Source: Methylotenera sp. L2L1 (lineage in GTDB: Bacteria; Pseudomonadota; Gammaproteobacteria; Burkholderiales; Methylophilaceae). From it: a DNA stretch of 64,000 nt. This document shows, one piece after another, positions 1 through 64,000 of the stretch (the first letter of the stretch is position 1; each line of letters opens with the position of its first letter). Position numbers and translations under genes: made by a program. Below the pieces are notes generated by a model. It saw only the letters and a program-made list of their open reading frames with translations, was not told the origin of the DNA and made no database searches. Location: NCBI RefSeq assembly GCF_000744605.1, contig NZ_JQMG01000001.1, forward strand, positions 1,550,001-1,614,000. The letters are read 5' to 3'.

Positions 1-1
1 A

Positions 2-580
2 GGCGTGTTTTTAAATACGTTTAATACGCTGGCTAAGCAGCACGGCTATGCGGGAATTTATTGGCTAGCTGACAATACAGACGATAACAGTGTTTGGGCA
101 TCACAGTTTGATGGATACACTAAATCTGCCACGATATTTAAATACCGTAAGAAGAATAGGCTGTGGTCATATTGCCTAGAAAAACTGACGCGTAAATTTC
201 ATCTGCAAAATTTAGGTCCGTTTGTTTATGACTATGAAGCACTCGCAACCCGCTATAGCAGCTTATCTCATGATAGCAAGCAAGTCCCGGTGGTCTTTAC
301 GGGATGGGATACCAGCCCACGTCATCTTAAGCGTGGCACGATTTTAAAGGGGTTTGATATTGACCAATTTAAAGCACATTTAGATGCGATAAAAGCTCAA
401 TTGTTAGCGCGCCCTCAAGATAATTCGACACAGCTTGTCTTGATTAAATCATGGAATGAATGGGCTGAAGGTAATGTGATTGAACCTGATGATCAGTTTG
501 GATTTTCACTTCTGGAACTTTACCGAGATTTTGCTAAATCACTTTCACGCGACCTGAACGCTGTAGAGAAGAGAGGGTGA
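2..580 (+). CDS. WbsX-like (GH99-like) polysaccharide protein, 5' truncated
   Basis: The reading frame is open from the window edge, so the true start lies upstream; the GTG at position 5 is only the first in-frame start codon visible. The visible C-terminal part (about 192 codons) ends in a segment with IKSWNEWAEGN followed by EPD and FG, typical of the WbsX / glycosyltransferase WbsX-like (GH99-like TIM barrel) family found in O-antigen and capsule loci. Family knowledge places it in surface polysaccharide synthesis or processing; the exact reaction is unknown. The stop codon overlaps the next start by 4 bp (GTGA), so it is translationally coupled to the downstream glycosyltransferase. I cannot judge the missing N-terminal part. 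Confidence 0.7.
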   Translation, partial: GVFLNTFNTLAKQHGYAGIYWLADNTDDNSVWASQFDGYTKSATIFKYRKKNRLWSYCLEKLTRKFHLQNLGPFVYDYEALATRYSSLSHDSKQVPVVFTGWDTSPRHLKRGTILKGFDIDQFKAHLDAIKAQLLARPQDNSTQLVLIKSWNEWAEGNVIEPDDQFGFSLLELYRDFAKSLSRDLNAVEKRG

Positions 581-1650
581 AGTTGAGCGTTTATAACAAA
601 GTTATTCACCTTATCTCTAAATTTAGGCATTTAAGATATAGGCTAGTTAATCGCCCTGTTGATGAAAACACTAAGATAAAAATCACTTACTTATGTCCAG
701 ATGCCGTCAGGGCCTCTGGTGGCACTAAGGTTATTTACGCACATACTTCTATTATTAACACTTACTGCACAGACCTTGCTGAGGCGCAGATCCTTCATGC
801 TAAAAACCCAAAGTTCAGGTGTCATTGGCATTTTGAAAACTTAAAGTTTAAAGATAATTATATTTTTGATAACAATCATGAGCTTTATATCGTTCATGAG
901 ATGTGGGCGGTTCGTGAAGCGGCCATCCTTGCTAACAAGGGAATCAACTATGGTATTTTTGTGCAAAATGGTTACTTGATTAACCGTAAAACACATTTTG
1001 AAAAGGCAAAAATTGCCTACGAAAATGCACGTATCATTTTATGTGTGTCACAAGACATTTATGATTGTTTGGTTTACCTATTCCCGCATGCCAAAGATAG
1101 GATCAAGCGATTACATATCTCAGTGGATGCAGATTTATTCAAACCTGCGATAGTGAAGCAAAATGTGATTACCTATATGCCGCGTAAACTTAAAAAACAT
1201 GCCGAGTTGGTTTTGTTTTTTTTAGCCGCACACCTACCAAAAAATTGGCGCATTGAACCTATTGATAAAATGGGCCCTGCCGAAGTGGCAAAGAAATTAG
1301 GCGAATCAAAAATCTTTATGTCGTTTAGCGAGTTAGAAGGTTTAGGTCTTCCACCAATTGAGGCAGCGTTGGCTGGTAATCTAGTCATTGGCTACACCGG
1401 TCAAGGCGGCAAAGAGTATTGGCATGCGCCGTTATTTGAAGAGATTGCTAATGGAGATATCCGTGGATTTTCGCAAGCTGTACTCAAGGCTGCTCAGCGT
1501 ATAGATAATGGGGAGATTGACGTGCAGCAGTGTTCTGATGCAAGGTCAGCGCTGGCACAGCAGTATCATCCTGAGCTGGAGCGACAAGACTTAGTTGAAT
1601 TGACGCAAATGCTTACGCAAGACCTTCAATCACAAATGATTAGCCGATAA
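577..1650 (+). CDS. Glycosyltransferase, GT4-like C-terminal domain
   Basis: A 357-residue cytoplasmic protein starting at GTG 577, inside the stop codon of the previous gene. The C-terminal half carries a GT-B type donor-binding region: a segment with SFSELEGLGLPPIEAALAGN (about residues 248-267) fits the EX7E signature of GT4-like enzymes, followed by a short region and an acidic tail. The N-terminal half is poorly conserved and contains YIVHEMW and a FVQNG segment, as in surface-polysaccharide glycosyltransferases that recognise an unusual acceptor. Its place between a WbsX-like gene and a polytopic membrane protein suggests a role in building an O-antigen, capsule or exopolysaccharide. 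Donor and acceptor cannot be predicted. Confidence 0.7.
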   Translation: MKLSVYNKVIHLISKFRHLRYRLVNRPVDENTKIKITYLCPDAVRASGGTKVIYAHTSIINTYCTDLAEAQILHAKNPKFRCHWHFENLKFKDNYIFDNNHELYIVHEMWAVREAAILANKGINYGIFVQNGYLINRKTHFEKAKIAYENARIILCVSQDIYDCLVYLFPHAKDRIKRLHISVDADLFKPAIVKQNVITYMPRKLKKHAELVLFFLAAHLPKNWRIEPIDKMGPAEVAKKLGESKIFMSFSELEGLGLPPIEAALAGNLVIGYTGQGGKEYWHAPLFEEIANGDIRGFSQAVLKAAQRIDNGEIDVQQCSDARSALAQQYHPELERQDLVELTQMLTQDLQSQMISR

Positions 1651-3216
1651 TTGAAGATGATGCCTTTAAAAAAACTAACCCAATTAATGATGCGACAGCA
1701 ATTGAGCGTGCTGTTAATTGGCGCTGCGGTTCTTATTGCCATATGGATTATTTATTTGCAGCGTGGCTGGGTAACCTCTGATTCCATTTTATATTTTGAA
1801 ATGGCACGTTTAATTGCTGATGGGCAATGGCAAGTTGCTGCCAGTATGTTTAAATGGCCTTTCTATCCTAGTCTGATTGCCCTAGTGCATATGGTGACAG
1901 GTCTATCTGTACAGACTAGTGCGCAATGTTTAAGTGTTGCTTTTTTTGCAACGAGCCTATGGGCGTTGATTAAAATCGTTACCCAACTTGGCGGTAATCA
2001 GCGTGCACAGATTTTGGCGACCCTAATGCTTTTCGGGTCTACCTATATCGTTGGTGACATTATGCCTATGTCTACCCGTGACCAAGGGTATTGGGCGTTT
2101 ATGTTGTTGGCGTTGTGGCAATTTATTGTGTTGTATAAACACGGAGCTATTAAAAGTGCACTCGCTTGGCAGGTGTTGGTTTTGGTTGCGACATTGTTTC
2201 GTATTGAGGGGGCTGTTTATATACTCGCACTTCCTTTAGTGGTATTGGCGTTTCCGAAATCTAGGGATAACGTTAATACTATTCAAGTGTTATTCCGTGC
2301 CTATGTATTCTTTATTTTACTGGGAATATTAGCTCTGCTTGCAGTCATTATGTCTAATAGTATTAACTTAGATGCACTAGGTCGATTAAAAGAGTTGCTT
2401 ACTGGTTTCTCTGATATTGAGCAGAATATTAAACAAAACTTGATACACCGTGTGGATATTATGCGCGATCAAGTGATTGGTGAGCCATTTAAGGAGTTCG
2501 CTTGGTTTACCGTTTTGCTTTCACTTTTTAGTATCAGCATAATTAAATGTTTCTTTGTTGCGGGTTGGTCACCAGCAATTCTTGCATTATCCAACACGCA
2601 TCAATCACGAGGTGCGCTGGATAAAGATACATTCAAGGTATTAAGTGTTTTTGCGGCAATTACTTGGGTGATTGCATGTTTGATTATATTTAAAGTGAAT
2701 ATCTTATCTGGGCGCTATGTCGTTCTATTTGGGTTTGTACTTATTGCTGTTGCGAGCGTTACTGCAGAAGTGCATTTACAGCAGTGGAAACATGCCACAT
2801 TTAGCAATAGAGCAGTGCTGGTGCTCTGTGCGACTATTGTACTGGTGGGCTTTATTAGCAATGTGCTGCCTAAACGTGATGGGTATCACTACGAAATAAA
2901 CGCAGTGGAGTATGTGCAGCAGTCCCTTGTCGATAGCAAACAACAAGCTGTACTTTATACTTCAGAGAAACAGAGATTTTATGCACAAAAGCCTTATGAA
3001 GATAGAAATTACGATGAGTGGCAATATTTAGTTGAGCGTATTGAGGATGGTCGTGTTAATCAATATGAGTTTGTGGTGATTAATCTTAATCTCAAAGCAG
3101 ATAGCGCTGCTAAAGAGGTTTATTTGCAAACGCACTTAACTCAGTTTAAGCAAGACAAAGTCTTTTATGGCCATAAAAAGAAGAAAAGAACTTTTGTTTA
3201 TCGTCGCATCCATTAG
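1651..3216 (+). CDS. Polytopic membrane protein, GT-C glycosyltransferase-like
   Basis: A 521-residue integral membrane protein with about ten hydrophobic segments between residues 18 and 410 and a soluble C-terminal domain of about 110 residues. An acidic/polar pair follows the first membrane helix (TSDSILYF, about residue 44), and an FRIEG loop lies near residue 180, as in GT39/GT83-like polyprenyl-phosphate-sugar transferases. This supports a GT-C fold that adds a sugar on the periplasmic side, but no diagnostic motif is complete, so O-antigen polymerase or another membrane role remains possible. The start chosen is TTG 1651, which directly follows the previous stop; ATG codons at 1657 and 1660 are equally plausible. 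It is probably the third gene of an operon with the two genes before it. Confidence 0.6.
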   Translation: MKMMPLKKLTQLMMRQQLSVLLIGAAVLIAIWIIYLQRGWVTSDSILYFEMARLIADGQWQVAASMFKWPFYPSLIALVHMVTGLSVQTSAQCLSVAFFATSLWALIKIVTQLGGNQRAQILATLMLFGSTYIVGDIMPMSTRDQGYWAFMLLALWQFIVLYKHGAIKSALAWQVLVLVATLFRIEGAVYILALPLVVLAFPKSRDNVNTIQVLFRAYVFFILLGILALLAVIMSNSINLDALGRLKELLTGFSDIEQNIKQNLIHRVDIMRDQVIGEPFKEFAWFTVLLSLFSISIIKCFFVAGWSPAILALSNTHQSRGALDKDTFKVLSVFAAITWVIACLIIFKVNILSGRYVVLFGFVLIAVASVTAEVHLQQWKHATFSNRAVLVLCATIVLVGFISNVLPKRDGYHYEINAVEYVQQSLVDSKQQAVLYTSEKQRFYAQKPYEDRNYDEWQYLVERIEDGRVNQYEFVVINLNLKADSAAKEVYLQTHLTQFKQDKVFYGHKKKKRTFVYRRIH

Positions 3217-3247
3217 TTAAATGGTTTAAGTTGTTGAGCTAAAGGCT

Positions 3248-3973
3248 TTAATGAGGCGGGTTATCTAAAAACGTTTTCATTGTTTTCTGAAACACTTGCG
3301 ATTGTTTGCCACTTAATTTGGCTTGTTGAATATAAGTGTCGGTTAACAGTTGCCAATATTGCTTGCCAAATTGTTCGTTTAGTTTGGCATAGCGCGTCAC
3401 ATGACGAAAGCTCCGCATGCGTGTGTTAAACCATAGTGCCCAAGGGTAAATGCGCATATCTGCCACATCAATTAATCCCATCTCGCCATCTGGTGTTAGC
3501 ACGATGTTGCCTAAATGTAGGGAGCGGAAGTGCACGCCTGAATCATGCAAACGTGCAATAAATGCACCGAGTTGTAGTACATGAGTGCTGGTTAACGCTT
3601 GGCTTAGGAGTAGTTCTTTGAGTGTGTTGCCAGGTAGTGGTACGTATTCAACAGCATATGTTTGATTAGCTCCACGCTGCTTAGGTTTAAAGGTAATGGG
3701 GGCAGGTAGTGAGCTGAAGGCAGAGTCATCGGCCAGCAAGTAAGTGTCGATGATCTTCACGGTTGGTATGTTTAGTTGATGCAAGCGTTTTGCATTGGCA
3801 CAAAATCGTTGTGCATAACCGTACCACCGCGCAATGCTCCACTGGTTACGTAACCTGAATAGTTTCAATATATTGCCATGCGCAAGCTTGAGCACTTTGA
3901 GACCTCTCGGGTCGAATTCAATAATCTGGGCACCTTCTAAAGACGCTGCTGACAATAACGATGAAGTGCGCAT
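3248..3973 (-). CDS. LPS kinase-like protein (Kdo/WaaP superfamily), atypical active site
   Basis: A 241-residue cytoplasmic protein related to the small LPS kinases of the WaaP/Kdo kinase superfamily. Visible elements are a putative ATP-binding lysine in ILKLFR (K37), an HDSGVHF segment leading into FRSLHLGN (about residues 149-156), and the metal-binding element GLIDVAD (D169). In a standard kinase loop HxDxxxxN the Asp would sit where Ser151 lies here, so the catalytic base is missing or replaced; a related subfamily, often labelled toluene-tolerance protein, has similar loops as far as I recall. It is encoded convergently to the glycosyltransferase block and upstream of nothing but waaC, with which it shares strand. 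It probably modifies the LPS core or acts as a non-catalytic partner of WaaP. Confidence 0.65.
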   Translation of the reverse strand: MRTSSLLSAASLEGAQIIEFDPRGLKVLKLAHGNILKLFRLRNQWSIARWYGYAQRFCANAKRLHQLNIPTVKIIDTYLLADDSAFSSLPAPITFKPKQRGANQTYAVEYVPLPGNTLKELLLSQALTSTHVLQLGAFIARLHDSGVHFRSLHLGNIVLTPDGEMGLIDVADMRIYPWALWFNTRMRSFRHVTRYAKLNEQFGKQYWQLLTDTYIQQAKLSGKQSQVFQKTMKTFLDNPPH

Positions 3974-4128
3974 AAGTATTAATCTATGAGTGCCACTAGC
4001 AGTGACGATATTTAGTAAACAATCCTTACATTATACAACTTGTGTTGGTCTGTTTGATTTTAGAACCAACCTTTAGAGTCGGTTTTAAAGTTGAGCTGTC
4101 ATTGAGGCATTAATAGCTTGGATTGAAG

Positions 4129-5103
4129 TTAGACTGATAGTGCTTCTAGCGCATTGATGACCTCATCAACGCTAGGAACCACATTAATATTGCCTAGGTT
4201 GATGGCAGGAGCATTGGCACCTGCCATGACGCCTGTCAGCTCAGGGTTGGTGTCAGTATAGATGGCAACGGTAGGCGTGCTTAAAGCTGCACTTAGATGT
4301 GATAGACCTGTATCCACCCCGACTGCATAGCGCGCTTTTGAAATTAAGCTGGCTAATTGTGCAATCCTAAGCTTAGGCAATACAACTGCATTGGTCGCTG
4401 CGCTGGCAATTCTTAGTGCGCGTGCGTATTCAGCCTGACTGGCCCAAGGTAGTAATAATTTTAGTTGTTGTGCGTAAAGTGCTGCTGCTAAATTCACCCA
4501 ATGTGATTCAGGCCATAATTTACTGTCTCGGCTGGTACCATGTAAGCCAATCACATAAGGGCTGTTAATCTCGATGTTAAGAGACTCGATCTCTAGCTGA
4601 GGGGCTTGGATGCCATAGTCTGGTGCGCTGTTGGGAACGATGTAACCCAAGCTTTGTGCCACCAATGAGCGATTGCGAATCACTGCATGCTGTTGGTATG
4701 AAATATTGTAGGTGTGCTGATAGAAATGGCTGGCAAATGATTCACGTATAGCGTGTTTGTCGTACCCATATCTTGGTCCTAATGCCCCGCAAGCAATGAT
4801 TGCACTCTTTACCAAGCCTTGTGTATCAATGATTGCATCATAGGGTTTAGCCGAAAGTAAATGCTTACATTCGCGTATTTCATGCCATGTGTTTTGTTTT
4901 AATAGATTTTTCCGCCAGCGCCTGATTGCCACTTGGTGAATGTTCTTCACTTTAGGATGTAAGCGCGGAATGTCAGCAAATGCTTCTTCAACCACCCAAT
5001 CAATATGTGCATCTGGGTGGTGATGCAAAATATCATTGACTACAGGCAGATTGTGTATGACATCACCAAGTGATGAGGTTTTAACCAGCAAAATACGTTT
5101 CAT
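4129..5103 (-). CDS. waaC: Lipopolysaccharide heptosyltransferase I
   Basis: A 324-residue GT9-family enzyme that transfers the first L-glycero-D-manno-heptose from ADP-heptose to Kdo2-lipid A on the cytoplasmic face of the inner membrane. The N-terminus MKRILLVKTSSLGDVIHNLP is the family hallmark, with the catalytic Asp of SLGD near residue 13. A donor-site segment GLHGTSRDSKLWP lies near residue 187, and GVDTGLSHLSAAL near residue 263 is the conserved ADP-binding element. Length matches the family (about 320). Its start is only 28 bp from the divergent waaG-waaP start, so the two promoters overlap or lie within the neighbouring coding regions. ADP-heptose is supplied by hldE, gmhA and hldD about 12 kb downstream. 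Confidence 0.95.
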   Translation of the reverse strand: MKRILLVKTSSLGDVIHNLPVVNDILHHHPDAHIDWVVEEAFADIPRLHPKVKNIHQVAIRRWRKNLLKQNTWHEIRECKHLLSAKPYDAIIDTQGLVKSAIIACGALGPRYGYDKHAIRESFASHFYQHTYNISYQQHAVIRNRSLVAQSLGYIVPNSAPDYGIQAPQLEIESLNIEINSPYVIGLHGTSRDSKLWPESHWVNLAAALYAQQLKLLLPWASQAEYARALRIASAATNAVVLPKLRIAQLASLISKARYAVGVDTGLSHLSAALSTPTVAIYTDTNPELTGVMAGANAPAINLGNINVVPSVDEVINALEALSV

Positions 5104-5131
5104 AGTGATATTTTCGCATACAATTCTATAA

Positions 5132-7135
5132 ATGAAATTCGCTTTTATTATCTTTAAATATTTTCCTTATGGTGGTGTGCAACGCGATATGTTGCGTATC
5201 GCACAAGATTGCCTAGCACTAGGTCACGAAGTCACGGTTTTTACTGGGCAATGGCAGGGCGCGAAACCAGATAATCTAAAAGTTGTAATATGCGAAAGCA
5301 AGGGCTGGTTGAACCATCAGAAGCATGAAGATTTGATTCAAAATATTAAGCAAGAAATAAACGCCAGTCATGTGGATTTAGTTGTAGGTTTCAATCGGAT
5401 GGCTGGCTTGGATGTGTATTTTGCAGCCGACTCCTGTTTTGTAGCCAAAGCTTATGACGAGCGGCCTTGGTGGTATCGTTATACCCCTAGGTTTAAGTGG
5501 TTTCAACGGGCAGAAAATGCTATTTTTAATGTGAGCGGTCACTGTCATATTTTAACGCTGACACAGGCTGAGCAATCCCTATTCCAGCGTTGGTATCACA
5601 CCCCCGATGCACGCTTTCACTTAATACCGCCATTTTTATCGCAACAACGCTTTGGTGCTCCTAGAGGTGTAGATGGTGATGTGGATATTGATAAACGCCA
5701 AGCATTGCGCTTAGATATGCGAGCAAGTTTTGGCTTTAAAGCTGAAGATTTTGTTTTATTATTAGTTGGGTCTGGTTTTAAAACTAAAGGAGCCGACCGT
5801 GCAGTGCTAGCCCTGCATGCCTTGCCCGATGCGTTACGTCAGCAGGTAAGGCTGTTAATTATTGGACAAGATTCAGCACAGCATTTGAATAAGCAGATTG
5901 CAGAGTTGGGTTTAGAGGCGCAAATTAAAGTGTTGGGTGGGCGTGATGATATTCCTCAGCTCATGCAGGCGAGTGATGTGATGATACATCCGGCACGACG
6001 TGAATTAGCAGGGCACGTGTTGCTAGAAGCAATGGCTTGTGGTTTGCCCGTGATTACCACCGACCAATGTGGGTATGCCTCACATATTGAACAAGCGCAG
6101 GCTGGCGCTGTCCTAAAGTCTCCATTCTCACAGCATGATCTCAATGCGGCGTTACTTAATTTACTGCAAGGGCATCTTCAGGCTTACCAAGAAGCAGGGC
6201 GACGTTATGCACAGCAGCTCATGCAGCGTAACCCCGGGCAAGCGGAGGCACGTATACTGACTAATATTGTAGACACCATGAAAACACCACTACTCAAAGT
6301 AACCTCGGATACAAACAATAAAGACCTTTTGTTATGGGTTGCGCCTGAGCATGATGCACAACTAAAAGGCATGTCTTTTGACGATTTTATGGCACTTAGC
6401 GGATTCACTGTTCGTGCTGCCGCCAACCGTAAAACCATGCGTGTGGCTCTTAATGACCGCTCATATTTTGTTAAGCAGCATGGCGGTGTGGGCTGGAAAG
6501 AACTCGTTAAAAATTATTTAAGTGCAAAGCGCCCTGTGATTGGTGCGATGACAGAAGTACATGCGATACAAACATTGACTGCATTAGGCATTCGCACCAC
6601 ACCGATTGCAGCCTATGGGGTTAAAGGTCGCTGTGCAGCGAGTCAGCAGTCCTTTTTACTGACTGAAGACTTAGGCGACATCGTTTCATTAGAGGACATT
6701 TGTAAAACATGGATTGCCAATCCGCCTAGTCAGGCAGAACGTCAGGCGATGCTGATTGCCGTTGCTAAGTTAGCCAAGCATTTTCATGGTGCAGGTTTAA
6801 GTCATCGCGATTTTTACTTGTGCCATATTGCATTGCAGCGTAATGTTCTCGTCACCGCTGATACGGAGTTTTATTTATTAGATCTGCATCGAGTACTACA
6901 TCACCAGCCTATTCATGGCAGTGCTGTGCGCAAAGACATTGCCGGTTTGATGTTCTCATGTATGGATTATGGTTTCACCGCACAGGATTTGGAAGTATTT
7001 AAAACGCACTATTTACCGCAGGATGCAAAATTCTGGCAACAAGTTGATAAGCGCGCGTACAAGTTATACGCTAGGTTTAATAGCGATAAATTCCAGAAAC
7101 GAGTGAAAGCGGAGAGAGAAGCTGTTGATTACTAA
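5132..7135 (+). CDS. waaG-waaP: Fused LPS core glucosyltransferase I - heptose I kinase (WaaG-WaaP)
   Basis: A single 667-codon frame carries two normally separate enzymes. Residues 1 to about 375 are WaaG (GT4): N-terminal FPYGGVQRDM, a glycine-rich donor loop (VGSGFKTKG, about 212), and an EX7E segment in ELAGHVLLEAM (about 291-301). Residues about 383-667 are WaaP, the kinase that phosphorylates heptose I: it has the HRDFYLCH catalytic loop (558-565, Asp560) and LLDLHR (582-587). E. coli WaaP has about 265 residues, so the second part is full length. An ATG at 6278 (Met383) sits where a free WaaP would start, but I see no Shine-Dalgarno site before it and no stop between the domains. The start is ATG 5132; a -10-like TACAAT at 5119-5124 would give a nearly leaderless transcript. 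Confidence 0.9.
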   Translation: MKFAFIIFKYFPYGGVQRDMLRIAQDCLALGHEVTVFTGQWQGAKPDNLKVVICESKGWLNHQKHEDLIQNIKQEINASHVDLVVGFNRMAGLDVYFAADSCFVAKAYDERPWWYRYTPRFKWFQRAENAIFNVSGHCHILTLTQAEQSLFQRWYHTPDARFHLIPPFLSQQRFGAPRGVDGDVDIDKRQALRLDMRASFGFKAEDFVLLLVGSGFKTKGADRAVLALHALPDALRQQVRLLIIGQDSAQHLNKQIAELGLEAQIKVLGGRDDIPQLMQASDVMIHPARRELAGHVLLEAMACGLPVITTDQCGYASHIEQAQAGAVLKSPFSQHDLNAALLNLLQGHLQAYQEAGRRYAQQLMQRNPGQAEARILTNIVDTMKTPLLKVTSDTNNKDLLLWVAPEHDAQLKGMSFDDFMALSGFTVRAAANRKTMRVALNDRSYFVKQHGGVGWKELVKNYLSAKRPVIGAMTEVHAIQTLTALGIRTTPIAAYGVKGRCAASQQSFLLTEDLGDIVSLEDICKTWIANPPSQAERQAMLIAVAKLAKHFHGAGLSHRDFYLCHIALQRNVLVTADTEFYLLDLHRVLHHQPIHGSAVRKDIAGLMFSCMDYGFTAQDLEVFKTHYLPQDAKFWQQVDKRAYKLYARFNSDKFQKRVKAEREAVDY

Positions 7136-7143
7136 GTGATTGC

Positions 7144-8022
7144 TTAGTTTTTAGGCGCGTTCAATTTCTGCATTGCATGACGCCTTGCTTTATACCGGTT
7201 ATATTGCCATAAGTACTGTTCTGGCTTTTGCGCTACCTGATGCTCAATTGCTTGGTTTAATAAGGTAGGTGTGGCGATTGAATCTACTTTATTAAAATAG
7301 ATATGATATCCGCTTCCGTTGCTGAGTCTTTCTCCGAACACCATCATTACCTTAGCGCCGGTTTTTTCTGCTAATTTACTGGCTAAAGTCATGGTGTAAG
7401 CAGGTTTGCCAAAGAAATCCGCCCATTCGCCCTCGCCCTCAGCTGGAATTTGGTCTGGCAAAATACCAATTGCTTCGCCTCGCTTAAGCGCCTGCATAAG
7501 CTTGCGCACACCATTAGCATTTGCTTCGGCAAGCGTGACGCCTGTGCGTGATCTGCCTTTCACAATAAGCGCCTGTAAAAATTTTAACTTTGGTGGTCGA
7601 TACAGTACGGTCACCGGATGTTTCGAGCCGTAGCAAATAGAGGTCATTTCAAAGCAGCCTAGATGAGGCGTTAAGAAAATCAGCCCTTTACCTAAGGATA
7701 ACGCGGCTTCTACATCGTCCCAGCCGTCTATCCCTTTGACTAGGGTTGATAGCTCGGACTCACTTTTCCCCCAGATTGCTAGGGACTCTAATAATGACTT
7801 TCCTGTTTCTGTGATGTTTGCGTTAATTAGTTGCTTGATAGCATCTTCGCCTTCACATAAACCGCTCTGCAAAATATTACTGCGCTGTATACGTGCGCTT
7901 TTGGCGTTACAGAAATACAGCGCCCAACCAAGTGCTTTTGCGACTTGGTGGATAAAAGGTAGCGGTAAAAAGGCTAAGAGTTTGCTAATAAATATGAGCA
8001 TATGGTTAAAGTGTTTAGTCAC
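7144..8022 (-). CDS. LpxL/HtrB-family lipid A acyltransferase
   Basis: A 292-residue LpxL/LpxM-family acyltransferase, inner-membrane bound, expected to add a secondary acyl chain to Kdo2-lipid A. One N-terminal hydrophobic segment (LIFISKLLAFLPLPFIHQVA, residues 9-28) serves as membrane anchor. The HX4(D/E) catalytic motif is seen in TPHLGCFEM (about residues 118-126), followed by VLYRPPK, an ILPDQIP element near 193 and a terminal WQYNRYK segment (about 273), all characteristic of the family. It is convergent with waaG-waaP, with only 8 bp between the stops. I cannot tell whether it is the LpxL or LpxM type. Confidence 0.85.
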   Translation of the reverse strand: MTKHFNHMLIFISKLLAFLPLPFIHQVAKALGWALYFCNAKSARIQRSNILQSGLCEGEDAIKQLINANITETGKSLLESLAIWGKSESELSTLVKGIDGWDDVEAALSLGKGLIFLTPHLGCFEMTSICYGSKHPVTVLYRPPKLKFLQALIVKGRSRTGVTLAEANANGVRKLMQALKRGEAIGILPDQIPAEGEGEWADFFGKPAYTMTLASKLAEKTGAKVMMVFGERLSNGSGYHIYFNKVDSIATPTLLNQAIEHQVAQKPEQYLWQYNRYKARRHAMQKLNAPKN

Positions 8023-8371
8023 CGACTGTAGCGATAGGGTTGGCGTGGCTAATAAAAGCTAAGTGCTATTATTACATGAAACTTGATAGGATAATTTTCA
8101 TCTAGAATTCATCATTCACAATTGCTATTAATAATCACATAGAAAAAGTTGAGCGAGAAGTTATAATCGCAGTAGCATCATGATTTCAAATTGTTTGTTG
8201 CCTTCAGGCGTTACTAACTGTAAAACAACACTGGTTAAGTACAAAACAAGAAGAGCAGGAGTAAACTTTTTGATGATTAATTTCAACGTATGTGTGAATT
8301 GTAATGAATCTGTTTTAACAGTTATATCTAAATTCTAAATTTCAAAAAATATAATCATTTAAGCCATTAGC
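8023..8371. other. 349-bp intergenic region with a possible 21-codon leader ORF
   Basis: This AT-rich gap separates the divergent acyltransferase and tandem-kinase genes. A small ORF at 8273-8338 (ATG to TAA, 21 codons) has an AGGAG 11 bp upstream and encodes a peptide containing CVNCN. Its reality is uncertain. The tandem-kinase gene itself starts at TTG without an obvious ribosome binding site. A TATAAT at 8162-8167 lacks a well-placed -35. No RNA gene is visible. Confidence 0.35.
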
Positions 8372-9793
8372 TTGCAGCAAATTTTATTAAATAATTCAGA
8401 GCCTATACTTGTTGAGGAGATTGTACGAACAGTCCCCCAGCAGCGCATAGTGGTGCGTGGTATCTGGGGCGGACAAGCCGTCTTTGCTAAGGTTTTTTAT
8501 GGTGCCCGTGCCAAGCAGCATTATTTGCGCGATTTGTCAGGCGTGAATTATTTGGCAGCTGCGAGTATTTTAACGCCACCCTTGTTAGGTCAAGATGAGT
8601 CTAGCGTTGATGGTGCATTGGCTTATGTATTAATTTTTGCCGCAATTGCTGACGCGGTTAATACGGAGCAATTGTTGGCTACATCAAGCCAGCAGGCTCG
8701 GTTTGATTTGGCCGCCAAGCTAGTCAAGGTAGTGGCAAGCCATCATCAAGCTGGTTTGCTGCAAACAGATTTGTACCCAAAGAATTTCTTAGCCACAACT
8801 GAGCATATTTATACGATTGATGGCGATGGTATACGCCATTATGCAAAGTTAGATCAAAAAACAGCTTTGCATAATCTGAGTTTATTGTTATCAAAATTTG
8901 ATGTTTTAGATCTTGAATATTGGATCGAAGACTTGTTGACGGTTTATGCGCAAGCTCGAGATTGGAAAACATTCCCGCATCGAACCACTGTGCCGCGGTT
9001 GGTCAATACATATCGTCAAAAAACCGCATCGATGTATGCAGATAAAAAAGTGTTTCGTCAGTGTACGGATGTCAATATTCAGCAGTATCGACATTGCTTT
9101 GTTGCTTGGGCTAGTGATTTTTCAAGTTTACCTATTCCATCGGAAACTGAGCAGCTTGATGCTTTGGTTGCTAAGGCTAGCTTGCTTAAAGGCGGCAACA
9201 CGTGTACGGTCGCATTGGCTAAATTTGGTGGTGCTGATGTGGTCATCAAGCGCTATAACATCAAAAACGTGACGCATCGCTTAAGTAGAATGTTTCGCCA
9301 AACACGAGCTTCTGTTTCTTGGGCAAATGCTTATCGGTTACAATTTTTCGGGATTAATACCCCTAAACCTATCGCTCTAATTGAGCAGCGAGACTTTTGC
9401 TTAAGAGGCAAAGCTTACTTCTTAAGTGAATATGTCGAGGCGCCAGATGTAGCCAGCTATTTCGCCCAGATTGAAGCATCTGCCACACGTGATGAGACTG
9501 TTAAAGAGATAGTCCAGTTGTTTTACCGCCTTTATTTGCTAAAACTATCTCATGGCGATATGAAATTCAGCAATATCAAAATGTTGGACGCTCGTCCTAT
9601 GTTGATTGATTTAGACAGCATGCAACAGCATCATTGTCAATATTTCGCATTAAAAGCACATGCAAAAGACTTACGACGCTTTATGCGAAATTGGAAAGAT
9701 GACACATCCCTGTATAATGCGTTCTTACAGGCTTTTAAAGTGGTTTATGTAGATCATTCTCCGCTCATAAAAGCGAAAATTTTAAGTGATTGA
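8372..9793 (+). CDS. Tandem-domain LPS kinase-like protein
   Basis: A 473-residue protein containing two protein-kinase-like (WaaP/Kdo kinase superfamily) halves. The first half has AKVFYG (K40), a catalytic-loop-like QTDLYPKNF (131-139, Asp133 and Asn138 kept but the leading His replaced by Gln) and YTIDGDG (147-153). The second half has VVIKRY (K293), a canonical HGDMKFSN loop (394-401) and MLIDLDS (410-416). The second half is therefore expected to be active and the first may be active or regulatory. It lies just before a carbamoyltransferase gene; a similar order of LPS kinases and a carbamoyltransferase is known in the Pseudomonas core locus. Likely role: phosphorylation of LPS core heptose. 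The start is TTG 8372; no better start is visible and the true one could differ. Confidence 0.7.
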   Translation: MQQILLNNSEPILVEEIVRTVPQQRIVVRGIWGGQAVFAKVFYGARAKQHYLRDLSGVNYLAAASILTPPLLGQDESSVDGALAYVLIFAAIADAVNTEQLLATSSQQARFDLAAKLVKVVASHHQAGLLQTDLYPKNFLATTEHIYTIDGDGIRHYAKLDQKTALHNLSLLLSKFDVLDLEYWIEDLLTVYAQARDWKTFPHRTTVPRLVNTYRQKTASMYADKKVFRQCTDVNIQQYRHCFVAWASDFSSLPIPSETEQLDALVAKASLLKGGNTCTVALAKFGGADVVIKRYNIKNVTHRLSRMFRQTRASVSWANAYRLQFFGINTPKPIALIEQRDFCLRGKAYFLSEYVEAPDVASYFAQIEASATRDETVKEIVQLFYRLYLLKLSHGDMKFSNIKMLDARPMLIDLDSMQQHHCQYFALKAHAKDLRRFMRNWKDDTSLYNAFLQAFKVVYVDHSPLIKAKILSD

Positions 9794-9839
9794 ATTTTAT
9801 TTACATAAAATTCGACAATAATTTAGTAGAGTTAACTCA

Positions 9840-11558
9840 ATGATTGTATTAGGTTTATCAGGTGCATTAGGACACGACGCTTCAGCGGCCATCTTGGTCG
9901 ATGGTAAAATTATTGCAGCAGCGGAAGAAGAGCGTTTCATTCGCGACAAGCATGCGAAAAATAAATTTCCGTATGAAGCTGCAAAATTTTGTATGAAGCA
10001 AGCCGGTATCAAGCCAGAACAGGTTGATATTGTTGCTTTCCCTTATGCGGAAATTCCATTAAGTACGAGTGCGCGCTGGCATTATGCTAAACGCCACTGG
10101 TACGCACCGGATCGTGCGCTAGATGCCATTTTTAACGGTAATCGTCGTTTCCGTCGTAATCGTGATAAATCTTTGAAACTGATGGCTGACTTGGGCTTAA
10201 CTAACGCTAAGTTCGTGCCAGTTGAGCATCACTTAGCGCATGCTTCAAGTGCTTATCATTTGAGCGGTTTTAAAGAAAAAACTGCGATCGTTGGCATTGA
10301 TGGCAAAGGTGAGTATGCGACCACATTCTTTGGTTATGGTGAAAACGGAAAAATTCATAAAATCAAAGAATTTTATGATCCGGATTCGTTAGGCGGCATG
10401 TATGGTGCAATCACCGAGTATCTTGGTTTTGAGATGCTGGACGGTGAGTTTAAGGTCATGGGCATGGCGCCATATGGCGATGCAAGTAAATATGATTTGT
10501 CTAAGCTAGTCACGTTTGAGAACGGTGATTTGCGCGTCAATACTGAGTTGGTGAACGTGGTTGGCTTACGTCGCTATAAAGAGAATGGTAAAGGCTATTA
10601 TTTCACGCCTGAGTTGATTGAATGGTTAGGCCCTAAGCGCCACGGCGATGAAATTGATGATCCTTACATTCACTATGCCGCTTCTGTACAAGCGTTGCTA
10701 GAAGATGTTGCGCTGAAAATGATCGATTATTACCTTGGTGATATTATCAAGGAAACTGGTCGCATTGCGATGGCGGGTGGCGTTGCACTTAACGTGAAAT
10801 TGAACCAACGCATTATTGCGATGCCTCATGTAAAAGAGCTGTTCGTACAGCCTGCATCAGGTGATAACGGCACTTCATTGGGCGCGGCTACCTATGCTGC
10901 ACATTTGGCTGGCGATTCAATTCAGAAAATGGAGCATGCTTACTTAGGGCCGGCTTTTACCTCAGAAGAATGTATTACTGCATGTGAAGCGCATCCAGAA
11001 AAACCTATTTTTACGCGTGTAGAAAATGCACCGCAAAAAGCTGCCGAGTTATTGGCGAGTGGTAATCCGTTAGCATGGCTACAAGGCCGTATGGAGTTTG
11101 GCCCGCGCTCATTGGGTTGCCGTAGTATTTTAGGTGACCCAAGTTATCCGGGTGTGGCAGATCGTATTAATGCGCAAATTAAATATCGTGAGCGCTGGCG
11201 TCCATTCTGTCCGAGTATGCTTGATCGTGTTGCACCTGATATTTTGCAGACTGAGCATCCTGCGCCTTATATGACATTCACGTTTGATGTGGCCGAGCAT
11301 TGGAAATCACGTATTCCAGAAGTGGTGCATGAGGATGGTACCGCACGTGCGCAAGTGGTTACGCGTGAAACCAACCCGCGCTATTACGAGCTAATTGAGC
11401 ATCTGGAGCAGCTACGAGGAGTGCCGGTGGTGTTGAACACATCATTGAACCGCCGAGGCGAACCGATGATTTGCTCACCGACCGATGCCTTGAATATGTT
11501 TTATGGCTGTGACCTAGAGTATTTGATGATGGAAGATGTTTTGGTCACAAAAAAATGA
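9840..11558 (+). CDS. Carbamoyltransferase, NodU/CmcH family
   Basis: A 572-residue cytoplasmic enzyme of the NodU/CmcH/TobZ O-carbamoyltransferase family, which uses carbamoyl phosphate and ATP to carbamoylate a sugar hydroxyl. The N-terminal TsaD-like domain begins with GLSGALGHDASAA (5-17) and includes EEERFIRDKH and the metal-binding HHLAHASSAYH motif (about residues 130-140). The C-terminal domain has GPRSLGCRSILGDP (about 421-434) and VVLNTSLNRRGEPM (about 528-541), both diagnostic. Its neighbours are LPS-core kinases, and in Pseudomonas a carbamoyl group decorates core heptose, so LPS core is the likely acceptor here. It lies 46 bp after the tandem-kinase gene and is followed by a strong terminator. 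Confidence 0.9.
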   Translation: MIVLGLSGALGHDASAAILVDGKIIAAAEEERFIRDKHAKNKFPYEAAKFCMKQAGIKPEQVDIVAFPYAEIPLSTSARWHYAKRHWYAPDRALDAIFNGNRRFRRNRDKSLKLMADLGLTNAKFVPVEHHLAHASSAYHLSGFKEKTAIVGIDGKGEYATTFFGYGENGKIHKIKEFYDPDSLGGMYGAITEYLGFEMLDGEFKVMGMAPYGDASKYDLSKLVTFENGDLRVNTELVNVVGLRRYKENGKGYYFTPELIEWLGPKRHGDEIDDPYIHYAASVQALLEDVALKMIDYYLGDIIKETGRIAMAGGVALNVKLNQRIIAMPHVKELFVQPASGDNGTSLGAATYAAHLAGDSIQKMEHAYLGPAFTSEECITACEAHPEKPIFTRVENAPQKAAELLASGNPLAWLQGRMEFGPRSLGCRSILGDPSYPGVADRINAQIKYRERWRPFCPSMLDRVAPDILQTEHPAPYMTFTFDVAEHWKSRIPEVVHEDGTARAQVVTRETNPRYYELIEHLEQLRGVPVVLNTSLNRRGEPMICSPTDALNMFYGCDLEYLMMEDVLVTKK

Positions 11559-11598
11559 TTTGATATCAATCAAGTAAGTGTAAATTCATATCAAACAG

Positions 11599-11619
11599 GC
11601 CGCTAAATTAGCGGCTTTT
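11599..11619 (+). terminator. Rho-independent terminator after the carbamoyltransferase
   Basis: A GCCGCTAA/TTAGCGGC stem with a one-base centre is followed by TTTTG, 40 bp after the carbamoyltransferase stop. Confidence 0.85.
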
Positions 11620-11728
11620 GTTTGACGATAAGCCTTAGTTTAGCGATAATCGGGGTTGAGGTTTGTCTTTACTTAGTAAGTCATTTTTATTATTAAGTTC
11701 CGCTAGTTAAGTCAGTTATCTGAGTAGA

Positions 11729-13555
11729 GTGTCTAAAATTATGAAACAGTCCCATATAGAAGTTACTGAACGTATTATTGAGAAAAGCCGCCCAACGCGT
11801 ACGGCTTATTTGAACCGTTTGGATGATATTGTCAATCGACCACGTGGTGCAGACCGCCTTGGCTGTGCCAACGTAGCCCATGCTTTTGCTGCGATGCCAG
11901 CTAATGATAAGTTACGTGTTGTTGTAGAAAAAGCACCTAATATTGGTATTGTGACCGCATACAATGAAATGCTTTCAGCGCATCAACCGTATGTAAACTA
12001 CCCAGATATTATTCGTGACGAAGCCCATAAATATGGCGCTACAGTACAAGTAGCAGGCGGCGTGCCTGCAATGTGTGATGGCATTACCCAAGGTGAGCCT
12101 GGCATGGAGCTTTCGCTATTTAGCCGCGATACCATTGCCATGAGTACCGCTGTTGCGCTTTCGCATGATGTGTTCGACGCAGCATTACTACTAGGCGTGT
12201 GCGATAAAATCGTTCCAGGTCTGTTAATTGGTGCCTTACAGTTCGGGCATTTGCCATGTGTATTTGTACCAGCTGGCCCAATGAGCACTGGTATTGATAA
12301 CACCACTAAATCTAAAGTGCGTGAGCAATATGCGCAAGGTAAAGTAGGGCGCGAAGAGTTGCTCGCTTCTGAGTCTGCTGCATATCACGGTGCTGGTACC
12401 TGTACGTTCTACGGTACTGCCAATAGTAACCAAATGTTGATGGAAGCAATGGGCTTGCATGTACCTGGTGCTGCGTTTGTGCATCCGCACGAAGGTTTAC
12501 GCGAACTATTAACACGTGAATCTGTAAGAATGGTGTTAAATAACGTCAAAGCTAAAAACTTTACGCCGATTGGTCGCTTAGTTGATGAGCATGTGATTGT
12601 TAACGCCATGGTTGCCTTGCTGGCAACTGGCGGCTCAACCAACCATTTGATTCACTGGGTGGCGATTGCGCGTGCTGCAGGCATTATTATTGACTGGACA
12701 GATTTCTACCATTTAGCTAAAGCAACACCATTGTTGGCAAGTGTTTACCCTAACGGTAAAGCTGACGTGAATGAATTCCAATCTGCGGGTGGTCCTGCAT
12801 TTGTGATTCGTGAGTTGATTGATGCCGGTTATATGTTCCCTGATGTGTTGACGGTAGCGCACGGTGGCTTACGTGAATACGGCAAGTTACCAGTTAAAGA
12901 AGAGAATAAAGTGGTCTGGAAAGACCTGCCAAAAGAAAGCAGCGATGAAACCATCGTGCGTACAGCGGCATTCCCATTCAACGAGTCAGGTGGCTTACGT
13001 TTACTTAAAGGCAACTTGGGTCGTAGCGTGATTAAGATTTCAGCAGTGCCTGAAGATCGTCATATTATTGAAGCACCGGCAATTGTGTTTGATGCACAAG
13101 AAGAGTTGTTAGCTGCATTTGACCGTGGTGAGTTAGAAAAAGATTTTGTCGCTGTGGTGCGTTTCCAAGGTCCTAAAGCCAACGGTATGCCAGAGCTGCA
13201 CAAGTTAACACCACCAATGGCTGTGTTGCAGAATAAAGGGTTTAAAGTGGCGATTGTGACTGATGGCCGTATGAGTGGCGCATCTGGTAAGATTCCAGCA
13301 GCAATCCACTTAAGCCCAGAAGCTTCAGCTGGCGGTCCATTAGCCAAAGTGCGTGATGGCGATATTATTCGCTTAAATGCGACGGTAGGCATGGTCAACG
13401 TGCTGGTGGATGAAGATGAGTGGGCGGAGCGTGAAATAGCAGAGCTTCCAGATAGTAAGCGCCATAGCAATGCACACGGTTTTGGTCGTGAGTTGTTTGG
13501 TGGTATGCGCCGCAATGTACTGTCAGCCGAAGAAGGCGCAGTAACCTGGTTGTAA
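11729..13555 (+). CDS. edd: 6-Phosphogluconate dehydratase
   Basis: A 608-residue IlvD/Edd-family dehydratase converting 6-phosphogluconate to 2-keto-3-deoxy-6-phosphogluconate. The [4Fe-4S] ligand cysteines are recognisable in GVPAMCDGIT, LLGVCDKIVPG and GAGTCTFYGTANSNQM, and the C-terminal DGRMSGASGKIPAAIH segment holds the conserved active-site serine region. The length equals that of E. coli Edd (603). The start could be GTG 11729 or ATG 11741; the second would give a 604-residue protein. eda follows 228 bp downstream, with a hairpin element between. In methylotrophs using the ribulose monophosphate cycle this pair serves the KDPG cleavage branch (family knowledge). Confidence 0.96.
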   Translation: MSKIMKQSHIEVTERIIEKSRPTRTAYLNRLDDIVNRPRGADRLGCANVAHAFAAMPANDKLRVVVEKAPNIGIVTAYNEMLSAHQPYVNYPDIIRDEAHKYGATVQVAGGVPAMCDGITQGEPGMELSLFSRDTIAMSTAVALSHDVFDAALLLGVCDKIVPGLLIGALQFGHLPCVFVPAGPMSTGIDNTTKSKVREQYAQGKVGREELLASESAAYHGAGTCTFYGTANSNQMLMEAMGLHVPGAAFVHPHEGLRELLTRESVRMVLNNVKAKNFTPIGRLVDEHVIVNAMVALLATGGSTNHLIHWVAIARAAGIIIDWTDFYHLAKATPLLASVYPNGKADVNEFQSAGGPAFVIRELIDAGYMFPDVLTVAHGGLREYGKLPVKEENKVVWKDLPKESSDETIVRTAAFPFNESGGLRLLKGNLGRSVIKISAVPEDRHIIEAPAIVFDAQEELLAAFDRGELEKDFVAVVRFQGPKANGMPELHKLTPPMAVLQNKGFKVAIVTDGRMSGASGKIPAAIHLSPEASAGGPLAKVRDGDIIRLNATVGMVNVLVDEDEWAEREIAELPDSKRHSNAHGFGRELFGGMRRNVLSAEEGAVTWL

Positions 13556-13582
13556 CTTTACAAATCAAACGATAACGTTGTT

Positions 13583-13624
13583 GCATTTCGCTTGCCGTAC
13601 TATTCGTACTGTCTACGCTCATGC
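13583..13624. repeat. Imperfect palindromic element between edd and eda
   Basis: An imperfect inverted repeat (GCAT..CGC....CGTAC / GTAC....GCG..ATGC) is centred on TATTC. It resembles the dispersed intergenic palindromes (REP/BIME-like) of betaproteobacteria. Only one copy was noticed in the window. It may act as a stem-loop separating edd and eda transcripts. Confidence 0.45.
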
Positions 13625-13783
13625 GCCTAGTTATCCTTTGATTATCAAAGTTTCTGAACTCGTTTAAAAATATAATTGATTTTGAAACGGTTAGATTACG
13701 CACCTTAGATTGCGCACTCTAGATATTTTGCTTTAACCGGTTTTTAAACCGAAAAACATAAATTTATTAAATAGGTAGAGAAA

Positions 13784-14410
13784 ATGAGTACATTAGATTT
13801 AGCTAATCACGGTCCAGTGATTCCAGTGATTGTGATTAACCGCGTAGAAGATGCTGTGCCAATGGCAGAAGCGCTACTTGAAGGTGGTATCAAGGTATTA
13901 GAAGTAACATTGCGTACATCATGTGCATTAGCCGGTATGGAGCAAATTGCTAAACACGTGCCAGATGCAATTTTAGGTTCAGGCACAGTGCGTAACCTTA
14001 AAGATGCGCAAGCTTCTAAAGATGCTGGCTGTCAGTTTGCAGTTAGCCCAGGCTACACCAGCGAGTTAGGTCAATACGCACGTAAAATTGGTTTGCCGTT
14101 GTTGCCAGGCGTTTCAACAGGTTCTGAAATCATGATGGCAAATGCGGATGATTACTACTTCTTGAAACTATTCCCAGCAGTTGCTGTGGGTGGCATTAAC
14201 CTATTAAAAGGTTTTGCTGGTCCATTTGGCGATGTGAAATTCTGCCCTACTGGCGGTGTAACAGTTGAAAGTGCACCACAGTTCTTGGCATTGCCTAACG
14301 TAGTTGTTTGTGGTGGTACATGGTTAACACCAGCCGATGCTGTAGCCCGCGGCGATTGGGCACATATTACTAAATTAGCTAAAGAAGCTAGTGCAATTAA
14401 AGCCGCTTAA
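13784..14410 (+). CDS. eda: KDPG aldolase (2-dehydro-3-deoxyphosphogluconate aldolase)
   Basis: A 208-residue class I aldolase cleaving KDPG to pyruvate and glyceraldehyde 3-phosphate; it works as a trimer in the cytoplasm. The Schiff-base lysine lies in YYFLKLFPA (Lys128), the catalytic glutamate in VLEVTLRT (Glu40), and the phosphate-binding CPTGGV and GSGTVRN segments are present. Length matches E. coli Eda (213). AGGTAGAGAAA before ATG 13784 provides a ribosome binding site. It is followed by a perfect 15-bp terminator stem. It works with edd upstream; whether the two share a transcript is unclear because of the 228-bp gap and palindrome. Confidence 0.96.
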   Translation: MSTLDLANHGPVIPVIVINRVEDAVPMAEALLEGGIKVLEVTLRTSCALAGMEQIAKHVPDAILGSGTVRNLKDAQASKDAGCQFAVSPGYTSELGQYARKIGLPLLPGVSTGSEIMMANADDYYFLKLFPAVAVGGINLLKGFAGPFGDVKFCPTGGVTVESAPQFLALPNVVVCGGTWLTPADAVARGDWAHITKLAKEASAIKAA

Positions 14411-14466
14411 CTGAATGTTGTGAGCTGGTGAATTTCACTCGGGCTTAATATCAGCAGGCTATCATC

Positions 14467-14502
14467 GGGCTTTGTACTAAATTTAGTACAAAGCCCTTTT
14501 TT
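14467..14502 (+). terminator. Strong terminator after eda
   Basis: A perfect 15-bp inverted repeat (GGGCTTTGTACTAAA and its complement, no unpaired centre) is followed by TTTTTT. Confidence 0.92.
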
Positions 14503-14528
14503 ATTGAGATTCAAAGTTTGGATAGAGT

Positions 14529-15188
14529 TTGCAAATAGATATCAAAAAATATAAAACCATCGTATTTGATTGTGATGGCGTAGTGCTTGACTCTAACGTG
14601 GTTAAAACTGAAGCCTATTTTCGAACCGCAAAGAGCTTAGGTGCTACCGATGAGCAGGCGCAGGCACTGGTTGATTATCATGTGCGGTTGGGCGGTATTT
14701 CTCGTTATCATAAGTTTGATTACTACCTACGTGAAATTACGCATCAACCTGTCACAAAAGAAGCTATTCAGATTTTATTAGATGAATTTGCACGGGAACT
14801 CGAAGTAGTGTTGATCGAGTGTCAGATAGCCGAAGGCTTAAGCGCATTGCGACAAGCTACGCCACAGGCAAGCTGGATGATCCTGTCAGGGGGAGATCAG
14901 CAAGAGATTCGCAATTTATTCGCTAAACGTGATTTGGCCAAGTATTTTGACGGGGGATTATTTGGTAGCCCTGATAACAAAGATACCGTATTGGCACGCG
15001 AGAAAGAAAACGGTCACTTGCAGTTTCCTGCCTTGTTTATTGGGGATAGTAAATATGATTTTGAAGCAGCAACGCGTGCAGGTTTAGATTTTGTATTTCT
15101 AAGCGATTGGACTGAGGTGGCTGATTGGCAAGCATTTTGCCAAGCGCATCAAATTCATGTGGTGAAAAACTTATTGGCCTTATTGTAA
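14529..15188 (+). CDS. HAD-superfamily phosphatase (phosphoglycolate phosphatase-like)
   Basis: A 219-residue HAD hydrolase of the Gph/CbbY-like subfamily with an alpha-helical cap. Motif I is VFDCDGVVLDSN (about residues 11-22; nucleophile and acid Asp in DCD), motif II is ILSGG (about 117-121), motif III is a lysine near NKDTV, and motif IV is IGDSKYD (about 176-182). The substrate is unknown. It lies between eda and the LPS heptose genes, where a dedicated heptose bisphosphate phosphatase (GmhB) is not seen, but the sequence does not look like GmhB. The start is TTG 14529, with GGATAGAG about 6 bp upstream as a weak ribosome binding site. Confidence 0.8.
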   Translation: MQIDIKKYKTIVFDCDGVVLDSNVVKTEAYFRTAKSLGATDEQAQALVDYHVRLGGISRYHKFDYYLREITHQPVTKEAIQILLDEFARELEVVLIECQIAEGLSALRQATPQASWMILSGGDQQEIRNLFAKRDLAKYFDGGLFGSPDNKDTVLAREKENGHLQFPALFIGDSKYDFEAATRAGLDFVFLSDWTEVADWQAFCQAHQIHVVKNLLALL

Positions 15189-15237
15189 GTACTTGACCGA
15201 ATGCTACCTAGCTTAACTTAGGCGAGTCTGACCTAGA

Positions 15238-16266
15238 CTAGCTTTGACTGATTGGAATCACTTTTTTGATGACATCATCTGGCTTGATGTGAACAAGGCA
15301 ATTTAGGTGACCTAAAGGGCACTCACGTTTAAAGCATGGGCTACATGCTAAACCAAGGTATTCAACCACTGCATTCGGGTGCATTGGCGGTGTATGGTGA
15401 GGGTCAGACGAACCGTAGATGGCAATCAGGTGTTTATCTAAGGCTGCGGCTACGTGCATGAGGCCAGAGTCATTACTGATAACGGTGTCGCACATGGCCA
15501 TCAGGTCAATCGCCTCACCAAGTTTGGTTTTTCCGCCAAAGTCAGCACAGCGGTTTTGTGTTTTCTGGTTGATGGCGGAGGTGACTGGAATGTCTTTTTC
15601 CGAACCAAACAGCCATACTTGCCAACCTTGATCTAGAGCTTGATTAGCAACCTCTGCGTAGTGTGCAATCGGCCAGCGTTTTGCCTCGCCGAACTCTGCA
15701 CCTGGACATAAACCTAGTACCTTGCTTGTTGGCTCAACTAAGCCCATCCTATTTAATACCGATAATGCATTGGTTTTGTTATATTCCAGCGTAGGAATAG
15801 GTATGGGCGAAGATAACGTCTGCGTTTTGCTTAGACCTAGGTTTACAAAGCGCTCAACAGTTTTCTTTAGTTTGGTTTTGTCCAGTGGCCGAACATCATT
15901 AATAAGGCCATAACGCATTTCACCTAAGTAACTCGTGCGCTGTTTAATATTGGCAGCCCAAGGGAGTAAGGCAGATTTGAGTGAGTTAGTTAAAACAATG
16001 GCTTGTGTATAGCCTTGGTTTCTCAGTGATTTACCAAATTTTATTCTGTCAAGAAAGGCTAGTTCGCCATGTTTAAACGGCAGTGGAATCTTGCCGGAAA
16101 CTTCAGGCATGCGTTCTAGTAAAGGCAGTGTCCAAGCTGGTGCTGCCACGTCAATAATGCAATCTGGCTGGTTGCTCTTTAGTACTTTAAAAAGACTTTG
16201 AGCCATTACCATGTCACCCACCCAGGCAGGGCCAAGCACTAGAATTTTGTTGGTTGTGTTTGTCAT
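15238..16266 (-). CDS. waaF: ADP-heptose:LPS heptosyltransferase II
   Basis: A 342-residue GT9 enzyme adding the second heptose of the inner core. Family features include ILVLGPAWVGDMVMAQSLF at the N-terminus (catalytic Asp in VGDM), CPGAEFGEAKRWP (about 187-199, typical for WaaF), and NDSGLMHVAAALDKHLIAIYGSSDP near 260-285. A cysteine-rich tail segment (GLACSPCFKRECPLGHLNC) is also characteristic of WaaF. It is the last gene of a leftward heptose cluster after hldD, gmhA and hldE, with a 49-bp gap to hldE. Confidence 0.95.
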   Translation of the reverse strand: MTNTTNKILVLGPAWVGDMVMAQSLFKVLKSNQPDCIIDVAAPAWTLPLLERMPEVSGKIPLPFKHGELAFLDRIKFGKSLRNQGYTQAIVLTNSLKSALLPWAANIKQRTSYLGEMRYGLINDVRPLDKTKLKKTVERFVNLGLSKTQTLSSPIPIPTLEYNKTNALSVLNRMGLVEPTSKVLGLCPGAEFGEAKRWPIAHYAEVANQALDQGWQVWLFGSEKDIPVTSAINQKTQNRCADFGGKTKLGEAIDLMAMCDTVISNDSGLMHVAAALDKHLIAIYGSSDPHHTPPMHPNAVVEYLGLACSPCFKRECPLGHLNCLVHIKPDDVIKKVIPISQS

Positions 16267-16315
16267 TAATGCGTTAACGTTGATGCGGGTGTTTTTGTAT
16301 TTGCATGGATGAATA

Positions 16316-17776
16316 TTAACTATTCATTTTTTTAATGATATTGCTGGTACTGCGGCCTGCCACTAAGTCGATTAACGCAATCTCACCACCCCAAGACTCA
16401 ACCTCTTTTCCACCTACTACCTGGTCTGCCGTGTAGTCGCTACCTTTTGCAATCACGTGCGGTTTAACCGTATTGATTAAGCTAAGTGGTGTATCTTCAT
16501 CAAACAGGATGACGGCATCTACAGACTCTAATGCTGCCAGTACACGCGCACGATCATTCTCATGCACAACTGGGCGGGTTGGTCCTTTAAGCGCACTTAC
16601 GGAGCGGTCGGTATTTAATCCTAAAATTAGTTTGTCACCGCGTTTCTTTGCTGCTTCTAAATAAGTCACATGGCCTGCATGTAGTAAATCAAAGCAGCCA
16701 TTGGTAAATACGATTTTTTGATTAGCTTTTTTCCAAGTGTCAACTTTTTGCATAAGATGGGCTAGGTCGCACATTTTATGCGCTTGCTCAGAAGATTGCT
16801 CGCTGGCTAAAGCTTCAATTAAATCATCGCGGCTAATAGGCACAGTGCCTACTTTACCTACCACAACACCAGCCGCAATGTTGGCAAGTTGCAATGCTTC
16901 CAACGGGCTAAGCGCGTGCATTAGGCCTGCAGCAAGGGTGGCGATCACAGTGTCACCTGCACCTGAAACATCAAACACCTGTTTGGCTGTAGCTGGTAAT
17001 AAGTGACTGGTGTCATCAATCAATGAAATACCCTCTTCGCCACGTGTGACCACTAAAAACTCTAGGTCTAGCGTATTTTTGAGTGCGGTTGCTTTATCAA
17101 TTAAGTTGGCATCATGGATGGAAACAGCACAAGCCTCAGCAGTTTCCTTTTTGTTCGGCGTCAGTGCTGTCGCGCTTTTGTATTTGCTGTAATCATGCCC
17201 TTTAGGGTCAACAAGCGTGGTAATGCCTTGTGCATTACACATTTCAATAATTTGCTGGCACACCTCGGTACTTAGTAAACCCTTTGCATAGTCAGACAAA
17301 ATGACGATTGTGGGTTTAAGTGCAATTTCTTCAGCAATAGCGTGTAACAATTGCGCATTTTCGTCTGCGCTAAATGTGGTGCTGTTTTCCTGATCTAAGC
17401 GCATCATTTGTTGATGTCCGCCTAAAATTCTGGTTTTGGCGACAGTAGGGCGTTGATTTGAGCGGATCACATGATTGATATTGATTTTGGTATCAATCAT
17501 TAAATTCAGCAGAAGGTTGGCTTCATTATCTGCGCCAACACAGCCAATGATATGGGTTGTGATGCCCAGTAAGGATAAGTTGGCGGCCACATTCGCGGCA
17601 CCGCCAGCTCTATCATGCTGCGACTTTATCAATACGACTGGAACCGGTGCTTCTGGAGAAATACGGTTTACTTCTCCCATTAGGTAACGGTCTAGCATCA
17701 CATCGCCAATCACTAGCGCATGCTGATTGAGATTGCCGAAGTGTTTAACAGTATCGAGAAGTTTTTGTTGGGTCAT
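16316..17776 (-). CDS. hldE: Bifunctional heptose 7-phosphate kinase / heptose 1-phosphate adenylyltransferase
   Basis: A 486-residue two-domain enzyme of ADP-heptose synthesis. Residues 1 to about 320 are a PfkB-type kinase (IGDVMLDRY, RISPEAPVPVV, and the VSGAGDTVIAT catalytic loop). The C-terminal part is a nucleotidyltransferase with FTNGCFDLLHAGHVTYLEAA (HxGH motif) and a GSDYTADQVVGG segment. I chose ATG 17776 because alignment with E. coli HldE begins there; an upstream ATG at 17830 would add 18 residues without family similarity. A TATAAT-like sequence lies on the minus strand (17792-17787) just before this start, so the leader may be extremely short. The gene sits in the leftward order hldD-gmhA-hldE-waaF. 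Confidence 0.95.
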   Translation of the reverse strand: MTQQKLLDTVKHFGNLNQHALVIGDVMLDRYLMGEVNRISPEAPVPVVLIKSQHDRAGGAANVAANLSLLGITTHIIGCVGADNEANLLLNLMIDTKININHVIRSNQRPTVAKTRILGGHQQMMRLDQENSTTFSADENAQLLHAIAEEIALKPTIVILSDYAKGLLSTEVCQQIIEMCNAQGITTLVDPKGHDYSKYKSATALTPNKKETAEACAVSIHDANLIDKATALKNTLDLEFLVVTRGEEGISLIDDTSHLLPATAKQVFDVSGAGDTVIATLAAGLMHALSPLEALQLANIAAGVVVGKVGTVPISRDDLIEALASEQSSEQAHKMCDLAHLMQKVDTWKKANQKIVFTNGCFDLLHAGHVTYLEAAKKRGDKLILGLNTDRSVSALKGPTRPVVHENDRARVLAALESVDAVILFDEDTPLSLINTVKPHVIAKGSDYTADQVVGGKEVESWGGEIALIDLVAGRSTSNIIKKMNS

Positions 17777-17897
17777 GGTGGATGAGATTATACATCTAAC
17801 AATGTTATATTCGCTTGTCATTGCGGCCAAAGCAGGTGTTCGGCGCCTTTAAATACATTGGAGCCCCAATCTGTGTTGGAGCCCTGATGTAAGTGCT

Positions 17898-18473
17898 TTA
17901 ATCAGATTCTAGAATCTCACATAGTGAGTGACCAACAAAGATATGCGCTTCTTGAATGCGCGCAGTCACGCTGGATGGGATGACGATATTGTAGGTGCAC
18001 AAATTGTTTAGCTTGCCGCCAGTGCCACCAGTTAAGCCTACTGTTGTTGCACCAATCGCGTTTGCAGCTTCAATCGCGCTGACAACATTTGCGCTGTTGC
18101 CACTAGTAGTAAGTCCAATCACTAAGTCTTCTGGACGACATAGCGCTTCGACTTGTCGTGCAAAAATGTAGTTGTAGCCGTAATCGTTGCCAACTGAAGT
18201 AAGAATCGAGGTATCAGTTGTTAGGGCGATAGCAGGCATGCCTTTACGCTCTTTTTTAAATCGACCGACAATTTCAGCAGCAATATGCTGGCTATCTGCG
18301 GCGCTGCCGCCGTTACCCATGAGGAATATCTTCCCACCATTTTTAATGGTGTTCTGCATGGCGATGCCTACATCACTAATCAGTGGAAAAAGTGGCTCTA
18401 AGGCATTAAACATCGCCATATGCGCAGCGTGTTCGCCTTTTAGATAATCAACATACTTATTAGTCGTACTCAT
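17898..18473 (-). CDS. gmhA: Phosphoheptose isomerase
   Basis: A 191-residue SIS-domain enzyme converting sedoheptulose 7-phosphate to D-glycero-D-manno-heptose 7-phosphate, the first step of ADP-heptose synthesis. The segment FLMGNGGSAADSQHIAAE (about residues 50-67) holds the phosphate-binding serine loop and the active-site histidine and glutamate; GLTTSGNSANVV (about 119-130) is the second SIS phosphate loop; QEAHIFVGHSLCE (about 173-185) carries the zinc-binding histidine of the family. Its ATG overlaps the hldD stop by one base (TAATG), so translation is coupled. Confidence 0.95.
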   Translation of the reverse strand: MSTTNKYVDYLKGEHAAHMAMFNALEPLFPLISDVGIAMQNTIKNGGKIFLMGNGGSAADSQHIAAEIVGRFKKERKGMPAIALTTDTSILTSVGNDYGYNYIFARQVEALCRPEDLVIGLTTSGNSANVVSAIEAANAIGATTVGLTGGTGGKLNNLCTYNIVIPSSVTARIQEAHIFVGHSLCEILESD

Positions 18474-19477
18474 TAGCAGTATTTATCCTCTTGCGTTAAG
18501 TAATTTTGCACATAGTCACGTACGCCGTCTTCTAAGCTGTGAAACGGTTGAGTGTAACCTGCGCTTGCAAGTTTGCTCATGGCGGCCTCTGTGAAGTATT
18601 GGTACTTGCCCTGTAAGTCTTGAGGCATGTCCACAAAGGTAATGTGAGGCTCACGATTCATACTTTGCATGACATTGGTCGCCAAGTCTTTAAAGCTACG
18701 TGCTTTGCCAGTGCCAATATTGTAGATGCCATTTGGTGCTGATTTAGTAGACAGTGCCGACTCAAGAAAGTAATTTACAACGGCAGCAGCATCTTTGACA
18801 TAAACAAAGTCACGCATTTGCATGCCGTCCTCAACCCCCGCTTTTGTGCCTTTAAACAGCTTCATCGTACCAGTTTCGCTGAACTGATTGAAGGTGTGGA
18901 ATGCTACGCTTGCCATACGATCTTTGTGGTACTCATTTGGACCATACACATTAAAGAACTTAAAGCCTGCCCAATTAGGTGGTGTCGGTAACTTTTTGTT
19001 AACCTGACGCAATGCCCATTGGTCGAAAAAGTGTTTTGAGTAGCCATAGCCATTGAGTGGACGCAGATTCTCTATACTTGCATCGTCATAACCCAAATTA
19101 CCATCACCATAAGTGGCAGCTGAGCTTGCATAGAAAAATGGCACTTGATGATTGGCACACCAAGTCCATAAGTTTTGTGAATACTGAATATTGGTTTCGA
19201 CCAGTTTATTAAAGTCGCGCTCAGTCGTGGCACTAATAGCACCCATATGAATCACTGCTTCAATATCCGTACGGCCTTTATTGTCTTCGCCGTTAAGCCA
19301 AGACATGAGCTGATCTTTATCTAAGTAGTGTGCGTACTGGCGATGTGCGAGGTTTTGCCACTGTTCTTCGTGCGTGATGCGGTCGACAATGACTAAATCA
19401 TCGCGTTTTAGTTTGGTGTTTAGATGCCATGCAATGATAGAGCCTATCATGCCAGCGCCGCCAGTAATTACTATCAT
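18473..19477 (-). CDS. hldD: ADP-L-glycero-D-manno-heptose 6-epimerase
   Basis: A 334-residue short-chain dehydrogenase/epimerase performing the last step of ADP-heptose synthesis. It has the Rossmann GGAGMIGS loop (6-13), an ASSAATYGDG element with the catalytic Ser, and the YGYSKHFFD Tyr-x3-Lys pair. HKDRMASVAFH and FKGTKAGVEDGMQMRDFVYV are typical HldD segments. It is the first gene of the leftward operon hldD-gmhA-hldE-waaF. Confidence 0.95.
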   Translation of the reverse strand: MIVITGGAGMIGSIIAWHLNTKLKRDDLVIVDRITHEEQWQNLAHRQYAHYLDKDQLMSWLNGEDNKGRTDIEAVIHMGAISATTERDFNKLVETNIQYSQNLWTWCANHQVPFFYASSAATYGDGNLGYDDASIENLRPLNGYGYSKHFFDQWALRQVNKKLPTPPNWAGFKFFNVYGPNEYHKDRMASVAFHTFNQFSETGTMKLFKGTKAGVEDGMQMRDFVYVKDAAAVVNYFLESALSTKSAPNGIYNIGTGKARSFKDLATNVMQSMNREPHITFVDMPQDLQGKYQYFTEAAMSKLASAGYTQPFHSLEDGVRDYVQNYLTQEDKYC

Positions 19478-19558
19478 GGGTTAATACCTAATTCATCAGT
19501 ACGCTGCAAAAATCTAAGCAGCTTGTTTAAATTTATAAAGTACTCAGTATAACGCTTA

Positions 19559-20662
19559 TTAATTATTGGCTAAACTTTGAGCTCTTAATTTTGTCATTTC
19601 AGCGTCTTTTTTAGCTGCATTTGCATCCCAATCAGTACTTACCCAGCCTTGTAGATTTTCTAACGCAATGGTTGTCATTGCGTGTATCCATGCATCGTTC
19701 TCATTAAGGGCTGGAATATAGCGAAACTCTCCACCACCATTGCTTTGGAATATATGTTTACCTTCCATGGCAATTTCTTCTAACGTTTCGAGGCAATCGC
19801 TAGAAAAGCCAGGGCAAATTACATCGATACGATTTACTTTGGCTTTACCTAAAGACTCCAACATGTTTGCTAAGTAAGGTTTTAGCCACTCTTGTTTACC
19901 AAAGCGTGATTGAAATGCGATCGCATATTGATCTTTATTTAATCCAAGTGCCTCTGCTAATAGTCGTCCAGTTTTATGACATTCGCAGTGGTACATATCC
20001 CCTTTAAGCAGATGAAACTTTGGCACACCATGAAAGCTTATGATTAATTGATTTGGCTTACCATTGATGCGCCAATGCTCGCGCACGCTTTGTGCAAGCG
20101 CTTCAATATAAGCAGGGTGGTCGTGATAGTGTTTAATGGTACGAATTGCTGGCACATTACGTGTTTTCAGTAAGGTACGCCAAACGGCATCTAATGCACT
20201 TGCTGTGCTGCTTGCAGCGTATTGTGGATATAGCGGAAACACTAAAATGCGGTCACAGTGCTGTGCTTTTAGTGTCTCAATGGCACTGGCCATAGAGGGG
20301 TTGCCGTAACTCATGCCTAATTCTACGGTGAATGGGGAGTTGATTTTTTGCGCCAAAAAGCCACGTAATAGCAATGTTTGTTTTTTTGCATGCGCCATTA
20401 ACGGTGAGCCTTCATTGGTCCAGACGCTAGCGTATTTTTCTGCGGATTTTTTGGGGCGAATCACTAAGATAATGCAGTTTAAAATAAGCCACCAAATCGC
20501 CCGTGGAATTTCTACAATACGGCGATCGCTTAGAAATTGACGTAAATAAGGTCGTAATGCTTTTGCAGTAGGTGCATCTGGCGTGCCTAAGTTTGCAAGC
20601 AAAATGCCCACTTTTAGTTGGTCACCATGGTCGTATTTAGGTTCTGGATTGTAATATGACAT
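19559..20662 (-). CDS. hemH: Ferrochelatase
   Basis: A 367-residue class I chelatase inserting Fe2+ into protoporphyrin IX to form protoheme. The N-terminal ILLANLGTPDAPT segment is the family hallmark. The metal-binding histidine is in LIISFHGVP, and the conserved glutamate is in CPGFSSDCLETLEEI. Two extra cysteines occur in YHCECHKTGR. The C-terminal tail of about 35 residues after the core is polar. It is located 65 bp from the end of hrcA on the same strand, as in many betaproteobacteria. Confidence 0.96.
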   Translation of the reverse strand: MSYYNPEPKYDHGDQLKVGILLANLGTPDAPTAKALRPYLRQFLSDRRIVEIPRAIWWLILNCIILVIRPKKSAEKYASVWTNEGSPLMAHAKKQTLLLRGFLAQKINSPFTVELGMSYGNPSMASAIETLKAQHCDRILVFPLYPQYAASSTASALDAVWRTLLKTRNVPAIRTIKHYHDHPAYIEALAQSVREHWRINGKPNQLIISFHGVPKFHLLKGDMYHCECHKTGRLLAEALGLNKDQYAIAFQSRFGKQEWLKPYLANMLESLGKAKVNRIDVICPGFSSDCLETLEEIAMEGKHIFQSNGGGEFRYIPALNENDAWIHAMTTIALENLQGWVSTDWDANAAKKDAEMTKLRAQSLANN

Positions 20663-20727
20663 TTTATCAATCTATTTATAATAAGTTTGGTAGCAACCTC
20701 TTAAGTTGAGGCTATTTTTGTTATTCT

Positions 20728-21738
20728 TTACTGAGATGACAGTGCGTTTGACAATAACTTTGCGGTGACATCAACAATGGGAATCACTCTCTCGTATGCC
20801 ATGCGGGTAGGGCCAATCACGCCCAGTGTGCCTACGACTTGCCCATCTGCTTCATAGGGTGCGGTAATCATGCTGCATTCGTCCAGAGGTAAGTAACCAC
20901 TTTCACCGCCGATAAAGATCTGTATGCCTTCTGCACGTTGGCTATTGTCTAATAACTGCATCAGACTAGTGCGGCGCTCAAAAATCTCAAACAGCTTGCG
21001 CAAGCTTGTCACATTGGTAGATAAGTCGTCCACTTGCAATAGATTGCGTTCGCCTGCAATCACTACGCCATCATCATCCGTTTTCTTGCTGCTTGCTTCG
21101 AGTGCAGCTGTCATCAGTTGGTTCATGTCGTTCTGCATTTGCTTAAGTTCAGCATGTAACTTTTGCTGAACCTCTTCAAAAGTATGGCCAGAAAAGTGCG
21201 CATTGAAATAATTACCAGCTTGCGTCAGTTCGCTAGCGCTAAAAGGTTTTTCAGTGAGGATAATGCGGTTCTGTACGTTACCATCGCTGGTCACAATGAT
21301 GACCAATATTCTTTTGTCTGATAGCGTTAAAAATTCTAAGTGCTTAAATGCAACTCGTTTGCGCTTTGGGGTCATCACTACGCCCGCAAACTGCGTTAGC
21401 TGCGATAGCATGTCTGCTGCATTTGCAATCAGCTCGCTAGGGTTCGGTGACGATAAGCCGCTTTTAAGTTGCAGTAGAATTTGAGTATCTAGTGGCTTTA
21501 CCGTAAGTAGCGAGTCCACAAATAAACGATAACCTTTTTGTGTGGGTATGCGCCCTGCTGAGGTATGTGGGCTGGCAATGAATCCAAGTTGCTCCAAATC
21601 GCTCATGACATTCCTAATGGTTGCAGGGCTGACGTCTAGGCCAGAATGCTGCAATAGGGTGCGCGAGCCGATAGGTTGACCATCACTAATATAATGTTCA
21701 ACTAAAGTTTTAAGTAAAATTTGCGAGCGTTTATCCAC
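20728..21738 (-). CDS. hrcA: Heat-inducible transcription repressor HrcA
   Basis: A 336-residue repressor of heat-shock genes that binds CIRCE operators and responds to GroEL. The N-terminal winged helix includes LLKTLVEHYISDGQPIGSRT and the recognition region VSPATIRNVMSDLEQLGFI, followed by the family signature SPHTSAGRIPTQKGYR. The C-terminal GAF-like domain ends with GTLGVIGPTRMAYERVI. The start is GTG 21738. No groE or grpE-dnaK-dnaJ genes occur in the window. I see no CIRCE upstream; the inverted repeat at 21819-21843 does not match it. Confidence 0.95.
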   Translation of the reverse strand: MDKRSQILLKTLVEHYISDGQPIGSRTLLQHSGLDVSPATIRNVMSDLEQLGFIASPHTSAGRIPTQKGYRLFVDSLLTVKPLDTQILLQLKSGLSSPNPSELIANAADMLSQLTQFAGVVMTPKRKRVAFKHLEFLTLSDKRILVIIVTSDGNVQNRIILTEKPFSASELTQAGNYFNAHFSGHTFEEVQQKLHAELKQMQNDMNQLMTAALEASSKKTDDDGVVIAGERNLLQVDDLSTNVTSLRKLFEIFERRTSLMQLLDNSQRAEGIQIFIGGESGYLPLDECSMITAPYEADGQVVGTLGVIGPTRMAYERVIPIVDVTAKLLSNALSSQ

Positions 21739-21818
21739 ACCTCAAATTATCAGGTAGTTGGCTTAATTAGGCAATCTTATTAGATCGTTCAGCTGTTTTC
21801 TTTTTTCGAAAAAAGAGC

Positions 21819-21843
21819 GTGTTGGAAATATAAAATCTAACAC
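21819..21843. promoter_or_regulatory. Inverted repeat between hrcA and nadK
   Basis: GTGTTGGA and TCTAACAC form an 8-bp dyad (one mismatch) separated by 9 AT-only bases. The N9 spacing is like CIRCE, but the half-sites are different. A 14-bp palindrome (TTTTTTCGAAAAAA, 21801-21814) lies alongside. This could be an operator for either divergent gene. Confidence 0.35.
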
Positions 21844-21986
21844 TCCTATATCAGTTTTAGTCTGTCAGTGAATGGATTAGAGCTATCTTGGGATTATTTG
21901 GGTAAATTCATGACTTAATACATTTTTTGCAAATATATTTTGTATCTAGCTTTGCTAAGATTTCCTGACTATGTTTTAATTCTGCC

Positions 21987-22856
21987 GTGCAGACAAACTT
22001 TAAAAAAATAGCGCTTATCGGCAAATATATGAACGTATCGGCTTTGCAGTTGATGCGAAGTGATTTGGCTGATTTAGCACAGCATTTAGCCGCCAAAAAC
22101 CACGAAGTGTGGATTGAGGCAAATACGGCACATCATGCTCAGCTTGCTGAATATAAGACCTTAACATTAGGTGATATTGGACAAACCGTTGACCTTGCGA
22201 TTGTCATGGGTGGGGATGGCACAATGCTCAGTGTGGCTCGCAGTCTGATTGATACCGAGGTGCCGCTGGTGGGTATCAATCGTGGACGTTTTGGGTTTTT
22301 AACTGACTTACGCGCAGAAGATATGCTCGTAGAAATTGACCGCATGCTTACTGGCGATTTCATCAAAGAGCCTCGCATGTTACTGTCTACAAATGTGGTA
22401 AGAGACGGCCAGGTTGTTTATAGTAGCCATGCACTTAATGATGTCGTGATTAAAAGCGGATTGCGCTTGATAGAGCTGGAAATCGAAATCGACGGCAAGT
22501 TTGTTTACAAGCAACGTAGCGATGGCTTAATTATAAGCACACCAACTGGCGCCACTGCCTATGCGCTGTCTGCAGGCGGTCCGATTTTACACCCTAATTT
22601 AGAAGCAATCTCGCTAGTGCCAATCTGTCCGCACACATTGAGCAATCGACCAATTGCAGTGAATAGTGCTAGTAATATTGTAGTGACGGTCGTGCAGTTT
22701 GATGAAGCGCAACTAAGCTTTGATGGGCAGTTTCAGGTAGGCTTGGAAATTGGCGATAAAATCGTGGTGCAACGTGCTGAAAAAACAATCTCATTATTAC
22801 ACCCAATAGAGTACTGTTATTTTGATATGCTCAGAAACAAGCTCAATTGGGGTTGA
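21987..22856 (+). CDS. nadK: NAD kinase
   Basis: A 289-residue enzyme phosphorylating NAD to NADP. The signature MGGDGTMLSVAR (about residues 69-80) contains the catalytic Asp; NRGRFGFLTDL, LNDVVIKSG and STPTGATAYALSAGGPI are the other conserved NadK blocks. The start is GTG 21987 with no clear ribosome binding site; a TTTAAT sequence lies just before it. It is divergent from hrcA and followed by recN, a common betaproteobacterial arrangement. Confidence 0.95.
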   Translation: MQTNFKKIALIGKYMNVSALQLMRSDLADLAQHLAAKNHEVWIEANTAHHAQLAEYKTLTLGDIGQTVDLAIVMGGDGTMLSVARSLIDTEVPLVGINRGRFGFLTDLRAEDMLVEIDRMLTGDFIKEPRMLLSTNVVRDGQVVYSSHALNDVVIKSGLRLIELEIEIDGKFVYKQRSDGLIISTPTGATAYALSAGGPILHPNLEAISLVPICPHTLSNRPIAVNSASNIVVTVVQFDEAQLSFDGQFQVGLEIGDKIVVQRAEKTISLLHPIEYCYFDMLRNKLNWG

Positions 22857-23042
22857 TTTCACCGTCAATTTTTCAAAAAATTGCTGTCACAGCTTGTGTT
22901 CATCTCGTTTTCTTCTGATAGGTGACTCAGTGTTTACATTGGATGCAGGCAAAAATTGATCTATATTAATCGTCTTAATGCTACCCAATATTGCTTAAAG
23001 CCTTGTCATTTCGATATGGCAATAAAATGGATTAATTGAATT

Positions 23043-24695
23043 ATGCTACACACGCTTTCAATTCGAGATTTCGTCATTGTTGATCGGCTTGATCTGGATT
23101 TTCAATCTGGATTTACAGTGCTGACGGGCGAAACTGGTGCAGGTAAATCTATTTTAATCGATGCACTATCCCTAGCGCTAGGTGCGCGTGGCGAAGGTGG
23201 TGTGACGCGATCAGGCTGTGATAAAGCTGAGATTAGTGCAAGCTTCTCATTGCAAAATAACGATGAAGCTTTAACTTGGTTGGCTGCGCAGGAAATTGCT
23301 CATGATGAACCTGAGTTACTGCTGAGACGTGTCATTTATGCCGATGGGCGCTCGCGCGCTTTTATTAACGGCACTTCAGCGACTATGCAGCAGCTTAAGG
23401 AGTTAGGTGAATTCTTAGTCGATATCTACAGCCAAAATGCGCATCACTCTTTACTTAAGCCGGCTACACAACGTCAAATTTTAGATGAGTTTGGTGGCTT
23501 GATTGATGTGGCCAACAATGTCGCTGAGCAGTATAAACTTTGGCACCGTCTGCATGTGACGCGCTTAGCACTGGAAAAGAACGCCGAAGCTTATGCGGAT
23601 GAGTTGGCATCGTTACGAGATGACGTGCGTGAACTGACAGCACTCGCGTTTAATGAGCAAGAGTGGGATGCGCTACAACAAGAGCATGTGCTACTTTCAA
23701 ATGGCGCTAGTCTCATTACCAGTGGAGAAGCTTGTGTGGAGCTGCTTAGTGAAGGTGAGTTGTCAGCGCTAAATTTGTTAGCGCAAGTGCAGCATCACCT
23801 GCAAAGCATGCAAGCCTATGATACAAGTCTGGTAGAAGTGTCGGAGTCACTTGATTCTGGCATGATTCAATTGCAAGAAACTAGCCGATCTTTAAATCGA
23901 TATATTCAGCGTATGGAATTAGATCCTGCGCGCTTGAGCGAAGTAGATGCGAGAATTCAATCGATTCATTCTGCGGCACGCAAATATCGGTCACGTGTAG
24001 AAGATTTGCCAGTGTTGCTTGAAGGTTGGCAGGCTAGAATGGTGGAGTTGTCTGGTTTTGCAGATGACGGTGCGCTTGCAGAGCAAGAAGCTGCGGCATT
24101 CAATCAGTATAAAAAATTAGCTGAGCACTTGAGTGCCGGTAGAAAAACTGCGGCATTAACCTTACATCAAAAAATTACAGCAGAGATGCAGCATTTATCT
24201 CTAAGCGGGGGCCAGTTCTTGGTAGAGTTGGCGCCAGTCGCTCCAAGTGCTAATGGCTTGGAGCAAGTCGAGTTCTTGGTTGCCGGCCATGCAGGCGTCG
24301 CACCGCGCTCCTTAAGTAAAGTAGCTTCTGGTGGCGAATTGTCTCGAATCAGCTTGGCCATTCGCGTGGTGACTGCGCAGCAAGGCAGCGTACCAACCAT
24401 GATTTTTGATGAAGTTGACGTTGGTATTGGTGGCGGGGTGGCTGAGGTGGTTGGTAACCTGCTTAAGCAGCTGGGTCAGCAGCGGCAGGTGTTAGTGATT
24501 ACGCATTTGCCACAAGTGGCCGCGCTTGGTAAGCATCATTTACGCGTAAGTAAATCTCAAACAAATGGTCAAACCTTAAGTACTATCGCAGCACTGGATG
24601 CTAATGACCGCGTAGAAGAAGTCGCGCGTATGTTAGGTGGGATTGAAATTACCTTAACAACAAGAGAGCATGCAAAGGAAATGTTGTTAAGGTAA
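23043..24695 (+). CDS. recN: DNA repair protein RecN
   Basis: A 550-residue SMC-like ATPase that acts at double-strand breaks. It has the N-terminal Walker A GETGAGKSI (about residues 30-38), a long central coiled coil with predominantly Glu/Leu/Ala heptads, and the C-terminal signature and Walker B regions VASGGELSRISLAIR and TMIFDEVDVGIGGG. Length matches RecN (about 553). It ends close to the convergent fur gene, with a small hairpin in the 32-bp gap. Confidence 0.95.
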   Translation: MLHTLSIRDFVIVDRLDLDFQSGFTVLTGETGAGKSILIDALSLALGARGEGGVTRSGCDKAEISASFSLQNNDEALTWLAAQEIAHDEPELLLRRVIYADGRSRAFINGTSATMQQLKELGEFLVDIYSQNAHHSLLKPATQRQILDEFGGLIDVANNVAEQYKLWHRLHVTRLALEKNAEAYADELASLRDDVRELTALAFNEQEWDALQQEHVLLSNGASLITSGEACVELLSEGELSALNLLAQVQHHLQSMQAYDTSLVEVSESLDSGMIQLQETSRSLNRYIQRMELDPARLSEVDARIQSIHSAARKYRSRVEDLPVLLEGWQARMVELSGFADDGALAEQEAAAFNQYKKLAEHLSAGRKTAALTLHQKITAEMQHLSLSGGQFLVELAPVAPSANGLEQVEFLVAGHAGVAPRSLSKVASGGELSRISLAIRVVTAQQGSVPTMIFDEVDVGIGGGVAEVVGNLLKQLGQQRQVLVITHLPQVAALGKHHLRVSKSQTNGQTLSTIAALDANDRVEEVARMLGGIEITLTTREHAKEMLLR

Positions 24696-24698
24696 GTG

Positions 24699-24719
24699 GC
24701 TGCTCTGGCTGTGAGCAGC
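24699..24719. terminator. Hairpin between convergent recN and fur
   Basis: The GCTGCTC/GAGCAGC stem has a 7-nt loop and lies in the short gap between the two stop codons. It is followed on the plus strand by TAGTTGTTTT, so termination there is plausible but weak. Confidence 0.5.
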
Positions 24720-24727
24720 TAGTTGTT

Positions 24728-25153
24728 TTACTCTTTACTTTCGCAAGGTTGTTTAGTGCAAACGCCATAAATAGTCAGGGAGTGATCTTGCATGGTGAAG
24801 CCTAATTTTGCCGCTGCGCTTTCTTGTCTTTTCTCGATTTCTGGATCGTAAAACTCTTCTACGCGGCCACATTTGATACAGACAATATGGTCATGATGAC
24901 CACCGCTATTCAGTTCAAAGACGGCTTTTCCACTTTCAAAGTGGTGTCTAACTAGCAACCCGGCTTGTTCAAACTGTGTGAGCACACGATACACAGTAGC
25001 CAAGCCAACATCCTCACCAGAGTTAATCATGATTTTGTAGATGTCTTCAGCAGACAAATGTCGGTCTTTGCTATTTTCAAATAGGTTTAGCACCTTGAGT
25101 CGTGGCAAGGTGGCTTTTAATCCCGCATTTTTTAAATCTTTTTGATCTTGCAT
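24728..25153 (-). CDS. fur: Ferric uptake regulator
   Basis: A 141-residue Fur-family iron-responsive repressor. The winged helix includes LKATLPRLKVLNLFE and DVGLATVYRVLTQFEQAGLL. The metal site HHDHIVCIKCGRVEEF carries histidines and a CxxC, and the C-terminal CTKQPC gives a second cysteine pair. I chose ATG 25153 because it gives the normal Fur length; the upstream in-frame ATG would add 24 unrelated residues. It is divergent from bamE, with 91 bp between the starts. Confidence 0.95.
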   Translation of the reverse strand: MQDQKDLKNAGLKATLPRLKVLNLFENSKDRHLSAEDIYKIMINSGEDVGLATVYRVLTQFEQAGLLVRHHFESGKAVFELNSGGHHDHIVCIKCGRVEEFYDPEIEKRQESAAAKLGFTMQDHSLTIYGVCTKQPCESKE

Positions 25154-25244
25154 AATTTTAGAATGTTCACAATTAGTAAAGGTGGATGTTTTTGCTTGGG
25201 GCGCTACGTGGTATATTAACGCCAATTCAAATTAAAGTCATGAT

Positions 25245-26243
25245 ATGCGTTATTTTTCTACTTTACGTTATCTAATCGTTTTACTCGGCCTGCTGTGTTC
25301 CGCATGCGGTACTGCATTGCCAAGTGTTAAGCCATATAAACTAGATGTCCAGCAGGGTAATGTGGTCACATCCAAAATGCTCTTGCAACTGCGACCAGGT
25401 ATGACGAAGTCGCAAGTCCGTTTTATTATGGGTACGCCACTTATTCAAGATAGCTTTCACGGTAATCGCTGGGACTACGTGTATCAAATGCGCGAGGCTG
25501 GTAAGGTCACCGAACAGCGTCGCGTTATTCTTGATTTTGAAAAAGATTTATTAAAAACCGTGCGTGGTGATGTGATTCCAAGCGGTAGCACTAAATCCGA
25601 TGGTGTAGACGCAAATGGTAATACGGGTACCCGCATAGTCGAGCCTTATAAAAAGCCTGAAGAAAAAAGCTTAATCAATAAGCTGAAGTTTTGGGAAAAA
25701 GACGATGTTACACAGCCTAAAATAGCTACGGAAAAAGCGCTTGTAAAAAAAGAGTCTGATGAGGTTGTAAAGGCTGAAGTTGCGCCGGCTGAGGTTGCTT
25801 CGGATACTGATGCATCTAAGTCTATGCTTGCAGTTCCTTTGGATGTGCCAATTGCACCAGCTGCTGCAGCAAGTGCAGTTGCTGCACCTGTAGAGGCTGT
25901 TGCTGAAGTAAGTCAAGCGGTAGTTGCTCCGTCAAATGAGCCTGCGGTTTCGAGTGAAGTTGTTAAAGAGCCAGTCGCCGAAACTGTGGCTCCATCTGTT
26001 GAGAGTCCTGTTGCTTTGCCGCCAGTGGTTGAGCTGCCTGTTAATTCTCCATCTTATGAATCTTCGTCTGGCATGGTGTTTGATCGTCAATTACGATCAT
26101 TGCCTGAAGAAGTGGAGCCGGAAGTGGTTGCTGAAATTCCTACAACACGCGTAGGTAATAAAGTGACACCAACACCAAAAGGTGTGCCGCAAGAGAGTGA
26201 ACCGAGCTTTTTTGATCGTATGTTAGAGAAGATTGGTTTTTAA
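25245..26243 (+). CDS. bamE: Outer membrane assembly lipoprotein BamE with a long C-terminal extension
   Basis: The first about 115 residues are BamE (SmpA/OmlA): a lipoprotein signal with LLCSAC, then VTSKMLLQLRPGMTKSQVRF, IMGTPL and NRWDYVYQMR. BamE is part of the BAM complex that inserts beta-barrel proteins. The whole product has 332 residues, about three times the E. coli protein (113). The extra about 210 residues are rich in Ala, Val, Pro, Glu and Lys, contain a short hydrophobic/charged patch (LINKLKFWEKDD) and end in SFFDRMLEKIGF, which echoes that patch. The tail looks disordered and may span the periplasm. The fur-bamE-dapB order is usual in betaproteobacteria. Confidence 0.93.
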   Translation: MRYFSTLRYLIVLLGLLCSACGTALPSVKPYKLDVQQGNVVTSKMLLQLRPGMTKSQVRFIMGTPLIQDSFHGNRWDYVYQMREAGKVTEQRRVILDFEKDLLKTVRGDVIPSGSTKSDGVDANGNTGTRIVEPYKKPEEKSLINKLKFWEKDDVTQPKIATEKALVKKESDEVVKAEVAPAEVASDTDASKSMLAVPLDVPIAPAAAASAVAAPVEAVAEVSQAVVAPSNEPAVSSEVVKEPVAETVAPSVESPVALPPVVELPVNSPSYESSSGMVFDRQLRSLPEEVEPEVVAEIPTTRVGNKVTPTPKGVPQESEPSFFDRMLEKIGF

Positions 26244-26285
26244 TCTTTTCTAACAGTAATTTGTAGAATTTGATAGGTTGTTGAT

Positions 26286-27095
26286 ATGGTTAATCCATTA
26301 AAAATTGTAATTGCTGGCTGTTCTGGCCGTATGGGGCATGCGTTGTTGGAAGGTGTGTTTACGGATGCTGAGTTGGTGCTGCATAGCGCGCTAGATCGTG
26401 CTGATAATGTTCATCTGGGTCGTGATGCGGGTGAGCAGTTTGGTTGTGTGTCAGGTGTAAGCGTGGTCTCTGATATTGATGTTGCGCTAAAGGGCGCTGA
26501 TGTGCTGGTGGACTTTACAAGACCAGAAGCGAGTATGGCTTATTTGGCAGCATGTCAAAAGCATCAGGTGAAAATGATTATTGGTACTACAGGTTTTTCT
26601 ATTGAAGAAAAGCAGGCTATTGAAGTCGCTGCAAAGGATATTGCCATTGTATTCGCACCGAACATGAGTGTTGGTGTGACATTGCTGATTAATCTGGTTG
26701 AACAAGCTGCCCGTGTGTTAAATGAGGGTTACGATATTGAAGTAGTGGAGATGCATCATCGCCACAAGGTTGATGCACCATCTGGCACCGCTTTGCGTTT
26801 GGGTGAGGCGGCTGCGCACGGGCTGGGTCAAGACTTGAAAGATTGTGCGGTATATGCGCGTGAAGGTGTGACTGGCGAGCGTGAGGCTGGCAAAATTGGC
26901 TTTGCAACAATGCGTGGCGGTGATGTGGTCGGTGATCATACGGTGGTGCTTGCGGGCATTGGTGAGCGCGTGGAGCTTACTCATAAAGCGAGCAGTCGCG
27001 CTACCTTTGCGCTGGGTGCGTTGCGTGCTGCCAAGTATTTAGCTGATAAAACATCTGGCTTGTACGATATGCGAGATGTATTAGGTTTGCGTTAA
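26286..27095 (+). CDS. dapB: 4-Hydroxy-tetrahydrodipicolinate reductase
   Basis: A 269-residue NAD(P)H-dependent reductase of lysine and peptidoglycan (meso-diaminopimelate) synthesis. It has the GCSGRMG nucleotide loop (10-16), GTTGFS (about 99-104), and the signature EMHHRHKVDAPSGTAL (about 156-171) with the catalytic His pair and Lys. Length matches the family (273 in E. coli). It follows bamE by 42 bp and is followed 10 bp later by a YjdF-like gene. Confidence 0.96.
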   Translation: MVNPLKIVIAGCSGRMGHALLEGVFTDAELVLHSALDRADNVHLGRDAGEQFGCVSGVSVVSDIDVALKGADVLVDFTRPEASMAYLAACQKHQVKMIIGTTGFSIEEKQAIEVAAKDIAIVFAPNMSVGVTLLINLVEQAARVLNEGYDIEVVEMHHRHKVDAPSGTALRLGEAAAHGLGQDLKDCAVYAREGVTGEREAGKIGFATMRGGDVVGDHTVVLAGIGERVELTHKASSRATFALGALRAAKYLADKTSGLYDMRDVLGLR

Positions 27096-27105
27096 CAGCT
27101 AAGCA

Positions 27106-27723
27106 ATGGTGCAAGTTCACCGTCATTTCTACTTGGTTTTACTCAGCATCCTCGGTGCTGTGTTTGCTTGGTCTGCAATCAATCCTGCTGATAGGTTAAC
27201 ATGGGTGCTAGAAGTGGCACCTGTTGTGATTGTATTACCTATACTGGTTTTTACTTACCGTTCCTTTGTATTTACTCCGCTGGTTTATGTGTTGATATTG
27301 ATTCACGCGCTCATCTTATTGGTTGGCGGTCATTACACTTACGCCGAAGTGCCTTGGTTTAATTGGTTGCGTGACACTTATGAGTTGTCTCGCAATTATT
27401 ACGATAGGGTTGGCCATTTTGCACAAGGATTTGTGCCTGCGATGGTGGCTCGTGAAATCTTATTGAGAAAATCTCCCTTAGTGCCTGGCCGATGGCTACT
27501 TTTCATTGTGAGCTGTATATGCCTAAGCATTAGTGCCTTTTATGAGTTGATTGAGTGGTGGGTGGCAGCCTATGAGGGCGGTGCTGCGGATGCTTTTTTA
27601 GGGACGCAAGGCGATGTGTGGGATACTCAGTGGGATATGTTGATTGCATTGGTAGGGGCCATCACTGCGCAAGTGTTTTTGGCAAAAGTTCATGATCGGC
27701 AGATGATGAATGTGTCACGTTGA
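27106..27723 (+). CDS. DUF2238/YjdF-like inner membrane protein
   Basis: A 205-residue polytopic protein with about six hydrophobic segments. Conserved features of the YjdF/DUF2238 family are visible: YTYAEVP, RNYYDRVGHFAQGF (about residues 96-109), SISAFYELIEWW (about 143-154) and a terminal GTQGDVWDTQWDML (about 166-179). Function is unknown. It lies 10 bp after dapB, so it is probably co-transcribed with it. The start chosen is ATG 27106. Confidence 0.85.
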   Translation: MVQVHRHFYLVLLSILGAVFAWSAINPADRLTWVLEVAPVVIVLPILVFTYRSFVFTPLVYVLILIHALILLVGGHYTYAEVPWFNWLRDTYELSRNYYDRVGHFAQGFVPAMVAREILLRKSPLVPGRWLLFIVSCICLSISAFYELIEWWVAAYEGGAADAFLGTQGDVWDTQWDMLIALVGAITAQVFLAKVHDRQMMNVSR

Positions 27724-27725
27724 CA

Positions 27726-27754
27726 TTGATTAGTCGGATTTTTTTCGCTATAAT
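27726..27754 (+). promoter_or_regulatory. Sigma70-type promoter for carA
   Basis: TTGATT (27726-27731) and TATAAT (27749-27754) are separated by 17 bp, upstream of a leader of about 130 nt and carA. Confidence 0.75.
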
Positions 27755-27766
27755 TCGTTAATTCTG

Positions 27767-27800
27767 AAACGGGAAGAGTATATACAAGCTCCTCCCGTTT
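27767..27800 (+). promoter_or_regulatory. Stem-loop at the 5' end of the carA leader
   Basis: AAACGGGAAGAG pairs with CTCCTCCCGTTT (12 bp, one mismatch, 10-nt loop) a few bases after the predicted transcription start. There is no T-run of termination quality. It may stabilise or regulate the car mRNA. Confidence 0.55.
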
Positions 27801-27888
27801 TGCACATCTGCCATCTGTTCATGATGGACTAAAGATTAGAAGTTTTTAATGTCGTAAATTTTAATTATCGTAAAACCGAGGAGTTATT

Positions 27889-29028
27889 GTGTCACAAAAC
27901 CTGCCCGCCATACTTGTACTAGCAGATGGAACCGTGTTTCGTGGCATGTCGATCGGAGCTTCTGGGCATGCTGTAGCTGAAGTTGTGTTTAATACTTCGA
28001 TGACAGGCTACCAAGAAATATTGACAGACCCATCTTATACCAAACAAATTGTTACGCTGACTTATCCGCATATCGGAAATTACGGTGTTAATAACGAAGA
28101 CGTAGAGTCTGGCAAAGTGTATGCCAGCGGTTTGGTGATTAGGGATTTGCCGCTAACACATAGTAACTTTAGAAACACCCAGTCTTTATCTGAATATTTA
28201 GTGGCTAACAACGTGGTGGCGATCGCTGATATCGACACGCGCAAACTGACCAGAATCCTACGTGAAAAAGGCGCACAAACAGGCGTTATCGTTGCTGGTG
28301 AAGCGGATGAAGCGACAGCGCTATCATTGGCCACGCATGCAATCGCTGGTTTCCCTGGTTTGGCTGGCATGGATTTAGCCAAAGTGGTGAGCTGTGAGAA
28401 ATCTTATCAATTCACTGAAGGTGAGTGGGCGTTGGGTCAGGGCTTTACCCCAGCACCGCAAGAGCAGTTTCATGTAGTGGCATTTGATTACGGTGTAAAA
28501 CGTAACATTCTGCGCATGCTGGTTTCACGAGGCTGTAAAGTAACTGTTCTGCCTGCACAAGCCACAGCAGAAGAGGCGTTAGCACTTAACCCTGATGGCG
28601 TGTTCTTATCAAACGGCCCAGGTGACCCAGAGCCATGTGATTACGCAATCTCTGCAATTAGAACGATTGTAGATAAAGGTGTTCCTACTTTTGGTATCTG
28701 TTTAGGGCATCAATTGTTAGCACTTGCTTCTGGTGCTAAGACGCTTAAAATGAAATTCGGTCATCATGGCGCGAACCATCCTGTGCAAGATGTTGAAACA
28801 AAGCGTGTTTATATTACCAGCCAAAACCACGGTTTTGCAGCGGATGCAGCTACTTTGCCAGCAAATGTCAAAGTAACGCATGTATCGTTGTTTGACGGCA
28901 GTTTGCAAGGCATGGCGCGTACAGATAAGCCTGCATTTAGTTTCCAAGGTCACCCAGAAGCGAGCCCAGGCCCAACTGAAATGAGTTACCTGTTCGATAA
29001 GTTTATAGACTTAATGCGGGCGCAGTAA
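27889..29028 (+). CDS. carA: Carbamoyl-phosphate synthase small subunit (glutaminase)
   Basis: A 379-residue glutamine amidotransferase subunit that hydrolyses glutamine and channels ammonia to CarB for pyrimidine and arginine synthesis. The class I amidotransferase triad is visible: Cys in [15 protein letters not shown] and the His/Glu pair in [12 protein letters not shown]-terminal [13 protein letters not shown] and SNGPGDPEP are family hallmarks. A GAGGAG-like sequence (CGAGGAG) precedes the GTG 27889 start. carB follows 104 bp later across a perfect 16-bp hairpin. Carbamoyl phosphate also feeds the carbamoyltransferase at 9840. Confidence 0.97.
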
Positions 29029-29033
29029 ATGGA

Positions 29034-29076
29034 ATTCATCCAGCCATCTGTTTTTGTTGAAGATGGCTGGATGAAT
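29034..29076. promoter_or_regulatory. Perfect 16-bp stem-loop between carA and carB
   Basis: ATTCATCCAGCCATCT (29034-29049) and its exact reverse complement (29061-29076) flank an 11-nt loop. No T-run follows, so it is more likely an mRNA stability or processing element than a terminator. Confidence 0.7.
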
Positions 29077-29132
29077 CATCACGCAGATTCGCGTGTATTG
29101 ATGCAAAATAAATTCGTTAAAAAGTAGATCTA

Positions 29133-32100
29133 ATGGCAAAACGTACAGACATAAAATCAATTCTTATCATCGGTGCAGGTCCAATTGTAATCGGACAAGC
29201 ATGTGAATTCGACTACTCAGGCGCGCAGGCGTGTAAAGCGCTACGTGAAGAGGGTTATCGCGTTATTTTGGTTAACTCTAATCCTGCAACGATTATGACC
29301 GACCCTGAAATGGCCGATGCAACCTATATTGAGCCAGTGACTTGGCAAGTGGTTGAAAAAATTATTGAAAAAGAGCGTCCAGATGCATTGCTGCCTACTA
29401 TGGGCGGTCAAACTGCGTTAAATTGCGCTTTAGATCTAGACAAGCATGGCGTGCTTGCTAAGTTTAACGTTGAGCTAATAGGCGCGTCAAAAGAGGCGAT
29501 TGATAAAGCTGAAGATCGCCAAAAATTTAAAGAAGCCATGACCAAAATTGGTTTGGGTTCAGCACGTTCAGCCATTGCGCATAGCATGGAAGAAGCATTG
29601 CAAGTGCAGGCTAGTATTGGCTACCCAGCGATTATTCGCCCATCATTCACTATGGGTGGTAGCGGCGGTGGTATTGCTTACAACCGTGAAGAGTTCATCA
29701 CCATTTGCGAACGTGGTTTAGATGCTTCACCTACTAATGAATTACTGATTGAAGAATCTCTACTCGGCTGGAAAGAGTACGAGATGGAAGTGGTGCGCGA
29801 CTCTGCTGACAACTGCATCATTATCTGTTCAATTGAGAACTTAGATCCAATGGGCGTGCATACAGGTGACTCTATCACCGTGGCGCCAGCACAAACATTG
29901 ACTGACAAAGAATACCAAATCATGCGTAACGCCTCATTGGCGGTGCTGCGTGAAATCGGCGTTGATACTGGTGGTTCAAACGTACAGTTTGCAATTAACC
30001 CAGATGATGGACGTATGATTGTGATTGAGATGAACCCGCGTGTGTCGCGTTCATCAGCACTTGCTTCAAAAGCAACAGGTTTTCCTATCGCGAAAGTAGC
30101 TGCGAAATTAGCGGTAGGCTTTACATTGGACGAATTGCGTAATGAAATTACTGGCGGTGCAACACCAGCGTCATTTGAGCCTTCAATTGACTATGTAGTG
30201 ACTAAAATCCCTAGATTTGCTTTCGAGAAATTCCCCCAGGCTGACTCTCGTTTAACTACACAGATGAAATCTGTGGGTGAGGTGATGGCAATTGGCCGTA
30301 CATTCCAAGAGTCACTCCAAAAAGCATTGCGCGGTCTTGAAGTTGGCGTGGATGGTTTGGACGAAAAGACAACAGATCTAGACACCATCACTAAAGAAAT
30401 TGGTGTGCCGGGCCCTGAGCGTATTTGGTACGTAGGTGATGCATTCAGAATGGGTTTGAGTGTTGATGAAGTATTTAATATTTCTAAAATTGACCCATGG
30501 TTCTTAGTGCAGTTAAAGGATCTTATTGACCGTGAGCAGGCGCTAAAAGGCAAGCATATTGCAGATTTAGACAAAGCTGCCTTGCTGCAATTAAAACGCC
30601 GTGGTTTCTCTGATAGACGCCTAGCTAGATTGTTAGATACTGATCAGCATGCTGTGCGTGCTTATCGTCAGGCGTTGAGCGTGCGTCCTGTATATAAACG
30701 CGTAGATACTTGCGCGGCAGAGTTCGCAACGAATACGGCTTATATGTACTCTACTTATGAAGAAGAGTGCGAGTCTAAGCCTACAGATAAAAAGAAAATC
30801 ATGGTATTAGGTGGTGGTCCCAACCGCATTGGCCAAGGGATTGAGTTTGACTACTGCTGTGTACACGCAGCATTTGCAATGCGCGAAGATGGCTATGAAA
30901 CTATCATGGTGAATTGCAATCCTGAAACTGTTTCTACCGATTACGATACTTCAGATCGTTTGTACTTCGAGCCTGTCACTTTGGAAGATGTATTGGAAAT
31001 CGTTGCACTGGAAAAACCAGTGGGTGTGATTGTGCAATACGGCGGACAAACGCCATTGAAATTAGCGCGTGACCTAGAAAAAGCAGGTGTGCCAATTATC
31101 GGTACAACACCAGACGCGATTGATAAAGCAGAAGACCGCGAACGTTTCCAAAAAATGTTGCAAGAGTTGGGTTTGAAACAACCACCAAACCGTACTGCCA
31201 GAACGCCGGAAGAAGCGATTCGTTTGGCAATGGAAATTGGTTACCCATTGGTGGTGCGTCCTAGTTATGTATTGGGCGGCCGCGCGATGGAAATCGTACA
31301 AGAGCAGAGCCAGCTTGAGCGCTACATGCGTGAGGCCGTTAAAGTTTCTAACGAGTCTCCAGTATTGCTTGATCGCTTCTTAAATGATGCACTTGAAGTG
31401 GATGTGGATGCATTGTCTGATGGTCAAGAAGTCATCATTGGCGGCATTATGGAGCACGTTGAACAAGCCGGCGTTCACTCTGGTGACTCAGCATGTTCGT
31501 TGCCACCATATAGTTTATCTGCTGAGTTGCAAGATGAGCTTCGCGTGCAAACTAAACAAATGGCAATGGCGCTGGGTGTGGTTGGTTTGATGAATGTGCA
31601 GTTTGCGATTCAAGGTGAAACGGTTTACGTGCTGGAAGTAAATCCTCGAGCATCTCGTACAGTGCCTTTCGTGTCTAAGGCTTGTGGCTTGCAGTTAGCT
31701 AAAGTTGCTGCACGTTGTATGGCGGGTCAAACACTTGCATCACAAAATGTGACGCGAGAAATTATTCCACCATTCTATTCAGTCAAAGAAGCGGTGTTCC
31801 CATTTATTAAGTTCCCAGGCGTAGACACGATTCTAGGTCCTGAAATGAAATCAACGGGCGAAGTGATGGGTGTAGGCAGTACTTTTGCTGAAGCTTTCTT
31901 GAAATCACAGCTTGGCGCTTCAACCAAGTTGCCTGAGGGTGGCCGCGCGTTTATTAGCGTGCGCAAAGAGGATTACCTGAAAGTCGTTGAAATTGGGCAA
32001 CAACTTCACCAGTTGGGTTTTGAACTAGTGGCTACAAAGGGTACAGCATCTGCATTAGTAGAGCATGGTTTGAAAGTGCAAGCGGTTAATAAAGTAGCAG

Positions 32101-32336
32101 AAGGTCGCCCACATATTGTCGATATGATCAAGAATGGTGATATTAGCTTTATCGTGAACGTGACGGAAGATAAGCGTGCTGTTGCAGACTCTTATGAGAT
32201 TCGTCGTTCAGCATTGCAAAATAAAGTGACGTACTACACCACCATCGCTGGTGCTAAAGCAGCGTGTATTGGTATGGCGCATATGCAAGAGTTGCAGGTA
32301 GAGTCATTGCAAAACTTGCATAAACAGCTAAGCTAA
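29133..32336 (+). CDS. carB: Carbamoyl-phosphate synthase large subunit
   Basis: A 1067-residue enzyme that makes carbamoyl phosphate from bicarbonate, ammonia and two ATP. It has two homologous ATP-grasp halves: [20 protein letters not shown] opens the first and [18 protein letters not shown] (about residue 560) the second. Metal and ATP-binding [20 protein letters not shown] and [18 protein letters not shown] occur at equivalent places. The C-terminal MGS-like allosteric domain starts around 930. The length is normal (1073 in E. coli). A terminator just upstream of greA ends the carAB unit. Confidence 0.98.
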
Positions 32337-32377
32337 AATAAACTAAAGCTAATTAATATATAATCAATTTTACTTTT

Positions 32378-32411
32378 GAAACCACGCTCATGTGAGTGTG
32401 GTTTCTTTTTT
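32378..32411 (+). terminator. Terminator/attenuator between carB and greA
   Basis: A 12-bp stem (GAAACCACGCTC / GAGTGTGGTTTC, one G-T pair, ATGT loop) is followed by six T residues. It ends only about 15 nt before the greA start codon, so it would also interrupt transcripts reading into greA. Confidence 0.85.
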
Positions 32412-32426
32412 ATTCGAGGGTGTAGT

Positions 32427-32909
32427 ATGGCATTGAGTCAATTTCCGGTAACTATTCGCGGTGCAGAATTGTTAAAAGAGGAATTACAGCGTTTACGTGG
32501 TGTTGATCGTCCAAATATCATTCAGGCAATTGCTGAAGCGCGTGCGCAGGGTGATTTGTCAGAAAATGCAGAATATGAATCAGCAAAAGAACGTCAAAGT
32601 TTTATTGAAGGACGCATTGCTGAACTAGAGGCAAAACTATCAAACTTGCAAATAATTGACCCGCAAACATTGAATGCAGAAGGCCGTGTTGTGTTTGGTG
32701 CAACGGTAAATATTGAAGACTTAGATTCAGGCGATAATAAAACTTATCAAATTGTTGGTGAAGATGAAGCCGATATTAAGAATGGTAAGATTTCTGTGAG
32801 CTCACCAATTGCACGTGGTTTAATTGGCAAGTCTGCAGGAGATATTGCTGAGGTTTCAGCACCTGGTGGCGTAAAAGAGTATGAAGTACTAGATGTACTG
32901 TACATTTAA
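32427..32909 (+). CDS. greA: Transcription elongation factor GreA
   Basis: A 160-residue factor that rescues backtracked RNA polymerase by stimulating transcript cleavage. The N-terminal coiled coil includes [12 protein letters not shown] and the acidic tip sequence [21 protein letters not shown] (quoted in part: GDLSENAEY). The C-terminal FKBP-like domain has [17 protein letters not shown] 32427 follows a GAGGG ribosome binding site; an upstream in-frame ATG at 32376 would lie inside the terminator stem and is rejected. Transcription must initiate inside or read through the preceding hairpin. Confidence 0.96.
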
Positions 32910-32914
32910 ATAAG

Positions 32915-33361
32915 GTGACGACAGTGGCTTATCGACTATCATTGATTTTAATTGCTTTATGGGCAGGTGCTTTGTGGAGCACCGGCATGAGTGCATATGT
33001 ACTGTTTGATAGTCTTCAAGATAAGCAGTTGGCAGGTAGTCTTGCCGGCAAGTTATTTAATGTTGTGACCTACATTGGTTTTGCCAGTGCTTTTTATTTG
33101 CTGATTCATCGCTTAGTGCAGTTTGGTACGTCAGCGCTTAAACAGTCATTCTTTTGGGCTGTTTTTGTGATGTTGCTGTTAGTGTTGGCTGGCCATTTTG
33201 GTATTCAGCCAATTCTCGAGGGATTGAAATCTCAGGCATTTCCAGCAGATGTGATGCAGAGTGTATTTGCGGACAGGTTTAGAAACTGGCATGGTGTTGC
33301 CAGTTTAGCTTATGTGTTTGAATGTGTGCTTGCAGTCGTGATGGTGCTAAAAGCACGCTAG
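32915..33361 (+). CDS. DUF4149-type membrane protein
   Basis: A 148-residue protein with four hydrophobic segments (about residues 5-28, 48-66, 80-98 and 128-146). Features of the DUF4149 family are present: LWAGALWSTGM near the N-terminus, FNVVTYIGF in the second segment, and a conserved FRNWHGVASLAY before the last helix. Function is unknown. It starts 5 bp after greA, at GTG 32915 with TAAG ahead of it, and is probably co-transcribed with greA. The downstream gene yhbY is convergent. Confidence 0.8.
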   Translation: MTTVAYRLSLILIALWAGALWSTGMSAYVLFDSLQDKQLAGSLAGKLFNVVTYIGFASAFYLLIHRLVQFGTSALKQSFFWAVFVMLLLVLAGHFGIQPILEGLKSQAFPADVMQSVFADRFRNWHGVASLAYVFECVLAVVMVLKAR

Positions 33362-33390
33362 TGCTTAATTGTTGACTATTTCAAACGATA

Positions 33391-33414
33391 CGGCCTGCTT
33401 TTTGTAACAGGCCG
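33391..33414. terminator. GC-rich hairpin between convergent genes
   Basis: CGGCCTG and CAGGCCG form a 7-bp stem with a 10-nt loop between the DUF4149 gene and yhbY. There is no good T-run on either side, so the terminator function is only likely. Confidence 0.5.
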
Positions 33415-33420
33415 GATGTA

Positions 33421-33729
33421 TTAAAGTTTAGGAATTACTACTTTAGCACTTTCTTTGATCGTGCTACTTGTGCGGTAAAATACCAGTTGTTTTCCAATGT
33501 GATGCACTGCAATAGCATTAGTTAGTTTGCAGACTTCATCAAACATAGCTTTGCGTGCTACACGGTCATCTCCAGCCACTTGCACTTTAATGAGCTCATG
33601 AGCGTTTAAGTTAAGTTCGATTTCTTTAACTACATTTTCCGTTAAACCATTATTGCCTATCATGACAACTGGGTTTAAGCTATGAGCAAGGCCTCGTAGG
33701 TGCGCGATTTGTTTGGTACTTAGTTTCAT
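33421..33729 (-). CDS. yhbY: CRM-domain RNA-binding protein YhbY
   Basis: A 102-residue protein consisting of a single CRM domain, associated with pre-50S ribosomal subunits in E. coli. LSTKQIAHLRGLAHSLNPVVMIG at the N-terminus (quoted in part: GLAHSLNPVVMIG), NGLTENVVKEIE and ELIKVQV are conserved. The GxxG-like loop is replaced by IGNNG. It is divergent from rlmE, another 50S maturation gene, with 72 bp between the starts, an arrangement widespread in proteobacteria together with ftsH. Confidence 0.93.
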   Translation of the reverse strand: MKLSTKQIAHLRGLAHSLNPVVMIGNNGLTENVVKEIELNLNAHELIKVQVAGDDRVARKAMFDEVCKLTNAIAVHHIGKQLVFYRTSSTIKESAKVVIPKL

Positions 33730-33801
33730 ATTTTTTAACAGAATTAATTAGTTAACTATTTTAACACGAAGCAATGTTTATTGGATGGCAAAGTATCAAC
33801 G

Positions 33802-34422
33802 ATGAAACCTACACGTACCAGTAAAGCTTGGATGCAAGAGCATCTAAATGACCCTTATGTAAAACTTGCGCAAAAAGATGGCTATCGTGCGCGCGCTGCA
33901 TATAAGTTAATGGAAATTGACGATAAAGATAAATTAATCAAGCCAGGCATGACTATCGTGGACTTGGGCTCTGCGCCAGGTAGCTGGTCTCAAGTCGCTG
34001 TTCAGCGTTTAAAAGGGCAGGGGAAAGTGATTGCACTTGATATATTGGACATGAGTCCAATTGGTGGCGTGACCTTCTTGCAGGGTGACTTTCGTGAAGA
34101 GTCTGTGCTTAGGCTGTTAGAACAAACATTAAATAATGTGAAAGTAGACCTTGTAATTGCAGATATGGCCCCCAATATCAGTGGGGTGAAAGATGTAGAT
34201 CAAGCAGGTGCCGCCTATTTAACAGAGTTGGCACTGGATTTTAGTAAAGAATGGTTGAAACCAAGTGGAAACTTTTTGGTCAAGGTATTTATAGGTGCAG
34301 GTTTCGAAGAAATTTTGCAAAATATGCGTCAAATGTTTGATAAAGTAGTGACCCGTAAGCCAAAAGCATCGCGTGATAGAAGCAGTGAAGTTTATTTGCT
34401 AGGAATAGGTCGTAAACCTTAA
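33802..34422 (+). CDS. rlmE: 23S rRNA (U2552 2'-O)-methyltransferase
   Basis: A 206-residue Rossmann methyltransferase (FtsJ/RrmJ) acting on the A-loop of 50S subunits. The N-terminal MQEHLNDPYVKLAQKDGYRA and YKLMEID, the SAM-binding DLGSAPGSWSQVA, the catalytic Asp in ADMAPNISG and the Lys in FLVKVFIGAG match the K-D-K-E active site. I chose ATG 33802; TTG 33781 would add 7 residues. Neither has a good ribosome binding site. ftsH follows 83 bp downstream. Confidence 0.95.
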   Translation: MKPTRTSKAWMQEHLNDPYVKLAQKDGYRARAAYKLMEIDDKDKLIKPGMTIVDLGSAPGSWSQVAVQRLKGQGKVIALDILDMSPIGGVTFLQGDFREESVLRLLEQTLNNVKVDLVIADMAPNISGVKDVDQAGAAYLTELALDFSKEWLKPSGNFLVKVFIGAGFEEILQNMRQMFDKVVTRKPKASRDRSSEVYLLGIGRKP

Positions 34423-34505
34423 AAAATTGGGTTAAACTGCTTTTGTAAGACCTAAAATACTTAAGAAATTTAAGCGTAATAGTTGTTGATAAAAGGATAA
34501 AGATT

Positions 34506-36404
34506 TTGAACAACGTGTTTAAGAATGTTGCTATTTGGTTAGCAATCGCCATGATACTGATGGCGGTATTTAACTTGTCTGGCGTTAAAGGTAACGCAGA
34601 CAACCAAATTGTATATTCACAATTTATTCAAGACGTTAAAGACGGGCGCATTGCTAAAGTGCAAATTGATGGACGTGTTTTGCGCGGTACTACCCAAGAT
34701 GGTAAAAAATTCAATACCTACGCACCTTCTGACCCATGGTTAGTGTCTGACCTGCTTAAATACAATGTAGCGGTTGAGTCTAAACCTGAAGAAGAGCAGT
34801 CATTGCTCATGAGTATTTTTGTGTCATGGTTCCCTATGATTTTACTCATCGGTGTTTGGATTTTCTTTATGCGCCAAATGCAAGGTGGCGGTAAAGGTGG
34901 CGGTCCATTTTCTTTTGGTAAGAGTAAAGCCCGCCAGTTAGATGAAGGTAATAATCACACTACTTTTGCTGATGTCGCAGGATGCGATGAGGCAAAAGAA
35001 GAGGTATTTGAACTGGTAGAGTTTTTGCGTGATCCGTCGAAATTCCAGAAGCTAGGTGGTCGTATTCCACGTGGTGTATTAATGGTGGGCCCGCCAGGTA
35101 CAGGTAAGACCTTACTGGCGCGTGCGATTGCTGGTGAAGCTAAAGTTCCTTTCTTTACAATTTCAGGTTCTGATTTCGTAGAGATGTTTGTGGGTGTTGG
35201 TGCGTCACGTGTACGTGATATGTTTGAAACTGCTAAAAAGAATTCACCATGCATCATCTTTATTGATGAGATTGATGCGGTTGGTCGTAGCCGTGGTGCC
35301 GGTACCGGTGGTGGTAATGATGAGCGTGAGCAAACACTGAACCAAATGCTGGTTGAAATGGATGGCTTTGAAGCTAACTCTGGCGTGATTGTGATTGCGG
35401 CTACTAACCGCGCTGATGTATTAGATAAAGCGTTGTTACGTCCAGGTCGTTTTGACCGTCAAGTGATGGTAGGCTTGCCGGATATTAAAGGCCGTGAGCA
35501 GATTTTATTAGTGCATATGCGTAAAGTGCCGATTGATCCTGATGTAAAAGCGGATATCTTGGCACGCGGTACCCCTGGCTTTAGTGGCGCGGATTTAGCA
35601 AACCTTGTGAATGAGTCTGCATTGTTTGCGGCACGCCGTAACAAGCGTACTGTAGATATGCAAGATTTCGAAGATGCTAAAGATAAGATTTTCATGGGTC
35701 CTGAGCGTAAATCCATGGTGATGCGTGAAGATGAGCGTCGTAATACTGCTTACCACGAGTCTGGTCACGCAGTGGTTGCTAAATTGCTACCAAAAGCTGA
35801 CCCTGTCCATAAGGTAACGATTATGCCGCGTGGTTGGGCATTAGGTTTAACTTGGCAGTTACCCGAATTTGACCGTATCAGTAACTACAAAGACAAGATG
35901 CTGGAAGAGATTTCTATTTTGTTTGGTGGCCGTATTGCAGAAGAAATCTTTATGCATCAAATGTCTACAGGTGCGTCAAACGACTTTGAGCGTGCGACAA
36001 AACTGGCGCGAGACATGGTGACACGTTATGGTATGAGTGATGCAATGGGCACCATGGTCTATACCGGAAGTGAGCAGGATTCATTTTTTGGCAGCATGAG
36101 CTCTAAAACCGTTTCAGAAGCGACCCAACAAAAAGTTGACGCTGAGATTCGCCGTATTTTAGATGAGCAATATAATATTGCGCGTAGGTTGCTGGAAGAT
36201 AATCGCGATAAAGTTGAGGCAATGACGGCTGCTTTGTTAGAGTACGAGACCATTGATGCTGATCAGATCAATGACATCATGGCTGGTGAGCCTGTGAGAG
36301 AGCCTAAGCCTAGGCAAGCTAAAGTGCCGCCGGCTAGTGATGCAGGCTCCTCTGGACCAAGTGCAGCACCAACAGGAGCGCCTCAGCATAGCGCAAACAC
36401 CTAA
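34506..36404 (+). CDS. ftsH: ATP-dependent zinc metalloprotease FtsH
   Basis: A 632-residue membrane-anchored AAA+ protease that degrades misfolded membrane proteins and regulators such as LpxC. Two transmembrane helices (about residues 5-22 and 100-118) flank a periplasmic domain. The AAA module has [13 protein letters not shown] (Walker A), [16 protein letters not shown] (Walker B) and the second region of homology with [19 protein letters not shown]. The zinc site is HESGHA with a distal Asp/Glu helix. The start is TTG 34506 with AAAGGATAAAG upstream. A clear terminator follows. Confidence 0.97.
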
Positions 36405-36462
36405 TGGGATACTAATTCCAAGTTGTTAATGTAAGTTGATTACTTCGTAATCTTTAAAAAAA

Positions 36463-36487
36463 GGCTAGAACGTATCTAGCCTTTTTT
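36463..36487 (+). terminator. Terminator after ftsH
   Basis: GGCTAGA/TCTAGCC with a 5-nt loop, flanked by seven A before and six T after. Confidence 0.88.
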
Positions 36488-36613
36488 ATTGTCCAGAATC
36501 TTGCATAACTCCAGCAGGCTTGATGCGTCTTCAGGCTTAACTACCTATCTGGATTTGTGAGTGATTGGTTTTACGCGCTAACGGCTTTTATTAGGATTCA
36601 GTATAATTAGCAT

Positions 36614-37453
36614 ATGCAAACTCAATATCAATTTAATTGCGGTAAATACCAGCTTAACTTAAATCGCCCTCACGTGATGGGAATTGTTAATGTGACGCCT
36701 GACTCATTTTCTGATGGCGGTATATATTCCAGCACTGATCTAGCGATAGCACATGGTTTAGAGTTAATTGCAGAAGGTGCTGATATTTTGGATATCGGTG
36801 GCGAGTCTACAAGGCCAGGTGCCCCCCCTGTGAGTCTGGATGAAGAGTTAAGACGAGTAATGCCTGTCATTGAGGCGTTAGCTGCGGTTTCAACCGTGCC
36901 ACTGTCGATTGATACTTATAAGCCAGAAGTCATGCGTAGAGCGATTGCGGCAGGTATTGATATCGTGAATGATGTGCGTGCACTACAAGAAGATGACGCC
37001 ATTGAAATAGTCGCTAATAGTGATGTTGGTGTGTGTTTGATGCACATGCAAGGCATGCCACAAACCATGCAGTTAGCACCAAGCTATCAGGACGTTGTCA
37101 GTGAAGTGTTGCAGTTTTTAACTGATAGAATGCATATAGTGACTTCGGCTGGAATTGCGATAGATCGTATCGTGTTAGACCCTGGCTTTGGCTTTGGAAA
37201 AACCACGGCACATAATATTGCACTGATACAGCATTTGACTGAGATTGGCGCTATTGGAAGGCCTTTGCTGGTAGGATTGTCACGTAAATCCGTATTAGGG
37301 AAAATTGCAGGTGGCGATGAGCAGCAACGTTTACATGCCGGTCTTGCCGCTTCGGTAATCTCTGCAATGAAGGGTGCTAAGATTGTGCGTGTACATGACG
37401 TTAAAGCGACAGTTGATGCACTGAAAGTTGTGACGGCTGTGATGCCAGTTTAA
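36614..37453 (+). CDS. folP: Dihydropteroate synthase
   Basis: A 279-residue TIM-barrel enzyme joining p-aminobenzoate and dihydropterin pyrophosphate in folate synthesis; the target of sulfonamides. The signatures are MGIVNVTPDSFSDGG (about residues 22-36), DIGGESTRPGA (about 61-71) and DPGFGFGKTTAHN (about 191-203). GLSRKSVLG near 233 is also characteristic. glmM follows 52 bp downstream on the same strand, the usual order after ftsH. Confidence 0.96.
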   Translation: MQTQYQFNCGKYQLNLNRPHVMGIVNVTPDSFSDGGIYSSTDLAIAHGLELIAEGADILDIGGESTRPGAPPVSLDEELRRVMPVIEALAAVSTVPLSIDTYKPEVMRRAIAAGIDIVNDVRALQEDDAIEIVANSDVGVCLMHMQGMPQTMQLAPSYQDVVSEVLQFLTDRMHIVTSAGIAIDRIVLDPGFGFGKTTAHNIALIQHLTEIGAIGRPLLVGLSRKSVLGKIAGGDEQQRLHAGLAASVISAMKGAKIVRVHDVKATVDALKVVTAVMPV

Positions 37454-37505
37454 TTTGCACATGTGTTAGCAAATACTTTAAAGAAAGTGCTTGGAAGAGA
37501 TAGTG

Positions 37506-38861
37506 ATGAGTAAAAAATACTTTGGTACAGATGGTATTCGTGGGCGCGTAGGAGATGCATTAATTACGCCGGAGTTTGTGATGCGTTTAGGTTATGCGGC
37601 AGGACGCGTGCTGACCAGTATTGATAGTCATTTAGCTAAAGGCGCACACCCTGCGGTGTTAATCGGTAAAGACACTCGAATTTCTGGCTATATGCTTGAA
37701 GCAGCATTGGAGGCAGGTTTATCAGCAGCGGGTGTAGATGTTTTGTTGACAGGGCCTATGCCAACACCAGGAGTTGCTTATTTAACGCGTGCGTTGAGAG
37801 CGCAGGCCGGTATTGTTATTTCTGCATCACATAATCCTTATTACGATAACGGCATTAAGTTCTTCTCAAGTCTGGGTACCAAGTTGCCTGACGATGTTGA
37901 ACATGCAATTGAGGCTGCGCTTGACGAGCCAATGCAGGTGATGGAATCAGCTAAGCTCGGTAAGGCACGTCGTATTGATGATGCAGCAGGCCGTTATGTT
38001 GAGTTCTGTAAAAGTACCTTTCCTAACCAATTAGATTTACGTGGATTAAAAATTGTTTTGGATTGCGCGCATGGTGCTACTTATCATGTGGCTCCTCCAG
38101 TGTTTCATGAACTGGGTGCGGAAATTGTTGTCATCGGCAACCACCCTGATGGCTTAAATATTAATGAAAAAGTAGGGTCTACCCATCCACAAGCGCTACA
38201 AAAAGCGGTTGTGGAGCATCAGGCCGACTTAGGAATTGCTTTTGATGGTGATGGTGACCGAGTGATGATGGTTGATCATGATGGGCGATTGTTAGATGGC
38301 GATCAGTTACTTTATATTATTGCTGCAGCGCGTCAGCAGGTTGGTGTATTGCAGGGTGGCGTAGCTGGTACACTGATGACGAATTTAGCGTTGGAACATA
38401 AACTTGCCATGATGAATATTCCTTTTTCCCGTGCAAAAGTAGGTGATCGCTATGTACTTGAACTGCTGAACCAAAATAACTGGCAATTAGGTGGTGAGAA
38501 CTCTGGGCATATCTTAACCTTAGATAAACATAGTAGTGGGGATGGCATTGTCGCAGCCTTGCAAGTGTTGCATGCGGTGATTCAGAGTGAAAAAACATTA
38601 AGTGAGCTGGGTGCTGGTTTGTCGCTTTACCCACAAGTGTTAATTAACGTGACCACTAAGCAGAAGATTGATTTGAATAATGCGCTGATCCAAGATGCGG
38701 TGAAGCAGGCCGAGGTAGAATTAAAAGACTCAGGTCGTGTTTTGTTGAGAGCTTCAGGGACTGAACCAAAGATTCGTGTGATGGTAGAGGGTGAAAATCA
38801 GGTACAAGTCAAAGCATTAGCCCAAGCTATCGCTGATGTAGTTAACCAAGTTGCATCTTAG
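37506..38861 (+). CDS. glmM: Phosphoglucosamine mutase
   Basis: A 451-residue enzyme that interconverts glucosamine 6-phosphate and 1-phosphate for UDP-GlcNAc, peptidoglycan and LPS synthesis. The phosphoserine loop is [16 protein letters not shown] (about residues 100-115), the metal loop DGDGDRV (about 242-248), and the sugar-binding GENSGHI near 327. The phosphate-binding [12 protein letters not shown] is at the C-terminus. I chose ATG 37506 with GGAAGAG before it; TTG 37491 would add five unrelated residues. Confidence 0.96.
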
Positions 38862-39021
38862 CCTACTGTTTGTGCTTATTGTTTTATTGGCTTTAGTAGG
38901 TCACCACGGTAACGTTAGGACAATCTAGCTAAACAGGCCTAATTTACGGCTAACCATGTGTTTAATCGTTTCACTAGCTTGTTGAGTTGAGCATCGTATT
39001 TTTGTGTTCAATTCAACAAAG

Positions 39022-39049
39022 CTTCATTTATTCTTCATCAATTCTTCAT
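39022..39049 (+). promoter_or_regulatory. Triple CTTCAT direct repeat with 11-bp period (possible PhoB-type site)
   Basis: CTTCAT occurs at 39022, 39033 and 39044, exactly one 11-bp period apart, 46 bp before the PAP2 gene. The period equals that of PhoB boxes, and each half-site shares TCAT with CTGTCAT. The half-sites deviate from the strong boxes at pstS and the porin, so the assignment to PhoB is inference. An imperfect stem (38979-38991 / 39007-39019) lies just upstream. Confidence 0.5.
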
Positions 39050-39094
39050 ATTCCAATGACAAGCTAGCTCCAGTTTAACTAACATTGGAGGTGA

Positions 39095-39634
39095 ATGATG
39101 ACATCTAGAATGCGATTGTATTTAAATCGTATGCACCAGTTAGATAGCAATGTATGTGTAGCAGTTAATCATACAAGCCGATATAAACTAGTGCGTGATG
39201 GTTTTAGAATAGCCAGCCGATTAGGTGATGGTGTGTTCTGGTACGTGCTGATGATGACAATCTTGCTTATCAAAGGCAGCGATGGTTTGGTCCCTGTGTT
39301 GCATATGGGGTTGGCAGGGTTATCTGGTACGTTGCTGTATAAGTGGTTAAAAGGTAAAACTCTGCGCCCACGGCCATATGAAGTTAGGCAGGATATCTGG
39401 TTAACCGGGACGCCACTTGATAAATTTAGTTTTCCATCAGGGCATACCTTACACGCGGTTGTGTTTAGTGCGGTGGCTTTAAGTTACTACCCTCAACTGT
39501 CATTTGTATTGGTACCCTTTACGCTGATGGTTGGGTTATCACGAGTTGTCTTAGGATTGCACTATCCTAGCGATGTATTAGCTGGTGCTGCGATAGGCGT
39601 AGCGTTAGCGATGCTATCTTTCTTAGTTATTTAG
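39095..39634 (+). CDS. PAP2-family membrane phosphatase
   Basis: A 179-residue membrane phosphatase. The three PAP2 motifs are complete: KX6RP in KGKTLRPRP (about residues 86-94), FPSGHT (about 114-119) and SRVVLGLHYPSD (about 149-160). Members of this family dephosphorylate phosphatidate, undecaprenyl pyrophosphate or similar lipid phosphates. About four hydrophobic segments are visible. A strong ribosome binding site (GGAGGTG) precedes ATG 39095; ATG 39098 is also possible. Its neighbours are a phospholipase C-like gene and a glycosyltransferase, and an 11-bp-period repeat lies upstream, so a role in phosphate-starvation lipid turnover is proposed. Confidence 0.88.
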   Translation: MMTSRMRLYLNRMHQLDSNVCVAVNHTSRYKLVRDGFRIASRLGDGVFWYVLMMTILLIKGSDGLVPVLHMGLAGLSGTLLYKWLKGKTLRPRPYEVRQDIWLTGTPLDKFSFPSGHTLHAVVFSAVALSYYPQLSFVLVPFTLMVGLSRVVLGLHYPSDVLAGAAIGVALAMLSFLVI

Positions 39635-39691
39635 TTATACTTGGTTATTTAGTCATATACCACATCTTTGGTGTATGCTTTAGTCACCAAT

Positions 39692-40543
39692 TCATGACAA
39701 GTGTTTTGGTTTAATGAAGTATTGCACAGGCTGTGGGTGTGTTTGACGTAAGTGATTTAAACAAGCTTCGCGCCAGAGTTCTAACTCATCTATGCTGACA
39801 TTCTTCAGTTCAGCTTCATAAGCCGGTTGGCTTCCGTTAAGTACTTTACCAATATCAGCCAACGCCATCTGCGTTTTTGCTACGTAGTAAATAAAGTTGT
39901 TGTTAACTTGCCGGTCAATCAAGTGTGCAACTCTGTGAATCAGCTGCGGTAGCTTGATGCTTCTTAATAACCTATCACCCAATGCTAGGCGTTTAATTGC
40001 GGTGCTAGTGATATGCTCATCACAGTTAAAGTGCGCTGAAATAAATCTCGTCATGATAACGCTGTGCTTTGTGAGCAAAGCATGGGGAGAGGTGTTTAGC
40101 AGTGGTGCTAAATACGCATCCATTGCCCATTCAGAAGTAATATGGGTGAACATCGTATTTTTAAACCACATAGCTTCATGTGCTGGTACAAAATGATGAT
40201 GTGCAATCACATCGATATATAAATGACTTGCATAGCCGATTGCTATCGCAGTTTCTTCGTCAGATTCTGCGGCATTGATTAGCTGGTGTGCATTTCCCCA
40301 TAAATGGGTTTTTTTAAAATGTTGATGAATCAGCGCCAAATCAGGAATACATGCACCAGCCATGACTAGATCTGGGAATTTTTTAATCGCCCTTTGCAAT
40401 TTAGGATCTAATAATGGCATAGCCCATAATAATGATTGCGCAAAATAAAGATGGGTAAATAGTCCCCATGCATTTGCATCAGCTGAATATGCACAACATG
40501 GTAGCCACCAGTAGTATTTTTTGATGAAGGCTGGTATTTGCAT
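39692..40543 (-). CDS. Zinc-dependent phospholipase C-family protein
   Basis: A protein of about 283 residues with the fold of zinc-dependent phospholipase C (PF00882; Clostridium alpha-toxin and Bacillus PLC family). Numbering from the alternative GTG 40552, candidate zinc ligands are Trp29, His34 (AWGLFTHLYF), Asp71 (GACIPDLAL), His110 and Asp114 (ASHLYIDVIAHHH), and His137/Glu141 (HITSEW), matching the order of alpha-toxin ligands. An ANA sequence lies directly before Trp29, so signal cleavage would expose Trp at the N-terminus as in alpha-toxin; the hydrophobic region before it is short, so export is uncertain. No C-terminal PLAT domain is present. ATG 40543 is preferred over GTG 40552. 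Confidence 0.75.
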   Translation of the reverse strand: MQIPAFIKKYYWWLPCCAYSADANAWGLFTHLYFAQSLLWAMPLLDPKLQRAIKKFPDLVMAGACIPDLALIHQHFKKTHLWGNAHQLINAAESDEETAIAIGYASHLYIDVIAHHHFVPAHEAMWFKNTMFTHITSEWAMDAYLAPLLNTSPHALLTKHSVIMTRFISAHFNCDEHITSTAIKRLALGDRLLRSIKLPQLIHRVAHLIDRQVNNNFIYYVAKTQMALADIGKVLNGSQPAYEAELKNVSIDELELWREACLNHLRQTHPQPVQYFIKPKHLS

Positions 40544-40577
40544 ACCGGCCACTGTGCCAATGAGATGTGATGCTAAT

Positions 40578-40595
40578 ATGACATTGTGATGATGT
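40578..40595 (-). promoter_or_regulatory. Weak PhoB-box-like repeat upstream of the phospholipase gene
   Basis: Read on the minus strand: ACATCAT, four bases, ATGTCAT, with the 11-bp period of PhoB boxes. The second half-site matches CTGTCAT at 6 of 7 positions, the first only in TCAT. Confidence 0.4.
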
Positions 40596-40633
40596 TTTTA
40601 TGTAGCGGATAATCAGGTCTGGTTATCTATAGT

Positions 40634-40651
40634 TATTCATGAAACTGTCAT
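40634..40651 (+). promoter_or_regulatory. PhoB-box-like repeat upstream of the GT4 gene
   Basis: TATTCAT, GAAA, CTGTCAT: the second half-site is a perfect PhoB half-site and the first keeps TCAT at an 11-bp period. It lies 62 bp before the glycosyltransferase start. Confidence 0.5.
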
Positions 40652-40713
40652 ATAGCGTGTTTATATTGTTGATGACGAAATAGAATTTATTAACAGATAG
40701 GTGAACAACACAT

Positions 40714-41928
40714 ATGAAAATACTATTCATTTCTGATGTATATTTTCCACGTATCAATGGCGTATCAACTTCAATTAGAACCTTTGTTGAGCAGATGCAA
40801 GGCTTAGGACATGAAGTACATTTAATCGCACCAGACTATGGCATTTCCTCTCAAGATGAATCTTGGATCAAACGCATACCAGCACGCAGCATTTATTTTG
40901 ACCCTGAAGACAAATTAATGAAATATGGAGAGGCAATGCAACGCCTACCAGGATTACGTCGGGAAAAATATGACATTGTGCATGTGCATACTCCTTTTGT
41001 GGCTCACTATTTGGGGCTTGAATTAGCGCGCGAGTTAAATGTGCCATGTGTGGAAACTTACCATACATTTTTTGAAGATTACTTACATCATTACTTGCCA
41101 TGGATACCAAAACCAATGGCACGTGGGATGGCTAGAATGATTTCTAAGCGGCAATGTAATGCTGTCGATGCGATTGTTGCGCCATCCCAGCCCATGCTCG
41201 ATGTACTACGAGGCTATGGCGTAAATGTTAGCGCTGAAGTGGTCCCCACAGGTTTGCAAATGCAGAGCTTTAAGGCTGCTGATGGTAAGGTGTTTAGACA
41301 AAGGTACGGGATTCCTTTAGAGCGACCCATGCTCTTATATGTAGGTCGAGTGGCATTTGAAAAAAATATTGCATTCTTGCTCGAAATGGCGAATGTGTTA
41401 GTTAAAGAAGTGCCTGATGTATTACTAGTGATCACCGGTGAGGGGCCAGCTGAGGCAAGTTTGCATAAACTGACACAGCAACTCGGCATCTCGAATAACG
41501 TTAAGTTTATTGGCTATTTAGATCGTGAACGTGAGCTAAATGCTTGTTATCAGGCTGCAGATGTATTTGTGTTTGCCTCAAAAAGTGAAACACAAGGTCT
41601 TGTACTGCTGGAAGCCATGGCACAAGGCACACCAGTTGTAGCGATTGCTGAGCTTGGTACTGCGTCAATATTGGTGAATGGCGAGGGCGCACTGATTGCA
41701 CCTGATCATGTTGTTGGATTTGCTGATAAAGTGAAGCATTTATTGATGTACCCTGAGGAGCGATTTGAGCTGGGGCAGCGCGCCAGCGCTTATGTGCTTG
41801 CTAAGTGGACTGCATCAATACAGGCAGAGCGGATGGTGCAGTTTTACGCCGAGATTATGCATGCTAGAGCCGCTGCTAATAAGCGTAGCCAGCTAACTAT
41901 TTCTCAGAAACATGTTGTGATTGATTAA
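40714..41928 (+). CDS. GT4 glycosyltransferase, diacylglycerol-glucosyltransferase-like
   Basis: A 404-residue GT-B enzyme. The N-terminal domain opens with ILFISDVYFPRINGVSTSI and contains VHVHTPF and ETYHTFFEDYLHHY (about residues 114-127), a segment resembling the TYHT(x)YEDYxH motif of bacterial 1,2-diacylglycerol 3-glucosyltransferases. The C-terminal donor domain has YVGRVAFEKN and the EX7E motif SETQGLVLLEAM (Glu292 and Glu300). Together these suggest transfer of a hexose to a membrane lipid at the cytoplasmic face. Divergent phospholipase C and nearby PAP2 genes, and PhoB-like sites, fit replacement of phospholipids by glycolipids during phosphate limitation. The product could instead be a mannosyl lipid. 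Confidence 0.8.
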   Translation: MKILFISDVYFPRINGVSTSIRTFVEQMQGLGHEVHLIAPDYGISSQDESWIKRIPARSIYFDPEDKLMKYGEAMQRLPGLRREKYDIVHVHTPFVAHYLGLELARELNVPCVETYHTFFEDYLHHYLPWIPKPMARGMARMISKRQCNAVDAIVAPSQPMLDVLRGYGVNVSAEVVPTGLQMQSFKAADGKVFRQRYGIPLERPMLLYVGRVAFEKNIAFLLEMANVLVKEVPDVLLVITGEGPAEASLHKLTQQLGISNNVKFIGYLDRERELNACYQAADVFVFASKSETQGLVLLEAMAQGTPVVAIAELGTASILVNGEGALIAPDHVVGFADKVKHLLMYPEERFELGQRASAYVLAKWTASIQAERMVQFYAEIMHARAAANKRSQLTISQKHVVID

Positions 41929-41962
41929 AAGCTAATTTGTACCCGCTAGCGTAAGCGGCGCT

Positions 41963-41999
41963 AAATAATAAAGGCCAACAATGTTGGCCTTTATTATTT
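41963..41999. terminator. Bidirectional terminator between the GT4 gene and pstB
   Basis: A perfect 18-bp inverted repeat around a single A (AAATAATAAAGGCCAACA and its complement) serves both convergent transcripts. A smaller CCGCT/AGCGG hairpin precedes it. Confidence 0.92.
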
Positions 42000-42062
42000 G
42001 GGAAACTAGTCGATTTGGTGAGTATTATTTAACTATACTTATCAATCATCTGATAAAGCTAG

Positions 42063-42842
42063 TTAGCCGAATTTACCAGTAATATAATCTTCAGTTTCTT
42101 TACGGGTAGGGCGTGTGAAGATGCGGTCAGTCTCACCATGTTCAATCAGCTCGCCTAAGTACATATAGGCCGTGTAATCAGAAACACGCGCGGCTTGTTG
42201 CATGTTGTGGGTCACTACAAGAATTGTTAGCTTGTTGCGTAACTCACTCATCAACTCTTCAATATTAGCGGTCGCGATTGGGTCTAATGCTGAGGTAGGC
42301 TCATCAAACAGCATGATTTCAGGGTCAGTTGCCAATGCACGTGCAATGCATAAACGTTGTTGCTGGCCGCCTGATAAATTGAAGGCTAGGTCTTGCAATC
42401 TGTCTTTTACTTCATTCCACAGTGCAGCACCTTTTAATGCCTCTTCTACTTTATCATCCACCACGCGTCTGTTTTTTTCACCACGCACACGTAAACCGTA
42501 AGCTACATTTTCGTAAATAGATTTTGGAAATGGATTCGGTTTTTGAAACACCATGCTAATGCGCATGCGCACTTCAATCGGGTCTACATTTTTTTCTAGA
42601 ATATTGGTGTCATCAGGATGCATGATGATCTGACCCTCATACTTATTGCCAGGGTATAAATCATGCATACGGTTAAAGCAACGTAAAAATGTAGATTTAC
42701 CGCAACCAGACGGTCCAATCAGCGCAGTAATTTTGTTTTCATACAAAGGCATAGAAACGTTTTTTACTGCATTGTGTCCACCGTTATAAAAAAAACTGAG
42801 GTTACGTGCTTCAGCTTTTACTGGTGTAATTGATGTCATCAT
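42063..42842 (-). CDS. pstB: Phosphate ABC transporter ATP-binding protein
   Basis: A 259-residue ABC ATPase energising high-affinity phosphate import. It has Walker [10 protein letters not shown] (about residues 42-50), a Q-loop VFQKPNPFP (typical of PstB), the signature [15 protein letters not shown] and Walker [15 protein letters not shown]. It is the last gene of pstSCAB on the minus strand; no phoU follows. The gene ends just before the bidirectional terminator. Confidence 0.97.
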
Positions 42843-42886
42843 GAGAATTTAGATTCCTGTTGATAAATATAGAGATAAGTCGTGCA

Positions 42887-43822
42887 CTACCATTTAATGT
42901 TTTTACGCATTTTGTAACGCATTCTGATGGCGAAACCATTCATGATGAGCGTGACTAAGATGATGATTACACCTGCTGCTGCTGCGTTAACATGGAATGC
43001 TTCACTTGGACGTGATAACCAGCTAAACATCTGAATCGGTAATACGGTGAAGCCTGATGATAGCCAGTCAAAGTTAAGGAACGGTGCTGCTGTAGTCACT
43101 GGCGATGGCGGTAAGAATGCAATGAATGTCAGTGCGCCAATGGTAATGATCGGTGCAGTTTCTCCAATAGCACGCGCCATACCGATGATGACACCAGTGA
43201 GAATGCCGCCGAAAGAGTATTTAATGACGTGGTCATATACGACTTGCCACTTGGTTGCGCCCACAGCGTAAGCTGCTTCACGTATCGCAATCGGGATGCT
43301 ACGTATTGACTCACGGGTTGCAACGATCACGACAGGTAAAATCAATAAACCGAGCGTAAGACCCGCTGTGATGATACTTTGACCTAGGTCTAGAATATAC
43401 ACAAATAAGCCAAGTGCCAGTAAGCCGTAAATAATAGAAGGCACCGCAGCTAAGTTTGATACGTTGATTTCAATCAGATCTGAGAACCAATTTTTTGGTG
43501 CGTACTCTTCAAGGTAAATCGCAGCCATGACGCCCATCGGTACTGCCGATAAGAAAGTCACTAACATAACCAGCGATGAGCCAACTAATGCTGATAATAA
43601 CCCAGCACTAGAGGCGCGGCGTGATGGGAAGTCTGTATAGAAGCTTAAAGATAATAACTTAGGATAGCCTTGAAGGATTAAATCAATAAACAGCGTTAAT
43701 AGTGTGATGAGACCGACCATTAAGCACAATAAGCCAATGATAGAGAAAATATAGTCATTGAGCTTGTGCCGATGAATCATGGCACGCACTTCATGAAGGT
43801 TTTTAGTTTGATGATTGTTCAT
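42887..43822 (-). CDS. pstA: Phosphate ABC transporter permease PstA
   Basis: A 311-residue inner-membrane permease with six predicted helices. The binding-protein-dependent transport domain includes SAVPMGVMAAIYLEEYAP and the EAA loop IREAAYAVGATKWQVVYDHV, followed by GMARAIGETAPIITIGA. It starts 1 bp after the pstC stop, consistent with coupled expression. The C-terminal RMRYKMRKN is cytoplasmic. Confidence 0.96.
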   Translation of the reverse strand: MNNHQTKNLHEVRAMIHRHKLNDYIFSIIGLLCLMVGLITLLTLFIDLILQGYPKLLSLSFYTDFPSRRASSAGLLSALVGSSLVMLVTFLSAVPMGVMAAIYLEEYAPKNWFSDLIEINVSNLAAVPSIIYGLLALGLFVYILDLGQSIITAGLTLGLLILPVVIVATRESIRSIPIAIREAAYAVGATKWQVVYDHVIKYSFGGILTGVIIGMARAIGETAPIITIGALTFIAFLPPSPVTTAAPFLNFDWLSSGFTVLPIQMFSWLSRPSEAFHVNAAAAGVIIILVTLIMNGFAIRMRYKMRKNIKW

Positions 43823-43823
43823 T

Positions 43824-44771
43824 TTAATATCTCTCGCTATATTTCTTGCGTGTAATGTGGCCGATAATATTGAGCGTCAGTGTCATCAGCATCAGAACCA
43901 AGCCGGCTGCAAAAATACTTTGGTAGCCAATACTACCGTGCGGCAAATCACCCATCGCTACTTGTACGATGTAAGCCGTAATCGTGGCAGCAGCATCCAT
44001 CGGGTTAAATGTTAAGTTTGGCTGTTGGCCTGCGGCGATTGCTACGACCATAGTCTCACCAATTGCACGTGAGATACCTAAAATATAAGCGGCCACAATG
44101 CCGGAAACCGCGGCAGGGGTTACCACCCTAATTGCCGTTTGAAAGCGCGTCGCACCCATGGCATAAGAGCCTTCGCGCATGCTCATTGGTACTGCACGCA
44201 TGGCATCCTCAGATAGTGATGCGATGTATGGAATAATCATAATGCCGATCACGATGCCTGAGCTCAACATATTAAAAGTTGGCAAGCCTGGCATTATTTT
44301 TTGTAAAAGTGGTGTGATAAATAGCAACGCAAAAAAGCCAAATACAATGGTTGGCACACCTGCGAGTAACTCTAGAATTGGTTTCACTGTTTCGCGCACG
44401 CGGTGTGATGCAAACTCTGAAAGGTAGATTGCACTAATTGTGCCAATTGGCACCGCAATCAGCAGCGCAACGCCTGTCACGGTGATTGTGCCAGAAACTA
44501 ACGGTAAGATGCCGTAGCGTGGGTTTTCAAATAATGGCGTCCACACTGTGTCGGTTAAGAACGCTGTTACAGAGACATGTTCAAAGAAGCCATAAGATTC
44601 ATATAATAGAATACCCATAATCGCGGCAGTCGTTAATACTGCAGAGAATGCTGCCAGCATTAAAATGAATTCAATTACCCGTTCTTTTAAGTGGCGATTG
44701 AAGTTCTTAGATAAGCGGTCACTGATTTGAGGGGTTAATGGGTTATTCAACACTTGGGTTACCGTATTCAC
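43824..44771 (-). CDS. pstC: Phosphate ABC transporter permease PstC
   Basis: A 315-residue inner-membrane permease with six helices and a long basic N-terminal segment. Conserved segments are AVPIGTISAIYLSEFA, LAGVPTIVFGFFAL, the EAA loop MREGSYAMGATRFQTAIRVV and GISRAIGETMVVAIAAGQQP, all PstC-type. The gene lies 96 bp after pstS. Confidence 0.96.
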   Translation of the reverse strand: MNTVTQVLNNPLTPQISDRLSKNFNRHLKERVIEFILMLAAFSAVLTTAAIMGILLYESYGFFEHVSVTAFLTDTVWTPLFENPRYGILPLVSGTITVTGVALLIAVPIGTISAIYLSEFASHRVRETVKPILELLAGVPTIVFGFFALLFITPLLQKIMPGLPTFNMLSSGIVIGIMIIPYIASLSEDAMRAVPMSMREGSYAMGATRFQTAIRVVTPAAVSGIVAAYILGISRAIGETMVVAIAAGQQPNLTFNPMDAAATITAYIVQVAMGDLPHGSIGYQSIFAAGLVLMLMTLTLNIIGHITRKKYSERY

Positions 44772-44867
44772 GTTATATACACCAGCCAGTTTATATTATT
44801 TGTAAAACGACACTTGTAAGAAATGCATCAATAAATGCACATTTCAAACAAGTGTCAGTTAAGCATA

Positions 44868-45869
44868 CTATTTAATACGTGCTAGTAACTCTTCAATTTT
44901 TACACCAACTTCAGATTTTCCACCAAAGCCAGTACCTGGTTTAAGTGCTTTCCAGTGAGTAATCACTGCTTTTTGCTCTTTAGCCGGTAGTGCAACGTAT
45001 TTTACTTCTTCAATGAGTGGTTTGCTATTTTCAAGGTAGTAGTTAACAAATGCTTTAACTTCTGGTTTAAAAGCTGCCGCCGTTGCATTCACGTAAATAA
45101 AGATAGGACGTGCTAATGGTTGATAAGTGCCATCTTCAATAGATGCTTTAGAAGGCAATACAGCAGGTTTTCCAGCTTTTTCGATAATCGCAACAGCTGT
45201 TAATTTATCTTGATTTTCTTCGTAGTAAGCATAACCAAAATAGCCTAAGCCACCTTTGTCACCTACCACACCTTTAACCAAGACATTGTCATCTTCAGAA
45301 GCAGTGAAGTCACCACGGCTTGATTTTGCTTTACCAACGATTGCTTCAGTAAAGTAGTCAAAAGTACCTGAGTCAGCACCTGGACCAAATAGTTTTACTG
45401 GCATGTTTGGCCATGCAGGGTTTACTTGATTCCAAGTTTTTACTTTACCTTGTGCCGCTGGTTCCCACAGTTTTTTCAGTTCTGCTGCGGTCATTTTTTT
45501 TGCGAAATCATTTTGTGGGTTAATGACCACGGTCAAAGCATCATAAGCTACTGGCAGTTCAATAAACTGTACACCAGCCTCTTTACAAGCATCAATTTCT
45601 TTTTGCAAAATAGGGCGTGAAGCATTTTGCACGTCGGTTTCACCGCGGCAGAATTTCTTGAAGCCGCCGCCAGTACCTGAGATACCAACGGTTACTTTTG
45701 TTTTTGTTGCTTTTTGAAACTCTTCAGCAACTGCTTCTGTGATTGGGTAAACGGTGCTTGAACCATCGATTTTAACGATTTTCTCAGCAGCCATTGACAT
45801 AGTCGGTAGTGCAAATAATGATGCAACTAAACCGGCAATTGATGAGTATTTGGTAAACTGGTATTGCAT
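44868..45869 (-). CDS. pstS: Phosphate-binding periplasmic protein PstS
   Basis: A 333-residue precursor with a signal peptide ending AMA-like (LFALPTMSMAA, cleavage near residue 28). Phosphate-binding loops are seen in DGSSTVYPITEAVAEEF and GISGTGGGFKKFCRGETD. The middle GPGADSGTFDYFTEA is typical of the larger PstS subfamily. It captures phosphate in the periplasm and delivers it to PstCAB. AAGGAG precedes the start and a strong PhoB box lies about 60 bp upstream, so it should be induced when phosphate is scarce. Confidence 0.97.
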   Translation of the reverse strand: MQYQFTKYSSIAGLVASLFALPTMSMAAEKIVKIDGSSTVYPITEAVAEEFQKATKTKVTVGISGTGGGFKKFCRGETDVQNASRPILQKEIDACKEAGVQFIELPVAYDALTVVINPQNDFAKKMTAAELKKLWEPAAQGKVKTWNQVNPAWPNMPVKLFGPGADSGTFDYFTEAIVGKAKSSRGDFTASEDDNVLVKGVVGDKGGLGYFGYAYYEENQDKLTAVAIIEKAGKPAVLPSKASIEDGTYQPLARPIFIYVNATAAAFKPEVKAFVNYYLENSKPLIEEVKYVALPAKEQKAVITHWKALKPGTGFGGKSEVGVKIEELLARIK

Positions 45870-45927
45870 TTATTGCTCCTTATGAGAGTAGTCAGTTGTT
45901 AAACTGTACATATCATATGAACCTAAT

Positions 45928-45945
45928 GTGACAATATAATGACAA
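45928..45945 (-). promoter_or_regulatory. PhoB box upstream of pstS
   Basis: On the minus strand: TTGTCAT, TATA, TTGTCAC, two half-sites 11 bp apart, followed after four more bases by a partial GGTTCAT. It is a close match to the PhoB consensus CTGTCAT-N4-CTGTCAT. Confidence 0.9.
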
Positions 45946-45971
45946 AAATTAAATTAGTAAAATAGCCCAAT

Positions 45972-45995
45972 AAAAAAAGGGCTCGAATTGAGCCC
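45972..45995 (-). terminator. Terminator after pit
   Basis: GGGCTC/GAGCCC with a 5-nt loop, with A-runs and T-runs on both sides; it separates the DUF47-pit unit from the PhoB box of pstS. Confidence 0.88.
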
Positions 45996-46032
45996 TTTTT
46001 TACAATCAGCACCAACATATGCATGTAAATGA

Positions 46033-47031
46033 TTACATAAATGTGCGGCCTAAGTGATAACCGGCGGCAGCCATCAAACCCGCACATGGAATGGTAAGCA
46101 CCCATGCCCAAACGATTCTGGAAGCTAAGCCCCAACGCACGGCGGACATGCGGCGAGACAAACCTACACCAATGATAGCGCCAGTGATGGTGTGTGTGGT
46201 TGAAACTGGAATACCCAGCGCCGTTGCTGAGAATAGCGCAATTGCACCAGATGTTTGCGCACAAAATCCACCAGATGGACGAATACGTGTAATGCCCATA
46301 CCCATGGTGCGTACAATGCGCCAGCCACCAAATAGCGTGCCCAAGCCCATTGCCACTTGGCATGAAATCACTACCCAGAATGGCACGTGGAAATCGCCCT
46401 GTAAATAACCGTTCGCGTACAGCAATACGGCGATAATACCCATAGTTTTTTGGGCGTCATTACCACCATGGCCTAAACTATAAAGCGATGAAGAGATAAA
46501 TTGTAATTTATTGAATCTTCTTTCTGTTGGGTATGGGGATGCTTTTTCAAAAGCCCATAGCGTGATCACCATTAATGTTAATGCTAATAGCATGCCGAAT
46601 AAGGGTGACAAAATAATTGCTACTGAAGTTTTAGTGAGGCCTGCTGCGACAATAGAGCCTGTGCCTGCTTTAGCCACACCAGCACCTACCAAACCACCAA
46701 CCAGCGCATGTGATGAAGATGATGGAATACCAAACCACCAAGTGATGACGTTCCAAGTAATTGCGCCACTTAAAGCACCAAAGATAACGGCATTATCAAT
46801 TACATCTTTTGAAATAATGCCTTTACCTACTGTATCTGCCACATGCAAACCAAAGAACAAGAATGCGATGAGGTTAAAAAATGCTGCCCATGCTACGGCA
46901 GCTTGCGGTGTAAGCAAACGCGTAGAAACCATCAGCGCAATGGAGTTAGCTGCATCATGGAAGCCGTTCATAAAGTCAAATATGAGGGCAACCACCACGA
47001 GCAACGCCATGATGAGAATTGCGTGATCCAT
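46033..47031 (-). CDS. pit: Low-affinity inorganic phosphate transporter (PiT family)
   Basis: A 332-residue polytopic PiT-family symporter for (metal-)phosphate. The two inverted signature repeats are visible: DFMNGFHDAANSIALMVSTR (about residues 19-38) and SLGHGGNDAQKTMGIIA (about 191-207). Further helices include WWFGIPSSSSHALVGGLVG (about 97-115) and GIPVSTTHTITGAIIGVG (about 274-291). It is encoded 10 bp after a DUF47 gene, the standard pairing. I see no PhoB box upstream, so it may supply phosphate when it is plentiful. Confidence 0.93.
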   Translation of the reverse strand: MDHAILIMALLVVVALIFDFMNGFHDAANSIALMVSTRLLTPQAAVAWAAFFNLIAFLFFGLHVADTVGKGIISKDVIDNAVIFGALSGAITWNVITWWFGIPSSSSHALVGGLVGAGVAKAGTGSIVAAGLTKTSVAIILSPLFGMLLALTLMVITLWAFEKASPYPTERRFNKLQFISSSLYSLGHGGNDAQKTMGIIAVLLYANGYLQGDFHVPFWVVISCQVAMGLGTLFGGWRIVRTMGMGITRIRPSGGFCAQTSGAIALFSATALGIPVSTTHTITGAIIGVGLSRRMSAVRWGLASRIVWAWVLTIPCAGLMAAAGYHLGRTFM

Positions 47032-47041
47032 TGTTTACCCC

Positions 47042-47698
47042 TTAAATGCGTTCAAGTACAACGCCATGGATCACGTCTGCAACGTCTTCACAGCTATCAA
47101 CAGCTTCTTCAAATAAGTCGTAGAGTTCTTTTGAGCGGATTAAGGTGCGTGCATCTTCAACTTCGGCAAACAAGCGGTGCATGCCTGAGCGCATCACGTG
47201 GTCAGCTTCGCCTTCAATACTACTGATTTCTGAACAGGTACGTAAAATGACTTCAGCATTTTTCATGTCTGAAAGCATGTTTACGGCTTCGCGAACTTTC
47301 TCAGAAGCGCGTAACAGAATTTGTGCTAGTGCCACCATTTCTGGGGTGAAGCTAGAGTGGCCGTAGATTTGTGCACTTTGTGGGATAGCTTCCATGTAGT
47401 CGATAATGTCATCCAAAGCCATCGCCAGTTCACGAATTTCACGGCGGTCAAATGGGGTAATAAATGTTTTATGTAGGGAGAGTAAAATTTCTTTTGTATA
47501 TTCATCCGCTTCAGATTCAATTCTTCTGATTTCAGCGAAGTGTTCGTCGAATTTGTCGCTGTCTCTCACGGCCGCCATCATGGCTAGTACCTTAGAACCT
47601 TTTACAGCACAGTCCGCTAGGTTGTTAAATAGTACAAAATAATTGTCATTACGGGGTGTGATTGCCGCCATTAAGCGACCAAATGCAGCATTTGCCAT
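47042..47698 (-). CDS. DUF47 (PhoU-like) partner of Pit
   Basis: A 218-residue, all-helical, acidic cytoplasmic protein of the DUF47/PhoU-related family, which pairs with PiT transporters and modulates them (family knowledge). Conserved acidic metal-binding segments appear in RRIESEADEYTKEI (about residues 53-66), LAMALDDIIDYMEA (about 91-104), EIDGEADH-like SSIEGEADHVMRSG, and YDLFEEAVDSCEDVADVI near the C-terminus. It is the first gene of the DUF47-pit operon. Confidence 0.9.
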   Translation of the reverse strand: MANAAFGRLMAAITPRNDNYFVLFNNLADCAVKGSKVLAMMAAVRDSDKFDEHFAEIRRIESEADEYTKEILLSLHKTFITPFDRREIRELAMALDDIIDYMEAIPQSAQIYGHSSFTPEMVALAQILLRASEKVREAVNMLSDMKNAEVILRTCSEISSIEGEADHVMRSGMHRLFAEVEDARTLIRSKELYDLFEEAVDSCEDVADVIHGVVLERI

Positions 47699-47984
47699 AA
47701 TTCTTGAAGCTCCCTAATTTGTTACAAGTTTATTACTTTTAGATTAAAAATTTATTAATGTTGCAAGTTTAACCGTCTAGGCCGAAATCTGCGAGTATTT
47801 ATATGTATTTAATGGAACTTTTTTGAATGTCATCAATAATGTTGTATTTGATTGAAATGATTAAGAGTATTTAGGCGCAGATAATACCTTGTGGTTTTAT
47901 GGAGCGTAAGTACTCGTTAATCCTGCAATATGGCGTGATAAGCCTTTGCTGTATAATGGCGTTTTTTAGCAACACGTAAGCATT

Positions 47985-49089
47985 ATGGAAGCAGAACAAC
48001 TCAATATTATTGCTAATCGTTTAGGCGATTTAGGCGAGCGTAACCTAGCTCTTCGGGGGTATCTTTGACTTTGAGACTAAGAGCCAGCGTTTAGAAGAGG
48101 TCAATAGGTTATTGGAAGACCCGAAAATTTGGGATGACAATGCCAAAAGTCAGGCGCTAGGTAAAGAAAAGCGTGGGCTAGAGATGGTTGTAGAGACACT
48201 CACGCATGTGCAATCTGGGCTTAAGGATGCGCAAGAGTTGTTTGAGATGGCGCGTGAAGAAAATGACGACGATACTTTACTAAGTGTCGAGCACGACTCT
48301 CTAGCATTGGAAAAGCAAATCGCCGAGATGGAGTTCAGACGAATGTTTTCTGGCGAGTTGGACTCCGCTAACTGTTTCATCGAGTTTCAGTCAGGCAGTG
48401 GCGGTACTGAGGCGCAAGATTGGGCAAACATGCTATTGCGTATGTACTTACGCTATTGCGAGCGTAAAGGCTTTAAAGTTGAAGTGTTGGAAGAGTCAGA
48501 AGGGGATGTTGCTGGTATTAAGGGCGCATCGATTAAAGTCTCTGGCGATTACGCCTACGGTACTTTACGCACAGAAAATGGCGTGCATCGTTTGGTGCGT
48601 AAATCACCGTTTGACTCCAATGCTAAGCGCCACACCAGTTTTGCCAGCGTGCAGATATTCCCTGAGGTAGATGATTCGATTCAAATTGACATCAACCCTG
48701 CGGATTTACGTGTCGATACCTATCGTGCCAGCGGTGCGGGTGGTCAGCATATTAACAAGACGGACTCTGCGGTGCGTATTACGCATATTCCGACTAACAC
48801 TGTGGTGCAGTGTCAAAACGACCGTTCGCAACATCGTAACCGAGAAGAGGCGATGAACATGCTGAAGGGTGCGCTTTATAATCTAGAGTTGAATAAGCGC
48901 AATCAAGAAAAACAAGCACTTGAAGATGCCAAAACCGATATTGGTTGGGGTCATCAGATCAGGTCTTATGTGTTAGACCAGTCACGTATTAAAGATTTAC
49001 GTACTGGTGTGGAAATTGGCAATACGCAAGGCGTGCTGGATGGCGACCTTGACCCATTTATTACCGAAAGTTTGAAGCAGGGAGTGTAG
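47985..49089 (+). CDS. prfB: Peptide chain release factor 2 (programmed +1 frameshift)
   Basis: RF2 terminates translation at UGA and UAA. The frame starting at ATG 47985 meets TGA at 48066-48068 after 27 codons; reading resumes in the +1 frame from GAC 48067 and runs to 49089, giving 367 residues. The first 27 residues (including [20 protein letters not shown]) and the join [12 protein letters not shown] match RF2. The GGQ motif is in [18 protein letters not shown]; the stop-codon-recognising tripeptide region is SP(F)-like, seen in [14 protein letters not shown] at 47952-47957 lies upstream. lysS follows directly, a common operon in bacteria. Confidence 0.97.
48055..48069 (+). promoter_or_regulatory. 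prfB programmed frameshift site
   Basis: GGGGG (internal Shine-Dalgarno-like) lies 3 bp before CTT TGA C. This is the classical autoregulatory +1 slippery site: low RF2 levels favour the shift. Confidence 0.95.
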
Positions 49090-49090
49090 T

Positions 49091-50641
49091 GTGAGTAACG
49101 TGCAAAATAATGAACAAAATAATGAAGTGATTGCAGTTGATGAAAATCATGTGATTGCAGAGCGCCGCGAGAAATTAAAAGCGATTCGTGAAAATGCTAA
49201 GTTAAATGGCACCGTCGCTTTTCCTAATGACTTTAAACCAGATCATCAGGCAGTAGCATTGCATGCTGAATTTGGCGGCTTTGAGAATGAAGTGCTTCAG
49301 CCTAGAGCCGTGCATGTGAGCATTGCTGGCCGTATGATGTTAAAGCGCGTGATGGGTAAAGCCAGTTTTGCCACTGTGCAAGATAGCACTGGCCGTATCC
49401 AGTTGTTTGTTTCTAAAGATAACTTCACAGATGAAAATAGTGAGGCTATTTACGAGGCATTTAAGCACTGGGACTTAGGCGACATTATTGCGGCTAAAGG
49501 CGTGTTGTTTAAAACTAAAACGGGTGAGCTTTCAATCAAAGTATCTGAGTTGCGCCTGTTGACTAAATCACTACGTCCTTTGCCTGAGAAGTTTCATGGC
49601 TTGCAAGACCAAGAGGTTAAATACCGTCAACGCTATGTAGATTTAATGGTATCTGAAGAAACACGCGCTACTTTTATCGCACGCAGTAAAGTGGTGTCAG
49701 CGATTCGCAGCTTTATGTTGGAGAATCAATTCTTAGAAGTAGAAACGCCAATGCTACACCCGATTCCAGGTGGCGCATCAGCTAAGCCGTTTATTACGCA
49801 TCACAATGCGCTAGATATGCAAATGTACATGCGTATTGCCCCTGAGTTGTATCTAAAGCGCTTGGTGGTGGGCGGCTTTGAGCGTGTGTTTGAGGTTAAC
49901 CGTAACTTCCGTAATGAGGGTTTGAGCGTACGCCATAATCCAGAATTTACCATGATGGAATTTTATGCGGCTTATACCGACTATCTATGGTTGATGGACT
50001 TTACTGAGCGTTGTATTCGCACCGCTGCGATTGCAGCGACAGGCTCAGCCGTGTTGCAATATCAAGGCCGTGAGCTAGATTTAAGTAAACCATTCCAACG
50101 CTTGACGATTGTGGGCGCAATTCAAAAATATGCACCGCAATATACTTTAGAACAATTGAACGATGCTGCATTCTTACGTGCAGAAATCTTGAAATTCGGC
50201 ACCAAGCCATTTGACCATGCAGGTCTAGGCGCACTGCAATTGGCATTGTTTGAAGAAACAGCCGAAAGCCAATTGTGGGAGCCTACCTACATTATTGATT
50301 ATCCTGTTGAAGTGTCGCCTTTAGCGCGCTCATCAGACAATAATCCTGAAATCACTGAGCGTTTTGAGCTGTTCGTGACAGGACGTGAAATCGCTAATGG
50401 CTTTAGTGAGTTGAATGATGCTGAAGACCAAGCTGCGCGTTTTCAAGCGCAGATGAAAGCCAAAGAGGCGGGTGATGCTGAGGCCATGTACTACGATGCT
50501 GACTTTATCCGTGCGCTTGAATACGGCATGCCGCCTACAGGTGGTTGTGGTATTGGTATCGACCGATTAGTGATGATGATTACGGATAGTGCAAGTATTC
50601 GTGATGTTATTCTATTCCCACATATGCGCCCAGAAGCTTAA
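49091..50641 (+). CDS. lysS: Lysyl-tRNA synthetase (class II)
   Basis: A 516-residue class II aminoacyl-tRNA synthetase. The N-terminal OB-fold anticodon-binding domain spans about residues 60-180 ([20 protein letters not shown]). Class II motif 1 is around [16 protein letters not shown], motif 2 [13 protein letters not shown], and motif 3 [16 protein letters not shown] 49091 is 2 bp after the prfB stop with GGGAGTG as ribosome binding site. The gene ends before a strong terminator. Confidence 0.97.
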
Positions 50642-50670
50642 AATCTAAAAAACTTTTGTTTTTATTTAGG

Positions 50671-50704
50671 CCCCGATTAGTGAATGCTAGTCGGGGTTTT
50701 TTTT
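50671..50704 (+). terminator. Terminator after lysS
   Basis: CCCCGA(T)TAG and CTA(G)TCGGGG form a stem with a 6-nt loop, followed by eight T. Confidence 0.9.
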
Positions 50705-50751
50705 GTTGTAAAAATACAACATATGGCTCATTTATTTTTATAAATATAGTT

Positions 50752-50780
50752 CTGTCATCAAACTGTCATACATCTATCGC
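50752..50780 (+). promoter_or_regulatory. Perfect PhoB box upstream of the phosphate porin
   Basis: CTGTCAT, CAAA, CTGTCAT are two perfect half-sites at 11-bp period, followed by ACAT and a third weaker CTATCGC. It ends about 58 bp before the porin start. Confidence 0.93.
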
Positions 50781-50838
50781 AAAATTCCTCCTGTTGAAAA
50801 AACGCAGTAAATAATTATTAAATTAAGAGGAAATTTAA

Positions 50839-52299
50839 ATGAACTACAAATTACGTAGCTTGGTGGCAGCGACTATCACAGGTTCACTTATGTTAGGTCT
50901 TGCACAGCACGCTTCAGCTGACTCTACTACTGATATTGTGAATGCATTGGTGACTAAAGGTGTATTAACTGAAGAAGAAGGTGCATTGCTTACCAAGGGA
51001 CGTGCTGGCGAAGTCGAGTCTCAAGAAAAAAAAGAAAAGAAAATATCTTCTGGTAAAGTCGGTGGCGCAGTGAATATACGTGGTTACTTACAAGTACGTA
51101 ATACCACAATGCTAGGTGGCGATGAAGGTATTAACTTGTTTTCAGACCGTTCAGTGGGTGATGACCGCTCTAATGGTGACCAAGATAAAAACTTTTTAAT
51201 TCGTCGAGCACGCGTTATTTTATTTGGTGATATTGGTGAGCGTTTGTACTACTACATCCAACCTGACTTTGCCAGTACTCCAGCTGGCGCAGGACAAGTT
51301 AGTGGAAACTTCGCGCAATTGCGTGACGCTTATGGTGATTTAAAATTAACAAAAGATAACGTGCATCGTATTCGTGTTGGTCAATCAAAAGTTCCTTATG
51401 GTTTTGAAAACTTACAGTCATCTCAAAATCGTTTAGCATTAGATCGTGCTGATGCCTTAAACAGTGCGTTAAAAGATGAGCGTGATTTAGGTGCTTTTTA
51501 CTACTATACGCCTCTAGCAACTCAGGAGTTGTTTAAAGAGATTGGTAAATTGGGCTTAAAACACTCAGGCGATTATGGTCAATTTGGTTTTGGTTTTTAC
51601 AATGGTCAAGGGGCTAATAACCGCGATCGTAATGACAATTACCACACGGTGGCACGTTACACACACCCTTGGAAAACTGAATCAGGCCAGATTTATGAAG
51701 CAGGCATTCAAGCTTACAGGGGTGAGTATGTGCCAGTTTCAACTGGCGCCTATCGCAGAAGAAACCCTACTAGTGGTGCACTTGAGACAGTCACACCTAC
51801 AAATGCTACAAATTTCACAAACGGTAGCAATAATGGTATCAAAGACGAGCGTGTTGGTATAAGTTTTATGATGTATCCGCAGCCTTTTGGTCTACAGGCT
51901 GAGTGGAACTGGGGTAAAACACCTGGTTTGGATATACAAGCTAATCAGATTCAAGAAAAAAGCCTGAATGGTGGATATATCCAGGCAATGTATAAAATTG
52001 ATAACTTTAAATTCTTAGATACAAACGGTACATTAATTCCATTTATTAAATGGCAGTACTTTGATGGTTATAATAAAGCAGAAAGTAACGCTGCTCAAAA
52101 TCATGTTAATGATTGGGAAGTTGGTGCAGAGTGGCAGATCGCACCTGAAGTAGAGCTTGTTGCTTACTACCACAGAATGAAAAGAACTAACTTAGTTACA
52201 AACTCAAGTGGTGCAGCTAATCCAGAGTTCCCAAACAGAACGGATTATGAAACTTTTAACGCGGATGCTCTACGCGTTCAGTTACAGTATAATTTTTAG
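50839..52299 (+). CDS. Phosphate-selective porin (OprP/OprO family)
   Basis: A 486-residue outer-membrane protein. A signal peptide of about 27 residues ends AQHASA, followed by a short coiled segment (IVNALVTKGVLTEEEGALL) typical of OprP-like porins and a beta-barrel. Family features include IRRARVILFGDIGERLYYYI (about residues 118-137, quoted in part: LIRRARVILFGD), DAYGDLKL and RVGQSKVPYGFENLQSSQNRLAL-like sequence (quoted in part: GQSKVPYGFE), and the C-terminal ...QLQYNF with terminal Phe, a BAM signal. A lysine- and arginine-rich barrel binds phosphate in OprP. The PhoB box upstream supports phosphate-starvation control. AGAGGAAA precedes ATG 50839. Confidence 0.93.
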   Translation: MNYKLRSLVAATITGSLMLGLAQHASADSTTDIVNALVTKGVLTEEEGALLTKGRAGEVESQEKKEKKISSGKVGGAVNIRGYLQVRNTTMLGGDEGINLFSDRSVGDDRSNGDQDKNFLIRRARVILFGDIGERLYYYIQPDFASTPAGAGQVSGNFAQLRDAYGDLKLTKDNVHRIRVGQSKVPYGFENLQSSQNRLALDRADALNSALKDERDLGAFYYYTPLATQELFKEIGKLGLKHSGDYGQFGFGFYNGQGANNRDRNDNYHTVARYTHPWKTESGQIYEAGIQAYRGEYVPVSTGAYRRRNPTSGALETVTPTNATNFTNGSNNGIKDERVGISFMMYPQPFGLQAEWNWGKTPGLDIQANQIQEKSLNGGYIQAMYKIDNFKFLDTNGTLIPFIKWQYFDGYNKAESNAAQNHVNDWEVGAEWQIAPEVELVAYYHRMKRTNLVTNSSGAANPEFPNRTDYETFNADALRVQLQYNF

Positions 52300-52362
52300 G
52301 ATAATTTTGGATATTTAAAAATCCATAATTAATTTTTAATTTAAGTTCGATGTTCTAAAATG

Positions 52363-52392
52363 ACCACCTTAGATGTTTAAGGTGGTTTTTTT
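52363..52392 (+). terminator. Terminator after the porin
   Basis: ACCACCTTA/TAAGGTGGT with a 6-nt loop and a run of seven T; it ends 14 bp before the next start. Confidence 0.9.
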
Positions 52393-52405
52393 ATAAGGTG
52401 GTGTT

Positions 52406-53095
52406 GTGAGGGATTTCTTAAAGTATAGTTTATTAATGAGTACCATCTTTATATTTTGCAATACGCATGCTTATGCAGAGAGTGTTGAAGATGGGCGTGT
52501 TTGGCTTAATATTCTGGCAAATGGGGCAACAGGTATCGATAAGTTGCGCTGGTATATGGAGCTACAGCCACGGTGGCGTGAAGAGGGTTCGCGTTTAGAC
52601 CAAACATTATTACGTCCTGCAATTTATTATAAATTAACTGAGCAGAGTAGTCTGTGGGCAGGCTATGCCTATGTAGTAACAGACCCTTCAGGTAAATCTG
52701 CATTTGATGAGCATCGTGTATGGCAGCAATACCTATATCAGTTTGCACCTATTGACAATGTTTCGATACAAAGTCGCACGCGTTTGGAGCAGCGGTTTAT
52801 TGAAAACTCTGATGACACGGGGCATAAGTTAAGACAAATGTTTAGAGTTGTGACGCCATCTGGCGTTCATTTCAAATTGAGCTGGGTGTTTTACGATGAG
52901 TATTTTATCAATCTTAATAATACCGATTATGGTGCACAAAAAGGCTTCGATCAAAACCGTGCATTTTTAGGCGGAAATTGGGCGCTTTATCCAGATACGA
53001 AATTGGAGATAGGTTATTTAAATCAGTATGTTAAAACTAAACAAGCTGATCTTGTGAATCATGTACTTTCAACCACCCTCAATTTTTCATTTTAG
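52406..53095 (+). CDS. DUF2490-type outer-membrane barrel protein
   Basis: A 229-residue secreted protein with a signal peptide (residues 1-24, ending AYA) and alternating beta-strand pattern. DUF2490-like features are LRWYMELQPRWREEGSRLDQ, LRPAIYYKL, LWAGYAYV, RTRLEQRF and a terminal LNFSF with Phe. The protein is probably a small outer-membrane barrel; function unknown. The start GTG 52406 follows AAGGTGG. It lies 14 bp after the terminator of the PhoB-regulated porin, so read-through could couple it to phosphate starvation; no separate PhoB box is visible. Confidence 0.8.
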   Translation: MRDFLKYSLLMSTIFIFCNTHAYAESVEDGRVWLNILANGATGIDKLRWYMELQPRWREEGSRLDQTLLRPAIYYKLTEQSSLWAGYAYVVTDPSGKSAFDEHRVWQQYLYQFAPIDNVSIQSRTRLEQRFIENSDDTGHKLRQMFRVVTPSGVHFKLSWVFYDEYFINLNNTDYGAQKGFDQNRAFLGGNWALYPDTKLEIGYLNQYVKTKQADLVNHVLSTTLNFSF

Positions 53096-53625
53096 AACTT
53101 AACTGAACAAATCTATCTATATAGGCGGTCATTGATGCAGTAATAACCGCACTCTAATGCCTGTAACGCTTCAATTTAATAATAAGCGTTATCACTTCAA
53201 GCCGCTATTTTGTTAGTATTTAAGCTAGTACACGTTTTAACTAAATCACGCTTAACTGATAGTCGATACGGCTTAATAGTGTCTTGATTTATTAAATCCA
53301 TACTATACAAATACTTAGAGTAATCATTTTCTCCATGCATCGTGCCAAACATCACTATATTTTTGGCATCAAATCTACCGCCATTTATCATTATTTCGCA
53401 CCAGTTTGTACAATTTACGCACTGTAAAAGTGCGTACTTCGAATTTATTATGCTTAATTCATATTGAAAATCAGTAGCTTATTACTGTTTTTTTCAGCAT
53501 TGACGCCACCTGTAGCCTGGTTTTTAAAAGTTGGAATGAGAATTGCTATTTATTCATGTAAGTAATCCTGTTTTGTATTGAATGAGTCTGATTGGACTCA
53601 GTTTGATGGTAGCGAGGAGTGCATC
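53096..53625. other. Long intergenic region without a clear gene
   Basis: Contains a GCGGT...ACCGC imperfect hairpin (53126-53151) and an 8-bp perfect stem TACGCACT/AGTGCGTA (53416-53436). A 64-codon minus-strand frame (53197-53391) has no ribosome binding site that I can see and no recognisable domain. A GAGGAG at 53614-53619 belongs to the next gene. Confidence 0.4.
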
Positions 53626-54597
53626 ATGAATAAGCGTATTTCAGCATTATTATGTACTGTATTAGTTCATTTGTTTTTTACAGGCATCGCATCTGCATCA
53701 CCGTCGTATGAGATGGTGAGTAAACTCAACGCACAAGTGTTGCGCGTGCAGGTTAAACACAATAATGGTAGCAACGGTTTAGGATCGGCGGTAGTGATTG
53801 CTAAAGACCAAGTAGTCACAAATTGCCATGTAGTGACTGATGCTCATGATGTTGAAGTCATCGTGAATGGTGTTGCACATGTTGCTACTGAAGTTAAGCC
53901 GGATTGGCATCATGATCTATGTATTTTGACAGTCTCAGACTTGGATGCACCTGTTGCAAAAATTGGTGCTAGCAAGAATCTTAAATATGAAACTCCAGTA
54001 TTTACCATTGGCTATCCTGATAAAACAACTGAGCCAGTCAATACTTTTGGTGTTGTTAAGGGTATGTTCCCGATGGATGATAGTGTCGTGATTCGTGCTA
54101 CCAGTCCGTTTAGATTAGGTGCCAGTGGCGGTGGTGTATTTGATGATGCGGGTACTTTGGTTGGTATCATTACTTTAAAAAGCCGTGGTAACAATGCACA
54201 TTATTACTACATGCCAGTTGAGTGGGTGCAAGCGTTGATGAATAAACCTGCTCAGAGTTTGGGCGCTAAAAGTGAAAAGCCTTTTTGGGCAGTAAGCGAT
54301 CATCAACGGCCTTATTTTATGCAAGTAGTTCAGCCTTATGTCTCACATGATTGGAAGTCATTGCTATCTGTTTCTAGTGAATGGGTAAATGCTGAACCTG
54401 ATACTGCTGAGTCATGGTTTTATCTAGCAATGGCTGAGTACGAAACTAAGGCTTACGATAAGGCGGAGGCGCATTTTAATAAAGTGCTGGCACTTAACGA
54501 TGACCATCGCCAAGCCGTTGAGTATTTAAATAAAATAAACGAAAGAACTGCTAGTGCCAAGACTGCGCTTAATCAACTGGCGTTGCTAGCTGATTAG
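53626..54597 (+). CDS. Secreted trypsin-like serine protease with C-terminal TPR
   Basis: A 323-residue protein with a signal peptide (residues 1 to about 24, ending ASA). The protease domain shows the triad: His in VTNCHVVT (about residue 65), Asp in WHHDLCIL (about 98) and Ser in GASGGGVF (about 165). A TPR-like helix pair follows near 245-310 (AESWFYLAMAEYETKAYDKA and HRQAVEYLNK). PDZ domains are absent, unlike DegP. ATG 53626 is preferred because of GAGGAG upstream; the ATG-less extension to 53578 is rejected. The stop lies 30 bp from the convergent response regulator. Likely a periplasmic protease; substrate unknown. Confidence 0.85.
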   Translation: MNKRISALLCTVLVHLFFTGIASASPSYEMVSKLNAQVLRVQVKHNNGSNGLGSAVVIAKDQVVTNCHVVTDAHDVEVIVNGVAHVATEVKPDWHHDLCILTVSDLDAPVAKIGASKNLKYETPVFTIGYPDKTTEPVNTFGVVKGMFPMDDSVVIRATSPFRLGASGGGVFDDAGTLVGIITLKSRGNNAHYYYMPVEWVQALMNKPAQSLGAKSEKPFWAVSDHQRPYFMQVVQPYVSHDWKSLLSVSSEWVNAEPDTAESWFYLAMAEYETKAYDKAEAHFNKVLALNDDHRQAVEYLNKINERTASAKTALNQLALLAD

Positions 54598-54627
54598 ATA
54601 CGACAGATTATATAGTTAAAAAATTAA

Positions 54628-55095
54628 CTACTCAGAGGTTTTCGGTAGATGTACTGCCGGCTTGATTTCAGCGTTAAGTGATTTTAAGTGACGGTACAAG
54701 ATACGTGTTTCTAGTAGGTTCCACACACGTAGCATTGCTTCAATCGTATCAAATGGTTTGGTAAGAAAGTCTTTGGCACCTAGTGCCAGAGCTTTTCTTT
54801 TAGCACCAATGGTGGCATCTGCTGTGAGTACTAACACTGGTAAGTATTCATCTTTAGGGATGTGCCGTGATAGCATTTCTAACACTGCATAACCATCCAG
54901 TTCTGGCATCATTAAATCAAGCAAAATTAAATCAGGTTCAAAAGCTTTATATAGATCTAAAGCGCGCGTAGAGTCTGCAGTACTGATGACTTGGTGAAAG
55001 CCTTCTCTTGTTAACAGATCCTCTAATAGTTTTAAATTAGCTTCTGCATCATCTACAATTAAAATCTTGGCATTTAATATATCAGCCTCGTTCAT
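54628..55095 (-). CDS. Stand-alone receiver-domain response regulator
   Basis: A 155-residue protein with one REC domain (residues about 10-125): acidic pair in LIVDDAEAN, phosphoacceptor Asp in LILLDLMMPELDG (Asp near 57) and Lys in FLTKPF. The C-terminal 30 residues carry no DNA-binding or enzymatic domain. Its ATG overlaps the end of the histidine kinase gene by 4 bp (ATGA), so it belongs to the LuxR-kinase-receiver operon and is the probable phosphate acceptor or relay for the kinase. Confidence 0.93.
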   Translation of the reverse strand: MNEADILNAKILIVDDAEANLKLLEDLLTREGFHQVISTADSTRALDLYKAFEPDLILLDLMMPELDGYAVLEMLSRHIPKDEYLPVLVLTADATIGAKRKALALGAKDFLTKPFDTIEAMLRVWNLLETRILYRHLKSLNAEIKPAVHLPKTSE

Positions 55096-57074
55096 TTTAT
55101 TTCCTGACTTTGGATTAATTCTCTTACTTGTTTATTAAACAAAGCAACATCAAGTGGTTTAGTCATGTAGTACGCCACACCTGCGGCTTGTAAACGGTCT
55201 ATTGTGTCTGGTAATGCATCAGCGCTTAAGATCATCATCGGGATGTCTCTTAAGTAAGGTTCAGACATTACATAGTGCACTAGGCTCTCTCCTGATCCAT
55301 CAGGCAGATTTAAATCAATCAATAGTAGCGACGGCTGCAACTCGCTTAAATATTGTTTAGCATCTTTTATTGTGGATACGCAATGAATGCGTAAATCTCG
55401 TTGGCGTAGAATGATCGCTTCAACTAGCGCGCGATTACTTATATTGTCTTCTACATAAAGAATCGAGTGTTTGTTGGCTAGGTTAAGCTGTTTTGTATTT
55501 TCTGTTTGTTGGGACAGTTCATTAGGTGCTGTATTAGCATCGCATGCTGCAATCTCTACCCAAAATAAACTTTTATCATTTGCAAGGTGAATGCTCCCAT
55601 GCATGGCCAGCATGATTTGTTTGGATAGTGCCAAACCTAGGCCCGTGCCTTCCACTTTAGTATTTTCAGCACCTAGTCTGTCAAAAGGCGTAAATACTCT
55701 TTCTCTTAATGCGCTTGGGATGCCTGCACCATCATCTTGTACTTCAATAATAATGTGATTATCACGACGATAAGCATTTAATTGAATAACAGAGCTGACG
55801 GGGCCATATTTAAGGGCATTGGAAAGTAAGTTTAATACGACTTGTAGTAATTTCTGCTGGTTGGCCATGGCCCATAGGTTTGGCGCAATCTCACATTTAA
55901 TTTCTATATCCCTTATTTTACCTATTGGTGCAATGTAGTGGCTTGCTTCTTCTAACAAGCTATTAATCAGCGTAGGCGCTAACTCTAATGAAACCTCACC
56001 AGATTCAATTCTTGCAATTTCGAGTACCTCGTTAATTAACTTGAGCAAATGTTGACCTGCGCCTTTAATGAGCGAAACACTATCGCGTTGTTTTCCTGGC
56101 GATAAATCTTGCTCCAATAACTGAGCAAATCCTAAAATAGCATTGAGTGGCGTTCTAAGTTCATGGCTGGTTCTAGATAGAAACATACTTTTTGAGGTAC
56201 TGGCTTCCTCAGCCTCTTGCCTTGCTTGTATGGCATCGCTGATGTTTTTAGCTAGTAATTGTGAAGCATGATCTAGCTCGTCGGAAAGTTGCCCCAACTC
56301 ATCTCGGCTACTGGAAGGTAAGTCGAGTGCTTCTGCGCGGGCCAAGTGTCCAGCACTGTCTCGCAGTAAGCGCACACGTTTGACGATGGTGCGTGAGAAT
56401 ATCCAAACCGCTACTAGTGAACCTATGATGCCTGCAATCGTGGCAATTAGCGTGGTGGAAATGCTTTGCTGACGTTGCAGAAAGATTTCTTGTTGATCTT
56501 GCTCTACAAGTAAGGCTTCTTCTGCGTTGAGTGCTTCAATTTCTTTTCTAAGCTTATCCAGTGTGTCAACTTGTGATTTAAATTGTGTAATTAAACTATC
56601 GGATACAATTTCTGAGTCGTGATTTGAAAGTGATTTTAGATCTGCTAGGTTCTTGGCAACTAACGGCACAATCACTGATAAACGGTGTTTTTGTTGATTA
56701 CTTTCTAAGCGATTCTCTAATGTGTCGATAATCTCCGGCAGTATTCTCTCTGCCTCAAAAAAAATGTTTAGAAAGTGTTTATCTCCTGTGAGTAAGTAGT
56801 CTCTTACGCCAGTGGAGGCTTCTAAAAGTTGGGAGTGTACAGTTTGAATATCGCGTTGATTTTGTAAGGCATGCTTCAGTTTGTTTTCTAGCATGGTTGA
56901 CTCTAGCTCACGTATATAGAGTGAAGCCAAAGACGCCAACAAGACTGCTAAAGGCAGTGCAATCACAAACACTCCTTTAAAGCCAAGCGGTAAATCTTGC
57001 CAGGCTTGCGCCGCCCAGTGTAGGGGCTGCACGGTTTTTATTTTTTTGGGTGTGGCTTGCTTATTCATCATCAA
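55092..57074 (-). CDS. CHASE3 hybrid histidine kinase
   Basis: A 660-residue membrane sensor. TM1 is about residues 33-52; the periplasmic region with STGVRDYLLTGD (87-98) is CHASE3-like; TM2 is about 206-227; HAMP follows to about 285. HisKA carries SHELRTPL (303-310, phosphoacceptor His304). The ATPase domain has NLLSNALKYG (415-424), DDGAGIP and GTGLGLALSK. The C-terminal REC domain has VEDN (541-544), LLIDLNLPDG (Asp587) and TKPL (638-641). The ligand sensed cannot be predicted. It is the middle gene of the operon LuxR regulator, kinase, receiver. Confidence 0.95.
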   Translation of the reverse strand: MMMNKQATPKKIKTVQPLHWAAQAWQDLPLGFKGVFVIALPLAVLLASLASLYIRELESTMLENKLKHALQNQRDIQTVHSQLLEASTGVRDYLLTGDKHFLNIFFEAERILPEIIDTLENRLESNQQKHRLSVIVPLVAKNLADLKSLSNHDSEIVSDSLITQFKSQVDTLDKLRKEIEALNAEEALLVEQDQQEIFLQRQQSISTTLIATIAGIIGSLVAVWIFSRTIVKRVRLLRDSAGHLARAEALDLPSSSRDELGQLSDELDHASQLLAKNISDAIQARQEAEEASTSKSMFLSRTSHELRTPLNAILGFAQLLEQDLSPGKQRDSVSLIKGAGQHLLKLINEVLEIARIESGEVSLELAPTLINSLLEEASHYIAPIGKIRDIEIKCEIAPNLWAMANQQKLLQVVLNLLSNALKYGPVSSVIQLNAYRRDNHIIIEVQDDGAGIPSALRERVFTPFDRLGAENTKVEGTGLGLALSKQIMLAMHGSIHLANDKSLFWVEIAACDANTAPNELSQQTENTKQLNLANKHSILYVEDNISNRALVEAIILRQRDLRIHCVSTIKDAKQYLSELQPSLLLIDLNLPDGSGESLVHYVMSEPYLRDIPMMILSADALPDTIDRLQAAGVAYYMTKPLDVALFNKQVRELIQSQEIK

Positions 57075-57122
57075 AGTTATTATGCGCTTTAAGATTGATA
57101 GTCTATCAAGAATTGTAACTTA

Positions 57123-57884
57123 TTAAGACTTATAACCCAGTTCAACCGCTTTAACAGCTGCTTGGGTCCTATCTTTTACACCAAGCTTATTTAAAACCCG
57201 TTCTACATGTATTTTAGCTGTGCCAGACGCAATGCCAAGTTTGATGCCTAACTCATTGTTGCTTAATCCAGCAGGCAGTAATGCAAATATCTCCCGCTCT
57301 CGCGGAGTTAGTTTTTCTAATATTGACAAATCTGCCTCACTGCGTGCTGGGCCTTGGTGCTGTGAAATGGCTAGTGCAATGAGCCCTGAGATTGCATGTA
57401 AGGCTTCTAATTCAGCTTGTTTTAACACCAGTTTCTTACCTGATAGTGCTATCACCCCTTTACCATGCTGACCTAGTGCAATTGGGATTAAACACTCATG
57501 ATGCTGTAAATCTGCATGTGTCCATAATTGTGTATTTTTATTTTCATGCACAGCAAATTGAACTGGATTCTTTAACATCATTGCTAATATTCCCATCATT
57601 GGAACTCTCGCACCTACCGGTAGCGTTTGTCCAATTTGGGTATATATCACCAATTTACCCGAACTCTCGATGGCTAATACTGCATGTTGCGCTGAGAGTA
57701 AGTTACATAGTGAGTGCAGCAGGTTATTTGCTGCGTTTACACTCCATCCATAAGTAAATAATTGCTGACCAAAGTTAAGGTATAGCCGCAAGTGCGTGTC
57801 GTTTGCTTGCGTTTCCTTCAGACTTTGTCTAAGCGCACGGGCGCTGCTGGGCTGATTTAAGTTTTCGTGTAGGTCACTTGGCAT
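57123..57884 (-). CDS. GAF-LuxR transcriptional regulator
   Basis: A protein of about 253 residues. The C-terminal LuxR-type helix-turn-helix is clear: LTPREREIFALLPAGLSNNE and GIASGTAKIHVERVLNKLGV (about residues 190-240). The N-terminal about 170 residues look like a GAF-type sensory domain (HSLCNLLSAQHAVLAIE, LIPIALGQHGKGVIALSG) and show no acyl-homoserine-lactone-binding signature. ATG 57884 is preferred; a GTG at 57902 would add 6 residues and place the start inside the 20-bp dyad. It is the first gene of the operon with the kinase and receiver genes and is divergent from the small secreted pair. Confidence 0.88.
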   Translation of the reverse strand: MPSDLHENLNQPSSARALRQSLKETQANDTHLRLYLNFGQQLFTYGWSVNAANNLLHSLCNLLSAQHAVLAIESSGKLVIYTQIGQTLPVGARVPMMGILAMMLKNPVQFAVHENKNTQLWTHADLQHHECLIPIALGQHGKGVIALSGKKLVLKQAELEALHAISGLIALAISQHQGPARSEADLSILEKLTPREREIFALLPAGLSNNELGIKLGIASGTAKIHVERVLNKLGVKDRTQAAVKAVELGYKS

Positions 57885-57900
57885 ATGCCGTTTAGTATAC

Positions 57901-57920
57901 ACCGTTATACCTATAACGGT
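57901..57920. promoter_or_regulatory. Perfect lux-box-like dyad
   Basis: ACCGTTATA and TATAACGGT are separated by two bases (CC), a 20-bp dyad opening ACC and closing GGT as in LuxR-type operators. It lies 17 bp before the GAF-LuxR start and about 98 bp before the first small secreted gene. CATAAT at 57946-57951 would place a plus-strand start about 45 bp from the dyad centre, a usual activation geometry. Confidence 0.65.
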
Positions 57921-58017
57921 AGATTTTTCGTTGACTAGAACCCTTCATAATGCACTCCATCAACAAAGCAATTAAAAGAACTTAAACAAAGGTAGCGTAG
58001 TACTCTAGGAGAAAAAA

Positions 58018-58287
58018 ATGAAAGCTTTAAATTTAGTAGCAGTTGTTTCTTCAGCACTTTTATTAGTGGCAGGTGCAGCACATGCTGATGAAACTTTTAA
58101 AAATAACACGCACAACCACAACTTTATGGCTAAAAGACCATATCAGCAAGTGGTCACTAATAGTGAACAGAAAAAAGATCAACAATGGGAGGGTGCCACA
58201 TTGATCGATGATGAAATGAAGGGTGATGTGGGTTCAAAGAACCGTAACACAATGCGCTTAAATATGTTGAGTAAACGTGCATACTAA
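58018..58287 (+). CDS. Small secreted KRPY-motif protein 1
   Basis: An 89-residue precursor with a classical signal peptide (residues 1-23, ending AAHA); the mature part of about 66 residues begins DETF, is highly polar, has no cysteine and no membrane segment. Its features are KRPYQQV (about 39-45), WEGATLIDDE and a terminal MRLNMLSKRAY. The same blocks occur in the next gene, so the two are paralogues. I do not recognise the family. AGGAGA precedes ATG 58018. It is divergent from the GAF-LuxR operon with a lux-box-like dyad between, which suggests that regulator controls it. Confidence 0.85.
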   Translation: MKALNLVAVVSSALLLVAGAAHADETFKNNTHNHNFMAKRPYQQVVTNSEQKKDQQWEGATLIDDEMKGDVGSKNRNTMRLNMLSKRAY

Positions 58288-58330
58288 AAATAGTATCACT
58301 GAATAAATAAACAATAAATTGGAGAATGTC

Positions 58331-58603
58331 ATGAAAACAAAAAATTTAATCACACTACTGTCAACAGCAGTTTTGTTGGTAGCAGGCTCAGCTTCTGCTG
58401 ATGAGGATTACACTCATATTAACAAACAGAATTTGTCTAAACGTCCATATCAGCAAGTACCAGTAGCTACAGACTACAATAAAAAAGATGGCTTTGAAGG
58501 TGCAACATTGATTAATGAAAATGTTGAGGCTGAGGGAAAGCATAAGCAAATGCGTTTGAATATGCTAGGTAAACGCCCATATCTAGAGAAAAACACGGAT
58601 TAA
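58331..58603 (+). CDS. Small secreted KRPY-motif protein 2
   Basis: A 90-residue precursor, signal peptide ending GSASA, mature part beginning DEDY. The conserved blocks are KRPYQQV, FEGATLINE and MRLNMLGKRPY, in the same order and spacing as in the gene 44 bp upstream; the product has a 6-residue tail after KRPY. ATG 58331 follows TTGGAG. No cysteine or known domain. The pair ends in a strong terminator, so it forms its own transcription unit. Function unknown; a secreted or periplasmic polar peptide under signalling control is the reasonable inference. Confidence 0.85.
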   Translation: MKTKNLITLLSTAVLLVAGSASADEDYTHINKQNLSKRPYQQVPVATDYNKKDGFEGATLINENVEAEGKHKQMRLNMLGKRPYLEKNTD

Positions 58604-58637
58604 TGTCATAGATGTGTCATATTAAGTTTTTAAGCTT

Positions 58638-58668
58638 GCCCTGCCTTTCTTTGAGAGGCAGGGCTTTT
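58638..58668 (+). terminator. Terminator after the small secreted pair
   Basis: GCCCTGCCT/AGGCAGGGC, a perfect 9-bp stem with a 9-nt loop, followed by TTTT. Confidence 0.9.
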
Positions 58669-58761
58669 GTGATTAAAAACAATTAATGTACTATTCTTTA
58701 ACGTTATATAAATCTTATAAGCTGATTTTTATCATTTGAATAAAAGGAATTAAAATAAAAA

Positions 58762-60306
58762 ATGGATTTATTTAAAGAGTTTAAAAGCGACTTTCCAGCA
58801 AGTATAGTGGTGTTTTTTGTTGCGTTGCCATTATGCTTAGGTATTGCCCTTGCTTCTGGCGCCCCTTTGTTTTCTGGTGTGATTGCCGGTATCGTTGGTG
58901 GTATTGTGGTGGGTATGTTTAGCGGGTCTCAGCTTGGTGTAAGTGGCCCTGCCGCAGGGTTGGCTGTTATCGTGCTGACTGCAATTGGAACATTAGGTTC
59001 TTTTGAGGCGTTCTTATTGTCTGTGATGGTGGCAGGGGTGATTCAGTTCTTACTGGGTTATTTCAAAGCTGGCTTCATTGCATATTTTGTACCGTCATCT
59101 GTGATTAAGGGGATGTTAACGGGTATTGGCTTGTTGATTGTGCTGAAACAGATACCGCATGCATTAGGTTATGATTTTGATTACCAAGGTAGTGAGTCCT
59201 TTGAACAGGCTGACGGTAGTAATACGTTTAGTGCCTTGGCTGATGCGTGGAATTTATTAACGCCAGGTGCGTTATTAATTGCCGCTGTTTCTATGGTCAT
59301 CCTAATTTTATGGGATACAACGCTATCAAAGAAACATCGTTTATTTCAGTTACTGCAAGGGCCTATTGTTGTGGTGCTTGTTGGTATCTTATTAAACTAT
59401 CTATTTCAAACGGGTATCCTAAGTTTTTCATTAGCCGACAATCAGATTGTTCAGTTACCTGTTGCGAATAATCTTGGTGAGTTTGTTGGACAGTTTACAA
59501 CACCTGATTTTTCACAAATTACTAATATCGAAATTTATAAAGTTGGTTTAGTGATGGCGATTGTGGCAAGTTTAGAAACACTTTTATGTGTGGAAGCCAC
59601 TGATAAACTAGACCCGGTAAAACGTATTACACCAACAAATAAAGAGCTTAAAGCACAAGGGATTGGTAATGTGTTGTCAGGCTTGGTTGGTGGTTTGCCT
59701 ATTACACAAGTGATTGTACGTAGCTCTGCAAATATCACTTTTGGTGCTAAAAGCAAGTTATCAGCAATTTTGCACGGTATTTGGTTGTTATTAAGTGCAG
59801 TCACGATTGCAGGTCTGTTGAATATGATTCCTTTAGCTAGTTTGGCTGCCATATTGATTATGGTGGGTTATAAGTTAGCTAAGCCATCATTGTTTGCCCA
59901 TATGTTTAAATTAGGTTGGGAGCAGTTTGCGCCATTTATCGCAACAGTGGCAGCTATTTTGCTAACAGATTTGTTGACAGGCATTGCCATTGGTTTGGTG
60001 GTTGGTGTCTTCTATACCTTGCATCATAGTTACCGTAACTCTCACTATCTGAAAGAAAGCACCACAACTGAGGATGGTCGTGAGGTTCACCATATTGTAT
60101 TAGCTGAAGAGGTTTCATTCTTTAATAAGGCGAGCATTTTGCAAGTGTTAGAGGCGATACCTAAAAATGCAAAAGTGATTATCGATTGCTCTAATTGTAA
60201 GTCGATTGCGTATGATGTCGTAGAATTCATCCGTGACTATCCACTGCATGCCAAATTGAAAAATATTGAAGTAGAAACTATCAAATTTATTCAACCTAAA
60301 TATTAA
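58762..60306 (+). CDS. SulP-family inorganic anion transporter (BicA-like)
   Basis: A 514-residue transporter with about 12-14 helices and a C-terminal STAS domain (about residues 430-510; FFNKASILQVLEAIPKN, VIIDCSNCKSIAYDVVEF). The SulP core has PLCLGIALASGAP, SGSQLGVSGPAAGLAVIV and ATDKLDPVKRITPTNKELKAQG (quoted in part: KLDPVKRITPTN). The downstream beta-carbonic anhydrase, 45 bp away, suggests bicarbonate as substrate, as for BicA; sulfate or another anion cannot be excluded by sequence. AAAGGAAT precedes ATG 58762. Confidence 0.88.
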   Translation: MDLFKEFKSDFPASIVVFFVALPLCLGIALASGAPLFSGVIAGIVGGIVVGMFSGSQLGVSGPAAGLAVIVLTAIGTLGSFEAFLLSVMVAGVIQFLLGYFKAGFIAYFVPSSVIKGMLTGIGLLIVLKQIPHALGYDFDYQGSESFEQADGSNTFSALADAWNLLTPGALLIAAVSMVILILWDTTLSKKHRLFQLLQGPIVVVLVGILLNYLFQTGILSFSLADNQIVQLPVANNLGEFVGQFTTPDFSQITNIEIYKVGLVMAIVASLETLLCVEATDKLDPVKRITPTNKELKAQGIGNVLSGLVGGLPITQVIVRSSANITFGAKSKLSAILHGIWLLLSAVTIAGLLNMIPLASLAAILIMVGYKLAKPSLFAHMFKLGWEQFAPFIATVAAILLTDLLTGIAIGLVVGVFYTLHHSYRNSHYLKESTTTEDGREVHHIVLAEEVSFFNKASILQVLEAIPKNAKVIIDCSNCKSIAYDVVEFIRDYPLHAKLKNIEVETIKFIQPKY

Positions 60307-60351
60307 TTAGATGAAGTTAAAGTTTAACAATTATCAAAATAGGAAATAACA

Positions 60352-60996
60352 ATGTATAAACACCCATTACTTAATCGCGACTTAATGTCACCAAAAGAAG
60401 CTTTAGATATTTTAGTGGAAGGTAATATTCGCTTTACGAATAACTATTCAGACGATAAAGATTTTCAGAGTTTGCTGAAAATTACTAAAGACAAGCAACA
60501 TCCTTTTGCCTCTTTTTTAAGTTGCAGTGACTCACGCGCACCAGTTGAGCTGCTATTTGACCAAGCACTTGGTGATATTTTCAGTGTACGTTTGGCAGGT
60601 AACATTGCTTCAGATAAAGCGATTGGTAGTTTAGAGTTTAGTTCTAAATACCTAGGAAGCAAATTGATTGTGGTGATGGGTCATAGCAGTTGCGGTGCTG
60701 TTAAAGCGGCATGCGATGATTTTAAAGATGGACATATCGGTGAAATTATCAACTTTATTAAACCATCTATTCGTCATGAAAAAACGGTGTTAAGTAAAGA
60801 AGACAGAACTTCTAAAAACCCGGATTTTGTTGAAAAGATTAATGTGCTGAATGTAAAGCATCAGATTGATACGATTATTCGCCAAAGTGATATCGTGAAT
60901 GACATGATTGAAGCGCGTCAAATTGCGATTATTGGTTCTGTTTATGATCTTGCCACAGGTAAAGTTAATTTCTTAGAAGACACGTATGTTGGCTAA
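60352..60996 (+). CDS. Beta-class carbonic anhydrase
   Basis: A 214-residue zinc enzyme interconverting CO2 and bicarbonate. Zinc ligands and catalytic residues are in SCSDSRAPVELLFDQ (Cys, Asp, Arg) and VVMGHSSCGAVKAA (His, Cys). RLAGNIASDKAIGSLEF is also conserved. It is co-oriented with the SulP transporter, which would deliver bicarbonate or receive it. In a methylotroph it may feed anaplerotic carboxylations and carbamoyl-phosphate synthase. AGGAAA lies ahead of the start. A bidirectional terminator follows. Confidence 0.95.
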   Translation: MYKHPLLNRDLMSPKEALDILVEGNIRFTNNYSDDKDFQSLLKITKDKQHPFASFLSCSDSRAPVELLFDQALGDIFSVRLAGNIASDKAIGSLEFSSKYLGSKLIVVMGHSSCGAVKAACDDFKDGHIGEIINFIKPSIRHEKTVLSKEDRTSKNPDFVEKINVLNVKHQIDTIIRQSDIVNDMIEARQIAIIGSVYDLATGKVNFLEDTYVG

Positions 60997-61005
60997 TGGT
61001 TAATA

Positions 61006-61039
61006 CGTAAAAAAACCGCCGATTGGCGGTTTTTTTACG
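61006..61039. terminator. Bidirectional terminator between carbonic anhydrase and fdx
   Basis: CGTAAAAAAACCGCC and its complement form a perfect 15-bp stem with a GATT loop; the embedded A- and T-runs serve both strands. Confidence 0.93.
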
Positions 61040-61099
61040 AGTAAGCTATCAGATAGTTAACCGTAGCTTTCAGCAGGATAGGGCTATCCTTACTTATTT

Positions 61100-61441
61100 C
61101 TAGCGGTGGCCTTCTTTTGCCATGTTAATGCTGTATTTTGGAATTTCTACGACTAGGTCTTCTGTGCCAACTACTGCTTGGCATGAGAGCCTAGAGTTTG
61201 GCTCTAATCCCCATGCTTTATCAAGCAAATCATCCTCTTGCTCAGTGGAGTCGCTGAGTGACTTAAAGCCTTCACGTACAATGACATGACATGTTGTACA
61301 TGCGCAGGCCTTGTCGCAGGCGTGATCGATATCAATGTCATTATTTAGTAAGATATCGCAAATAGACTCACCGGTTTGTGCTTCAATCGCTGCGCCATCT
61401 GGGCATAGTTCTACATGTGGCAGAATGATAATTTGTGGCAT
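61100..61441 (-). CDS. fdx: ISC-type [2Fe-2S] ferredoxin
   Basis: A 113-residue adrenodoxin-like ferredoxin that supplies electrons for Fe-S cluster assembly. Cluster ligands are in HACDKACACTTCHVIV (C-x5-C-x2-C spacing, about residues 41-56) with the fourth Cys in RLSCQAVVG (about residue 86). It lies 105 bp downstream of hscA on the minus strand, the normal isc order (hscB-hscA-fdx). No iscX is visible between it and the terminator. Confidence 0.96.
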   Translation of the reverse strand: MPQIIILPHVELCPDGAAIEAQTGESICDILLNNDIDIDHACDKACACTTCHVIVREGFKSLSDSTEQEDDLLDKAWGLEPNSRLSCQAVVGTEDLVVEIPKYSINMAKEGHR

Positions 61442-61546
61442 GTTGGTTTCTCAATATTGCTGTCGTTGTCATTCGCTTTAGCTGGCATGCGATTATCTGC
61501 ATATGCAACTTAAGCTTCATTAATCAATACGACATTGTTTTTAAAG

Positions 61547-63442
61547 TTATAAATCCAGATTTTCTAAACTCTTGCCTGCGAGTGCACGGCTCACGCTTGC
61601 ATCCATACGCGCAGCAGCAAATGCCTCCGTCGCGTGGTTGAGTGTGTCCACTGCTTGATTAATCGCAGTAGCATCCTCAGCCGTTGTCAGTTGTTGTAGT
61701 TTTTTTATTTCTACTTCTATCGCTTCCACTTCAGCTGCGCTGATGAGATTGCTGTCTACGGCCAGAGCGGCAGTGACTGAGCTGATAATTGCACCGGCAT
61801 TGACTCTTGCCTCCGCTAGCATGCGCGCTTTTTTGTCTTCTTCTGCGCTGTTGAATGATGCTTTAAGCATGCTGGTGATTTCATCTTCGGTGAGCCCGTA
61901 AGATGGTTTCACTGCGATATGTGCTTCGATTCCTGTACTTTGCTCACGGGCGGATACTGATAATAAACCATCTGCATCTACCGTAAACGTTACGCGGATT
62001 CTTGCTGCACCAGCCGCCATAGGCGGTATACCGCGCAACTCAAAACGAGCTAAGGAGCGACAATCGCTGACCAGTTCGCGTTCACCTTGCACGACATGAA
62101 CACTCATTGCGGTTTGACCATCTTTATAGGTGGTGAACTCTTGAGCACGTGCTATTGGCAATGTGCTATTACGATGAATGACTTTTTCTACAAGCCCGCC
62201 CATGGTTTCTAGGCCTAAAGAGAGCGGGGTAACATCTAGAAGCAATAAATCATCATCACTCTTGTTGCCAGCCAGTATATTGGCTTGAATCGCGGCGCCT
62301 AAGGCAACCACTTTATCTGGGTCTAAATTGGTGAGAGGCTCTTGTTGAAAATACTCTTGTACCGCGTGTCTAATATGCGGCATACGTGTAGCGCCACCGA
62401 CAAGTACCACACCATTGATATCTTCAAGGCTAAGCTTGGCATCACGCATGGCTTTGCGAGTTGGCGATAAGGTTTTGCTAACAAGGTGCTCGGTGACTTC
62501 TACTAGCTGAGGTGCAGTGAGGGTCACATCCACCAATGTACCGTTGCTTAATCTACATACAATTTGTGCTTCAAAGTTGTCAGTGAGCCATTCTTTGGCC
62601 TGACGTGCTTTTGTGAGTAACAGTCTGGTATCTTCTTCGGTCAGTGGTGAGAAATTTGCATTACTTTCGCGTACTTTATCTAACACCCAGCAATAGATGC
62701 GGTGGTCAAAGTCGTCGCCGCCAAGTGCTGCATCACCATTGGTAGCGAGTACCTCAAATACACCTTTAGATAAACGTAAGATAGAGACATCAAATGTGCC
62801 GCCACCTAAATCGTAAATGACAAAAGTGCCTTCTGCGGCATTATCCAAGCCGTAGGCTACCGCAGCCGCTGTTGGTTCATTCAGTAAGCGTAATACATTT
62901 AACCCAGCTAAACGCGCGGCATCTTTGGTGGCTTGGCGTTGTGCATCATCAAAGTAGGCCGGCACCGTAATCACTGCACCCACTAATTCTCCGCCTAGTG
63001 ATTTTTCTGCACGCGCTTTGAGAGATTTTAAGATTTCAGCTGAAATTTCAACTGGTGTTTTAAGCCCCGCACGCGTTTGCAGTTGTAAGCTACGAGTTGT
63101 CGTTGAGTCAGTGCCTTCTACAAATCGATATGGAATATGTGCTTTATTGGCGATGTCGTTCAAGCTACGACCCATAAAACGTTTGACTGATGTAATCGTG
63201 TTGATTGGGTCTTCGCTTTGGTGTGCTTGTGCTTCGTGGCCAACGACAATGTCCCCATTAGGCATATAGCGAACAACAGAGGGTAATAGCGCATGACCAA
63301 AGTCATCTTGCAAAACAGTGCTCATGCTACTGCGAACCGTCGCAATGAGTGAATTGGTGGTGCCTAAATCGATACCTACAGCGAGTCTGTGCTGATGTGG
63401 TGCGGCACTCATGCCAGGTTCTGAAATTTGGAGTAATGCCAT
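61547..63442 (-). CDS. hscA: Fe-S cluster assembly chaperone HscA
   Basis: A 631-residue Hsp70 specialised for IscU. The ATPase domain opens with [17 protein letters not shown] and has [36 protein letters not shown] and [15 protein letters not shown]. The substrate-binding domain has [14 protein letters not shown] and lower similarity to DnaK, and the context hscB-hscA-fdx marks it as HscA rather than DnaK. It uses ATP to transfer clusters from IscU with HscB as J-protein partner. Confidence 0.97.
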
Positions 63443-63526
63443 AAGTTTACTAGTTGCTTATCTATTATTTGCTACATTTATGTAATTGCTACGCTGATGA
63501 TTTAACGGTTTTGATCATCCCGTTTT

Positions 63527-64000
63527 TTAATCATCTAATTGTTCAATGACTTGGTCAATGTCTGTACAAACCTTATCAATAAAAATAAGTTTACGTGTGA
63601 CGGCTGTTGCTGAAGTCAGGTCTTTATTAATGTCGAGTAACGCATGTAACTCGTTGATTAATGATTTTGTTTCACCCTTTAACTCGGCTGCGATTTCATC
63701 TAGCGCTGAGATGCTGCGTGCCATTTTTGCATCTTCAATGCGTTCACGCCATTCCATTTGCTGCATCAAGAAATCGGTAGGCATAGCAGTGTTAGTATCT
63801 GCGATAGCGTCTATACCATGCCGTTCCAGTATGTATTTAGCACGTTTTGCAGGGTTCTTTAACACGCTGTAAGCTTCATTAGCTGAAGTGGCCATTTGCA
63901 TGGCAGCGAGTTTTTCTGCTGCTGGCGCACTAACAAACCGGTCAGGGTGATGTGCTGATTGAGTTTTGCGGAAGTTGCTTTCTAAGGTGCTTACATCGAG
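63527..64000 (-). CDS. hscB: Fe-S cluster co-chaperone HscB, truncated by the window end
   Basis: Reading continues from 63901 to the window edge without a stop (33 more codons), so the start is outside. The visible part includes the J-domain signature HHPDRF (His-Pro-Asp), then SANEAYSVLKNPAKRAKYIL, and the HscB C-terminal helical domain ending DQVIEQLDD. It stimulates HscA ATPase and binds IscU. The gap to hscA is 84 bp. iscS, iscU and iscA, if present, lie beyond the window. Confidence 0.95.
   Translation of the reverse strand, partial: LDVSTLESNFRKTQSAHHPDRFVSAPAAEKLAAMQMATSANEAYSVLKNPAKRAKYILERHGIDAIADTNTAMPTDFLMQQMEWRERIEDAKMARSISALDEIAAELKGETKSLINELHALLDINKDLTSATAVTRKLIFIDKVCTDIDQVIEQLDD

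Follow-up and report, generated by a model that had tools for sequence, protein, structure and literature searches.

LuxR-type receptors carry a GerE DNA-binding domain, and the lux box is a 20-bp dyad with ACC/GGT ends. EpsA (TIGR03020), the regulator of XrtB/PEP-CTERM loci, is likewise a LuxR-type protein with GerE. SulP genes paired with a beta-carbonic anhydrase gene encode putative bicarbonate transporters, and the pentapeptide MXKDX proteins (TIGR02953) are small and secreted. Bacterial iota-carbonic anhydrases are described in two reports, namely BteCAi (PMC7191908) and a COG4337 type (PMC8425729).

We analyzed a window of 64,000 nucleotides from Methylotenera sp. L2L1. As with LuxR receptors and their box, the locus studied here combines a GerE-domain regulator with a 20-bp ACC/GGT dyad just upstream of a weak -35; unlike them, the regulator gene shares its operon with those of a hybrid kinase and a free receiver, and the conserved box is more than twice as long. 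A SulP gene is followed by a beta-carbonic anhydrase gene, as in the known pairs, but in this locus it is linked with a dedicated sensor operon and with secreted proteins, which we named KRPY proteins after a repeated motif. These resemble the MXKDX proteins in being small and secreted, and differ from iota-carbonic anhydrases, to which we detected no sequence similarity, in lacking a predicted folded core. In other families, iota-carbonic-anhydrase-like loci likewise have a secreted product by the same kind of operon, with a related box and promoter spacing. Our literature searches found no described system of such composition. The searched passages of PMC3728764 contain nothing on these genes; those of PMC8399692 mention Methylophilus carbonic anhydrase genes and not the operon of interest.

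The sensing operon and the facing secreted proteins

All five ORFs of the initial annotation lie where it had placed them (Table 1). Our Pfam analysis recovered the domains claimed for the leftward operon, which encodes a GAF-LuxR regulator, a CHASE3 hybrid histidine kinase and a stand-alone receiver (RR), and the receiver and kinase genes do overlap by 4 bp (55092-55095). With its HisKA and HATPase domains the kinase makes up, together with the receiver, a two-component system; its HAMP match was below the cut-off. It adjoins the regulator in 41 of the 42 family loci, and in G204 a kinase of the same type adjoins SulP on a separate contig. RR is the best-conserved of the three operon proteins in most loci; wherever we recognised it in a family locus, its identity to the nearest of three reference receivers was 67% or higher. 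A gene for a trypsin-like secreted protease lies beside the operon in 18/42 loci.

According to Pfam the regulator has no receiver and thus falls outside the NarL/FixJ type, in which receiver and GerE share one protein. Nor does it score as an EpsA (46.1 bits, cut-off 170). Its GAF_2 match reached 23.2 bits, below the cut-off of 28.6, and a fold search with the predicted structure matched GAF domains in general and named no ligand. Pfam detected GerE and GAF and no PF03472, the autoinducer-binding domain, so the protein does not class with the AHL quorum-sensing LuxR regulators. The ten proteins that we scanned, at 50.8-61.0 kb, included no LuxI synthase. The label "lux-box-like" given earlier to the dyad holds for its form and not for quorum sensing, since a GAF domain sits where the autoinducer domain would be.

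The regulator more likely starts at ATG 57884-57882 than at the upstream GTG. This ATG is present in most relatives (36/41 by a loose match) and directly follows the leftward -10-like TATACT, while the long GTG start would overlap both the box and that -10. If translation does begin at the ATG, the dyad is therefore promoter and not coding sequence.

The two small ORFs facing the operon each carry a Sec-type signal sequence by inspection, are paralogues by sequence comparison and have no Pfam domain above cut-off, all as originally described. KRPY B probably starts at the internal ATG 58331. AlphaFold gave it a mean pLDDT of 64.5 and, apart from the signal sequence, a single short helix, a structure too uncertain to support fold searching. 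By prediction, KRPY proteins are mostly disordered. Of 76 distinct proteins, 63 contain two or more copies of a KR-P-Y-like motif, and the genes stand in one to three tandem copies beside the sensor kinase. No Pfam or curated profile above cut-off places them in another named family, and KRPY A scored 19.4 bits against the MXKDX profile, whose cut-off is 41. A match outside Methylophilaceae (L305, 6.6e-5) covered the signal sequence alone. Some KRPY genes lack a box, such as one in G000 that neighbours an ammonium transporter gene.

Table 1. Features of the locus (positions in the window)
Feature	Position	Strand	Remarks
Stand-alone receiver (RR)	54628..55095	-	Last operon gene; PF00072 E 1e-26
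CHASE3-HisKA-HATPase-REC hybrid histidine kinase	55092..57074	-	PF05227, PF00512, PF02518, PF00072 over cut-off
GAF-LuxR (GerE) regulator	57123..57884, longer GTG ORF to 57902	-	PF00196 E 7e-15
Predicted regulatory box	57884..57928	+	TATGCCGTTTAGTATA..TACCTAT..CGGTAGATTTTT; includes dyad 57901-57920
-10-like TATACT, leftward	57894..57899	-	Inside box; AGTATA in 41/41 aligned sites, which had been found by that same anchor
-10-like CATAAT, rightward promoter	57946..57951	+	24 nt from GATTTT of box
KRPY protein A	58018..58287	+	89 aa, secreted; mature 66 aa by inspection
KRPY protein B	58319..58603	+	94-aa ORF
Terminator-like hairpin	58638..58664	+	12 pairs; between KRPY genes and SulP
SulP-family transporter	58762..60306	+	PF00916 E 4e-59; 200.8 bits, cut-off 23.2
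Beta-carbonic anhydrase	60352..60996	+	PF00484 E 5e-39; sole PF00484 protein found in genome (G000)

Co-occurrence and the regulatory box

We surveyed 187 Methylophilaceae genomes and found strong orthologs of the regulator in 42 and KRPY genes in 43. Both are present in 42 genomes, KRPY alone in 1, the regulator alone in 0 and neither in 144 (association by Fisher test, the genomes not being independent). The sole KRPY genome lacking the regulator is an 80%-complete MAG. The small genes are thus not common without the regulator operon, which accompanies them in 42/43 genomes, and the predicted linkage across genera holds in seven.

The perfect dyad ACCGTTATACCTATAACGGT is exact at 57901-57920. 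We extracted 41 family intergenic regions, the 42nd (G194) being cut off. A 21-bp pattern for the dyad matches 33/41 of them with no more than 3 mismatches, which puts the dyad beyond chance; the match is exact in 3/41, so perfect symmetry is peculiar to a few species. Judged by conservation, the conserved element is a longer box of ~45 bp around the dyad. Its 31-bp core (57884-57914) was found in 40 of the 187 genomes, every one with KRPY genes, and the reversed pattern had zero matches in the same set. Three of the 42 regulator genomes (G165, G185, G194) have no box at up to 3 mismatches. All 16 unlinked box sites precede a KRPY match or ORF, 82-224 bp upstream, and the ORF was re-detected at 13/13 sites checked. 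This is evidence in trans that the KRPY family would be the dedicated output of the regulator. Together with the co-occurrence, it strongly supports the proposed sensor-to-secreted-product module: by these comparisons, the sensing operon and the facing secreted-protein genes are a conserved unit with one common predicted DNA control site.

Box sites from 41 loci were aligned as 36-mers. The 24-nt spacing between GATTTT and the rightward -10 is the single best in 36/41 family loci versus 278/8200 shuffles, with ties not settled in favour of 24, and is among the best in 13/13 unlinked boxes checked. The position of the leftward -10 inside the box suggests that the operon may be autoregulated. 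Two genomes that have their KRPY genes at another place, G101 and G136, carry the box directly before SulP. At up to 1 mismatch, the 21-bp dyad pattern gave one site in each of 6 genomes with the module and none in 4 without it. A wider regulon in the L2L1 genome was considered from scattered sites with 2-3 mismatches; these were left uncounted because a backward-read control was as frequent or more so in nearly all ten genomes. G014 has one dyad site at 2 mismatches.

Inorganic-carbon genes at the locus and in other families

The two small genes had been described as a self-contained unit. In our analysis SulP and beta-carbonic anhydrase belong to it too, despite the intervening terminator-like hairpin. 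A scan found a hairpin with a T-run in 23 of 33 gaps between KRPY and SulP and none passing in G026, G169 and G180, which are near relatives. The SulP protein is a probable bicarbonate/anion importer and is not a BicA by profile (NF050096, 119.7 bits, cut-off 880). It has an ortholog in 40/42 regulator genomes, usually adjacent and with beta-carbonic anhydrase. SulP also occurs in 9 genomes without the regulator, 5 of them with divergent g26 proteins and 4 being 48-88% complete. Since beta-carbonic anhydrase is near-universal in the family (54/55 chosen genomes), the neighbouring enzyme is less telling than SulP. G143 has regulator and KRPY without SulP or any PF00484 carbonic anhydrase; a different gene takes the SulP place in G143 (where it matches PhoX weakly, below cut-off) and G150, and pqqA does so in G204. 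DabA, an inorganic-carbon transporter subunit, adjoins the module in G016, G185 and G189. The module has at least one cultured named host, Methylophilus methylotrophus (L241).

Among the best 80 matches, 16 of 17 outside loci have a secreted iota-carbonic-anhydrase-like gene by the same kind of operon, versus 2 of 34 loci matching by the DNA-binding domain alone; the two are Rhizobium loci, and the positives include one Xanthomonas locus. A box-like 16-mer with up to 2 mismatches was detected in 11/16 outside regions examined versus 3/1500 shuffles, the 16-mer having been loosened by one position after some outside sequences were seen. Eight of these 11 regions have the same spacing to the -10, and 24 nt is among the best spacings in 8/8 outside loci with the anchor. 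With respect to the metal-independent class of these enzymes, the L251 protein is related in sequence to the solved iota-carbonic anhydrases 7c5v/7c5x (5e-67 and 2e-82) and scored 271.5 bits against NF047901, below the cut-off of 350. All 4 CaMKII_AD-type outside proteins scanned carry PF08332 (CaMKII_AD), with signal sequences by inspection; the L261 protein matches 3h51 at 3.5e-50 and also TIGR02246 (SgcJ/EcaC). In 300 genomes of the order, 18 CaMKII_AD-type genes were found, only 3 with the regulator within ~1.5 kb.

Candidate function of the module

The link between sensor and secreted product in the initial annotation is strongly supported; that annotation had missed the longer box, the probable start codon and the inorganic-carbon link (SulP, carbonic anhydrase and DabAB, with iota-carbonic anhydrase in other families). 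What we observed is the set of genes, their linkage and co-occurrence, the conservation of the box both in cis and in trans, and a promoter spacing common with the iota-carbonic-anhydrase-like genes. On this basis we consider that the module is probably dedicated signalling for inorganic-carbon supply (CO2/HCO3- or a linked pH change), with KRPY as output; the signal, the route of phosphotransfer, whether the regulator activates or represses, and the role of KRPY are what we infer. The CHASE3 hybrid kinase would sense an extracytoplasmic or membrane signal and exchange phosphate with its own receiver and with the stand-alone receiver. The latter would then modulate the GAF-LuxR regulator, which is itself without a receiver. 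Bound to the ~45-bp box, immediately upstream of the weak -35, the regulator would activate the rightward promoter and probably restrain its own leftward promoter. In Methylophilaceae the output would be the small secreted KRPY proteins, which are predicted to be mostly disordered, and also the SulP/beta-carbonic anhydrase bicarbonate-uptake pair, by read-through or, in some species, directly. KRPY proteins are probably periplasmic accessory factors of bicarbonate uptake.

Alternatively, the module may answer general envelope, pH or surface conditions, SulP and carbonic anhydrase being vertically inherited neighbours outside the regulon. The hairpins ahead of SulP agree with this, as do the replacement of SulP in G143, G150 and G204 and the unlinked boxes, 16 of which precede KRPY and 0/16 SulP or carbonic anhydrase. 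We nevertheless regard it as unlikely, because over the 187 genomes SulP tracks the presence or absence of the regulator with few exceptions, DabA adjoins the KRPY genes themselves in G189, the box immediately precedes SulP in G101 and G136, and an unrelated class of carbonic anhydrase lies by the operon in other families. Still less probable is an autocrine circuit in a Gram-negative, in which the CHASE3 kinase would read secreted peptide signals derived from KRPY precursors. Most pheromones differ in sequence between species, whereas the KRPY motif differs little; no dedicated exporter was seen at the locus; and in most outside operons the KRPY position is taken by a carbonic-anhydrase-like gene, so the kinase can function without KRPY. 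These points are set against the small size, secretion and predicted disorder of KRPY, its tandem genes beside a sensor kinase, its repeated motif and the trypsin-like protease gene found by the operon. Every part of the locus is of a common type, as would be the case if a two-component operon and periplasmic proteins, both of an ordinary kind, were unrelated chance neighbours. This is highly improbable: the co-occurrence is exceptionless but for one incomplete genome, boxes precede unlinked KRPY genes, and the co-occurrence counts and the box survey already contradict it.

Starting from the inorganic-carbon reading, we propose tentatively a broader possibility, a CO2/bicarbonate-sensing phosphorelay in several proteobacterial lineages that might control extracytoplasmic carbon handling. 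Elsewhere its product would be a secreted iota-carbonic anhydrase, which in Methylophilaceae may have been replaced by the disordered periplasmic KRPY family, assisting SulP-type uptake or reporting on uptake to the kinase. To our knowledge, CO2/bicarbonate sensing and carbonic anhydrase regulation are poorly known in heterotrophic proteobacteria. The locus offers a concrete candidate regulator, DNA site and gene set; the iota-carbonic anhydrases gain a candidate regulatory system, and a new family of secreted proteins gains a testable context.

Gene order and co-occurrence of the module in Methylophilaceae

In the window, the leftward operon of a GAF-LuxR regulator, a CHASE3 hybrid histidine kinase and a stand-alone receiver was found as described in the initial annotation, including the 4-bp overlap between the receiver and kinase genes, the last two of the operon. 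The two small secreted ORFs divergent from it are indeed paralogous; we call them KRPY, our own label, after a repeated KR-P-Y-like motif. Rightward, past a terminator-like hairpin, lie a SulP transporter gene and then a beta-carbonic anhydrase (beta-CA) gene.

Coordinates of features in the window and at related loci
Feature	Location	Strand	Remark
DUF2490 gene	window 52406-53095		close to the module at several family loci
Secreted trypsin-like protease with TPR repeats	window 53578-54597	+	convergent with the operon
Box	window 57884-57928		between regulator and KRPY genes
20-bp dyad	window 57901-57920		within the box
Terminator-like hairpin	window 58638-58664		between KRPY genes and SulP
Third KRPY-family gene of the window genome	L217:2528-2773		near position 818,000
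DUF2490 relative	L250:2438-3220 (Hydrocarboniphaga)		adjoins iota-CA-like gene
Uncharacterised secreted protein	L251:2772-3245 (Perlucidibaca)		after iota-CA-like gene
Uncharacterised secreted protein	L253:2620-3180 (Solimonas)		after iota-CA-like gene

A profile of 11 KRPY proteins was searched against 187 Methylophilaceae genomes and detected KRPY genes in 43 of them (E up to 1e-4), while 23 further genomes with best matches at E 0.003 to 1 were left uncounted. The regulator gave a strong profile match (E below 1e-40) in 42 of the 187 genomes; the next genome, at 1.8e-21, matched in the DNA-binding part only. All 42 regulator genomes fall within the 43 KRPY genomes, which bears out the linkage proposed initially, and the sole KRPY genome without a strong regulator match (G137) is an 80%-complete MAG in about 390 contigs. 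Both sets cover seven genera (g1, g31, g39, g40, g41, g43 and g47); the Fisher value of this co-occurrence serves as a description only, the 187 genomes not being independent.

We read the gene order at all 42 regulator loci. Thirty-eight have KRPY genes directly divergent from the regulator; the contig stops where these would be in G140 and G194, and in G101 and G136 they are located elsewhere in the genome. SulP stands in line behind the regulator at 35 loci. The contig stops short of its position in G139, G140 and G194, another gene replaces it in G143 (a weak PhoX match, below cut-off) and G150, and the position is held by DabA, an inorganic-carbon transporter subunit, in G189 and by pqqA in G204, whose SulP is encoded on a different contig, next to a kinase of this type. 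On this 3.4-kb contig (L222, G204:C79) the kinase is divergent from SulP and neither regulator nor KRPY is present; regulator, receiver and KRPY of G204 share a separate contig. The trypsin-like protease adjoins the operon in 18 of the 42 family loci and is a possible processing enzyme for KRPY proteins. The third KRPY-family protein of the window genome has a single FLGKRPYM motif; its gene, with no recognisable box, is flanked by ammonium transporter and efflux outer-membrane genes, and similar genes occupy similar places in G014, G168 and G169.

Because the regulator has no receiver domain of its own and the free receiver is the best conserved of the three operon proteins in most of the 42 family loci, the latter may carry the kinase signal to the GAF regulator. 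A fold search with the predicted regulator structure returned GAF domains in general and named no ligand.

The box and its promoters

A longer element, TATGCCRTTNRGTATAYACC-N4-TACSTAT...GGTAGATTTTT, contains the dyad, exact as initially reported, as its right half. A 36-mer beginning AGTATA aligned without gaps across 41 family intergenic regions, which were retrieved through the AGTATA anchor, so that its invariance is no evidence. Across these regions the dyad alone is looser than the longer element; a 21-bp dyad pattern matched 33 of the 41 at up to 3 mismatches and only 3 exactly.

Searched against all 187 genomes with up to 3 mismatches, the 31-bp box pattern gave 55 sites in 40 genomes and the reversed pattern none. 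All 40 genomes have KRPY genes and 39 have the regulator; no site passes this threshold in three genomes with the regulator, namely G165, G185 and G194. Thirty-nine sites lie at the regulator. The 16 located elsewhere are all 82-224 bp upstream of a same-strand KRPY-family match (15 taken from first-profile coordinates, that of G101 from a wider profile); the match in G102 improved from E 2.5e-4 with the first profile to 2.8e-18 with the wider one, and that in G103 from 8.7e-4 to 5.5e-15. A KRPY ORF followed the box in 13/13 unlinked sites re-checked with their flanks. Our strongest single result, at the sequence level, is that the regulator's predicted site flags KRPY genes both at the regulator locus and away from it.

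A spacing of 24 nt between the box GATTTT and a -10-like hexamer is the sole best in 36 of 41 loci, compared to 278 of 8200 shuffled sequences, and is among the best at all 13 unlinked boxes. The box also contains a leftward -10-like TATACT, which makes autoregulation of the operon probable. At two loci, G101 and G136, box and -10 directly precede SulP, with no KRPY ORF detected between box and SulP, an arrangement suggesting that SulP/CA can be under direct control. A hairpin separates KRPY from SulP in the window and most relatives (23 of 33 gaps), and any coupling between them there must therefore be by read-through.

Inorganic carbon and related operons outside the family

SulP orthologs (E up to 1e-100) are present in 49 of the 187 genomes: 40 of the 42 with the regulator and nine without, five of these from g26 (proteins 53-58% identity) and four 48-88% complete. 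Beta-CA is not diagnostic of the module, since 54 of 55 genomes chosen with and without it have one; in the window genome, the sole beta-CA found is the one at this locus. G143, in which the module is present, gave no PF00484 match and no SulP, and speaks against the inorganic-carbon reading. DabAB-type transporter genes adjoin the module at L045 (G016), L165 (G185) and L144 (G189), occupying the usual SulP place in the last.

A ten-sequence regulator alignment was compared with named genomes, and the 80 top-ranking loci, out of a longer list, comprised 29 from Methylophilaceae and 51 others. The four regulators nearest to that of the window are labelled Methylotenera (L223, L224, L225 and L258; 85-91% match), and on record names of this kind we take the searched family as Methylophilaceae. 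Seventeen of the 51 match over much of the regulator and 34 in the DNA-binding part only. The 17 (L250-L257, L259, L261-L267, L272) belong to Hydrocarboniphaga, Perlucidibaca, Solimonas, Duganella, Massilia, Rugamonas, Marinobacter, Dyella, Alcanivorax, Xanthomonas and a Burkholderiales MAG. Within this best-80 set, a kinase of this type adjoins the regulator in 16 of the 17, and a secreted gene resembling iota-carbonic anhydrase (iota-CA) lies by the operon in 16, divergent in 15 and downstream in Marinobacter; the Alcanivorax locus has none. Among the 34 DNA-binding-only loci of the same set, an iota-CA-like gene was near two, which are Rhizobium loci that also have a related kinase; neither SulP nor beta-CA was present at any of the 34. 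A related kinase and a CaMKII_AD-type gene lie near a LuxR-type regulator in L269 and L270 (Rhizobium) and L272 (Xanthomonas); these three loci suggest that the association reaches beyond the first 16 studied.

Five of the 16 iota-CA-like genes belong to the structurally solved iota-CA type, one assigned by PDB comparison (L251 protein, 7c5v/7c5x at 5e-67 and 2e-82) and the rest through similarity to that protein; the other 11 resemble the CaMKII_AD type. PF08332 was found in four scanned proteins, three of these 11 and the G043 protein, and one CaMKII_AD-type protein (L261) matches 3h51 and the SgcJ/EcaC model. PMC7191908 gives SgcJ/EcaC as the annotation of most bacterial relatives of the characterised Burkholderia territorii enzyme. 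The products of the 16 outside genes are putative carbonic anhydrases. In 300 genomes of the order, the regulator lies within about 1.5 kb of only 3 of 18 CaMKII_AD-type genes (G043, G241 and G418), and the enzyme therefore does not need it.

A 16-mer of the family box, loosened at one position after some outside sequences had been seen, could be placed within 2 mismatches in 11 of the 16 regions examined outside the family, a set that does not include L272 and in which several are close relatives, versus 3 of 1500 mononucleotide shuffles. Eight of the 11 have the AGATT anchor, and in all eight the 24-nt distance to a -10-like hexamer is best, alone in seven. A search of the outside loci detected no KRPY genes, the single weak match being to a signal sequence. 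Of the two uncharacterised secreted proteins encoded after an iota-CA-like gene (Perlucidibaca and Solimonas), the one scanned gave no Pfam match.

Nature of the KRPY proteins

No description of the operon, the box or the KRPY family was found in the literature searched, which mostly excluded subscription journals. The parts of the module are of known kinds; their combination and the secreted KRPY family appear new.

Mature KRPY proteins are hydrophilic and about 65 residues long. Cysteine is absent past residue 25 in 75 of 76, 63 carry the KR-P-Y-like motif at least twice and 69 a [WFE]xG[ATS]-type element. Structure prediction gave a mostly unfolded chain in which a single short helix sits ahead of the last motif (mean pLDDT 64.5). 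KRPY does not look like an enzyme. The main rival reading is a peptide signal; our best inference is that KRPY proteins serve in the periplasm as accessory factors or as a scaffold.
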